A DNA stretch of 64,000 nt. Origin: Theocolax elegans. Taxonomy: Eukaryota > Arthropoda > Insecta > Hymenoptera > Cerocephalidae. A program made the position numbers and the translations under genes. The notes under the pieces were generated by a model. That model was not told the DNA's origin. It saw only the letters and a list, made by a program, of their open reading frames with translations, and did not search any database. Numbering within the stretch: the first letter of the stretch is position 1; each line of letters begins with the position of its first letter. Positions 1 through 64,000 of the stretch are shown here, piece after piece. The stretch lies in contig CM047427.1 of assembly GCA_026168455.1 (NCBI GenBank), positions 11,809,505-11,873,504 of the forward strand, given 5' to 3'.

Positions 1-2886
1 GTTGAATATTCGTACATGTATGTGATATTATTATATATACCTTTCAATTTTGATATTGTGTAGAAGAAGCCTTAGATTATTAACAATGTCATTTCGGTGG
101 AAATTCTCTTTTGATACAAGTTTGATTGGTTCACAATCGGAATCGTAATAATATAATACTAATAATCTTTAAAACTAAAATTAATAACTTCGTCATAAAT
201 ATATGTCGAAGTCGAAAACACGAAGCAATTAAGAACGAAACGATATTTATTGGTATTGAATGTTCCGTCGTTTACGTGTCGAAGGTAGAAATTAAATAAA
301 CAGCTTTTTTCTACCTAAAAAAATACTCGGATTGATTAAATTGCTGTATTTAGATGCTTTTAGGATATTAACTCTGTTTGTACTTCACTATGAAGGGGGA
401 ATTGGGGTAAAGGGATTTATTATATCGAATGTTTGGAAAAATAACGTCATTGTGTTTTAAAAGGGATGTGATTCACATTCAAATTATAGGGATCTGCCTT
501 TATTGAGTCGGAAATAATGTTTAAGATGTTGAATAAAAATTTGAACAAAGTGAGTTTATACATTACAAAAACATTTGGAGGAAAGTCAACTTTGGTCATT
601 AAAGAGATTTAACAACTGCAATTATCAGTATTGGTGGTATTTTTTTCAAATTATTGTTTTTATTATTTTATTCAAATTATTCATTCGTATATTTGAAAAA
701 GTAAATTTGAGTTTTTCGTTATTAAAAAAAAAAATAAGTCACGGTATGTTGGTAATTTTCAGTTCAAACGAAATTTCTATATCCAAGATTTTAAATTACA
801 AATCCGGAAAGGAAAATTCAATTTTTGTTATTAAAACGAAATAAACATTCTTTCGTTGGTGATTTTAATCGTAAAATATACGCGAACAGTAATCTAAAAA
901 TTATACTTCAATTAGTAATTTATAAATTTGAAAATGGAAATGCGATTTTTTGTTATTTAAAAAAACATAACCTCACCCTGTTGGCAATTTTCAGTCGAAA
1001 AGTGAACTCAAACGTTAACCCGATATTTCTACGCAAATTATTCATTGGTAAATATGGAAACACTCACGTACGTTTTTTTGCCAGAAAAAAAAAAGTTTTC
1101 CTTATTTATAAAAAATGGAGTACTTATATTTTCAAGGCTCTCGACGTCCGATCGAAGAACAAAAACTCGATTCACAATTTATCCAATTTTCACAATAAAA
1201 AAGAGACAGACAACGACATCAATACAAATTTAGTTTCGAAAATATAACGTAACGCACATTCCGATTGATTCGATCAAAAAAGTTCAGAATAATATAAACT
1301 ACGTGCATTTAATATACAATGTATTTGTTACATTGCTAGTGATGTACAAGTTTGTTTGCATAGTATTTATATATTTTTCAAGCGCACAACTTTTCATACA
1401 TTTCCATTCCAAGTTGAAGCGTACAATATTACAATTGATATCAAAAAGGTTATATATACACGTTGTTGTGTACATGGGTATGTGTCTGTGTGTGTGTTTG
1501 TGTGCAGTATGTACACAACTTTTTCTATCCAAGAGGGTATAGAAAAATGTTAGTCCAACGATAATTCAGTGGAGTTCTTCGAACAATCTTTTCCTCGACA
1601 GGAATCGATATTGTAAAAAGGAAAGTTTACAAATTTAATATTTTTTTCTTTTGCAGGCAAAGGTTACACGAATATCTTGGTCGAAAAATCTAGTAAATTT
1701 TGATTACATATTATATACACATACTAGATGATATATATAAATTTTTTAATAGCTGTATCTAAAGAAAAATGGCCAGTTCTTACTATTTTCCTCACGGCGT
1801 CTTTTTTTATTACTGATCCGGTCGAACCGATAACTTCTGCAATTTTAAATATAGAATCATGAATCATGTCTTCGATGGTACATAGGATATCTTCTTTTTC
1901 ATTGAATAAGTAAATTTAATTGCAATGAAGTTCGAAAAAAAAACATCATTCAAATTGAGAAAGTATTGAGTGTATGATGCAAATTTTAAGTTAATCGGAC
2001 ATGAATTGCTTGAGATATTGGTTCGGCTAACTAGAAATTTTTTTTTTGCGACAAAAATACAAAAATAGAAACAAAGATACGGTCAATGTTTGCGCTCTTA
2101 GACAATTCCCCCGTGACATTTTTGCATTAACAACATTTTTTTCAATTTTTTTAAAGTGGGGTGCTTCGTTAAACTTTAGAAGGGAAGTTCTCCCGTAATC
2201 CTTGTATATAAATGTAACTTTATATAGGTTTGTTCAGAATATCAAAATCTGCAATTTAAAAATTAGATTTTAAAATCATGCCTCGATCTAAAAAGACCCG
2301 CAGTTTAAAATATTTTGCCATAATCTGATAATTTTGGAAAATTTTGATCCGCTATACTGAATTTCGAAATTCTTATTCCTGTATTTCCAGGATTGAAACT
2401 GATTGAACCATCTCATCTTTCAAATCAATTTTTTTTTCAAATCAATAATGTATTTAGAATGGAAGTTTCACTCAAATTGAAATAATTATTTATTCAAAAA
2501 CCTTGCATGGGGTTTTGTTGGTAATCACGATAATTGTTTTTTAAGTATATAATATTGAACTTTGTTAGAATAAAGTTATTCTGATTGGATACCCATTTGC
2601 TCACGCGGATTTACCTCTAATTTATCATTTTTCTTTCGAAGACATTTAGAGAACTTTATTATCAATCGCTGAATGTCTTGATTGCTTGTTCATAGTTATC
2701 GAAATACATAAGGGAAGAAAAAACAAGTGAAAATAAATTTATGCACGATACTCGATATACCACCCTTCCAAGGGTTTAAACGCGTATGTGTATATTTGTA
2801 TACAAGAAAGAGAAAAATAAAATTCGTTAGGTAAGTTCGAAGCGACTCACGCACAAACGATCGCATAAATTCTTCAAACTCACGAA

Positions 2887-2931
2887 AAGAGAGAGAGAGA
2901 GAAAGAGAGAAAGAGAGAGAGAGAGAGAGAG
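2887..2931. repeat. GA-rich microsatellite
   Basis: An imperfect (GA)n tract with a few AAAG interruptions. GA tracts can act as GAGA-factor sites in insect promoters, so this could mark a promoter for the downstream + strand gene, but no transcript start is visible. Confidence 0.8.
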
Positions 2932-3301
2932 TACCTGGATAAACCGAGAGGGGGATGCGCGCATTCGTAAAAGTCAGCCACACATCAAGCCAAGGTAAAA
3001 TCCGGTCGTGTTTGAAAAACCGGAAACGCCGACGAGGATGTTATTTATGGCGGCATGCATATTTAATGGGCCGACTCGTATCTGTGTGTTTGTGTACGTG
3101 TGTGTACACAAAATTCTCAAAGGATGAGCCCACCCTCTTCTACTTTTCTATCTATACGTACGTAATATAGCAACGTTTGCTTGTCTTGGGAAAGAGAGAG
3201 CTTTAAAGCTCATGTTTCCTACGTCGAGGATACGGCTGTTCGTGTCTTTTTTTGCTTTATCTCTCTTCTTGGTTTCACTGAGAAATTGGATGGTGGTTAT
3301 A

Positions 3302-3302
<1 letters not shown>

Positions 3303-3333
<31 letters not shown>
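3303..3333. repeat. CT microsatellite
   Basis: A nearly pure (CT)n tract about 370 bp from the GA tract and inverted relative to it. The two tracts could pair in a transcript. It is followed by CAGG, which looks like an acceptor with a strong pyrimidine tract, but no convincing exon follows. Confidence 0.8.
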
Positions 3334-3334
<1 letters not shown>

Positions 3335-6300
3335 GGTTGTTGTTCGATTGGTGATTTTTTTAGAAGTTTGATGGATCCAAACGTAGGAGCTTTGTGTATG
3401 CTTTTTTAAACTTTTCGTCGTGGGGCAAGGGAGTTTAATTTCAACGACTACGAGCTGAAATATCTGATAGTTTTCATTATTCAAAACATTGTGATTTTCG
3501 GTCGCCAATGCGCCAGCTCAGAGTTTTCAATTTTCTAAAATTTCGTTTCGCTGGAATTATGCGAGTTGGACTGGGGAACATTTCAAAATTAAAGCGTGGT
3601 TTGATAAATTTTGCATTTAACAATTTGAAAACGAAGAATTAATTAAAAATGTACATACTTGTATGAAAAATATTCTATGAAAATTTCCCTTCAAATAAAA
3701 AATATGTAAAAAGAGTTCAAATGAATAGTTTTATTTTAATTGAAAAATTATAATGTCCACTTTATGAATTCACAAGAAAAAATCATCAAACACCTTTTAG
3801 TAGTTTTGTTTCAGGCGAAAAAAGATCGAAATCAGCAAACGATAAATTTTCTATCTTCTGAAATTAGCAAATGTTTTTGGTAAAAATTTTAACTATTTGT
3901 TTCGATTATTATAAGTGAATTCAACAGCTCTTTAAATAAAGTTACTATTATTTAAAAATAATTAAAAGAGGTAAAAAAATAATAGAATAAACAAGAGGAT
4001 TTAAAGTAGAATTAAAATAATAAAATTAAAAGAATAACAATCGAAAACAAATAAAGATTAAGAGATATTAATTAAAATTGAAATTAAAATCAAATCAAAA
4101 TTATAGAATAAATAAAATAAAATAAAATAATAAATGTAAAATGTAATTATAAATTAAAAATTAATGTTATAAAAATATATTAAAACTAAAAGGTTTGTAA
4201 AATGGAATGTTACTAAGGAATGATTAATTGAATGAAAAAATTTTGTAAACCGGAAGTTCATTTGTGGGCTAAAAGGCTGAAGTAAAGATTTTAAGTTAAT
4301 GTTATTTAACATTGTTGTACGTAACGATAAATTACTTAATTTATTTAATTAATTAATCTAACAAATTTAAATAATTTTATAAAACAAGCTTTGCAAATGT
4401 TATACAAAAGAATGAACATATTAAATTTCATCGTTATTACATTTATTATTATTCACGATTTACTTTAAAACAGAAAAATATATTCAAGTAATTTGTTACA
4501 AATTATTGACTATAGGTTTACAAATTAATTTTATGAATAAAAGTTATATTTATAAATCAACGATATTCTTGTACAGAAACATTTTATAAAGTTCAATTTT
4601 GATACATTTTTCATAATTATAATAATTATATATTTTTATACTCTGTATTTTATTATATTTTATTTTTACTTTATTATTTACTTCATGCAAACTGTATAAA
4701 ATTTTGAAATGTATATGAATTATTATTATTAAAATTAAAATAATTATCCAGTCTTCCACGGAATTTTTTCTATATAGTCTATTTTATAAGTTTTTTATAA
4801 TTTCTTTATCTATAAGATTTTTATTAAGTTTGAAAATATTGTTAAATTTATTACGAGTTATGTAATGATGTTATGATTATAAATTTTAAATTATAAATTT
4901 TTTTGATTTTTTTTTATTTATGAAATCGTTGCAAAATGACCGGGACGGTCCATGTTTCTGAAAAGACATTCGTTACAATTTTCAAGTTATACTTTTATGC
5001 GGAGGAAACAAGATGAGTTAGTCAACGCTGCATAAATAATAGTAACTTTATGACACGAGGACAATGAAAATAAAAATTGAAATGTATATCTTTAACTTGT
5101 TTTCTCTCTGTACAATCAATCTAATCTGGTTGATATTTTACTATATATTCAGATGTTTTGACCTTATAAGTATATAATTAACAAGCCATTTTCTACCGAT
5201 TTTTAAGCAAACGGCTAGCTTTTACGCAATAAATCGTTTCAATTTCTATATCAAAGTAAATTTCCTCGAAGTCCTCATTATAATTTTTTCTGTACGATTA
5301 ATGAAGACAAATTTTTTTTAGAAACTTCATTTTTTTTGAACAGCCGGTGAATGACGAGAAAATTTAAAATGAGATTTTAGATCGAATGTGCCTAAGAGGT
5401 GAAGTTCTTATTCGCTCTTGAGATTCCGGGGGTGTTAACGAAACTTTAAACGAACTAACTTCCGTATTTTCATCCCATTCTGTTTGGCTCATCAACGCGA
5501 GATGAGTAAAAATTAAATGTGCGTATATAAATCAACGTGATTTAAAGGAAATTTTTAAATATCGACAATACGCTCAATATTTCACGAGTACCTGCGTATA
5601 TACAAAGTTCACTTTGCAATTATTAATAATTCACATTTAACATTTGTAACGAGATAATTAAATACATTATGTGCACCTATACATACGCACACATACGTAT
5701 ATATGTATAACGATAATGGGCTGACCTTAATGCAAGAATATTACAATACCGAGAGGTTCATACGCGAAATATTCCTGGAAAACTGGAACATTTTATCTGA
5801 TTTATCTGCATATATAAGCCCCGTGGCTGGGCATGTGTGCGAGCAATACTAAAATTTTATTGCGGATTTGAAAAGAAGAAAAAGTTCAATCGTTTTTAAA
5901 ACGAAAATTCTTGATACCTTTGACCGACATATATATTCCATTACTATTTATAATCTGAATCATTTATATAGCGAGAATATATATTTGTAGCTATATAACT
6001 CTTCTTTCTTTTTCTGTTGAACATTATAATTTCAAATCTCCGAAAGATCCAAGTATTTTTCAATTATATCCTGACGCTCGCTGCGTTGTATTCTCGTTAA
6101 ACTGATAAAGCAAATTTAATTCATCTGCGTATTAAGCGATTCAATCAAAAATATATACGCGTTTTTCGTACATAAAGTCGGCGCTATTTATTTATTGTGT
6201 TAAAACCTTTCATTCGAAGTTAACGTTGATTGTATCTTTTTTTGTTGTCGTTGTCATGTATTTTAACAAACATTTGTTCCTACATTTATATTCGATTGCG

Positions 6301-7928
6301 TACAAAGTAATTTGTCAAATTTAAAACGATGATAGCGATTAACATAATCTTACATATTTTTTATCGTAAAAATTACTTGATCTAGGCTCTTAAAATATTT
6401 ACGTAACGATTTATATTATTGAACGGTCAATTTACAAATAATTATTAATTGATATATATGTGATGTGTGGGATTATGTCAAATATGCAATTATATTTAAT
6501 AGCAGAAATGTAAGCAAACGATTACTGTTACAAAGCGGGGTAAAGATATATCAATAAAACTAAAAAAATGTAATGCGACAGACATATTCATTTTCTTTAA
6601 TATATTTTATAATACAAAAATAATATCAGAAATGTATCAATGCTATAATTTATATTTTACGTTACAACTCAAATTGTCAACGAATAATGAAAAGACGACT
6701 TGAAGTTAGGTCACAGTCGGTAAAGTTATCTCTGATAGTTTCGTAAAACTTAAATTTGCCGATTAATAATTTAATCAAAAATAGGAAGAATATATGATCG
6801 TTGTAAAAATTATAATTCATCTAAATTGTAAGATAATCTTTAGATGAAACAATTTAATAATATAGAATAAAATGAATAGAAAAAATTGTTTCGCATTTAC
6901 ACAAATCAAAATTTATTGCGTTTACTTAAATTTTGAATTTTTAATTGTAATATAAAAATGTACTTAAATTTTGCCAAAAAGAAGAAAGCACTGAGTTACG
7001 TGCAAACGTAAGAAATTATTCTGAAAAGTCAGAATTAATTTTTTCACAAATTACATATTAAAAGTTTCATAGAGTGAAGAGACGTAATAAATTCAACGGA
7101 ATGATTAAGAATAAACTATTTTTCTATTCTTCATGTTTTTACAAAAATCTTTATTGTAATTAAAATTAAGATTTATCATTAGCTTTCGTCATTAAATTTG
7201 CAAAAGATAATTGATCAAGAACAATGTGACATTCGATTCGTAATATCGAAATAATAAAAATAAATGCAAGTGTCAAATGTAATAATAACGTTAAATTATA
7301 AATCGGTTATTAAAAGTTCTATTTATAACTGGAGATAATATTAAGAAGCCGAGGTGAGGCGAAGAGCTCGAGGGAACTCACGAATATAGTTAATGAAAGC
7401 AGAGAGAGTCTATTAAGTATAGGAAGCAACGTCTTACCGGACTCGACCTCTATCTACTAACTAATTTATAAGGATATAGGATACTATAGGTGCATATAGA
7501 TGTCGATCTATGTATACGAAAACTCTCGATTTTCGACGCGCTTTCAAATTTTCATCCAAACTCCGATATTGGGTGTTTCTATGAAATATTGAAAAAAAAA
7601 AATCTATTAATTGTACAATACGCATAGTATACGGAATGATATGTAAATAAATTACATGTGAGTTTCTTATGATAATATAGTTAAAAGGACCCCAGAGCTG
7701 ATTTTTTCTTCTCTATTTAATGGATATATATTAAAATATTTCATGAAATTAAGTATAATTAAAGAAAAAAGGTAAAATTTAAAAAAAATAGTTAAACTGC
7801 ACTACTTTAACAAAAAATTCACAATGAAAATATAGCTGAGCATAATTAATACGAATATATTTTATCTTTGTAAAATATAAACACTCGTAAACAGACAAAA
7901 TATATAGTTCTCTTGATTAAAATTTCAG

Positions 7929-8258
7929 GGCCGGGGTCTGCGAGATTTGCGGCTCGCAGTACTGATAATCCTACGGCTGATCGTATGGGTAGGCCGAGCA
8001 GAAGTCGATGCCGAGCTTGCAAGCTCACCAGCTTCCTCCTCGAGCCTCGAACGTATGGCCATGGTGCGTCAGGTACTCAAGGAGGTACCACTCATCGACG
8101 GCCACAACGATTTACCATGGAATATACGAAACTTTGTTCACAATCAACTCGCCAAGTTTGAATTCGATAAGGATCTAAGACAGGTTAAACCTTGGAGCAA
8201 AAGCGCTTGGAGTCAAACTGACTTACCACGGCTCAAAGATGGAATGGTTGGTGGACAG
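7929..8258 (+). CDS. Dipeptidase, first visible coding exon
   Basis: An acceptor TTTCAG ends at 7928 and a donor GTGAGT starts at 8259; the exon holds 110 codons in phase 0. It encodes the hydrophobic segment ([14 protein letters not shown]), a Ser-rich linker, the zinc motif DGHNDLPW and GFVGGQ-like GMVGGQ at its end. There is no in-frame ATG before the hydrophobic segment. The first in-frame Met, in ERMAMV, would remove the signal sequence, so translation probably starts in an upstream exon. Confidence 0.92.
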
Positions 8259-11200
8259 GTGAGTCAAAAAATCTTTATTTGTATAATTCTTTAAATAAAA
8301 CAAAAAATTGAAATAGAATTTTAGTTGACATTTCTGAAGCACAGTATTTTCAGTGCATTCCAATACGGTATACACCTATTCGCGAAACTTTCTCTTTTAA
8401 TACATTTTGGAATAGAAGAAGAAAATCTTTTCGAAATTTCAATAAAAAAATCGGGAACTCCAAATAGAAACTCGAAGGAAAATATGTCTTTCTTTAAAAT
8501 TCGTTGACGTTATACAAGTAAAAAAGTATACTTATTTACTTCGTCACTAACCAACTTTTATTCCGATAACAATTTGGTGTACAAACTTTATTTATATTAA
8601 TAGTGTATACACGCATATAATCGTTTTTACAAATATTTTCTCCAAACTTACATCACAAACTTTACAATCATCTATTTATAATATACCAAATCGATCTTTT
8701 ACCATACTTTTGTGTATCTTAAAAAAAGAAAAAAGAAATCGGTTTAATATTTCGCGTATTATATCCAGAAATCGCGTTACAATTTTTCAAAATTGAACCG
8801 GAAATAATGCCATTTCAAAGTTTAAAAGCATTTTTCAAAATTAGCTTAAAGTATCACTGTTATAGTTTTTACACAATTTTCTTGAAAGTTTAACAACAGC
8901 TTCTTACGTACATTACAATACACTTTGTAACATTGCGTACGAATTTTATTTTCTCAAAAAAGTCGCGTTTCTTTGCAAAATTTTCAATAAAAAAAATAAA
9001 AATGAAAGTGAAAGTGAAAAAATTAATAAATGAAAATAAAAGTTATCACATATAATTACACAAATTAGTGTAATTCTACATTTTTTAAGAATAAATTTGT
9101 TATTTTTGGACTACAGTCCGAATGAGAAATGTTAAATTATTGATTAATTACGAAATGAAACTTTTGCAAGTTGACATAAAATGTCTTCTACTATTATAAT
9201 TGGTTGTAAAAGTTGTAATCTTCTTAAGTGCTATTGTTTGTCGAATTAAATTCTTCTGGTACATTATTAATTCTGAATAAAAGATTGTAATAACAATATT
9301 GTTAATTTACTAAAATGCCACAGTGCAATCTTCTTTAATTCTCTTATAATTAATTTCGGATAAGATATTTTTATTTAATGATTTGGTTAAATAACCTATT
9401 ATTATCCCCTTACTTATCGACCGTAAATAAAGCACATCATTAGATGTAATGTAAAAGAAGGGTTAATTAAAGCATTTTAAAGAAATTATTACATTTGATT
9501 TATCAGTCACCTACTAGTGTATGTTAAATTCAACATAAAAAATATTTTTTTTTAGAATGAAATCCTTTACTTAAATTTACTACAATTTGGCGATTTGATC
9601 TCAATCAAATTTACGAAATAATTATTTGACTTTTAAAAAGTTTAATAAAAATTTTTTATCGAAATGCTTAATTGGTATGTGTTTGAGAAATGCAGAATGT
9701 CCTCTTAAAAATCAATTAAATTTAAACACTTGAATCCGAATTCACGTACGAAATTTATTCTAAAATTTTTGGTAAAGCATTTTTGTAAAAAGTTATATTT
9801 ATTATTTATACTCTTTAACGTATTCTAATGTATTTCATTATTCTGTTAATTATTAAGAATTATTAAATTATTTTAACACCCTCTTGACAACGTTGCTGTT
9901 TAACTTCGATATTAATTTAATTGAAAGTTATTTTTTTCTATTCTATGTATCTATTTAGGTTTATTCATTTCTTACTTTTACCTCTTAAAATAGTATTATT
10001 TTTGTTAAAAATACACCAATAGATCATCAGTAATCGAGGGATAACAAATACTTATTTAAAAATATTTCACCGTCGTTTTGCAACAATTTTATGCCAATTC
10101 TTTGGTCGGTAAGGTAGAAACGTTAAAATTGGGTTAAAGATCAAAGGGAAATAAAATCTTTTGTATTAACTGAAAGCGTTAAATTATCTGAAAATAACGT
10201 ACATATACGTGCGCGTGTGTACATTGATGTGGAGTAAGAGAGTTTAAATTTTTTTCGCAATTCAATTTTAATATTTATACGCTTGCCTGCTGTCGTCCTC
10301 ACTCACCTTATAGCAATATGATTATTATACTCACCGTTTGTACGAGAGTGCAATTTCCTTTCGAAATAAAGATGCTTCACCTCCCGTGTATATAAACATA
10401 CGAATTTTTTTTCCTTCTTTGTTTTCTTCAAACTTTATAAATCTCTGATTTTTTGTGTTGAAAAACTATAATTAAAAATATATAAAAATATATTACCCTA
10501 AGATAAATAATACTTCGCCGAGTATGTGATAAAAAGTGATAAATTCTAAGAAGAAAGTATACGTATATGTATATAAGAAAAGCTTAATTTTTTTTACTGC
10601 TGGAAGCTCGAGTCACCTTAATTTTTACACCTTCTAAGCGGCAAGCTTAAAGGCATTTTATAAAGAACTAATCTTTCTCTCTTTCCCTTTACGAAACAAG
10701 CAAAAGAAAAAAAACCCTTGTGATGTGTGCATGCGTCATTTCGTTTCAAAAGGGGTTAACTAGATTTCTCGGTCAGGATGATAAAGAAAAAAAAGAAAGA
10801 AAAGTCGTTCAAACAATTTATCAGAGTTTATTGCTGTTTGAGTATATATATACTTCCTTCATTCATATATATATACACAAACACACAAACACAAAAACGT
10901 TCGTTATTTTCTTGTCTTTGTGCCAACTGGCGAATTGTAATCTGGTCTATACTGTGTAGCTCTTTGACGAAAAAAAAAATTTTTGGTGAAAAAGTTGATA
11001 AATCAATTTTTAGATTGAATTTTCTCGCTCGTAGATGGATACGAAAGTATTCCGCGTTGGCGACCAAGTTTATTGGGATGCGTATATATACGTACACATT
11101 TACATATATACGGTGTAATAAGATTCAACTGCGGGAAGTGGTTTAAATCTCTTTTTTTTTGTGTTTCGCACAAATTGCATACCTTTGTGGTCGAATTAGG

Positions 11201-14200
11201 GTTTTCTTTTCGTTGAAAATTGATGGATATTTTTATTCGTTTGCGTAATTGTCATTAACGTTTTTATAGTTGAATTGTACAAAGTGTTAATTTCAATTAC
11301 GCGAGTTAATTGAACTTATCTTCGTTTTTTCTTTACAAGGAGATAATGTTACTAATAAAAATTACCCTGAGAGCACAGTAAACCTGGGACGTTCGATCCG
11401 TAATTAAAAAGCTACCTTGATAGCGTGGTTAAAATTTCCTAACGAATTTGTTAGAAATGGCATGATCCTTCAAGTTAATTTTTCTCGAACATATCATGTA
11501 AGTCTCAGATTTACCGCACTGTTACGGTAATTTTTATTAGAAACTTCCATGTAAACCAATCAATCGCCGCATCTTGAAAAAACATGACTGAAACAAAAAA
11601 TGAATAATATATATGAATATATAGCAAAATATATTTTATTGACAACATTGTAAAAAACTTACCATTTTTGGCAAAAATAAGACGTTCTTCATTATAAATT
11701 GACAAATCTATGAAAATCAAACGTCATCCAAACCAATGCAGTTTTCCATAATAAAATAATTTCACTTGTAACGTCAAACCCTTCCATTTATTTATTTTTT
11801 TCTAACGAATCAAATATCGTGTCTTGATCAACATGATTAAAAGAAAAAATAAGTAACATAAGAAAACGCATTAAAAATAAACTCAACGTAGTGAAATATC
11901 TTGCACGTTAAAAGCCCGTCCAGGATATCAAAGAAATAACAACGACAAGGTAACGCTGTATCTAAATGTGATCTAATTGTTTTTGTTTTTTCTGTTTCCA
12001 GTTTTGGGCGGCGTACGTGCCGTGCGAGTCGCAACACCTGAACGCTGTGCAGATGACGTTGGAACAGGTGGATCTAATCAAGAGACTCATAGAAAAATAC
12101 TCGCAACACATGGAATTTGCTACTTCGTCCGAAGGTACGGAATATGTATCTCTTTTTTAATTATTTTACTCGCGGAATTTTTCGTTTCGCGCAAAGCAAC
12201 GTGGAAAGACAATAAAATTTTTTGTTTTATTACGTATATACGCGAATGCTGCTGCGAGGTGTGTATTTAGATACCGTGTCTTTTTTTTTGTCCTCTGCAA
12301 GATTTGATAATAGAAACGCTCTTTATATACGCTGGAAAAAAAGAGAGGAAAATAATCGATGCTCGCGATGTATAATTCGATAAAATAAATCAACGCCAAA
12401 CCGAATTATTGAATAAACGAGATAATTCACTAATTCATACAGCCAATTTTTTCGGATGCATTAAAACGTATCGTTTTTTCAAGATTAAAAACAATATGAT
12501 ATATTAAGATTTTCGCTAAAATAATTTAAAGTTCGCTTAGGAGATATTAGAACGATGCTTTAGATGTAAACGATAATCGTTTGTTTAAACATTTATAAGA
12601 AAATATCCTGTTATAATCTGTAACGTAGTTATTTTCAAAAAATAAAAATGATTCTTACACTAAAGTGATTGTAAATTTTATTCTTATATTTTTCTTACGT
12701 ATATGCAAACATATTTTCTTATGTATATGGAAACTGGATAAAATCTACTAAAATCAAAACCATATATATATTACATAAAAGTCAAAATTAAATTTATACT
12801 ATAAGGGAGTTACAAATACAATTGGTATTTAAACGTACGTGTTATAAAGTGAACACTATCGCAAACTGTTTTAATTAAAAATTCAACGAATCGAGTGTGC
12901 ATCAGCATGTATACGTTTTTCAATTACGTTTTCACGATGTTTATCTGGAAATTCCTTTTCATCGACATTTGCGAAGCGAGTAAGACGACATTTTACTCCC
13001 TCAATGACTTTATTCCTCGCCTACTCGTGTTATTCATCGTAGACTTACTGTAAAACCTGTACACTAATTTTAGCCGTATTATAGATATTTAAATTGAATT
13101 AAAAAGTAAATAAAAAATTTGAAATTTGGAAAGAATCACCCTAGTATAAGAAATCAAACTATTTCAGGTTTAGCTAACACCAGTTTTTGGACATTAATTA
13201 CGGAGTTATTATGGGTTATTGGCAAATAAATGTTTCATTCTTCACTCGGGTATGACAAGTATATAAAAACTATTGTCGAATAAAATGGCCTTTCAAATGA
13301 CCAGAGTGAAAAGTTTTATATTCAGTAATAGACGGTTACTCCCTTGAGAGAATTACAGCTTTTCTTCGCCCACGGGAATAAGCGTGGATTTTACTCCGTT
13401 GGTGCACAAATAACTATTATTTGTTATTACAGTGCGATAATGATTTTTATTGCTAATCGATGGTTATGGGGTATTTTTTGGGAATGTGTATACGTTGCTA
13501 CTGTTTAATATTAATTGGAGTAATAAAGTGCAATATTTGTAACTTTGCTTTCCAACCGGAAATCGTTACACATATATAATAAATTATTATTATTATAAAA
13601 TACATATTTAATGAATCACTCGATACTTACATGTAGGGTGGACGGATTTATCGATCTTTCCTAGTTAACTGACAGACCACCGAAATGTTACTAAAAAGAA
13701 TATATATGTCTTGTTTTCCTTTTTGTCAGACATTGACAATTAAAAAGATCGATAAATTCATTTAACATACAATAGATATTAAAGTGTATATAATGTTCAT
13801 AATCTAGGCTTTATAATTTATTATAAAAATTATAAAAAGCAAATTAAAAAAATTAATACAAAATTACTTAAAATATTTTGATGTTTTACTTTCATTTTTA
13901 AGCATTATTAGTTTCTTTCAAAAAAACAAATATAAAAACCACTAAAGAAATAATGTATTATTAACTTTCGTAAATATTATTTAAATTTGATTGTTGTTAA
14001 TTTAGATTATATAAATCACGCGAAAATAATATCGAATAATAAAATATAATAATCTTTGAATGTATAGTTATATTAAACAGGTAATTGTTAGAAATTTATC
14101 GTAGTCCATAATTTGGACTTTACAAATCATAATTAATTTTGAATAAGTCACTTAATCTTATATTAGTATATTAATCGTTATTAAAAAATAAATTAACGAT

Positions 14201-17200
14201 TAATTTTCGCTGGGATTTGTAAAAATAATTCTAAAATCATTATAATTAAAATAGTAAAAGAAATCACTACTATTAAAGGGATACCCTATTTAATTATTAT
14301 CGATTGAGAGAATGGAGACCTTAAACGATGAAAAAAAAAATTAATTAACTTAATTTACCGTCATTTGTTACCTGATTGTTATCCGTCGAGAAAATGTGTT
14401 AATTATTGCATGTATTTAGCATAAAATAAATTTTCTATGAAAAACTCTTATATAGTGGTACTAAATAATTGAATAATACGTTGTTACGCACATTTGCAAG
14501 TCAATAGATAAAAAGACACCTTTGAAAAAGTTTGCACGAAAATATATATATTTACGGTGAAAACATTTTTAAAGGTGCAGTCGAAAGATAAATTTAAAAC
14601 TTTGTAGAAAGATAAGTTATTCAATCACCTAGTGCTTCTGCATTTGAGTTTTGCATAAAATACTATATACATCGTTAAATAAATGCTAAAATTAACATTT
14701 TTCGCTCGGTCCCGTATAACAATCACATATGCACCCCTCTTATAGTTGAACTAAATTTTTCGTCTCCATTGACTCGATCGTTAAAATTAAGAGTATACAA
14801 ACATCCCGTTAACAAAAAGAAATAAAAACATACCTCTTGGAAAAACAATCCAATAATCATAATCCATCGAAATTCCCCGAGTACGCACCCTAAATAATAC
14901 CCCGAAAATCCAAATAATCCATATTTAACGGGCGTAATGACGAGTCGCGCCAGGATTTAAGCGGGACAGGCAAAAAAAGCAGGTACATCCTGTTAAAGAG
15001 TTAAATTGTCAATTCGAGAGTCGACAAGGGTATATATACACATATACACGTTTTTGCGTACGTACATATACATACATATATACCTGAAAAACCCTCGACG
15101 TAATCCTCTACAATGCAATTACACGGGCATCACATGGCTTTATATATATACAACGGTGCAATAAAGAACCGTTTCGGTTTATTTTTTTTTTTTACTTTTA
15201 CATACCTAAACTTACAACAGAGCATTATGGAAAATTACTTCTTGTCCCTTTTTCATTTTTTTTTTTTGCATTCAACACGCGCATCGAATAAACGTCATAT
15301 TTTACGCAGAAGTTGCAATAATTCAACCGTTTGTATACGTAGACAGTTTTCCAAAGTTAGAGGGTTTAATCACTTTGCTTACGAGCTGAGCCGCTGGGGG
15401 TTAATACAAATTTAGTGTATTTATTATCTCGATTTTCGCTCGATTTCTGGATTTTACACTTAGCGCGCCGAAAAGATATTTCGCTATATTACCGTTATAC
15501 ATTTTTCTTTGGATTTAACAAATATATATTACTTAAAAGTTTAATATTACGGTCATATAATAATAATAATAATAATAATAGTAATAACTGTTACATCTAT
15601 AATACTCCAATAATAATGGCCTTAACAATAATATCATTAAGGGGATGTCGAACTCAGAAAATGGTTATTTTTAATATTTTTTTATAAACAAAAGAATAAA
15701 TTTTGGAAAAAATCCTGAACGCCATGCCCTTAGGCATGTTTTAAACAGTTCAAAATTGTAATTTATTTCTGATTTTTGCGTTGAAAATACATGCTTTTTC
15801 GATCAATAATTACCGACCGAAAATTGTTTATTCAATTATTATTAAAAAAATAATTTTTTCTTAAAAAATAAAAACGTCATGCCCTTGCTTTTGTATTAAA
15901 CTAACGATATAAATTTTTTTAGATAGTTAATTCAATATTTTCAACATAACTCTTATGTTGAAAGATGTAGATCCCTGTAATTTGGGTCCGACATCCCGTT
16001 AATTATAAAAGTAATATTATTAATAATGACTATTATCCCAAGTGGCCCAATAATGATAATAATTATTCTGTTCGATTTTCAACATTTTTGGTTAGTTTCG
16101 CGTTGCAATAAAAACGACGATGGCTTTATTACACCCAAAAATTCAATAACAAAATACAATTTTAATAATAGTAATTATCGATTTTGACTATTTGTTCAGA
16201 AAAAAAAAATTAATTGCTCGGTGGTATTACGTATAAAATAATTGGAGTTTTCGAGAAAACCAAAAAAAGTTTGACGCGATGGAGTATTCGAAGCTCGTAC
16301 AGCACTTGTATCGCAATAACTTTAGTTAACAAAAACGGCTGAATTCTATAAATTCGGGTTTGTTTTTTTTTTACGACAGAGGTGCACATATGTAACGGAA
16401 CGCTTCGCGTAAAATACACTGGTTAGTTAAAATTGTAATTAAATAAATAAATGCTTTTTTTTTATAAAAATATCGATTTCACTCTCTACCGTGACTTTTA
16501 CAAGAAATACGAGTACCACCAACAAATTGTACTTATTATTTATATAGTATATGTATGTATGTGTAATTTTTCTTTTTTAATATTAAAGAATATACCACGT
16601 AACTATTCTTTTTTTCCTTAAAAATAAACTCAAAGAATCACGCAACTCGTGTATGTATAATGAACAAAAATCTAATAGAGACTTTACGAAACAAGTAGAT
16701 GTATATATACATACATATATAGGTGTGCACCCACACACGTGTTGAGTCTCATGTTTATGCAACCGGATATACCGAGGCACTTGCTCACCTTTCAAAACCC
16801 GATCAAAGTACTTGGAAAGTTTACTATTTGGCTAACGTATGCGTTACTCCATTTTACGAAGTAACCGTGTTCTATATATAATAGGTAATTGGCGCCATCG
16901 TTACACCATCCCCCACCCTGTGTTCAATTAAAAACAAATTTAAAACAAATTTATCGTGTTTGAATTAAAAAAAAGTAACCACTAGCTTAAAAGTAGATGG
17001 CTTTTGAAATTTGTTAAATGAAAGTATTTTTTATTATAGTGTTATGGTGTTATTATTATGTGCGATTGACGAAAAAATGAAAAGAAAAGTTTTGATTAAT
17101 TCATTTTGGAAAATTATTTTTAAAAACGATCTGGTGGAGGCAAAGGAAAAAAATTTTAAAAACAGATTTTTTAGCACATTAAATTTCGATTAATTAGTTT

Positions 17201-20200
17201 GGATTAATTATTTATAAGTTACTTGGATGTTGATTTAAATTGATTTTGTATGAAATGAATATGTTTTTTTAAAAAGATAAGTTCTAAGATCTTAATTGGT
17301 TCAATTGGGATATGTTCTAATATCATGATTGGCTTATAAAGTTATCGGGGTATTGGAATCGACTTCGATATTTTAATTGGTTTAAAAGTTATTGAATTAT
17401 TTGGGATTGGAATCAGTATATCGATTTTACACAGGGTTTATTGAGACATTTCAATTTATTTATTCGAATATCATCATTTGTTTAAAAATTATTGGGCTTT
17501 TAGGATTTGTTCGAACATCCTAATTGGTTCAACAGTTGTCGGAATTGAATCTAATGTGTAAAACTCATTAAAAGCTTTAGAGATTAATGGAGAGGTATAA
17601 CTTAATTCGTTTTAAAATTATTGAATTATTGGTATTGCCTTCAATATGTATTAATCAGTTTAAAGTTATCGCATTCAATCCAGTATTAGAAACATTCGAT
17701 CAAAATTTATCGGGTTCCTTTGCTTCTACAATATTAAAAATCTGAAATAATTATCACATCTTCCTAATCCAACATAAATTTTTACAACAAAATAAACATT
17801 ACGAAATAGTTCATACATCTACACGTATATATATATATATGCATTATAAAAATAAAACAAAGACAACCGAATGTTTTTCTCGTGCATCATTACACAGTCG
17901 GTCGCGCGTTCTTCTATGAAACTTATGAAAGAGCCTCTCCTTCCCGCTTGAAAAGTGGAAAAAATGGGTGAGATAAAGAGAGAGGCGGAAGATAGCATAA
18001 CCCGAACGTTTGGTCTTTTGCGCCTCCTCGCTTTGTCATATTTGTATGCACCTCGAGCTTTCCGCGTATCGAGCGTACAGAGAGTTCAAGTGCTCGGATA
18101 CGAGATATCCGTTTCATTCCTTTTACACACAGACGTATATACATCTTATATATATATATATACATATACATTCACGAATATTCGCTTGTTCAACAACTCC
18201 AACAGATTGAGGTATTAAAATCCACTGATTTCTTATTTGTTCTATTTCTGCAAACGTAATTAATTAATAAGAAAATAGACATTTTTAACGTTCGCTACAG
18301 ATTATTTCAATATAAAATTTGTCGGGCTTTGCGAACGAATATGCTTTATTGAGCGAGGCTTTTATAATTAATTAATTAATGTTTTTCTTTATTGATTGTA
18401 CACTGAGAAAAAGTTTACATTAAAAATTACAATAGTGTCTAGTAAATGAATCACAGACAAATAACAAATTAGGGAAATTACTATAGTTTATAGTAAAAAT
18501 TACTATAGATTATATAATAAAATTTACTATAATTCTTGTAATATTTACTATAACTTTTCTATATTTTAATATAAACTATAGTAATTTTTCTTAGTTTATC
18601 AGTCTGTGATCTATGTACTAGAAACTACTCTAATTTTTACTAAATATTTTGTATTTTTAAATACAATTTTTGTAAATACAAAATTAAATACAAAATTTCT
18701 CTCCGTGTACGAATGTGTGATGTAATGCCTCGAAAAGATACAAATTCTTTTATACATATTTTTAATATATTTTTAATATACTGCGAATTTTTCTATATAC
18801 CAATTCACAATCATGCGCAAAATAAATGCAAAAAGTTCGATTTTAATTAAATTTTCATCATGCTCGTGTTTTGGTTAGAGTTTCTGCATATTTCAATCAT
18901 TTTCAGTTGTACAACATATATAAAGTCTAAAAGTGAGTTTTAATTCATCAAAAATTATGCTTGATATACATATTATGTATTTAGATTGTGAGTTCAAAAT
19001 TTCAAACATTTTGATATAATTTGGATTTTTGAAGTTTCTAATACTTACACGCTATACGATTTACAATTACGTTTACGTTCATGAGCCAAATTAAAACAAT
19101 TTAATTGTCATTATTATTAATTAATTATTAATTTTATTTATTATTTTTATTATTATTATCATTATTTTCATAATTATTATTTTAAACGTACGTTATTATT
19201 ACTTTCAATATTATATATATTATTATTTATAGTAATTACGAGAAGCTAATAGTATTTTTAAATTTAAAATCGTAGAGAAATTTTGTCAAAATCAATATCT
19301 TTCCCATAGTACCCTACAAAAAATATCCTTACCATTTAAATTTCCAGGGATTTCCTCAACTCCATAATAACCCAACATTTGCCCTTCCATATGCAATTAC
19401 GAATAATCTCCCTATACGTGTTTTTCCACAACTTTTGTCTTTCGAACGAACCAGTTTTTATTATGCCTCTTTCTTCGGGTATACGCCCGACTTTCGTTTT
19501 AACTACATAGGTGTTTTATTAACTGGGCTTCTGAAAAATCTTTCTTTTTTTTATCCTTTAACCTCTCGGTTTTTTTTTCGCGAGTTCGTAAATTTTCAGA
19601 TCATAAATTTCTGCGTACACGCTTCTCTAGTTTTACGAAAAAGAGAGAGAGAGAGCCAGAGCGAGAGACGGAGAGATCTTTTTTTTTTGGTTTTCGCGCC
19701 CGCGTTCATAAATTTTAACCCGTAAATTCCTAACTGTATAGGCTTGAATCGTTGGGTTTTATTTTGTTTAAATAGTATTTGTAATTATACGTAATCGAAC
19801 TTTTCGATTATTCGATTGCAGAGGAAAGAAAGAGACGAGGTTTTAAAAATATATGTTCACTCAGAGAGAACTGTGTACGTGAAGAACGTTATGAAAAATG
19901 TCACATCTATGGATTGTAAGGTTTGTATCGGTAACGCGTGATTTTTCACGTCGGGATAGCTTGGGATGCATTACTAAGTTCTGAAGCGCCTTCAAACTTG
20001 GTGAATTTCGTCGGAAGATATAGGTCGTTATTCAAAAGGTTGTTACACACCGTCTCTTGAAAAATATAACTCTTGAATCTGCAGCATGTACTGTAATAAA
20101 TTAATTCGATTATATTTAAATTGTTATTAAATGTAAATTTAAATTGTTAATAAAACTGAAGAATTATTCTTCGGATTTGGATCAATGTTTTTATTTTCAC

Positions 20201-23200
20201 CATCCTTAATAGGAATTGCATTCCATTAAATAAGTAATAAATAGATTGCTTTAATAGACTGGAGGAAAAGTGGGCGAAAAATGCGTCCATTTTTAGCATC
20301 TCCATGAAACGCTTTTTCTCCAATTTTCTAACCATTTACTAGAGTAAAATCTAAATTTTGTGCTATTTTGAGCTATTTTTAACTTGTAAATTTAGATTAA
20401 ATTTGAATCTAATTTCAACCGATGAAAGTCCTATTAAAAATGATTAAGTGAAAAGTGTAATAGAATTACATTTGTCTTAAATACTGCCATGAACAAAATT
20501 TTTTTTATAAATTTAACCGGACAATACCATAAACTTAAAATATTTGATACCAATTTCAAAATTACCGTGACAGCAAAGTAAAAATGTAAAGGCTTTATTA
20601 CAAATATTATAAGCCTTTTAGTTTCATTTTTCTCGAACAGTTTATGTGTACCGACATTATAGTGCTGTCACAGTAATTTTTGTTAAAAATTAGTCTTTGT
20701 ATGTAAATATAACATCAATCTTTAATTGTAAATAAAATAAAGACTTTTAATAGACAATCGAATATGTAGGAATTTTTAAGTTTCATACACATTGTAATCA
20801 TGGAAACATTATTTAAATGTTTTTAGATTATGGTCATTGCATTTAATTCTAACAAATTAACGGGATGTGAACGTTAAAAAACATAAAAATTATTTATTTT
20901 TTATTAAACGAAGAATTCAATTTATCAAAAAACATGTTCTATAACGATGTTGTATTTCCTTTGAAAATAATCTCTGAATTTTGATTTTTGGGCAGCCGTG
21001 AATTATTGTTTATATAGCTACATAATATTACCGACCAAAAATTGTTATTTACGTATAATTAATTTATAATGAAATATTTCATAAAAGTCTCTCTGTCACG
21101 CTATTATATTTGTTTTGAACAGTATCTGTAATTTTTTTTAAGATTTTTCTTATAATTAGGTTTTAAAATTTTTGGGATTTTTATCTAGATCTTTGCAATT
21201 TGGGTATCACATCCCCTTAATTCAAAAACTTTTTTAACAGGCCAATTTTTACTACCTTGTTTTTTACCCATTTTTGTGTTATTGTTTCGATGTTACAAAT
21301 ACTTATTTTCAAAATCTAACTTTTTCATACTTAAAAAACCGTTTAAGTACATACATTCTACGGATCGTGTGTTAGAAATGAGTTGTAGTGCAGTAAGAAG
21401 AGAAATTTGACCGTGGGTAATATATATTAATTGAAATCGTGAAATATAATTCTTTAGCTCTAATAATAGAACCTGTGTCTAAAGGTATCCCACTAACGAT
21501 AAAGTTATTCAAACTAATCTAGAGGAAAAAAGATTTTAGTTCTATTAAAATTCTTCAAGGCCTAAACAAGTAAGGAAAAGAAAGCTCAAATGAATCGCTA
21601 TTATTATACTAAGTTTGATCGAAAAATAATAATTTTACATAAATTTTTAATCAAATGATTCTACTGATTTTTTAATACTATTTTGTGACGTTTCTTCGAT
21701 CCTACATAAATTTAAAACCCTTCGAGCTATTTTAGCTATTTAAACCAAAGTTCATATCAAAGCTCTAGATTCAAGATTTCTTTTCGTATTTGACTGGAGA
21801 TTAAAATTGTTCCCTCCAGATTTGTTCGAGAAGGTCGTAAAGGTCTAATAACTTTGTACCTAGAGGCCACGGGACAAAAACCCCTAGACTTCTACGACTT
21901 AAATTCATTGCTTATATTTCTTCTTCGTTTTAAGTTTAATTGTCAGCTTTTAGTTTTCGCTAAAATAATGTTTTAATTCATACGTGTATATAGGTAGACT
22001 TGGGAACACGCAATTAACGTCAAGATTCCTATATGACGTAGAAAATACAGTTTATATTTCACTAATATAACTTGATACTATACTAATTTAATAATTAAAT
22101 GAATAAATAAAATTTATCAATTTTTCTATTTTAAATGTTTGCACAACACACACTAATTTTCTAATAATGCAATACACTGTTACCCAATTGACTCAATTCA
22201 ATATTACAAAAAGCCGTTTTTTATGCAAAAAATAGGAGCATAAAATTTTTTTTGCCAAAAAAAAGAAGAAAGTGATAAAAGTTAGCACTTTATATTCCGC
22301 ATAAAAAAAGGAGAAGTTGGAAATCAGATCGATATTTTATATATTCGACACGTATTTTCACGAGTAGGTGAATTCCTGTATATATATGTTTGTGTGCGCA
22401 TATGTGTATACACGTATAGACGAAAACTAATAAAATTGGTAATGTTTCCTTATGCATTTTACTTATTTGATCTTAAAAATTACGTTATAAAAATAAATTA
22501 ATTTTCAAAGTTATGTATATATTTTACAGTTAAACTCTCTCCTTTCACGATATTCTTGAGTTTAAATAAATTTCTTTGAATATATATAAGTATATGTATA
22601 ACTTGGCATTATTATGAGTGAAAAAAATTCTGCTCGATATAGAAAATTTCATAGTTTTATACTGAATATGTTTATATAAATATTTGTTTAATATTATACA
22701 AAATTAATCGAAAGATGTCATGACATATTGTAATAAATTATCATTATATTATTGTGTTATGTATTATTAAATAATTAATTTATTACACCATAATGTGTCT
22801 ATATAATACGTTACGTTCGCATTCGAATATTTATGCGTATTGTACAAATAATGAAATTATGTCGAGCAGTATTATAATTAACATTCTAATAAAACTGTAG
22901 ATGTTTATGATTTACATGCTGGAGGATATATTTTATTTTGAAATGTAAATTTGCAAATGAATGTTTGGAAGGATGTGTTGTTGTCTAATTTTAGTTTAGA
23001 TTATTAGTTGTTAATGTCCAAATATGGATATATTATTATATTTTAAAACCGAACCGTAATAAAGACTGTATTAATTCAATACTTTAAGAAAAAGCAAATA
23101 CATCCAAGTAAATTAATAAATGTATACGTACAAATATCCTAAGTAGCAAATTTAATTTTAGGAGTAGATAATAAGAATGGCTAGTAAAGTGCTGAAACAA

Positions 23201-26200
23201 TTTTTGATCACTATTTCATCCATAGTAGAAACTTCAATCTCACTAGGAGAGTATTCTTAGTTTCGAGTAATGGATCTTAACCAAACTTTAGGATATTTTT
23301 TGTAATACAAAAATATGAAGAAATCCATATTTTTGGACTCTAACGCTCAAATTATTGATTTTTTGGTCAAAATTGCTTCACTTTCTTTTTTTGCCATAAC
23401 TTTGAGGCAAATTAACTATTTTAAGTTAATTTTTTTTTTAAATCGTATTTACTTGTTATCATACATGTTCTTTCTGGGTTTTGGTTGGAGTATCTATCTC
23501 CACTTGTTTCCGAGTTATAATCAATTAAAAACTATCATAAATTTATGCACCAGAGTCTAAAAATCTAGATTTCTTAATATTTTTATATTAGAAAACACAT
23601 CCTAGGTGGATTCGATCCGTTTCCCAAAGATGTGATGGTCTCCTAGTAAATGAAAATGCTAATAAATACCTTGTGCTGAAACGCTGTTTGACCCATTTTT
23701 TAGCACTTAACTTAATAGAATAACTATAACCTCAAAAACTTTTAACTAAATTTAAATTAATACATTTTAGTTCTCCGCGAGAGCAATAAGTTTCAAAATT
23801 CTTACAGTTTTAGATGTCTTTTATAAGTTCCCATGTAATTTACAACTGATTTGTATCACATTTCCAGTCTTTACCAAGATAAACCTAATTTTATTATATT
23901 TTCCATTTGTTCATTTCTAGTAGTACTTTTATAAACATTTTAGTAGCTAGATCCGAACTTAATCCACGTTTGCAAACTGAGAAATATTAAAACTCGATCA
24001 GATTTCGATTTTATTCGAATGAATAGGTAGGAGGTGGGAGAAAAAGCGTTTAATCGAGAGGCTAAAAATGGGTACACTTTCCAGTTATTGTATTAAAACA
24101 ATCTATTTACTACTTATTCAATAGATTACCATTTTTACCAGGATATGGGCATTTAATAAATCGAAAACCGATTATCAATCGACTATTAACGACATAACAA
24201 TCGACTGCAATGAATGAATAACTATATCCTAGTAAAAATTAAAACGATTTCATTAGTCAGTCATTTTTTTTAAAATAATTTGGGAAGGCTAGTTATAATC
24301 TATAAAATGGTTGATTCTAACCGCAAAACACATATGGATAAGAATAATACTACTACTTTCTTATTTATTTATTTAATATCCACCCTCAACAATCGACAAT
24401 TTACTAATACAACAATGGAGGATGAAAATTACCAATATAATTATTTATTTTCTACATAACACACAATAGTATATATATAATATGTTGTTGCAAAATATAA
24501 ATTTGCAAAATTCTTCGTACAATTAAATGTATATATTAATTAGACTTTACAAAAATGTTGTAAAAACTTTATCCTAATATTCCACATGAGTGACATTAAA
24601 ATTTGTAAATTTTCTACCAAGGGAATTATAGTAATAATGAAAAAAAAGACACTGTACTAAATATCACAGCAGCCAGGTAATTACAAAAAACATCCGAATT
24701 GTCATCTTTATATTAATGTAAACGTTCGACTGTATACTTAATATCAATCTGGGTAAAAGCAGTGACGCCGATAAATTTTCATTCCACGAAAGTGGCTACA
24801 TATATATATATATACATGAGAAACTACGGGGATTATTAAGGTTGATATCTCGTCTCTTCTCTATCCACAGAGATCCTGAGAGCACACAAGAATGGTAGGA
24901 TAGCATCGCTGATCGGAGTTGAAGGTGGTCACAGTCTTGGTAGCAGTCTTGCGGTATTGAGGACTCTCTACCAATTAGGGGTTCGGTACCTCACGCTCAC
25001 GCATACCTGTAACACACCCTGGGCTAAAAGCTCGAACGTCGAGCAGAACGATAAACAAGGTCAGTTATTGTTCACGAAATATTTTCATGTTACGTGTAGA
25101 TTTTTTCTATTTTTGTACGGCGTATGGACAATTGTTGTAGTAAAACAAATCGAATGCGGTCCTAGTAGGAATTATAGCATTTACAAAATGTTTTTTTAGT
25201 TAAAAACTAGTTGTGTGACTAAAAATGGTTAAAAAATGATTTTACGGTACCTCAAAATGCTTACTTCCTACTAGAGAGGGATATACTGTTGTAAGAGGTT
25301 TTGAATATCGCAATGTCCAATTAAAAAAGATGTATAACTCAAGGAGATCAAAATGAAAAAACGCGAAACGACGAAAAGAAAAAGAAGCATCTTGATGGAA
25401 AAAAAATCGGTAATTAAAACTATAACAAAGTTAGGAATATGAAATTAATAATTATTTAACGTTAACAAGCGATTATTCATTTTTCTTTTGCATTGTCTGC
25501 CACAAATTAAGACTTTTTTAAATTATTAGTGAATAATTTACAGTTATAAATAGCACGAATTACGAAATTTTAATATTATTTAATTTAACGGATAAGGTTA
25601 ATACTGTATTGTAGGTAATTCTTTTTACCATTATATAGTTATTTTTACTATAAAATTTATGTACTTTATAGTATCGACTTATAGTAAAAAATACAATGGT
25701 ATAGATATTATTTATATTATTATGTAAACATCTGGAATGTAAAAAGTGTAAAAACAATTCAAGTTTATAATGAGTTGGTGTACTTCTATACAATTCACTT
25801 ACAAAGGTCAACATATGATTTTTGGTGTTAATTAATTTTTATAAAACTTCGAAATTGAATTTATTTATTATTAATTTCTATTTCATAAAAACGATCGATA
25901 AACGTTTTGTTTCCGATAATAAGTAATTATTAATTTTTCATGCCTGACTTTGATAAAGTTTTAATTACTGTTTTCTTTTTCACCGAGACTTTACATCATC
26001 TTTTTAAAATTCGACTTGCAGAGAAAAAAAATTGTTAACACCGATTAAATTAGAAGGTACAAATATCGTTAATTAATTTTAAATTAACTATGTATATTCC
26101 GAGTCAATATTTACTATTTTAATTTAGTGACAGTGACCAACTGAAATACGAAATAGTATATTATGACACTGTTGTGGGGGATGGTTTTCTAGCTTTCTCG

Positions 26201-29200
26201 AGGTTGTTCGCACGAGCGAAGCGAGTGAGAACATCGAGAAAGATAAAAAAACATCTTCCACAATAGTTTCATACGATATTTTATAACATTAGAACCTCAA
26301 AATCTGAAATGAAAGTGGGATTTTGAGGTTAAAATGTTATAAATAACAGAAAAGAAGGTTAAATTAATCTTTTTAATAATTTCTTTATTGACCTTCACCG
26401 ATCGATGATAAATTAGAAGATTTATCGATTCAAAAAAATAATTAAAATATTGAGTTACAAATTTGAAAAAGAAGTTTTTAGTCAAGTGTTTTAAACAAAT
26501 GTCTATTTTATACACGAGAAAATGGTTTCAATTCGTACTAGAAATATTTTTAAAGCCATAATAAATGTGAAAAAAATCGTATAAAATATACTTAATTCTT
26601 TATTTAATTAAATTGAACGAGCTTTAAAAAATATTTTTCTTTACACTCGATTAACGATATCTCGTTAGATACTATTTGTTCAGGGTTGCACCTATTCTCG
26701 GTCTTACAAAGTTAAATAAAACTTAAAATTAGATCTTTTCACCCTATACCGTACCTCTGTTTCGACGGAAACTTCGAATGAGATTCTGTTTAGTTCACAC
26801 ACCAACTAGAAAATTTTGACCTTTTTCACACTCAGAAGCCCACTTGATACGATTACACGGATTTAATTAAATTATATAAAAATTAAGAATTTTATTATAT
26901 TTCATATATTTTTCGATACTTTATACAAACAAACAGCCAGAAAATATCAATTGAAATAACACAAATATTTTTAAAAAGGTATCCACGCATAACAAACATC
27001 TTGCATGATAAATTATATTATTAAAACAATCGTACAAGACATGAAAAAACAGGAGATGAAAAATATATAGCGGTATATACGGTTATTTTTTTCGTATTCG
27101 GGATTATACGAAGATTAAAATCGAGTCTTCTGAATTCTTGAGTACAAATCACACGGATGAAAAAAGCTGGTTCTTTCGTATAATCGTTTTAAAAAAATAA
27201 TTTCCAAAAATTATCCGGTTATCAACCTGGAATCGTGCAAAATTCGTATGAATAAATATATGATTTTTTCGTTGTAAAACAAAACATAAAATTCTACATT
27301 TTATCTTAATTAAAAGGTGTGCAATTGATAAATTTGTACGTGTACTTTATTTCGTACGTATGAAAAAATATGTATATTTTTGTAAATTACATAACGAAAC
27401 CATAAAAAAATTAAATAACATAAATTCACGCGCGTTGATAATGCTTCGTACAAATATTAAAATATTCTCTACTTTTTTTTTTATCAATATTGAGCTTTTA
27501 AACTTGTATCTCATATATTCAATTTAAAGACTTGAAATTTATTTGAAAATTATGTCGATATACTACAGTATTAAGACAAATTTTATCGAATGATTGTTTG
27601 TGAATTTATATCAAAGGTATTAGTTGAAAATACGTCATCATACGTGTTGACATGATTTATCTGCTTCCTAGTTGTTTTTCTCAATGAACGTTTGCTTTTC
27701 TTTTTTGAGCCATAATATTTAAAAGATCCTCACTCGAATTTTCAGTTTATGCGTAGATTTTTCTTTGATGGATTGAATATATTTAAGATCCATTTAAAAT
27801 TTTCAACCCATGGAGCATCAAAAAATAGTTTGCGAAAATTTTTTGAAATTGTGTCAATTTCTATAGACTGACTCATGTATAAAACGGGAGAAAAATTTTC
27901 ATTTCAACCTGAAAGTAAAAAAAAAATAGACTATAGTAACGTTACGAAAAAAGGAAATCCACATTTTCGTTTATTAAACGACACGTATATGAATTTCTTA
28001 GTCCGGTGAAAATCGACACACGACAGTGAAAATGAAAAAATATATATATATATATATATACGTAAACGTGTGATCACTCTTTAAAAGTATATGTATAAAA
28101 AGGAACGCAGGCACATGGAGAAAAAGGAGGTAAAAGACAGGGAAGGATTGCGCATACGTGACTAATATTTTATATTGTACATCCATCGGAATTTTTCAGA
28201 CGTAACTTACACGTGTATACGAATTTTCTTCTCTTTTTCTACTTTTTTACATCACTGCAGGTCTACGAGATAAAAATTACCATGCTGTTTAGCAAGATGT
28301 GTAAAAATTGGATGAAACAAATTTTATTTTCTTTCGTCTACTTGATTGGATTTTATATAAGTGAATTGTGATATCAATTATGATGTTGAAAAATACAAAT
28401 ATAATGTAGCGACGGTCTGATTTTTAAAAGTGAACGAGTAATACGAACATTGATAACTCTTGCTTTTTAAATTATACAGTGCGAGGTGTCTGATGATACA
28501 CTGTTAAATAGCGATGTTTCTCATTAAATTTTAGTAAGTGCAGACACCTTAAAAGATGTCAAACTTAATCAATAATACGAAATTTCTATTTTTAATATTT
28601 ATCAAAGATATATATCATTGTTAACGTTTAATTTTAATATAAATTATTTTGTTTTACAAAGATAGTATTCCTCGATCGATAATTTTAAACGAAGGAAATT
28701 TGAATTATTGATTGGGTTTGATACTTCCTTCAAGATTACGTACGGTGAAATGTAATGTTATAATTTGTAATCATCGAGATCTCGGAAATTAAATTACATT
28801 TCTATACTTAAAATAAGACATTTTTATTAAAAATTACAATTTCGTGATGCAAAATAACATTGTATTTTCTAATCATTTAACTGGAAAGTAATATTAACTA
28901 ATTTTTCGTATAATACCATTGCAATAAAATTTTACCCCGAGAAAATTATTTTGTGCTTTTCGTTTACCATGGATTATATAGCACGGAGAGAACGTTCGAA
29001 TGAAAATGACACCGTGACAGCATGGCAAACCTAGAGCATATCAAGTGTTTGGTAAAATTTAATCTAAAAGGTCATAACATTTTTAGCAAATCTAAATATT
29101 TTTAGTGAGATATCGCGGTAATTTTTAACTTATCGATCATATTTTTTAAGTTTACCATGCTGGTATCAAAAAAAAATTCTTTTCCTGAGTGTATAAAATT

Positions 29201-32200
29201 TACTATTCACAAAATGTCAATATAACTTATTGATTTTTAAAAATTTGAAAATATTTGCAAAGCTAGTACAAAAGCTTAGCCAAACAGATTTTTCCAAAAA
29301 GCCATTATTTTACTTATAAAACAGATATTTGTTTATACAAGACACTTAAAAAAATAGATCTTTTTTTTATACGTTTCACTTAATAAAATGAAAAACTTCA
29401 TACTCCCATATCTATATGTTTACTTCAAACAAACCGGCTAGATAAACACGAATTCACTCTGATTGACTGAATAAATCTCATTTATCAAACAGATACTTCT
29501 GGTATACGTAATATTCATTGTCAAAAAATAAAAAAAAACCTATACTCGCGTATATATCCTAATTTTTCAAGATTACAACCCTCTAGAAGAAAAAAAGAAT
29601 CAATGCCCGAACATGACAACACATCCAAGTTATTTCAAATCAATGGAATGTTTTTCAATTCCATAAAACTTCTTCCCTCTCTTCCCATTTGAAAATACCC
29701 CTCGGAAAATAAGCAAGCATCTTCCCTCTTCTCCCATTCTTACATCCAATATACAATAAATGCACCGAGAACAAAGAAAAAATATAGGAGGTCGCTCACG
29801 CACGCAAAACCATTGTCCGTTACTTTCTTCGATTTTATCTTTCCACCCTACTATTTTTTTTTATCCTTGGCCTTATTGAATCGCCTTCAAACGACGTTAT
29901 TTTTCTTTAAAAAAAATTAAAGGGACGCGTTTGTTTGCCACTGACTTTTCCGTGGCTCGTAAAATTCTTGAGATTCTTGAGATTATCCCTAGTTTAATGG
30001 TATGTTTGCGTGAATTTTACTCCGGACAATGCTACTAATTACACTTTGTTCTTTCTTTCTTTCTCCTCGTGATAAATTTGAACTCTTGAAAACTCTTTGT
30101 TTCAGAACTTAATTATTAAATCTTTTTTTATTAATTGCACGATGCTTTATTCATAACAAATTTTTGAAACATTTATGTACGCATTCTGGTAGACAAATCG
30201 TTATTAATTTTAATTAGGTTTAGTGCAACAATTACTACCTTTTTTTAAGGGACTGTCAAAATCAATTAATTTTTGGAAGAAGAAAGCATTATTCGCACGT
30301 ATTCTATCGTTAAATTTAACACAATTAATTTTACTTACTCATCGATTTAATTGTTTTTAAAATTACGCGGTGCTCACTATCCTCTATACTATTTTCTACA
30401 AGTGCTTTCTTAACAAAGACATCGTATGATCTCCGTCGCTGATTATTACCGATTTCGGAGTATAAAAAAGTGACGTTAAAAATAATAAAAAAAACCTCTA
30501 CTATAAATAAAAATGAATATAAAAAAGTAGAAAAATTTAGGAAAAGTGCAAAGTACGTTTGTTATTTTCTCTAAATTTAAATACACGCACCCACAAAATT
30601 TAAACCCAGATTTAAATGAATACAAAGCAATTATAATTAATAAAACACAGATAAGTCTGTAAACTCGCGTTTATAAATACACTTTTAACGTCAATACCAC
30701 ACAAATGAAAAAAAATTCATGAATAATGTTATATTTGTAAAACATATGTATTAACAAAAAAAAATCTTGTAAATTCAAAGGATAAACTTTATTTTTAATG
30801 CAAAATTCCATACAATTTCGGTTTGAATAAGGTAAAAATTAAAAATTAAAAAAAAGAACGCATATGTAATGTAAAGATTTGTAAATTCAAACATTTAAAA
30901 ATATTTGTACATTTAAACCGATCTTTATTTATCAAAAACATTTTTAGTCAGAAAAAGAGAAAAAGTTTATTATACCGCACGTTCAGCTCGTATCTTTATC
31001 ATCGTATTTCTTTTTACGTCCATATATTTTAGAGGAGGTGCAGTAAACATGCATTATAGTACGATTTATATTTTTCAATATTATTTTTCCTTCTTGTTTT
31101 TTACGCGCGCCATACAAAAAATATTTAAATGTAGGTACTGGTTGATGGGTGTTTTCATGTGAGGATGATCTAAAAATTATTTCGAAAAAACAATATGTGA
31201 AGATTTTTCTTTAGATTGTAGTATTTTTCTGATATCACAGGGAGTTGTTTAATTTTTAAAAGAGGAGCACAAAACATAAAGTTTTAATTACTAAATAAAT
31301 TTAACTATTTTTAAAAACTCACTTTAAGTTAAAATAACACTTGAAGTTGGAGTAAAAATTAAGAATAAACGGCGATAGAAAACTAAGTTCTACATAAAAG
31401 CTACATTTTAATTTAGCCACGATTGTAGGAGTTTTAGTCCAAAAGAAAGCTAAGGTTATGTAACTGATTGATATACACGGTTATACTAAATTTTTTTAAG
31501 ATATTTTTTATCTCTAATTATAAATTTATTGAATATTCACACATTAAAAATGTAACAAAATTTTTCTTCTCAAATGCATATTTTAAAATTTGAAACTAAA
31601 TATTCTACCAGAAATATTCGTAATTAGAGATAAAAAATATGTCAAATGAAATTGGGTAGAGCTGTGGATATCAACCGGTTACGAAAATGTAAAAGTTGCT
31701 CTCGGACTGTTTGTATAAGAATAACATAAATAAAATAAGTATAAAAATACTCTTGAGAATTCTCTGTCCACGAATGAATATCTAAAGTAAAGTCGTTCTG
31801 CGTATAAGTACAGTCGATCAATAATTTTAAAAAACGCATCACTCAGATAAGTTAGACGCTAATTTTCTATTTTTAACGGGGTATTCCAGTTAAACTTACT
31901 TGACGCTCGTACAACTGTAATGTGTACTCTTCGTGTAGGATATCTCGTTCTTTATTATAAAAATATTCAAATTCATAATTATCTCTAAAATTTTGTTGGA
32001 AAGCGTCAAACTAATAGAGATTTGCTAATGATCCAATCTCGTACAAAACCAATATTCTAAGTGCACTTATAAGGAGATTACTCGAACTCCGAAAACCGAA
32101 TTTGTTTGATAACATGGGATATGATTTTATGGACCAAATTTTGTCCAACGAATCCGGGGAACAAATATAAGTACACGACCATTTCGAAATGTCACGGGGA

Positions 32201-35200
32201 AAAGAGGATTTACGCAAATTGAAATAACTCGTGCTCAAATCAGATTTTAATTACTATTCAAAAGAATTTAGATCAAGAGCTTCAATTTTGCTTAAGTGCA
32301 GCTGAAACAGTTCAAAAGTTATCTATAATTAGAAAAAATTGTTACAAATTAGCGTTAACTTTTAACCTCATATTTTTAGTGATTTTTTAAATCTATCTTT
32401 TCATAATTTTAAAATTGATCGTAACTTTCAAGCCCTTACAGATACTTGAACAAACCAAAGCTCAGATCCAAGCGCTCGATCTCAGCTTCATTAACGATTC
32501 TCAGTAATAATTATAAGTTTATTGGAATCAAAATTATTGAAATTTGTGTAAAAAGATAGAATATTTCTTTGAAATGAATCTGTTTTCCGGAGTTGACTTA
32601 TCCTAAAATAATTTTATATCTTTACACATCGCTTACCAGAAACTTTATACACACTATTCTCAGATCCAGGGGCTAATCATAAGAGTATTTTTTATAATAC
32701 GATTTAGTTCGAAAGAATGTAATTTATTATTTATTAAAAACTAATGGGAATACTGATAAATACCTGGTGGACTACGTAAATGTGAACTCATAAGTGCTCA
32801 TAAATTCTCATGGAATTCACTAATATTTCTGATGATACTGTGAGATTGCGTTTATTTAATGATCATATAGGGAATTCATTTCTCCACTATTGCATTAAAA
32901 AATGCGCAATATTTAATATTGTTAGTCGCATTAATATTTCATAAAATTACATAATAGTCGTTGATAATTCAAAGCAATCTGATTGTAATCCAAAGAAAAC
33001 CTAGTTTGTTATTTAATTTAATTACTAAAAGATTCCCAGGAATTTCGTTAAAAAAAGGAAAAGTAATGAGGTTCATTTGTTAATATCGTAGATGGGGGCC
33101 TGACAACGTTCGGTAAAGCAGTGATACGTGAGATGAACCGGCTAGGAATGTTGATCGATCTCAGCCACACTGCACGCAGGACGATGAGGGATGCCCTAAG
33201 GACGAGCAAAGCCCCCCTCATATTCTCCCACTCGTCGGCGTTCGCCATCTGCAACTCGTCGAGGAACGTGCCCGACGACATACTCAAGGAGCTGGTAAGT
33301 ACATCCTCTCAACAGACGCGATTCTCTTCTCTCTTAGTCCAGACAATTATCTTGAAAAAAAAATCCTCTGCGATTCCCTTCTCTCTTATATATATATATA
33401 TTACCAGTACGATGGCTGAATCGTGTAATGTTTCAAATTTTTTTATATAGCGTACGTTGAAAGCGATAAATTATTAAAAGGAGATACTTACGGATTGTCA
33501 ATACCCTCTACCCTGAGATAAATGTTGCATTAAAAATTATTACATTTCGTAGGGAGATAAGGATATACTTAGATTATTCCAGTTTTTTTTATTATCTTTA
33601 ATAGTAAATATTAAAATGTATTATATTTATTTTTTATGTAGCAGAATATATTTTACTATGGAACAGCGAAAATTACAATAATCCATGTACAAACTAAAGT
33701 TACTTTAAAATATAATACATTTTAAGATACCATTTTTTCAGTGCAGTAGCAATAGAGCATTTCGAGGTTATGATGAAACCGTTTTTTTGGCCATTAATTA
33801 CAGACATTTTCACCAGATTTTGGTGACATGGCCACTTTTGGTAAAAGAAACGTTTCATTAATGCATTGATTTCTGCTACGAACACAAAAATTTTACATGA
33901 ATTGGATTAGATTATTTTAATAGTCAATTGGTAACCAACGTTTCAAAAGATAATTAGACTTTGCTAAAAATTTTCAAAAAATATATTTTAAGATTTTAAA
34001 ATAATTTAATAATATTTTATTAGGTTTACGAGGACGAATCTCGACAAAAATTATGATTATATGACCATTAAAATAAATTTTCTAAAATTGACTAAATATT
34101 TTGGAACATAATATGATCAGACTGGAGTATATATAATACAATACAAAAACAATAAAATTTATTAAACTGTACTAGTAAATCTATTTGCACATTCAAATCT
34201 TTATAACAATTAAAAGAAAGCAGAATATGAAAAACATTGACTTATGAGTAACCATATAGTGATAACCATATATCACTTTCTTTAAAAATATTGAAACACA
34301 CGCATATGCATTCCAACACACTCAAACATACATATATCTATTTAATAAAATAAACGCTTATAAATACAAAAAGCGACGTTTTATAATTAATGTTAAAACC
34401 TGTAAATATATCTCGTTATCCCTTCGCAATATTATCATGAGATTATCCTTAACTTTAAACGATTCCAATGATCAATTCGATTATAAAATATAATCACAAA
34501 ATGATACATTTCCGCATGTTACAACGGTGAAATTTATAGCAAAAAAATTCTCTTGTTATATAAAAAGAAAAATGTGAAACTAACACAGGTCACTTATACA
34601 TTATTGATTATTTTATAAATAATAAGTGCACGTACGTACATATATATATATATATATATATAATGAAGATTAAAATATAAAAAAGACAATAAGATGACTA
34701 CATCGATCTACAATTTAATTCTTTTAATTACAATTATCGCATTCACATACATGTACATACACATATGTATTAATTATTTATCGTACCGTACTTTTTCAAT
34801 GTACGTTCATACAAATGTTAATTTAACATATTGACTTATTTAATTTTTCACGTCAATTCGCTACAACGTCGGGATAAAGTACAACGCACACATATAAATT
34901 AAAAATATTCTCATTTATGTATAAATAAATATATATCAACTGAATTATTGATAACGAAGAAAAATCAATATACTTATATAATGTGTGTGTATATACATAT
35001 ATATCTATATTAAACATATTGACTTTCGTTAATATACATTGTAAATTGCGCTTTCACGATTATATATATAAACATTTGCGTCTATGATTCTATATATTTA
35101 TGATATGCAACATTATTATTGAAATTATACAAATTGTAAATTAACGCAATTGTAATTTATAGATACGTATCTTAACGTTCAAATAGACAATTACATAATA

Positions 35201-38200
35201 ACATATGAATTAACGACGGTTAACGAACAATTTCAAAGGCTCGATTTAACAGGACATGTACAAACAAAGGTATATATAAACAGTCAGAAATGAATTCGTC
35301 CGTAATATTTCGGAACGTCAAGTGCAACGAAACAAGAAAATCATTGGTTTATTTAATCGTATCGATGGTGTTCATCTATACGTAGATATGAATTAACAAT
35401 TACATTTAATCGCGTTGTCAGCTCCGTGTGTATACGGTCACTTCGTAACAGCAGAGTGGGTCTCAATTTTTTTAAGAATATATATATTTTCATTACCTTT
35501 TTTTCGTTTATCCCGCTATGGTAATGTTAAAAAAACAGAATAATAAATTTTCGAATTTTGTTTTAACTAGGAAAAATGAGTTCACGATTTTTACCTTTAC
35601 GAACATTATATACGTCGATAAAAATCGTTCGACTAGTGATTTTTCAAGGTATACGTGTCGGATTATATGTACGTGATTTCATTACCTCGATTTTCGTGCT
35701 TTTCACGGTACTTAACCTCTCTTTTTCTCTCTCTTCTTTCTTCTTCTTGTTTTGCAACCACTATTTCTTTCTTTTTTTTACACGTTCCAACAGATTAAGG
35801 AGAATTTGGTAGACAAATCGTTCGCTTAAATTAACATGGTGTTTTACAGTGCCAATTTGAACTAGGTTTAGTGTAACTATTTATTTTCTATTTCCTTTCT
35901 TTAAGAAGTCGCTGAAACTAATGAAATATTTAAATTTCCCGCGCTTTAGGAGCATAGATACTAAATCCATGTTATATTTAAATAAATAGTAATAATTAAA
36001 TTGCATAAAAATATAGTTGTTTAATCATTTGACATAAATTTGATATTAATTTATATGCGTAAAAGTTGTGTTAAAAAATTCCCATAGAAAATCCAGAAAC
36101 CCATGTGATATCGTAAATTATTCAAATATCACTTCAAATATCACTTTCTTTTTTATCTTCTTAAAAAAATACTTGTCTTAAAGTCCACTTGAAGTCGATG
36201 AACTAAGAATTAAATGTCATATTTTTTCGAATTTGTTATAGTTGTGGGTCACATCTTAATATGAAAACATTTATTATTTATTCATTGTGCAAAAATAAAT
36301 CATTTATTCTATTTTTTACTATAATTTGAATTTAGAAACTTGGTCATTTAATTTTGCTCTACGACAAATGACATTTTAGGAAGATAATGATAATAATAAT
36401 GGATGATTTATTAAAAAAAGAGTTTCTGGATTTGAAAACTTTTACATGTAAAAAATCGTTTTTAAAAAAAATTTATTTTTATGTAATTTTAATTTTTATT
36501 TAATTCAAGATGTTGTATATCGAGATGTAGAAAAATTGATATATCTACTTTAGAAAAAGTATAAAATTTCACTTTTCTATTTTATCAAAATAAAATGCGT
36601 TTAAAAAGTAAAAGGTTTAAAATTTCGGCTTTCCGAAAGCATAAAATGTTGTGCTGATATTTGAATAGTGAGAAAAATAAAAATTCTATTGACGTGAAAA
36701 TATAAAATTTAAAGTTTATAGAAAATTTAAATGATGCAAAGTATATTATCGTACATAGTAGAATTATTATCAAATAACAAAATATACATTTGTTTCTTTA
36801 TACTTTCCAAATATTAGAATGATATTCAATACTTATTTAAAGTATGAATTCCGAATTTTAGACCGTTCAAAAGTAGCAATATTTTACTTTTCAAATTTTT
36901 TTGCTTCCGTGAAATGGAAGCTTTAGATGTATACGTTTCAATAGTAAAATTTGTGATATTCCTATTTAAAGATAAAAATTTTTAGATCAACGTACTCATT
37001 GTTTTAGTAAAAATAATAATAATATTTTTTTACAAATAAAAATCCGAGAATCACAAGTGCGGGATTATAAAATTCTTTATTGACAATTATAAACTCTTGA
37101 CGATCAACTCTATTATGAATTGTATAACAAATAAATTAAAATCATTATATCCACACAATTTAATAAAATCATAATACCATCAACAGAAAAAGATTGACCT
37201 ACATGATGTCGACTAAATAAATAAAATGATAAGCCGCAAAGGATATTACACGTTTGAAAAATACCTACAACTAAAAAAAACCCACTCTCTCTCAAAAAAA
37301 AAACTCGACTCAACTCCAGAGTATCCCGTTAAAGAGTCAAAGGGGCGATTTGCGAGTGAGTACTGGGTACCTGCAATGAAAAAAAAAGAAGAAGAAGAGT
37401 AATCCGAGGAATACACACAATCAAACGCAATAAAAATCCAGTTTGAACGTATGGACTACTCTTTACGAGAAAATTTCTTTTTTTTTTCATTCGGTAATCC
37501 TTGGAAGGCTTCTCTCGCGTACACAAACGGGGAATCCCCGGATAATCTCGGAATCGCCATATAATGACAGATGCCCACAAGCGTTACGGAATTTTCGGAT
37601 ACTTTGTGTATAGGAATTCGGTGCACACGTTTGCTTTTGGTATTTTACGCTCGCTTTGACGACGTTTATAACAAATTCTCAAACGGACTTGGGTATATAT
37701 ATCTGTGTACGTGTATACACATATAAAGAGACTGTTTGAATCCTTTAACACTTGAAGCATATCTAACAGTTTAACCGCACGTGTACATTCCTTATATATC
37801 CGTGGAATATGTTTGCCTATTATGTACCTTGCGAATATAATTACATATATATATAATTAGAATAGAATGTGCTAAATGATTTTGGTTACTGAAATTCCGC
37901 CGCTTTGAATCTGTGTGTGTGTATGTGTATGTGGGGGTGTTATATAATACATTAAGAGCCGTATTTTCGCGTAGTAAGAACTGGAGTTTGATTAATTAAT
38001 TTACTTCGCGGAATAGTAGTGAAAAGGAAATTCGGGTACCTTCTCTAAAAAGATTTTTTTTTACTGAACGTATAACCAATATGGTAAAATTCAATGTTCG
38101 ATTAGTGATAAAAAATGTATAGTTCCTGTATATATACTGTAGTGATATGATACACTTGAAATATTTAATTATTAACTTAAAAATGTCAGCAAATAAGAAT

Positions 38201-41200
38201 TTTAGTCGATATCTCCGAAGCACAGCAATTTTCGTATTTATATATATGCCAATATTCAGCATCCCTTAACGTGAAACTTTCTAATATGTATAACACTAAT
38301 AGAAACAAAATCTTAATCATTTTGAAATTTCAATTAAAAACATTAGGTTTTATGGAAATTTATTTTTGTATAATTAATATATTGTAAATATACTATTCGA
38401 TCGTGATAAATGTGGAGTGTTTGATTAGTAATCTAAAAATTATCGACTATATAGGTTAATTATAGTCGTACAGTTTAAAAATTTTGTGGATCAGTAAGAA
38501 ATATTTGATTATTTACTTAAAAATATGGTTTTTATATTCATTTCTTTTCAATAGTTGACGCGTCATAAATTTTCCGTAATCAATGTGATAAATTCGGAAT
38601 ATTTTCAAGTTATTTTTTTCAAATATTTGAAGCAACCTAAATTTACCAATAATCACATATAGAAAAACTCTTTCTGCGTTTATGATAATACCTAATATTT
38701 TTGTACCTATATATTACTGAATATTATGCGTATATTATACAATCGTACTTTTACTTTTGAATCAAGTGATCGATCTTTCGTATTTAAAAGAAATATATAA
38801 TAAAATGTCCCACATTTCGATAATACGCGTACACTTACTACATAACTTTATATCGTTATACGAATAGCGTAATTTTAAAACAAAAGCAGTTAAATTTTAT
38901 GCCTTTAAATTTCCCCTCATCGAAACTAGGTCAAATTTATTATTTATATACATATATACACGTGTGCACGTTCAAAGCCTACTTTACACAAAATACTTCA
39001 GATTACACCTAGTCGAAAGTGCGTCACATTTCGACATTTGAAATTCCGAGCAAGTGCAAAAGTTAACGCAAAATAATGTATATATATTTATATTCATACA
39101 ATATGTATACCGAATCGTCCCCAATAAAATTTAACGTTTAATAATCAAGTGCTTAAAATATTGTTACGAAGTCTGTTTTATCATCGATTCGTCTATATTC
39201 GATGAAAAAGAGAAAGAGTATACGGTTTCTGGTAGAGACAATGGATTTTTCTACTGATATATAGGAGAGAGATATTAATGACCTGTCACTTAACTCGAGT
39301 CTGTTTCTTTTACGCGAACGACTTCATTTTTCATTGAGGGCAATTAATTTTTTTTTTCTTCTCCTTTTTTAATCAAATATATAAATTACTATTTAAGAGC
39401 CGTATTAAATTTTACAGTCGCGTCGGAGATCGATTAAGCTTGCGGCCGGAGAAGTTTTCACGCATAAATTTATATTGTTAATTTAAAGATTCGACCGTGT
39501 TTGCGAACTCCCCGCTTTTTCGGGGGAGAGGGGGGTAGGGGGGTTGGAATATAAGGATAAAGGAAAAATTTTGATAACGAGGGAGTGAGAGAGAGAGAGA
39601 GAATATTACCATAATGAAGAAGAATATGAAGAACTCTTGAAATTCCGCACATTTGCAAATTTAAACAGTTTGAATACGTAATGAGAGTATTATCGAGTAG
39701 AGCTTAGTTTAATGAATAAAAAAGAATTATTTCGTTTTTTGACGCGTAGAAAAGTTAATTTATGACCATTTAAGTAATAATCATCGATAAATTTTGTTTT
39801 TTAACAGTCATAATTAAATATTTGGTAATAAATAAAATCAAACAATACCCTAGTAGAAATTGGAACATTTTTTTAATTTTTTGAAGTGAAGAATAGCGAT
39901 TTTGTATGTTATAAACTTGTGAATTTCTATTGATTCTTAACAAACGACAAGATTTATTTGACAAATTTAACCTATAGTATAAATTGAAACAAGCTGTGTG
40001 CATCATAGTGTCGAAAACGTGTAACAATTTTTTTAAATTATACTTACAATATAGGTACGATCGATAAGTAACAAAAGTATTAATATAATATTTTTAAAAT
40101 TTATCTATAAAATAAACTTAAAATAAGAAAAGCACTAAATATTTCGTTTCTATAAATTTCTACTAGAGATAAAATTTAAGCGATGAGAAGAAAGAAAAAA
40201 TTGTTTTCTAATTTTCTTTAAATTATCATTTATAAGTAACGAAATCAGTAAACACAATTTTTTGGTTACTCTTCGACAAGGAGACAATAAAAGTCACAAA
40301 AACACTAAAAAAAAAAAAATTAATTTCAGGCATCGAACGGTGGACTAGTAATGATCACGTTTTACAACTACTTCGTTAAGTGTGGCGAGACGGCGACAGT
40401 TTCCGACGTTGCGGAACACATTTATCACATTAGCAATTTAATTGGAGTGGACTACGTCGGCGTCGGCGGCGACTTCGATGGCATTAACAAGTACGTATGT
40501 AACACTCACCTATATGTGTGCCTCCGTATATGTATATGCAACGAGGATTTTGGATGAGCAGCGCTTTATGCGCGTACGCGTGAGTTTAATCGGATGTGCG
40601 TTTATTTGCGCGAGTACGCGCGTGTTTGCGGTTCGTTGGGTGTACCCAAGAGCCCCCGCTTGGTATTGTTTTTTTTCTTATTCATCTTGTACCTGAGTAA
40701 ATACTTTCTTTTTAGATAATGAATTATTATAGGTTAGTACAGTCTAATACTAAATTTTACGTTGAATTGAAACTTTTAGTTACGAGTATGTTTACCTTCT
40801 AGGATGATTTTGTTTTTCTAGAATAAGTTTTTTTTTAACTTTACTATTTACGTTATCTTACAACAATTATATATATTTTGCTATTTTTGTTAAGTAAAAA
40901 TAATAAAAATGTCATTGCTTTTTTTCAAATTTATTCGTATCTAGAGCTTTTGGGATCAGAACGAATTTTTAAATCATAATTTTATATTCAAAACGTGATA
41001 AATAAAACTGTGCAAAATGCGATTTTCAGACTTAAAATTAATACATTCCAGTATTATTTTTGATAATACTAACTTATACATTTCTGCTAATAGGAAATCT
41101 AAATATTATAAAATGACGAGAAAAATCGACAATTTTAATAAAAGTTTCTCGGTGATTTGGAAAACATGTAAAGGTGATAAAAACTGTTTGATGCTTATTA

Positions 41201-44200
41201 TTAGGAAAAATGTGGAAGTGATATACGTACCACTTTTTTGCTTTCAATTTTTTTTTGTATTTTTGACGTATTTTTCAGTGTTTCTGTGTATATAGGTACT
41301 TTTTGAACTCTTAAGATTATAAATTATAAGTTTTGTATAGAAAAATATGCAAATTTCATTCATAAATATAGTTATAAACAATGAATTCACAAAAAACTCG
41401 TTTGTTTTCGTAACATATCGTTTATTTTTAAATGGAAAACTCTAGAACTTTGAAAATTTTACAGTCCGTGTCCAGCTCTATAACATAATTTTTTCAAATT
41501 TTTTAGCATATGAGTTTTTTTGGTAAATTATTTTTTTTTAATTTATAAAAAATGTACTTTTATAAAGGCTAAAGAGTTAACGAACCTCTTTCATTTTGAT
41601 TAATCAACAGTTGATAATATTTTATTTCCTCGATTGCAAAATGATCAAGTAAATAATTAAGCATTCGATCAGGAATAAACAAACGCTATAAATTAATGAA
41701 CAAAAGAGAGACGTTCGACGCATCCAAATATGTCTCTCTAAATACACATTTGTACATTTACGTATATACAACGTGTCACACTTTCATATCAATCTCTCTC
41801 TTTCTATATATGTATGTATATATACATACACGTACACCATAGAAATTCACTGTTAACATTACTAGGTATATGTAACGTGTACCTTTATACGTATGTTTCC
41901 ATACATAAATTCGCATGTTTTATTATATATATACATATATACACATATAGGAGATTTCCCGTATTTTGTACATGTATGTATATGTAAACATAAACAAGGA
42001 GATGCACATATGTCCATGCGTGTGCGTGCGTGTATGTGTGGAAGTACTACATTTCTGGATGCCGCGGTATTTTGTAAAATGATGCATTGCGAAGTAACCT
42101 ACCTGTATATATGCATACAGCTGTACATGGACAGATAGGATATATATTTCACACACAGACACACACACACATTTCCAATTATATTGACGACGGTCAATCG
42201 AATGGTATAATTTTAATTGCATCGGGATGCGTACGAAACATTCGTGGATTTTTTCATTTTTTTTTTGTGGAATGGAATATTTTTGCGAAAAAACTAAAAG
42301 AGGACATTTTTATAATGATGACGAATTCGTTAAGCGGGTTATGATTAAATACGATAACGATCGATACCCTTATATTTTTATTTCATTTCCATGCGAACGA
42401 AATATGTTGTACAGCTTTATTTATAATTAATTGTTATAATTAACGAATAAACGATTGTATATATTTGCAAATATAAAAAAAATAATCACTTGTATATGGT
42501 ATATTACGCGGTACATGCATGGTATTAAATCAATTATATTTATAATTATAACGTATAATAATAATTCAATAACGTATGTTAACAAAATAATATCATTTGA
42601 TTATATCTGATTTTATAAAGTAAATTATATAATTTATTAATTGAAATGATATAATATATTGTTGAGTATGTTATTTTTTTAAAAGATAATTTGCTAACTT
42701 TACACTTTTACGTGACCTAACTCTAATTTTATTAAATTATATTGAAAATAATAGAAGACGGATAAGTGTTAAAATTACAGGTTTCAATTTCATTAAACAA
42801 TAACAATAGTATGAGCTAATATTAATATAATGTAAGTAATTTTCATAGAGGTGAAAAATCTATATTTATCTGACGCAGAACTGGTATATATTACTTAACG
42901 ATCTCACTATAAGTATACATGTTAATTAATAAACAGTGAATAAATTTGTCTATATTTACAATGGTTTATGTTCATTGATATTAACAGCTGACGATTAATA
43001 AATTACATTTATTTTCATCTTTTTATTTCTTTTTCTAGTAGAAATTGTATTCCATTCACGAATTAATAAATATTGTTGTAAAAAGGGTGCTACTCACGTA
43101 ACAATATGCGGATTGTATGAATATAATGGGCAAAAATGGATAAAAAACGTGCTGCTTTTGGTTTCCCGATAATATAAAAAATTAAAATCCAAATTTTATC
43201 CTATTTTGAGTTAATTTTAGCTTGGAATTAAATTTACATCCTGTTTGAATCAAATTCCGATCTATGAAAATCCTATTAAAAATGGCTAAATATAAAATAT
43301 AATAAAACAGTATTTTTCTCGATAATACTGCAATTATGACACATAACATATGTAAATGAAACAACATAAGTGTGAAAATCGAACTGAATCTATAGGGATC
43401 TTTAGTTTGACTAAACATAGGGAGTTAGAAACATTATTTGAATTTTGTAAAGTTTTTGAATTGTAATGTTTAATCAAAGTTTCATGACGGGCTATAGTTC
43501 ATTAATCATTTTTCACTATCTTGTTTTGAAAGGAGCGCCCACGCCCTTTGGGAAACGAATCTTTACTAAACTGTAGGATATGGTTTCTACTATAAAAATA
43601 TAAAGAAACGTGGAGTTTTAGACTCTAACGCTCTTTTTTACGATAAATATAAGCAAATAATGAAAAATATCGCCAAAAAAACCCTTGACTTTGATTGCTT
43701 AAAACTTAAAAACGAGTAAAGGTGTACATTAAAAACCAAGTTCAATAGAAAGCTGAGAGAAATTAGTTATATTTTGAAAAATAAGTATCTCATTTTGGTC
43801 AAAAATTATGAAAGAAATAATATTTTAACAAAATTTTGGACTAAAAAATGTATCAAATTTTAATGCTAAATTCTCGTTAAAGTTCTTCTAATTTTTATTT
43901 CTTCCTGACCAATTTAAGATATTTGAGCTCCTTCTTTTTCAAAATGTATATCTACTCAATCTCAGCTTATTTTTGAACTCGGGTTTGAATGTACATTTTT
44001 ACTCGTTTCCGAGTTATGATTGGTCAAAGTCAAGGGTTTTTGGCGAGATTTTTCGATATTTGCTTATATTTATTGTAAAAAAGGGCATTAGGATCTAAAA
44101 TTTTGCTTACTTCATATTTTTGTAGTAGTAAACATATCCTACAGTTTGGTAAGGATCCGTTTCCCGAAGGGTGTGGACTCTTCTTGTGATATTAAAGTTT

Positions 44201-47200
44201 CCACTAAAGTGTTTTTAACATTTTTAACTGAATTGACAGTTTATTAAAAATGTATGAGACTAATATGTAATACGTTTTGTTATTTATCATTTAAATCCCT
44301 TCACCTAGGTTACAAAATATCTCCCACTTTGGAGTTGCTTGTGGGTATAAATGCAATTCTTTAGCGTCAAAATAAGCATAAAAATAGGTGAAAAAGGTTT
44401 CCAGTTTCTTATTTGTGCATAAACGCTTTTTTTCCATCAAGCTCGCCCGTTTATTAGAACTAAAATAGATGTTTCATGTTACGTGTCAATTTATTATAGC
44501 TACTTTTAACTTACCGAATTCAGATTTCATGTAGCAAGTCGACGCCAAAAGAACAAGCTATTTAAACGACATTAAAACTGTTTTTGGAAATTTTGATACC
44601 AGCTAAATAGAAAATTTTACACATTTTTATCAAAATTGCGTATAATTCAGCTTGATAGGAAATTTATACTGTACAGTACCATAAATATTGGTTCTGATAA
44701 ACGAAAGATATCATATAGTAAAAATATACGTTTCAATTAAGCTATTAACAAGCTATTTTTCATAGTCATTTTTTAGCAAAAAGGCCCATTTCTAAGCTAA
44801 TAGTTAAGTTGGGGTACTTATATATATATATATAACTATTTCGGCCACTTTGTATCAAAGTTGGGCAACTGTTCGACCCCAAAATTTTTCGAATAGTTCG
44901 TCCAATATGTTGATCAAAAACAAAGTATTAGTCGTTAAAGTTTCATTTATAATGCATATAGGAACTTTTTTAAAAAGTATTCGAATAAACTATTCGTCGA
45001 ATTGTTTTTTCAGGTGTTATGGAAAATTTTCTCTAGTGTAAAAAGATGAGTTAAAAAAATGTTCGATATTCTATTTTCGTAATGTATTATATAACGTCTG
45101 AAAAACAATTAAAAAAATTCGTCGAATAGATTTTTTTAAGTAGTGTGACTGTTCAAACTAACATTTCGATGAATACTTTTTTGAATACTTTTTAAAAAGT
45201 TTCAATAAAATATTATCATTGTTATTTTAATTTTGATCAATATATTAGACAAAACATAAAAGAACATTTCGAAAAACTCTGTTCTATTCTTTTATTCCAA
45301 GCGTACGTGTTTCTTAGCTTCGTTACGAATTTGGGATAATTATAATTTGACAACTTAAATACAAAAAATTGTTTCAAGTTTAAGGGATAGTACTTTAAAA
45401 ATTTATTTTTACTGACTACTTTAAACAGCCTAATTTGAATCCCGGGTAATAAATCGAAATTATTACATAGATATAACTTAATTTTTTTCTTTCAACGGAA
45501 TTCTTGTTAAATATGATCTAAGAAGAAATCTGTTTGATATTAAATGAATCCTATATAATAAAATTGTATTACATTATGCCCAAAACTAGGAAGGTTGACT
45601 TAAGTAGATCAGGATCAACCGTATCCTTCTAAATTTTACAAGATTCCTTTAATATCAACCAGATTTCGATTTTCTTGGATCATATTTAAGAAGAATTCCG
45701 TTTGAAGTAACAAATTATTTTTTTCAGTATACAAATAATCAATAAAACATTATTAATCCTATTAATTCAAATAATTTACATGATTGTATTAGTACAGAAT
45801 ACACGTGGATAACAAATGAATAAATGAAATTCTACTTAAGTGTGATCAAAAGAAAGAAAGTTAACCTATCCGCAGCTCGTTAAGCTCATTATCTCCGAAT
45901 GTAATGAAACCGAAAAATTCATTGACCGAGCTTAAACTGAAAACAAAACCATAAACCGCATTAAGAGCTATAAAAACAAAAGTAGAAAAAGAAACAACAA
46001 CTCCTTCCCACCAAATTATTCAGAGGACCGCAACGCATTAAAAATACGTATCCTGCTCTATTAAATCTCGATTATCTCATTTTCTTTATACGAAAATACG
46101 ACTGAACGGTATATAATAAAGCAAATTTTCTTACGGAGCTCTGATAGCCGTATATGAATATTTTTGTGATGTAGAAGAAAAAAGAAGGAAGGTATATACA
46201 TTTTATTAACTGCGCTTAAAATATTAAAATTTTTGCTTTCCAGAACTCCCCATGGATTGGAAGACGTTTCGAAATACCCGCAATTATTCGCCGAGCTGCT
46301 GCGTAGCGAAAAGTGGAATGAGCACGATCTGAAAAAGGTCGCCGGATTAAATTTACTGAGGGTTCTCAGTCAGGTAAGGAAAAATTTCACGTGACTATAT
46401 TTTTTTTTCATTTGTCGATCGATGCTTTTAGGGTTACTTTTACGTATTTTCTATCTCAATCCGGAAATTATTTTTATCGGGAAATTGGCGTTTTTAGATC
46501 TACGAGGATAGGAAGTGAGATAAAAAAATAAGAAAACAAGATGGAAAGAGTTTAACGATTCTGCGTAAAAACTGGTAATTGAGATGACGAAACATTTTTG
46601 AGATAAATATGAAAATTTCTTTTCAACATATTTTATTGTTTTACTACAATTAAATAAGTAATTCGATAATTTCTTTTTTCAAAGTACAGTTTAGATCTAT
46701 TCGAGTGTGTCAGTACGGTAAATTTAGGATTATCAGCTGTTCGATAACAATTAATCTTAAGAGTAATTAATACTTTCAAGGAAATCGACGCAATATTTAA
46801 AATAATGTTTCTCTAATTTTAAATTTACTAGCACTGTAAATTTAAGGAGGTGGCATACCCGATAGGTTACCGACTGAACAAAAAAAGATAATTATTCTAT
46901 TTATTTAAAAAATACGCAATTTTATGCAATATCCGAATAATTTTTTAGGGTGTCTTTGTCGTATTGACCTGGAACTTTGTAGAACAAATTACTATTTAAT
47001 TATCTAGTTCTGTATTCGGGCTTTGCATAAAATTGCGTATTTTTTTAAATAAATGTAATAATTATCTTTCTTGGCTTGGTCGGTAACCCACCGGGTAAAC
47101 CACCCCCTTAAGAGATATCAGCTGTTCGAAAAAAATTAACCTAAAAGTTTAAAATATTGACAATCGTAATATTTTTTAAGAAATTTACTAAAATTTTGAT

Positions 47201-49499
47201 ATTACTTGTCATATTTCAAGTTTGAAACAAAAATCTTAATAAACCGTGATAAATTTAGATAGAAATTGCTATCCCGTATTAAAAAAAACCTAAATATTAT
47301 AATTTTTAGGATGTTAATTGATCTCTTATAAATATTTCGTAAAGAAATTTGCTATTTACGAGTCATTATAAATTGTTTTGATAAAAAGATGTAATTTTTA
47401 ATTTAACTTTGTACAATTTCTACTTTAACTTTGTACATTTTCTACTTTATTTATCAAATATCTTCTAAAAACGTAGACCACTAACACAATCAATATCTTC
47501 GTTAATATAAATAATAATATACAAACTGAATCGATCGGATGAAAAACATTATGATATCTACGTGCATCTATACATCGAGCTCATAACGTAATAACGTATT
47601 CTATGAATTTTTGCATCTGAAATTTCTGTAAATTCCATGTAACATTCTCAATATAATTTGAGTTTAATAATTTAACAATAAATAACTTTACGTAAGTAGG
47701 TTATTATAGTTATTTTTAATAACAATTGTGGAAATCCAATCACCGAAATTCCCCGAAGCCACGAAGTGACATTGTCTTACCAGAGTTAATCAGTGGATAC
47801 ACGTTGGTTGTCCCGAGCGGTCTGTTTCTATTGATCAATGAAATCATGTCTCTCTCTTTCTATATATATACACATACATATACTGGTCTGTGCATACAGA
47901 CGTGCAGACCTATAATATTACATTTTTTTAAATTTAAATTATTTCAACTTTTTATAATATATACATTTTTTAAATTGTAGATTAAAGTTGACGATAAATG
48001 AAAATATATAATTAAAATTCTATATATATGGTACGCACGTACGTACATAAGATTGTCAGTAGTAATAGTCAGCTTATATAGTCAAATTTTTCTAACTATT
48101 TTATTTACTTGTACAATTTTTCATTAAAATTATTAACCTTGCAATTTTGAGTTTTCAATTTTATGCCGTAATATCGATAATACATATTTTCGTTTTCTCC
48201 GACGAATACGTAAAATTTTGAAATTTGGAAGAATTATACCAACAATCTATGTATTGCACGGAATGTATAGGTATACGTTAGCAAAACGTTTAAACAAAAA
48301 TTTATTGCGTAAAACAAAAAATCGAAATGTCGGTATATGTATATAGGACTATATGAAACCCCCCTTAATAGAGTGACATACCTGATTGTTACTAACCGAG
48401 CAAAAAAAGTTAATTATTATATTTATTCAATACAATCTACTAGCATATGTTAAAAAACTATAACAATTTAATAACACGCATCGTTATGCAAATTTGCAAG
48501 TACATATAAATAAAAAATACTTATATATATAGAAGAAACTTTTTACAAGGGTAAATTATTCAATTATCTAGTATTTGGGTTTTCCGTAAAATATTAATCA
48601 GGTATTTTATCCCCTGGGGGGTCGCAAAGTCAGGTTTTACCCTCCGTATTTTATCGACAGAGCGATAATTGATTAAAACATAAGATACAATAATATATGT
48701 GAAAATAAGAGTAAATTACCTATTGTTTGTCGATAATCTAACATTCTGCTAAATTTTAGACAGTAATATCATTACGATTTGGGGAAGTATTTTTAAATAA
48801 ACAAAAGAAAATAACTGGTTATTAGTTGAAACATAGCTATTTTTTACCCTATTACATTGTAAATGGTTCAATATCAATCAAGGTAATATTTGTAAGATTA
48901 TTGACAAACTAAGGACAATATAAACTGTACCGTTATATATACTTAATGATTCTTAATCAATTATCTCTTCGTCGATGATACATATAGAGAGTTTGAAAAT
49001 TGATTTTGATATCCGCTGAAAATATCTTTAATTTTAAATGAAACATCTTTAATTTTCAAACCACAAATCCATCAAAATAATCGTAATTAACAATCCTCCT
49101 TCTCGAACTATCTCTTGCACGTTACGCCCATATATAAATTTTCGATTTCGAAAAGTAACTTTTTCTCCCTCGCATTACCACTCGAACGATTCCCCATCAA
49201 TCTTCCCTTTTAGAAAACAAAAAAAAAAAGAGAAGTTTCGATCGCGAGTAATTCGAAAATTTCGGGGTAACAATTTCACGCTCGAAGAAGTAACCGAGAT
49301 AATCCGAGAAAGAAAGGAAGAAAGTTAGAAAGAAAGAAGAGAAAAAAAAGATCACCTTTTAAAATTGCAGGTGGAGAAGGTGAGAGACGAGATGAGGATC
49401 GAGGGTGTGATGCCGTCCGAGGAAGTCCTGGACTCCCCCGATACAACTGGCAGCTGCTCCCTCGACATAAACTCCGTGGAGCGAGCCATGGAGGTGTAA
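7929..49499 (+). CDS. Zinc membrane dipeptidase (renal dipeptidase/DPEP family), 5'-incomplete
   Basis: The family hydrolyses dipeptides (in mammals also leukotriene D4 and beta-lactams) at a binuclear zinc site on the cell surface or in secretions. Spliced exons 7929-8258, 12002-12134, 24871-25059, 33092-33294, 40330-40490, 46244-46373 and 49371-49499 have consistent phases and give 424 residues plus stop. Counting from the first visible residue, the zinc ligands are H59 and D61 (DGHNDLPW), E172 (GVEGGH), H243 (LIDLSH) and H264 (FSHSS). R275 (SSRNVPDD) and D333 (GGDFDG) match the substrate-binding residues; spacing H243-H264-R275-D333 equals that of human DPEP1. Residues 7-22 form a hydrophobic signal or anchor segment. 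The C-terminus keeps GSC but stops without a hydrophobic GPI tail. The initiator exon was not found. Confidence 0.93.
8259..12001 (+). other. Dipeptidase intron 1
   Basis: A 3.7-kb AT-rich intron. The only structured element I recognise is a ~190-bp inverted-repeat element at 11352-11540. No coding or RNA gene seen. Confidence 0.75.
11352..11540. mobile_element. MITE-like inverted-repeat element
   Basis: The ends are inverted copies beginning CTAATAAAAATTACC, continuing on both sides into imperfect matches around GCACAGTAAACCTGGGAC and GTGCGGTAAATCTGAGAC. It has no coding capacity. It shares ATTACCGTGACAGCA-like sequence with the elements at 20553 and 28982, suggesting one loose family. Confidence 0.65.
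12002..12134 (+). CDS. Dipeptidase exon 2
   Basis: Starts after TTTCCAG and ends in phase 1 before GTACGG. It encodes [16 protein letters not shown] and a helix ending ATSSE. It corresponds to the FWSVYTPCDTQ segment of mammalian DPEP1, including its cysteine. Confidence 0.93.
13645..13760. repeat. Short inverted repeat
   Basis: ATTTATCGATCTTT at the left is matched in reverse complement by AAAGATCGATAAAT at the right, with imperfect pairing continuing into ACTGACAGAC and GTCAGACATTGAC. This is a decayed hairpin or a small MITE; the family is unknown. Confidence 0.55.
14460..14757. mobile_element. Diverged copy of the long-TIR TTAA element
   Basis: Its right half resembles the element at 46846-47107: both have AACTTTGTAGAA, TTATTCAAT-like and TTTTGCATAAAAT segments, ending in CGCTCGGT and CACCCC. 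The left end is poorly preserved. Boundaries are approximate. Confidence 0.45.
15557..15591. repeat. TAA trinucleotide microsatellite
   Basis: About eleven consecutive TAA/AAT units with one interruption. Confidence 0.85.
15641..15998. mobile_element. TTAA-flanked MITE, family A copy 1
   Basis: This 358-bp element is flanked on both sides by TTAA. The left end GGGGATGTCGAAC matches the reverse complement of the right end, CGGGATGTCGGAC. Inside are TACCGACCGAAAATTG and TAATTTGGGT, also found in copy 2. TTAA target sites are typical of piggyBac-type transposition, so this is likely a non-autonomous piggyBac-like element. It has no coding frame. Confidence 0.82.
17880..18130. other. GC-richer intronic patch, function unknown
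   Basis: It stands out from its AT-rich surroundings. Overlapping open frames exist on both strands, but none looks like a known protein and no splice-site pair frames an exon. It could be a conserved regulatory element. Confidence 0.3.
18401..18707. mobile_element. TA-flanked MITE with long inverted repeats
   Basis: The left end CACTGAGAAAAAG and the reverse complement of the right end, CACGGAGAGAAAT, abut TA on both sides, as in Tc1/mariner insertions. Inside, repeated ACTATAGTTTATA and TACTATA motifs form further inverted pairs, and ATCACAGAC occurs in both arms. Non-coding. Confidence 0.72.
20553..20687. mobile_element. Small MITE with ATTACYGTGACAGCA ends
   Basis: The left arm contains AATTACCGTGACAGCA and the right arm, in reverse complement, AATTACTGTGACAGCA. 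The ~135-bp element can fold into a hairpin. It resembles the arms of the elements at 11352 and 28982. Confidence 0.65.
20861..21216. mobile_element. TTAA-flanked MITE, family A copy 2
   Basis: This 356-bp element between two TTAA sites has ends CGGGATGTGA and, in reverse complement, GGGGATGTGA. It shares TACCGACCAAAAATTG and an ATTTGGGT terminal block with the 15641 copy, in the same orientation. Strongly diverged from copy 1, so not a recent insertion. Confidence 0.8.
23240..23660. mobile_element. Foldback-type element, copy 1
   Basis: Long inverted arms. The left has CACTAGGAGAG, TTAGGATAT, ACAAAAATATGAAG and GACTCTAACGC. The right, in reverse complement, has TACTAGGAGACC, TAGGATGTG, ATAAAAATATTAAG and GACTCTGGTGC. 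The same blocks occur in the element at 43530-44195. The open frame at 23315-23560 lies in it and is low-complexity, not a transposase I recognise. Confidence 0.7.
24871..25059 (+). CDS. Dipeptidase exon 3
   Basis: Preceded by TATCCACAG and followed by GTCAGT. It encodes the bridging zinc ligand in [14 protein letters not shown] and the segment [13 protein letters not shown], whose His and Cys match active-site and disulfide positions of DPEP1. Confidence 0.94.
26161..26272. repeat. Long imperfect hairpin (MITE-like)
   Basis: TTGTGGGGGATG at the left pairs with CATCTTCCACAA at the right, and CTTTCTCGA with TCGAGAAAG, around a GC-rich centre containing GAGCGAAGCGAG. The pairing extends into the flanking TATTATGACACTG. 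Stem-loop about 110 bp. Family not recognised. Confidence 0.65.
26281..26342. repeat. Near-perfect 24-bp stem hairpin
   Basis: The left arm 26281-26304 and right arm 26319-26342 are inverted copies with two mismatches, around a 14-nt loop; AACCTCAAAATC pairs with GATTTTGAGGTT. It lies a few bases after the preceding hairpin. It could be the core of a nested MITE or a pre-miRNA-like fold. Confidence 0.65.
28982..29191. mobile_element. TA-flanked MITE, CACGGAGAGAA ends
   Basis: The left end CACGGAGAGAACG and right end in reverse complement CACTCAGGAAAAG are close to flanking TATA. The inner arms match as CAGCATGGCAAAC and CAGCATGGTAAAC. The termini resemble those of the 18401 element. About 210 bp, non-coding. 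Confidence 0.65.
31499..31648. repeat. Inverted repeat, ~150 bp
   Basis: ATATTTTTTATCTCTAATTA at the left is matched in reverse complement by TAATTAGAGATAAAAAATAT at the right, with the pairing extending inward through GAATATT. Likely a MITE remnant. Confidence 0.65.
33092..33294 (+). CDS. Dipeptidase exon 4
   Basis: Between ATCGTAG and GTAAGT. It encodes [20 protein letters not shown] and [19 protein letters not shown], carrying two zinc-binding histidines and the substrate-binding arginine. Markedly GC-richer than the introns around it. Confidence 0.95.
33295..40329 (+). other. Dipeptidase intron 4 (7.0 kb)
   Basis: AT-rich with a TA dinucleotide run at 34640-34662 and a G-rich tract at 39522-39547. 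A GC-richer patch at 37320-37570 has no convincing coding frame. No nested gene seen. Confidence 0.7.
39522..39547 (+). other. G-rich tract, potential G-quadruplex
   Basis: Three runs of five or six G, separated by AGA and TA, followed by TTGG. Very unusual in such AT-rich sequence. It lies ~780 bp before the acceptor of exon 5 on the transcribed sense strand, so it could fold in the pre-mRNA. Confidence 0.55.
40330..40490 (+). CDS. Dipeptidase exon 5
   Basis: Between TTTCAG and GTACGT. It encodes [15 protein letters not shown] and [13 protein letters not shown], with the Asp that contacts the substrate amino group in DPEP1. Ends in phase 2. Confidence 0.94.
43530..44195. mobile_element. Foldback-type element, copy 2
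   Basis: Arms of ~210 bp flank a ~240-bp centre. The left arm has CCCTTTGGGAAACG, AACTGTAGGATATG, GATAAATATAAGCAAAT and CCCTTGACTTTGA; the right arm carries the same in reverse complement with few changes. Outer blocks match the element at 23240-23660. There is no transposase frame, so it is non-autonomous. Confidence 0.82.
45488..45710. mobile_element. Inverted-repeat element
   Basis: Arms of ~100 bp meet near 45605. AACGGAATTCTTGTTAAATA at the left matches the right arm in reverse complement as AACGGAATTCTTCTTAAATA; ATCTGKTTGATATTAAA also occurs in both. Almost no spacer, so it can form a very long hairpin. Confidence 0.75.
46244..46373 (+). CDS. Dipeptidase exon 6
   Basis: Between CTTTCCAG and GTAAGG. 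It encodes [19 protein letters not shown] and [14 protein letters not shown], matching DPEP1 [16 protein letters not shown] and the LADNLLRVFE helix. Confidence 0.94.
46711..46762. repeat. Direct repeat, intact copy
   Basis: GTAAATTTAGGATTATCAGC and the following CTGTTCGA recur downstream in a second copy split by a transposon (46833-46845 joined to 47112-47165). ATCAGCTGTTCGA is identical in both. Confidence 0.65.
46846..47107. mobile_element. TTAA-flanked MITE with ~90-bp TIRs, family B
   Basis: Flanked by TTAA at 46842-46845 and 47108-47111. The left end GGAGGTGGCATACCCG and right end in reverse complement GGGGGTGGTTTACCCG continue through GGTTACCGAC, AAAGATAATTATT and ATACGCAATTTTATGCAA. 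The element splits a sequence whose unsplit copy lies just upstream, which confirms the TTAA target duplication. Probably a non-autonomous piggyBac-like element. Confidence 0.85.
48366..48615. mobile_element. Diverged family B MITE
   Basis: ACATACCTGATTGTTAC, AACCGAGCAAAAAAAG and TCAATTATCTAGTATTTGGG resemble the 46846 element. The ends are decayed but ATACCTGATT still occurs inverted at both ends. Confidence 0.55.
49371..49499 (+). CDS. Dipeptidase exon 7 (C-terminus and stop)
   Basis: After AAATTGCAG. It encodes [20 protein letters not shown] and a tail with [10 protein letters not shown] before TAA. It keeps the Cys equivalent to GGSC of DPEP1 but has no hydrophobic GPI-signal tail. Confidence 0.9.
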   Translation: MEKVRDEMRIEGVMPSEEVLDSPDTTGSCSLDINSVERAMEV

Positions 49500-50841
49500 A
49501 AAAATACAATACATAGACAATGCCGTATATCTATATGTGTATGCTGCGTGTATGCATGTACGTGCGTGCGTGTGTGTATGTGTGTGTGTGTACATGCCTA
49601 GTCTTTTTACGACCTCGTTCTAACACCCCCCCGTATTTTCGAGAACAAAAAAAAAGTAACAAACAGTCTCCTGTGTCGTAGTCTTCTCCGATGACTCTCT
49701 CTAATGAAAATATATATATATGTATAAATGAATCGACCTGGGATTATGGGGGAATGATTGTACGTAGGGTAAGAGTGATGCTCACTTTGATTTTATCGAT
49801 CGAATTATTGTTTTTCAGGCTGGATTTCGAAAAATTGTTTTCTTTTAAAGGGTATGAACTATATTTACCGACTGAACATTTTTTTCGTCTCTTTGTAGTG
49901 ATTCAATAATTTTTAAATTATGTATTGTCTTTGATATAATTTTTTTTAATTGTTTAAATTAATTGTTTAAAGATTTATGTTCCTTCTTTACCTACTGAAG
50001 ATTTGTTTAAGACTATGTTCTATCTTGACCGATCGCGTTAAGTTTTGCGTACAAACATTGTTCTTAGTGTTTTCTAACATTTAATTATATAAACGATACG
50101 TGTTTTTAGAAAAATAGTAATTTATAATTATTGAATATAATTAGACTTTTCGTTTCAAAGAGTCAACGTGTAAATATTATTGCGAGAAAGAATCGCAATT
50201 ATTCTCCCTTTTTTTGTGACGAGTGCAATGTATTATTCCACATTTTAACGATTTATCGAACTTTGTTCCCGGTTGTCAAAGTTCATTTTTAACTTTGAAA
50301 AAAAAAACAAGGAAAAGTTAAGAAAGAAAGGTTGTTAATTGGACGCGAAAATATTTCCTCTCTTGCTATATATATACATATACACAATGAAAAGTAATTT
50401 GATTAATAAATATAAACTTTCTTCTTTCTTTTTTTTTGTCTGTCTCCTGCATAGCAATAATCACCGTAAAAATAATTGGAACTTGCTTTTTTTTTTTAAC
50501 AATCAGAATTTTCGTTCTTTTATTCACGAGAGGCGAAAAAGAGAGAGAGAAAGAGCGAGAGAATAATATTTGCTTTGGATTTTGTAACATGAATATGCAT
50601 ATAAACGAATGAAGGGACGAGGCAAAAAAAAATGAATTATTTATGTAATATTGTTACGTTGGTTGAGTAAAAAAAAAAAGTCGATCGTACACGGGCATTA
50701 TTGTATTTATTTAAAAAAAAAAGTGTGATTAATTCGTATGCGTGTATAAATAATTAATATTTCATTTCATCCTGCGAAAAAATCGAAGAGAGGAGGGAAT
50801 TTCAAGAAAAAAGAGGAACGCTCTCGTGATATACTTATTAG

Positions 50842-51102
50842 TTGCAACGCATACACGCGGTCGGCCAAAATTTCAATGTATATGTACGACTTGCGGATCG
50901 ATCGTTCGAAATTTCCAATTCAACGTCAGACGTAATAACAAATGTATCGCACGATTTTGCGGAGCTGAATTATACAGTGTTTCCGAATTCAAGTGGACTT
51001 TACCACCCGACCCCCCCTCTCCCATTCGTCCCATTACAAAATCGACTGAGCAAAATTGACACTTCGATTTTGACTTTGTATGGCATATACGTATATCTAT
51101 GA
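50842..51102 (+). CDS. Possible unassigned exon or conserved UTR segment
   Basis: An open frame of 86 codons follows an acceptor-like ATTAG, in phase 0. Its translation has four N-glycosylation sequons close together (SNSTS, TNVSH, LNYTV, PNSSG) and a proline-rich patch. I do not recognise a family. The phase would allow joining to dipeptidase exon 6 as an alternative last exon, but nothing proves this. It may simply be 3' UTR sequence. Confidence 0.2.
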   Translation: MQRIHAVGQNFNVYVRLADRSFEISNSTSDVITNVSHDFAELNYTVFPNSSGLYHPTPPLPFVPLQNRLSKIDTSILTLYGIYVYL

Positions 51103-51151
51103 TTTCCAATGGTTTTTTTTCTGACGAAATTAAAAATCATTGTTCTTTGAC

Positions 51152-51157
51152 AATAAA
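51152..51157 (+). terminator. Candidate poly(A) signal for dipeptidase
   Basis: AATAAA about 1.65 kb after the stop, following the GC-richer segment. Other AATAAA sites occur nearby (for example near 50405), so the choice is uncertain. Confidence 0.3.
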
Positions 51158-53076
51158 TTTTTATCCTATTTGGTCTATAAGCGCAAAATTTGGTTACTGC
51201 GTAGTGAAGTCAATCGTTTGATCTTTTTACATTTATATATACTCTTTAAATTCGTTAGGGTGAAAAACCTGGCTGCGTCACTACATTTTTCTAGTGGAAG
51301 TTTCAGTTCAAGAGACGAATTTTTGCACTCAAAAGAGATAATTGAGATTATGTCTCGGATCACAATGTTCACTATACAACACGATACGTTCAAATTTCAA
51401 ACAATTATATATTTTACACTGTTCGAATTAATTATTTAAAAATTTAATTCATCGTATACTTATCTATAAATAATTAGTTGAAAGAATAGAACCCTTACTT
51501 ATATTTAAATCGAATGACAATTAAAAGAAATTTTTAAATGAAAGTGATTATTTTGTTAAAAGAACAATATCAATATTCGCAGTATGAGAATTTGATATTG
51601 TAAATTTATTGCAATTTTGAATATACTGACTTTCGATTCATGTAATCTCGCATACTATTTTTGGAAATTTTGAGAAAAAGAACTATATTAAATTTGATAT
51701 TTAACTGGATTTGAATAAAATTCTGATTCGATACCGATTCACTCTCGTAAGCAAGAATTTTTTACTTGAAACGTTTAAAGAGTATATCATATAATATAAA
51801 AAATGAGATATCTATACTAAATATTACAATGCATTATTGCATTATGAGTTGATGAAATATCTCTTTCGACCTTTAAAAAGAGAATTGATGTTTATATGCT
51901 GACCCTCTAAATTTGGAGTGAAAAAATACTCGAATTAAGTCACACTCTAAAATAAAAGCTATTTTTCCCACTTCAAAATCAGAGACTAGTTATGTAATTG
52001 CATGTTTTCCTAAGACTTTTTAATTTTATTATCGCATAACATTTTAAATCATGACCCAAGTTCATTAATCAAATAAATTAAAAACAAAACTAATTAAAAA
52101 CATTTATTATATACAAAACAAAACTTCTATTAATATATATATTTTTAAAGGGATTAAAAGTTAACGCACAAGAAAAATAATTAATTTCGTTATAAAATTC
52201 TCGTATGAAAAATCTACGTCTTACTCTTGGTAAAGAAAATTTAATTAAAAAATTTTAATTTTCATTGGAATACCTGCATTTTCATAAACACCGACTGAAA
52301 GCTCTAAACGTTACACATGCATTCGATATTATACACGCACAACGTCAAATCTACAAAGGAAAAAAAAAATCTCAAGATTTTTTATTTCGCGTACGTGACT
52401 ATATTATTTTATCGTATACCTATATAACGAAGCAAAATTTTTACTTTTAACAATCGATATATAAATGTACAATAAAAACTTTTCCTTTTATTAAATAAAA
52501 ACTGACGCGATATCGTTCAAATTTTTTTTACTAACAAATCGTTTGATATCTCTAAACGAATATCAACTCCATATAATATCACTGTACCGTGTAAAAATGT
52601 AAATATATAATATTTTTAAAGTTCGAAAAAAAAAACAAACGAATGCGATATATAATTAATAAACTATGGGTGTTTATTAATACTTAAGTATGTGCACGTA
52701 AGTGGAATTACAATTATAAGTATAATCGAAAGACGCATTTAAATTTTTCTAATGATCATTTGCAATGATACACTTTTTTTGTAATTTACAAAAACCTCCA
52801 AATCCACCGATAAAAATCTAATATCAAGAATAAAAATAAAGACTCGACCCTTCGCAACGATAAAATGAAAATTACTCTATATACAACTTTTTTTTTCTAA
52901 AACGCGATAAAACTGCCTTCTTCTTCTTTTTTTTCTCGTAAAACGAACGAAAGTAATTCCCAAAGCCAATCAACCCTATCCAAGAAATTTTCTCTGACCC
53001 TTGAAAAAAAACGAAGTGGGTTAAAAAAGTACATATATATCTATATATATATAAAAGGCACTCGATCTATGAATTT

Positions 53077-53307
53077 ATGGGTAACGAAGAAGACGAGAAG
53101 GGGACTTTTGTCGAGATTCCGAGCGCGCCTTCGTACATTAGCGGCAGCCTCCACGAGAAATCGATAGATAAACGCGGCGTCGCGCAACTGGAACTTCCGG
53201 TTTTTCTACAACCCGAAATATCGTCGACTAAAGGGATGAAATTACGGGAAGAATTTTTTTTTTATAACTTCCTTTTTTTGTTAATTAGCGAGTATTGGAT
53301 TGGTTGA
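53077..53307 (+). CDS. Unrecognised GC-richer open frame
   Basis: A 76-codon frame whose first ~50 codons are clearly GC-richer than their surroundings and of balanced composition (GTFVEIPSAPSYISGSLHEK and ELPVFLQPEISS). The last 25 codons are low-complexity. A TATATATAAAAGG box lies just upstream at 53046-53058. It may be a small gene, a first exon, or an exon remnant. The tail is followed by diverged copies of itself (53215-53660). Confidence 0.3.
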   Translation: MGNEEDEKGTFVEIPSAPSYISGSLHEKSIDKRGVAQLELPVFLQPEISSTKGMKLREEFFFYNFLFLLISEYWIG

Positions 53308-53660
53308 AAATATTTTAAAGACTGTTTAATAAGTAAAAATATTTTTTTTTGTTAATAAAAACCATTTTTTAAATTATTTTTTTATTAATTTACACGATTA
53401 TATTGGTTAAGAATTCTTTCGAGAACAGTAATTAGTGGAAGATTTCTTTGTAATGCAAAAAAAATCGACTAGAGGGGTGAAACAACGGAAGATAATTTCC
53501 TTTTTATTAATTTCTTTTGTTATCGGACCTTTTTTTATTAATTAGCGATGATCCTATTGATTGAAAATTTTTTCGGGATCAGTTAATCAAAGGAAGATAT
53601 TTTATTTAATGTAAAAAATCGACTAAAGAGGTATAATGATGAAAAAAAATTTTTATGAAT
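53215..53660. repeat. Decayed tandem repeat
   Basis: TCGACTAAAGGGATGAAA at 53223, TCGACTAGAGGGGTGAAA near 53465 and TCGACTAAAGAGGTATAA near 53620 each follow related T-rich blocks containing TTAATTAGCGA and a TTGRTTGAAAAT-like stretch. The unit is ~155-240 bp, with three degenerate copies. Confidence 0.55.
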
Positions 53661-55561
53661 CCTTTAAGAATAATTAAGAATTATTAATGAAAGATTTTAT
53701 TCAATTCTGTAAATTATAATTATTAGTTGTTTATTTAAATACTTTCAAAGTTAATTATTTTTTTACACAAAGAATTTTTTTTTCCTTTTAACCCACACTT
53801 TTATACACCCGCAAAAAACTCCGTTAATTACTCAATCAATTGTGAATTTGGTACGATCCCACTTTGAGTAATTAACGATATTTCCATTTCTTTTTCACCT
53901 CAACCCAGCTCTCTGCCCTAAATTAGCATATTAAAAAAATCCACGATCTCGTTTTAAATATATTACGCGCGCGTTATACACTTGATTAGCCAATTACAAA
54001 AAAAAAAATGATATGCATATATGTATGCTAATGTAAATTTTTTAAATAGTCGGAGATGAAAAAAAAAAGATATTCCGTCTTCCGTCGGTGTTCCTTCGAC
54101 AGACTGAAAGTATTCGTGAATGTTCTTGCATAATAAAGAAAAAAAAACAATTTTTAAATAACACATTATATGTCATTCTGTCAAATTCTAAACACTATAC
54201 ATGTTTCTATATATGTGTATGTATACAATTTTTTATTAATTTTCTCATTCGAGGTATATATAAAACGTGCAATTTCTTTTTTTTAATGAATTCAACCCAC
54301 CGATAAAAGACGACTTATATACGTGTAGCCAAAAACAAAATTTCGAGCGAAGAAAAAAATAACAAGGGCTGAGGCATCGATTGCAACCTCGGACGCACTT
54401 AATTATAACAAAAAAAACTATATAAATAATGTACCTACACGAAGAGAATATATATGTGTATATATATATTATGTACACACATATATATATATTACGTATA
54501 CTACTCGAATGTCTTCCTTCCTTCGGCGTCAAAGAGATTTTTATCGCATCTCTCGTAAGAAACAGTCAAAATAATATTAATAATTAATAAAAGGAAAAAA
54601 ACCATAGAAAAAAAAAAGATAAATAAATAAACGATGTTCGACATGATCGTGTGTGTATATTCTGTGATTTTTCGTCATTTAAATGTGTGCCCAAAAAGGA
54701 ACGATAAACCCGTGCGAACGTTGAATTCTTAATCGTTTGAATGTCTTTTACAAGTTCTTTGTGTGCGAAAAGTGCAAACGGAAATTATCTACTATGTTTT
54801 TCTTCTTCTTCGGGTATAATTTTCGTTTCACTTTTGCACATGTGCGCGTGCACGAGCTGTGTGTATCTATTAACTGTCAGTTTTTTCACAACTCGTTTTA
54901 AAACGATAAATGCGACGACGCGAATTTGCTCTTGAAAATTTCGCGCTATTGATCGTTCGATCAACATTTTCAAGAGTAATATTCAGATCGACTACGCTGC
55001 CGACAAATTCACCAACGATTGTAAAGCGTCTTTCTAATCTTATGAAATTTCGATAAGGAAAATATGTGTGTACATCTCGAAATTTTGTAAGCTTCGTAAC
55101 TACACCTGTTTGTGTCTTGTGTGCACTCGAAATAAAATAAATAATATCCGCAGGCTCGTTACAAAATTAAAAAAAAAAAGAAAAAAAAAGAAAAAAGAAG
55201 ACAATGCGGATTGCAATAAAGGAAAAAGAAATACGACGATTTCGCTATACGTTGTTCTTTTTTTGTGTATATGAAAAAGAAAATAACGACGAATTCTACA
55301 ATATCAAAGTTCCATTGTACCTTGACTACTTATGGACTCACCAAATAAATGTTTCTATTGCAATTTTTTGTGGTTATATTTTACACTTTTTTATACAATG
55401 TAAGTATCTATTTACAATACAACTTATTTTAGTGATAATGATTTAACAATGATATATAAATATATATATATATATATACGTATGAGTTTTGTATAAAAAT
55501 ATATTCAAGGCAACTAAATATCAAACAATTTTTTTTCTATTGTGTACTCAATTTTCATACA

Positions 55562-55567
55562 TTTATT
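55562..55567 (-). terminator. Poly(A) signal of GPATCH1
   Basis: AATAAA on the minus strand, about 130 nt beyond the GPATCH1 stop codon. Confidence 0.6.
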
Positions 55568-55696
55568 ATAAATTTAATAAATCATTACTGGCAAAGGTAA
55601 AATTAATTTCATAGAAAGAATCTGTACATTTTAAGCAAATGCTAATATATTACAATTTTTTTAATAATTTACAACGCTTATAGACTAAAGTTACGT

Positions 55697-58600
55697 TTAA
55701 TGTTTCTTTTCTTTCTTCGACTTTTTTCTACTTTTACTTCGCGAACGTTCTTTGTGCTTATGCTTTTTCTTTTCTTTCTTCGACTTTTTCTTATCCCTTG
55801 ACTTCTCAACCCAAATCTCATCCTCGACCTTTTTCGACAAACCCGAAAATATTGGCTTTTGGCTGGAAGGATCGTTCGTTTGCGGGGGCAGTTTAGGAAG
55901 TGCTGGTCCGTAAACATCGGGTGGCAAATCTTCCTCATCCGTTTGAACTTTAAAGTCTTCCTCGTCGTTCTTGGATGTATTTGGTTTTTCTTCGGTACGA
56001 TACGATTTCTCTTCGGTCGTTTCTTTAAGAGTTTCCATTTTTTCTGGCCGTTTTAACAAACTGTCGAAATCCAGTTTGGCAAAAATACCTCTAGGTGGTG
56101 ACGTGTTTCGTTGAACGTTGAGCGCGGCTGCACTTTTGCCAATAAGCGCGGCTTTTAATTTCTCGTCGTCGATCGATTTTGATTCTTCAGTTTCGGATTC
56201 GGATTCATCGCTGCTACTCAAAAATATCGATTTATAAAGATCTTTTTTCTCTTGAATATTTGTTGCTGTTGTAGGTTCTTCTGCTTCTTCTTCAAGTTCG
56301 GTTTCAATTTCTTTACTTTTGTTGCCTTCTGTACTTGTTTTGAATACTTTTTGGTAAGCTTTTTCAAATGCTTTTTCCTTTTCCGATACAACTTTTGATT
56401 CTTCAGGACTCTGCAGAGCTTCTTCTGAATCCTTTTCTACCTTTATTTTTGGTACATACGAGAAATTTGATGTAGATGGTGTTGGTTCACAGTCGTATTC
56501 TAAATTCTTTCCTTTTTCAAAATGAGCCACTTCGTTCCAAGAGAGAGAATCAAATATCGAATACTTTTTCTTTTTCTTTTGATCATCTGCAACACCAACT
56601 AAAGGTTCAGCAATATTGAATCTTACACATACCAATTTTGCTGGTTTCCATTCAACAATTGTTCTTGTGAGACAACCAAATTGTTTCATTTTTGCAGCAG
56701 CTATCAGTCTATTTTCTGTACTTAAATTTTGTAAGTCTACCCCTTTTAAATTATCCTCCTTTTTCTTTTCATTCTTTTCTGTTTCAGTTCTCGAAGAACT
56801 ATCAATCTTTTCAGATAATCTAGCTGCTTTCTCAAATTCTGCAAACTCTTGATCTCTCTCCCATTCTGTCATAGATAAAGGTTGAACAGTTGGGAACTTT
56901 AATTTTCTTTCGCTTTCCGAAAAGTTTAAAAACTGTTCGAAGCGGCGCTGTTTATCCAAATCAGAGAACGAAGGTTTTACTAATATTGTTTCTTCACTGG
57001 AAATATTTTCTTCAACTTGATTTGAAAAAGAACTTGCATCCTGTAAAGTTCCTTGAATTTTTGGATCTGTGCCAATTGTCTCACCTCTTACAAATTGCGT
57101 CGAGGATAGTTTATCTAGCCAAGACATGGCAGTTTTTTTAATCTTAGTTTGTTCTAATTTTTGTCTTTCGGCTGTTTGTTCTCGTCCATGTAGATTTAAA
57201 GTACGAGTAATCAATTGTGCAGCCACACTTGTATTTTTTTTTGCTGTTGTTGTCGAATCAATGATACTTGGTCTGTCATCATTAATAATTTTAGCTCTAC
57301 TTTCCGCATTCATTTGATGCCTAAAACAATATGCAGAATATGAATAAAATTTTCGTAAAATTTTTTAATTAACAATGGAATTTTGCACAATACATACCTC
57401 TTTGGTAAGTCATCAACTTTTTCTATCGGAGAAAATCTACTCTTCTTAACTTTATGTACAGGTTTAAAATCTTTGGGTAATGTAGGTGCTGCAAAAACTT
57501 TTTTCTGCGGAAATTTTTCCTTTGCAGATACAAAACCTTCAATTTGACCTGTATTTGGTTTCTCTTCTTTTGACCATCTGCTTTTGGATTTACGCTCTGG
57601 ACCAAGAGTAAAGTCATAACTAGACATATCCTCTCTAGCGTAGATATCATCATCTTCTGCTTCAAATGCCCCTACACCAAAAGCTTGACCTTTAATAGAC
57701 AACTTTTTATTTTTATCTTTTACACTAAAAGTAGGAGCATCAAAAAGATTAATATGTTGGCTAAGAATTGGACGACGATCCAAACCACTGTATCCAATAC
57801 CAAAATAATTATCTTTTGGATTGCATCTACAATAAATCATGTCATTATTTATTTATAATAAATATATATTGCATAATAATTAATTATAAGGTAATATAAT
57901 TTTACCTAAATGGCTCGTAGTCATCAGGCGCAAAAGTGATATTTGCATATTCATCATCAGACAAATCGGATTCACTTTCACTTTGTTTATTTTCCTGACT
58001 AGGTAAAGCACAGCCATAAATTTTAATTTTTTGATTTTGTTGTTTTTTCAGTTTTTTTTCTCGTTTTGTTAGTCTTGGTCCAACACCTTGACCTGGTTTC
58101 CATCCCATTTTCATAAGAAGTGTTACTCCAACTCTTTCTCTACATTAAATAATTTATAATACAAAATTGATTTCTAATAGTTTAATTTATTAAATATAAT
58201 TTAACTATATATATATTAAAATATTTCTTTACCTTACTGGTTTAAGAAGATCCTTTAAAACTGGAACTCCAGGGATTGGTCCAGTACTGTCATTTTTACT
58301 GCGTTCTCGTTTTGTACCTTTATTAGATGCATTAGTATATCCCTGAGTAGCACGAATTCCAGTTGGTGCAAAACCAAATTCTCCAGTATCCTCTTCGTCC
58401 ATAAAATCTTCTGGACATTGTGCGACATTACTGGCTTTATTACTCCTGGTAGATTTGAATTGTTGAGGTCTCCAACCATCTCTAGTACCAACTGTATTAA
58501 AATATCCAGCTGAAAATCCACCTGTAAAAGCTCCATGAAATCTACGTCTACCTTGAGCATCGTACGCAAATTGTTCTTCAATAGTTGCAGGTTTCTTTCT

Positions 58601-59232
58601 AGGGAGATTGTCTGTAAAATAATATATAATACTATTTATTATTGCTTAATTATTTCTTTATTGTATTTTCTAATCTAATAACATCAATTAATATTTAATA
58701 ATGAAGTCACATACTCCAACAATGATTATATTTGATCCTAATATTCACAGTTTATAAAATTTATTTTTTAAAATGAAATAATGAAATAAATAAAGGCTAT
58801 AAAGACAATTTTTAATTATGGATAATAAAGAGAAGCACATCAGTTTTACAATAGATAATTTTTTATAGTCTGAAAAGAATAGAGGAATTTCATTAAATCA
58901 TTGCCAAATAAGCAAAGACTCTGGTTTTATTTATCCTTATTAAAAAAATAGTCTCAATGTGAACAATGAAAAATTTGTCTCACAACACCAAAATACTGTA
59001 ATGGCAAATTAAAATATATATAAAAAATGTAACCAAAAATGTGATAGACGTAATAATTAACACTTTTTATTATTTACAAGACTGTAGGTATGTCTATATT
59101 ATCAAAAGCACAATCCATGAAAATTAAAGCCTTGGAATAAAATAAAAATATTTTTGTTTATATAAACAAACCTTCGTCCAAGGGTTCAAGTGCATTGCCA
59201 TAAGTAACAAAATCATCTTCGCTATCGCTCAT
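55697..59232 (-). CDS. GPATCH1, G-patch domain spliceosomal protein
   Basis: Five exons: 59172-59232, 58233-58611, 57906-58139, 57398-57826 and 55697-57320, with consistent phases; 908 aa against 931 in human. The N-terminus MSDSEDDFVTYGNALEPLDE and RRRFHGAFTGGFSAGYFNTV is diagnostic. The G-patch (about residues 150-190) has LLMKMGWKPGQGVGPR, followed by KIYGCALP. Further conserved blocks are GQAFGVGAFEAEDDDIYA, SMTEWERD (~517) and FGCLTRTIVEWKPAKL (~580). The acidic, Ser-rich middle and a Lys/Arg/Ser tail are likely disordered. In other species GPATCH1 activates the helicase DHX35 in late spliceosomes; its nuclear role here is inferred from orthology. Shares a promoter with Orc1. Confidence 0.96.
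58612..59171 (-). other. GPATCH1 intron 1
   Basis: A 560-nt AT-rich intron. I looked for C/D and H/ACA snoRNA signatures on the minus strand and saw none convincing. Confidence 0.6.
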
Positions 59233-59524
59233 ATTTTGTTCTCTTTATTGCTCTACTTAATTACATGCGACGTACAATTATACTACATAAATATAATAAA
59301 ACTAATGTTCAAAAATTGTAGATATTTTATACATCGTATCGATGTATAACACTTTTCAGGTTATGTATCAAACTCACTTCTGATTGGCTATTTACAAACT
59401 GTGCGCAATCGACAAATGCGCATGTTAATTTTTACAGTCGTCGCGAGGTCGCGACTCGTGAGGTGAACGGATAGCAGCTGAATAGCTGATGAATAGAGAG
59501 AATCATTTCCGTTTCCCGCTAAAA
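59233..59524. promoter_or_regulatory. Divergent promoter between GPATCH1 and Orc1
   Basis: The ATG of GPATCH1 and the 5' UTR exon of Orc1 lie less than 300 bp apart in opposite directions. The segment has TATCGATG at 59337-59344 (one base off the insect DRE, TATCGATA), an inverted CCAAT box ATTGG near 59384, two TCGCGA hexamers at 59441-59446 and 59449-59454, and TGCGCA-like motifs around 59402-59420. It lacks a TATA box for Orc1. DRE sites are known to drive replication genes in Drosophila; use here is inferred. Confidence 0.7.
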
Positions 59525-59890
59525 ATGATCCATCTGCAAATAAGAGACGGCGAGTGGTCGGTGAGTTAATTCATTAATTGTATGGATAAAAAATATCGTT
59601 AGATTCGCTTAAATATTAAATTTAATATACAGATATTATAAAAATATTAATCTGCTATCGTTAAGTTTTTTATTTTTCTCTCTTATTATCTTGTTCGTTC
59701 AGATGCGCTTACGTTTACTAACCACGTGGCCGCCTAACGTTTTGTACACATTTTTCGTTTAGAAATAACATTCTTTTTTTTTAAATGACAATATTTATAA
59801 AAATCGTTAAAAAATATATAAATTCATTACTCTAATATATTTCAGCTAGATCAAAATGTCTATGGACAGGAAATTAAGGACAAGGGATAA
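59525..59890 (+). promoter_or_regulatory. Upstream ORF overlapping the Orc1 start
   Basis: A 5' UTR exon ends at 59560 (donor GTGAGT) and joins 59846 (acceptor TTTCAG). An ATG at 59525 opens a 26-codon frame. It crosses the splice junction, overlaps the Orc1 ATG in another frame and stops at 59888-59890. If the 5' UTR starts upstream of 59525, this uORF would reduce Orc1 translation. The intron also contains CACGTG at 59723-59728. Confidence 0.45.
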
Positions 59891-62399
59891 TAAAGAACAT
59901 GAAGATAAGACTGGTAAATTAATTAATTATTTGTTTAAATTGTTTTTATTTTTGTGCACATGTATATATTCATTTAAATATGATTTTGTAGAATTTAATT
60001 CGTTAAGAACAAGACGAAATTCGAAACATGTAGATTTATATGGCACACCTACAAGTAAATTTGTAAGTAAAAGGAATTTAAATCCGCAAGATATATCTGC
60101 AGCAATTAATTCTTCCGAGGATGAATTTGAAATTCCAAAAGGTGAGTTACAGAAACAATGATCAAAATTTAAGGAAAAACATAAATGCAATATCTATTTT
60201 ATTGTTTGCAAATAAAAATTGATTATTATATTATAGCTAAAATTACGACTAGAAAATCAAATGCTTATACACCAAGTAAAAGCGGAAGAGTAAAAAGGAA
60301 TGTTTCTATTAAATCTCTCAATGAAGATGATTTGTTTAAAGAACAGGAGGAAGCAGCAAAAGCAGCATGTTCTACACCTAAGAAACTTAAGAATCATATT
60401 TATGAACACCAATCACTTTCTACATATATATATAATACACCTAAGCAACAAAAGATAACAAATACACCAAAGAAGAGCTTGAAGTCAGTTTCTAGTACAC
60501 CAAATCATGTAAGAACTTTACATATAGAAGATTCACCTGCTACTGCCATATCAAAATTACGAATCAATGGTACACCTGCACGCAGATCGATTCTTAGAAA
60601 TCATCCAATATCAAAAGAGAATGACTCTGCAATTGGAAATACACCTAGAAGTACTCGTCGTTTGACTTTAAATATTAAAGATGAAAAAGTACGTAAAAGT
60701 CCGAGAAAACGACCTGCTACACCCGAAGATATAAAAGATGCTGATTATGTTATGGATCAAGATCAGGAAAGTGATGATTCATATGAAAGCGAAAACACTG
60801 AAGAAGACAGCGAGTCTGAATTTGTAAGTACTGATGAAGATAATGATGATATAATAAAAAAAAAGTTGAAAACTCCAAGAAAATCTTTAAAGAGTAGCTT
60901 AAAGACTCCATCAAAAAAATTACTAACTCCAAAAGTTCATGAAAGAATTGCAAGCATTGCAAAACCGTCTACACCATTACAGGAAGCACGTTTGAAGCTT
61001 CATGTAAGTGTACTTCCAAAGTCATTGCCATGCAGAGAAGAACAATTTAACGATATATATACTTTCTTACATGCAAGATTATCCGATTGTAGTGGAGGGT
61101 ACATATTCATTTCATTGAATAATTTTATCTTGTTCAATTTTAAGACAAATATTTATGCATTTTATTTTTGTTTAGTTGCATCTATGTAAGTGGAGTACCT
61201 GGAACAGGCAAAACTGCTACAGTTAATGAAGTAATACGTTGTTTAAAGAAGTCAATGAATGCAGGAAAGCTTAATGCATTCGAATTTGTAGATATTAATG
61301 GAATGAAATTGTCTGAACCTAGACAAGCTTATGTGCAAATTTGGAAACAGTTAACAGGAAATACTGTTTCTTGGGAACAAGCTCAAAAGTCACTTCTCGA
61401 TAGATTTACTAAAAATAAATACAAAAAGGGTATGACACTATTACTTGTAGATGAGGTAATTATTTATCATCTATTAGGTACTTCAAAATCTTGTTTCATC
61501 TAAATAAATAAAATAATCCATTTTTCTTTTTACAGTTGGATCTTTTATGCACAAAACGACAAGATGTTGTGTATAATCTGTTAGATTGGCCAAGTAAAGC
61601 TGGAGCAAAGTTAGTTGTAATTACAATAGCAAATACAATGGATCTTCCTGAACGAATTTTGATGGGTAAAGTCACGTCGCGTTTGGGTTTGACTAGATTA
61701 ACATTTCCACCTTATAATTATAAACAACTGGAAGAAATTGTGGTATCTAGATTGAAAGGCTATAATGCTTTTAGTGGTGAAACAGTACAGCTTATAGCTA
61801 GGTATTGCAAATTTATTTATTATTGCAAACAAAATATAAGAAAAAGTTTTTGCAATGACGAATTATTTTCCAGAAAAGTTGCAGCTGTTTCTGGCGATGC
61901 TAGACGAGCTCTGGATATATGTAGAAGAGCAACTGAAGTGGCAGAAACAAATAATCGTGAAATTGTTACAATGACTGATGTGCAACAAGCATTAAATGAA
62001 ATGATTGCCAGCCCTAAAATTCAAGCAATCAAACATTGTTCAGACATGGAAAAACTGTTTCTTCAAGCTGTTTGCGCAGAAGTCACTCGTACTGGAGTAG
62101 AAGAAGTAGTTTTTAAAAATGTTTATTTTGAATTCGAATCGCTTTGTACATTTGAAAGTTAGTGATTTTAACTTTATAGTTTTGTGTTTATAAAGTTATA
62201 TAAATGTAGATTTATTAAAAATTGTTTCTTATTTTTAGGAGAACCAAAACCTAATATTACTATGGCACTTGGTATATGCGCCAGGCTTGGTTCTTGGAGG
62301 TTACTTTTATGTGAACATTCAAGATTGGATATTCATCAGAGATTATTGTTGAATGTTTCAGCAGATGATGTTCATTATGCTACACAAATTAAAATCTAA
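59856..62399 (+). CDS. Orc1, origin recognition complex subunit 1
   Basis: AAA+ ATPase that binds origins within ORC and loads MCM with Cdc6. Exons 59856-59913, 59992-60141, 60237-61098, 61176-61455, 61536-61801, 61874-62157 and 62239-62399 give 686 aa. Residues 1-320 are basic, disordered and full of TP sites (STPKK, NTPKK, GTPARRS, KTPSKK), likely CDK targets. Walker A is GVPGTGKT (~363-370), Walker B LLLVDELD (~445-452), sensor 1 ITIANTMDLPER (~479-490), sensor 2 SGDARRALDICRRA (~545-558). The end, LGSWRLLLCEHSRLDIHQRL, is the winged helix. Two introns are in frame and can be mistaken for coding. No BAH domain is encoded in these exons. The start was chosen as the first ATG after the spliced 5' UTR. 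Confidence 0.96.
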
Positions 62400-62491
62400 T
62401 TTGTCTTTTATTTCATTGATCATATTAATTAGATTTTTAATGTAAGTACTTGGTATTTTAAATTTTAAATACAATATAAATTTCTTTTTCA

Positions 62492-62561
62492 ATGATGAAC
62501 ACTGCATACCACCTAAATCAAATGAGTGCTATGATTAACACTGTAGTATTTGCTAATCTGA
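62492..62561 (+). ncRNA. U24-like box C/D snoRNA copy 1 (diverged)
   Basis: Box C ATGATGA at 62492-62498 and box D CTGA at 62558-62561. The D guide GTATTTGCTAAT has an extra A compared with the other copies. The other guide is degraded to ATACCACCTAAATC and ends at ATGA. C'-like ATGATTA is kept. The D box lies 76 nt before the acceptor at 62637. It may be a pseudogene or a retargeted guide. Confidence 0.75.
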
Positions 62562-62579
62562 TGATTCTTAATAATATTA

Positions 62580-62585
62580 AATAAA
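62580..62585 (+). terminator. Possible Orc1 poly(A) signal inside the first 3' intron
   Basis: AATAAA lies ~180 nt after the Orc1 stop, inside the first snoRNA-bearing intron. Use of this site would give a short Orc1 mRNA; splicing would give the long transcript. Confidence 0.4.
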
Positions 62586-62894
62586 TGAAATTATTAAACA
62601 TAAAAATTGAAATTTAACCATACTGTACCATTTTCAGGATGCCTGTGATTGTATAAAAGTACTGTATTTGACAAGTTATAATAGTATTGAATTAGTAATT
62701 AAAAAATATTTATTTTATCAAGATCGTTAATCAAAGGTGATAATTCAAGTGCATGTTTGTTTGCTCACAATGGATCTAATATGAAATAAATTTGTAAAAA
62801 GTAAATTGTCACTTTCCTGAATCACATACTTTCTGGTAAGATATAATTTTTTTTAAATTGCATAAAAAAATATCTTTTTATATCTTTAATATCT

Positions 62895-62960
62895 ATGATG
62901 ACATATGCAACCACCAAGATCTATGAATGCCATGATTTTAAATTTGTATTTGCTATCTGA
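62895..62960 (+). ncRNA. U24-type box C/D snoRNA copy 2
   Basis: Box C ATGATGA (62895-62901), guide CAACCACCAAGATCT before the D'-like ATGA, C'-like CATGATT, guide TGTATTTGCTAT, box D CTGA (62957-62960). The guides are complementary to 28S rRNA AGATCTTGGTGG and TAGCAAATA. The fifth base from each D box would pair with the two cytosines targeted by human U24 (C2338 and C2352), which are 14 nt apart in the rRNA. The D box is 73 nt before the 3' splice site. Confidence 0.92.
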
Positions 62961-63187
62961 ATAATTACGAAACTAAATTTTATATCCATACAAGTCATAA
63001 AATGATATTACATAAAATATTTTTCTTTTGCAGGTTTTTATAATCTAAAAATCTGGTGATTAACTTATTTAAAAACAGGAAAGGAAAATTCATAGTACAG
63101 TAATTTAAATAATTTTGGCAGCAATTTGTAATCAATGTGAGTTTTATAAAATTTATTCCAATAAATTAATATTTTTCTATTTTAAAT

Positions 63188-63254
63188 ATGATGACATATA
63201 ACAGCCACCAAGATCTATGAGTGCTATGATTAAGAATCTGTATTTGCTATCTGA
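63188..63254 (+). ncRNA. U24-type box C/D snoRNA copy 3
   Basis: Box C at 63188-63194, D at 63251-63254. Guides CAGCCACCAAGATCT (one A-to-G change that still allows a G-U pair) and TGTATTTGCTAT. Located 73 nt before the acceptor at 63327. Short AAAT/ATTT terminal pairing flanks the boxes. Confidence 0.92.
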
Positions 63255-63445
63255 AAATTTCTATAAAAACACTTTAAATTTAGTTTCCTAATAAATGCAA
63301 GTATTAATATAAATTTTGAATTTTCAGTATTTGAAAGTTCACTGAAGTTTCCGATATACAAGGACCTGTATTGATGAATATCAATCTTCTTTAGATATAA
63401 TGGTAAATTATGTTTAACTATTATAATATTAATTATATTTGAAAC

Positions 63446-63511
63446 ATGATGACATAAGCAACCACCAAGATCTATGAATGCCATGATTTTATATTTGTAT
63501 TTGCTATCTGA
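63446..63511 (+). ncRNA. U24-type box C/D snoRNA copy 4
   Basis: Box C at 63446-63452, D at 63508-63511. Guides CAACCACCAAGATCT and TGTATTTGCTAT identical to copy 2; D' is ATGA. Located 82 nt before the acceptor at 63593. Flanking TAATTATA and TAATTA can pair. Confidence 0.92.
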
Positions 63512-63718
63512 TAATTATTTTAGTACTAAACAATTTGGTTACCATTTTTTTTACAAAGGTACATAAATTGATATTGTTTTTATCTTCTTTTAGACATTTC
63601 CCTAGTAAAAAAATTTCTTCTCAAATACAAGATTAATGGATTTTGAACCGTTCCTCAAAAACAAACTCTAAGGTGCGTAAATTTATATTATTATTTACTT
63701 TTTAAGAATTTTAATCAA

Positions 63719-63784
63719 ATGATGAAATTCGCAACCACCAAGATCTCTGAGTGCCGTGATTATTATTTTGTATTTGCTATCTGA
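63719..63784 (+). ncRNA. U24-type box C/D snoRNA copy 5
   Basis: Box C at 63719-63725, D at 63781-63784. This copy has a canonical D' CTGA after CAACCACCAAGATCT, and a better C' (GTGATTA). It looks the most complete. Located 78 nt before the acceptor at 63862. Confidence 0.93.
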
Positions 63785-63975
63785 AATTGTTTTTTTTAAT
63801 ATTAAAGTATAAATATGTAATACTTGTATGTCGTACTCAATAGATTTTATTTTGTTTTTCAGAATGCTCTTGCTATCCCATCGTTCAATCTATGTATTCT
63901 CATAAGAAGATTAATAAAACGTAAGTATATCAGTACAATACATTGTAAAACTGTTTTAATATTCTACAAAATTAC

Positions 63976-64000
63976 ATGATGATACATACAACCACCAAGA
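63976..64000 (+). ncRNA. U24-type box C/D snoRNA copy 6 (cut by window end)
   Basis: Box C ATGATGA at 63976-63982 followed by ACATACAACCACCAAGA, where the window ends. It sits 55 nt after a GTAAGT donor at 63921, as in the other introns. Confidence 0.88.

Follow-up and report, generated by a model that had tools for sequence, protein, structure and literature searches.

Among described small nucleolar RNAs, the closest to those analysed here belong to the box C/D family U24 (SNORD24; Rfam RF00069), which has been traced to the last eukaryotic common ancestor and whose rRNA target sites are conserved across yeast, plants and animals (PMC3511168). U24 is intronic and carries guides for 28S C2338 and C2352 (PMC3412847). 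Its host gene is RPL7A in human and chicken (PMC2653536) or RPL5 in sponges, in which one guide is not conserved in three of four species (PMC3412847). In chicken U24, C-2126 is guided from the 5′ position, at box D′, and C-2112 from the 3′ position, at box D, and the two sites lie 14 nt apart (PMC2653536). We equate C-2112 and C-2126 with human C2338 and C2352 because the spacing is the same 14 nt; the Rfam SNORD24 consensus has the same guide order as chicken U24.

Three further systems bear on the comparison. In Neurospora, CD50, listed as U24, guides 26S-Cm1418—a U24 site of the C2338 kind—from D′, and CD51, listed as U24b, guides Am1430 from D′ as well (PMC2780460). The Drosophila Uhg genes have up to 16 introns, all but two of which each encode a single snoRNA (PMC4430873); Uhg1 hosts 16 snoRNAs and Uhg4 seven (PMC4430873, PMC9710044), and vertebrate gas5 likewise carries its snoRNAs singly in the successive introns of a non-coding host (PMC2653536). 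Finally, the near-identical Drosophila isoforms CD5a-c, which are another snoRNA with another target (18S A28), need not share a site (PMC13228274).

The locus described here lies at the right-hand end of a 64-kb stretch of wasp DNA (hereafter the window), immediately downstream of Orc1. Its predicted RNAs resemble U24 in being intronic box C/D RNAs with guides for 28S C2338 and C2352, and differ from it in that the guide order is reversed, several copies are present, the Rfam score is below threshold and the host is neither RPL7A nor RPL5. The one-per-intron arrangement recalls Uhg genes and gas5; unlike in these, all six introns within the window carry one family and the host is perhaps the 3′ UTR of Orc1. 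An initial annotation of this DNA had regarded the form of the array as undescribed, which was overstated, since non-coding hosts whose introns carry snoRNAs singly are well known from Drosophila (PMC4430873). It had also taken the units for plain U24, which is not borne out because the two guides are in reverse order. We consider this swapped dual-guide order to be the unusual part of the array. In the literature covered, the main Drosophila catalogues apart, we found no one-family array, no Orc1-linked host and no dual-guide U24 with exchanged guides.

Results

Six box C/D units, five complete and one truncated by the window end, occupy positions 62492-64000 of the + strand, each in a predicted intron of its own (Table 1). 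With splice sites predicted from GT-AG rules and by-eye consensus only, five introns are closed and one is open at the edge. Box D lies 76, 73, 73, 82 and 78 nt from the 3′ splice site in units 1-5, and box C lies 50, 59, 51, 43, 46 and 55 nt from the 5′ splice site in units 1-6. This confirms the earlier reading of box C/D units in successive introns of 190-198 nt, and the distance of 73-82 nt to the 3′ splice site, which had been called constant, holds as near-constant across the five complete units. The description of all six as U24 guide units is sound for units 2-5, and does not strictly apply to unit 1, in which both guides have diverged.

Table 1. Coordinates of Orc1, the box C/D units and the predicted introns and exons of their host
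Feature	Position in window	Strand	Description
Orc1 coding region	59856..62399	+	7 exons, spliced ORF of 686 aa; upstream neighbour, possible host
Predicted intron 1	62442..62637	+	196 nt, GTAAGT...CAG; donor 42 nt past Orc1 stop codon
Unit 1	62492..62561	+	diverged box C/D unit; D guide moved 1 nt to G2351, C2338 guide mismatched
ATTAAA	starts 62576	+	inside intron 1, beyond unit 1
First AATAAA past Orc1 stop	62580..62585	+	inside intron 1, 18 nt beyond box D of unit 1
Predicted host exons 2-6	62638-62835, 63034-63136, 63328-63402, 63594-63672, 63863-63920	+	span 62638..63920
Predicted intron 2	62836..63033	+	198 nt
Unit 2	62895..62960	+	box C, C2338 guide, D′, C′, C2352 guide, box D
Predicted intron 3	63137..63327	+	191 nt
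Unit 3	63188..63254	+	anatomy as unit 2
Predicted intron 4	63403..63593	+	191 nt
Unit 4	63446..63511	+	anatomy as unit 2; 97% identity with unit 2
Predicted intron 5	63673..63862	+	190 nt
Unit 5	63719..63784	+	anatomy as unit 2; CTGA at D′ too
Predicted intron 6	63921..64000	+	open at window end; contains truncated unit 6
Unit 6 (truncated)	from 63976	+	box C and start of C2338 guide

All five complete units have the same anatomy: ATGATGA, a C2338-type guide, ATGA or CTGA, a 5-nt spacer, RTGATT, a C2352-type guide and CTGA. Written by guide sequence, the scheme is box C, CCACCAAGATC, D′, C′, TTTGCTAT, CTGA. Box C is ATGATGA in all six units and box D is CTGA in the five complete ones, as in the box C/D consensus (RUGAUGA, CUGA); these outer boxes are consensus-like, and degeneracy is seen mostly in the inner boxes. 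The box-and-guide pattern, which was drawn up after the units had been seen, has five matches on the + strand of the window, all in the array, none on the − strand and none in 500 dinucleotide shuffles of the last 4 kb. Single guide elements are less decisive than this full pattern. With at most one mismatch, the C2352 element TTTGCTATCTGA occurs four times in the window against 0.31 expected, a count reached by none of 100 shuffles. The C2338 element CCACCAAGATCT is a weaker control, occurring six times with at most two mismatches against 1.85 expected (2 of 100 shuffles reach six); its four exact copies are all inside the array. A search for both guides gave seven matches in prokaryotic contigs and 0, 0 and 5 in three scans of viral contigs, which we take as chance because none of the 12 has a box C within 30 nt upstream.

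The folding of the units is less distinctive. Some intronic box C/D snoRNAs lack a terminal stem. Here, the flanks that would join the unit ends pair no better than shuffles: over 5 + 15 tests, the shuffle fraction was lowest for unit 1, at 0.08. Instability of the terminal stem has been described as characteristic of snoRNA pseudogenes (PMC12309372). Folded together, the five complete units give a weak consensus structure (−2.8 kcal/mol, one of 19 pairs compensatory), as expected for guides, which stay open. We dropped the idea of two single-guide half snoRNAs per unit; the 5-nt D′-C′ spacer fits one dual-guide RNA. A tRNA scan found none.

In all five complete units, the C2338-type guide, at D′, precedes the C2352-type guide, at D, which is the reverse of U24. 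Rfam reflects this. At the gathering threshold, it gives no match in the 64-kb window; at a relaxed threshold, SNORD24 matches units 4, 2, 5 and 3 with 33.2, 31.8, 30.8 and 22.8 bits, respectively (gathering threshold 41; E-values 0.0065, 0.013, 0.024 and 1.9), and unit 1 is not matched even then. In the four matched units, the 3′ half of the model lies on the 5′ half of the unit, and the 5′ half of the model aligns poorly to the AT-rich upstream intron. Rotating the consensus changes the picture: with single-base shuffles as the background and the consensus in place of natural U24 sequences, the rotated consensus reaches z-scores of 5.4, 8.6, 7.2, 7.2 and 7.7 in units 1-5 versus 1.6, 1.3, 1.8, 0.9 and 1.2 when unrotated. 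Among 67 rotations, the best one for units 2-5 has offset 36, with the break directly in front of box C′; for unit 1 the break falls 7 nt earlier. The D′-C′ spacer is RTGCY in all five complete units, and TGCA, the U24 terminal stem in the consensus, ranks 13th of 256 as a 4-nt insert, ties included, which is only suggestive of a spacer that might keep a trace of that stem. Rfam also placed the Dictyostelium family DdR16 on units 3 and 5 (22.1 and 20.2 bits, threshold 70; E-values 2.5 and 6.2), which we take to reflect box similarity only.

Precedent for the swapped order is partial. CD50 of Neurospora guides the C2338-kind site from D′, as the wasp units would; unlike them, with their second guide at D for C2352, it is listed with the Cm1418 guide alone. 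The literature covered, the main Drosophila snoRNA tables apart, yielded neither a swapped U24 nor a U24 array in insects; PMC13228274, on Drosophila, contains no mention of U24 by name. An insect-wide guide swap may nevertheless have been published or deposited in databases before.

The predicted rRNA targets were assigned on the LSU rRNA stretch of a contig from the viral collection (L013), which matches Rfam eukaryotic LSU rRNA with 324.6 bits and was used in place of wasp 28S. There, the D′ guides of units 2-5 form 12 or 13 contiguous Watson-Crick pairs with the 28S C2338 region (human numbers), and their D guides form 9 Watson-Crick and 2 G-U pairs with the C2352 region. The base to be methylated is opposite the fifth nucleotide ahead of each D box: for D′ this is the C of ATCTTGG, and for D it is the C of TAGCAAATA, 14 nt on. 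The bases of this stretch at +0, +12, +13 and +14 (C, A, G and C) fit the known human sites Cm2338, Am2350 and Gm2351 (PMC8817022) and the human C2352 site (PMC3412847). Each D box of unit 1 is preceded by one additional nucleotide: the D guide of this unit is directed to G2351, with a single mismatch at the second position counted from the box, and the D′ guide, mismatched at C2338, points to U2337. In yeast U24, a 1-nt deletion in the antisense element is reported to move methylation from C1436 to U1437 (PMC8307265), and it is this analogy that makes a target shift of unit 1 to the neighbouring site credible. The relation of unit 1 to units 2-5 would thereby resemble that among the CD5a-c isoforms.

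Conservation in the array is confined to the RNA elements, as the initial annotation had it. The cores of units 2-5 are 82-97% identical to one another, and that of unit 1 is 75-77% identical to them. With classes assigned by hand on unit 2, any two units share 39-44 of the 44 box and guide positions and 9-15 of the 22 spacer positions (20 of 22 for units 2 versus 4). In contrast to the boxes and guides, flanks and exons are near the shuffled level: of 20 intron-flank and 10 exon comparisons, 29 deviate from shuffled sequence by no more than 1.5 sd, and only exon 3 versus exon 4 exceeds this (z 2.4). Such a pattern is what selection on guide RNAs would leave. Units 2 (62895-62960) and 4 (63446-63511) are 97% alike, spacers included, and their flanks are unrelated; gene conversion that affected only the RNA portion may have made these two units alike.

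Upstream of the array, the Orc1 protein has wasp Orc1 as its best matches, headed by that of Nasonia (71% identity, 68% of the query covered). Among the best 120 of 1961 matches, the top six are from Nasonia, Trichomalopsis, Ceratosolen, Trichogramma, Phymastichus and Eretmocerus, which we take to be chalcidoid genera; judged by this similarity, the DNA comes from a chalcidoid-like wasp. The Orc1 3′ UTR may be the host of the array because the first predicted donor follows the Orc1 stop by only 42 nt, with neither AATAAA nor ATTAAA between them. The predicted junctions would then fall 42, 240, 343, 418 and 497 nt past that stop, and Orc1 transcripts that run through the array would possibly be substrates for decay. 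In spliced exons 2-6, ATG-to-stop ORFs reach 13 aa at most; the host continues beyond the window, where its 3′ end lies. Either the Orc1 3′ UTR continues in this way or Orc1 ends in intron 1 and the array has a separate transcription start. If the AATAAA at 62580-62585 were used, the Orc1 mRNA would terminate there and all units after the first would be lost from it, so that this signal is a possible switch between Orc1 and snoRNA output.

Two other genes were noted in the window. An exon with a DUF1604 domain (PF07713), at 58232-58645 on the − strand, belongs to a gene on the strand opposite Orc1 whose start was placed by eye near 59.2 kb; DUF1604 is presumably the N-terminal part of GPATCH1, and this gene and Orc1 may share a promoter region. 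A membrane dipeptidase exon (Peptidase_M19) lies at 33070-33447 (+), and a match below the cut-off at 7917-8291 (21.1 bits, cut-off 26) is perhaps of the same family.

Discussion

The explanation that we regard as very probable is that these introns encode a tandemly repeated family of U24/SNORD24-related box C/D snoRNAs, and that their host transcript either runs on from the last part of Orc1 or has its start there. The boxes, the guides and their order, the complementarity to the targets, the splice-site consensus and the pattern of conservation are seen in the sequence; that the array is transcribed, spliced, processed and active in methylation, and what its host is, are inferred. Each intron would be spliced out, a snoRNP would assemble on the C/D motif at its near-constant distance from the 3′ splice site, and exonucleases would trim the debranched intron. 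Units 2-5 would guide 2′-O-methylation of 28S rRNA at C2338 from D′ and at C2352 from D, and unit 1 would probably guide that of G2351. The guide order is reversed relative to U24, as if the RNA had been circularly permuted. Weighing against this explanation are terminal stems no stronger than those of shuffled sequence, unstable stems being typical of snoRNA pseudogenes (PMC12309372), the damage to one guide of unit 1 and Rfam scores under the gathering threshold.

Other readings were weighed. That these are ordinary U24 RNAs in the normal guide order, the swap being a parsing mistake, would account for the presence of both U24 guides and for SNORD24 being the best Rfam score in the region, even if under threshold. 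It is hard to square with a C2338-type guide ahead of a C2352-type guide in every complete unit, where the next downstream C2338-type guide sits beyond an exon, in the next intron; the unrotated consensus reaches z-scores of only 0.9-1.8 and the consensus-like boxes are outer, the degenerate ones mostly inner. We therefore consider a parsing mistake extremely improbable. A decaying pseudogene array, produced by a burst of intronic copies that are now mostly silent and alike through recent duplication or conversion, fits the divergence of unit 1, the stems no better than shuffled and the 97% likeness of units 2 and 4. Against such decay, identity is concentrated in boxes and guides and is lower in spacers, flanks and exons, and boxes C and D are intact in all six and all five units, respectively, which makes it improbable, if less so than a parsing mistake.

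The remaining alternative concerns the host only, and is compatible with our preferred explanation for the RNAs. The array could belong to a separate non-coding host gene of the Uhg type with its own promoter in the last part of Orc1. The initial annotation had proposed a UHG-like host, and its non-coding exons with one snoRNA per intron stand, as in Drosophila Uhg genes (PMC4430873); Orc1 could also end at the AATAAA at 62580, within intron 1. Less secure is the separateness, because the first donor falls within the Orc1 3′ UTR, 42 nt from its beginning, and this short interval after the Orc1 stop, free of AATAAA and ATTAAA, also argues against a gene of its own. A separate host is a serious possibility, to which we give somewhat less than even weight.

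Taking order, copies and host together, one may picture that the halves of U24 were exchanged in this insect lineage, giving a circularly permuted dual-guide snoRNA that multiplied in the introns of a transcript continuing from Orc1, one copy drifting to G2351. We put this combined history forward tentatively, as possible and on balance doubtful. The permutation could have come about when two tandem copies fused and their outer halves were lost, or it could have passed through a circular RNA; the present D′-C′ spacer would perhaps preserve a remnant of the former terminal stem (TGC). With the order swapped, the guides cannot pair with the adjacent rRNA targets as one collinear antiparallel stretch, so that the two methylations may need separate RNPs.

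A natural U24 with its guides exchanged would test whether guide order matters, for example, whether one snoRNP must hold both neighbouring rRNA sites simultaneously. How new guides originate would be illustrated by an array in which a single copy has moved its target by 1 nt, onto the adjacent methylation site. And if the host is the Orc1 3′ UTR, the supply of ribosome-modifying RNAs would be coupled to a replication gene.
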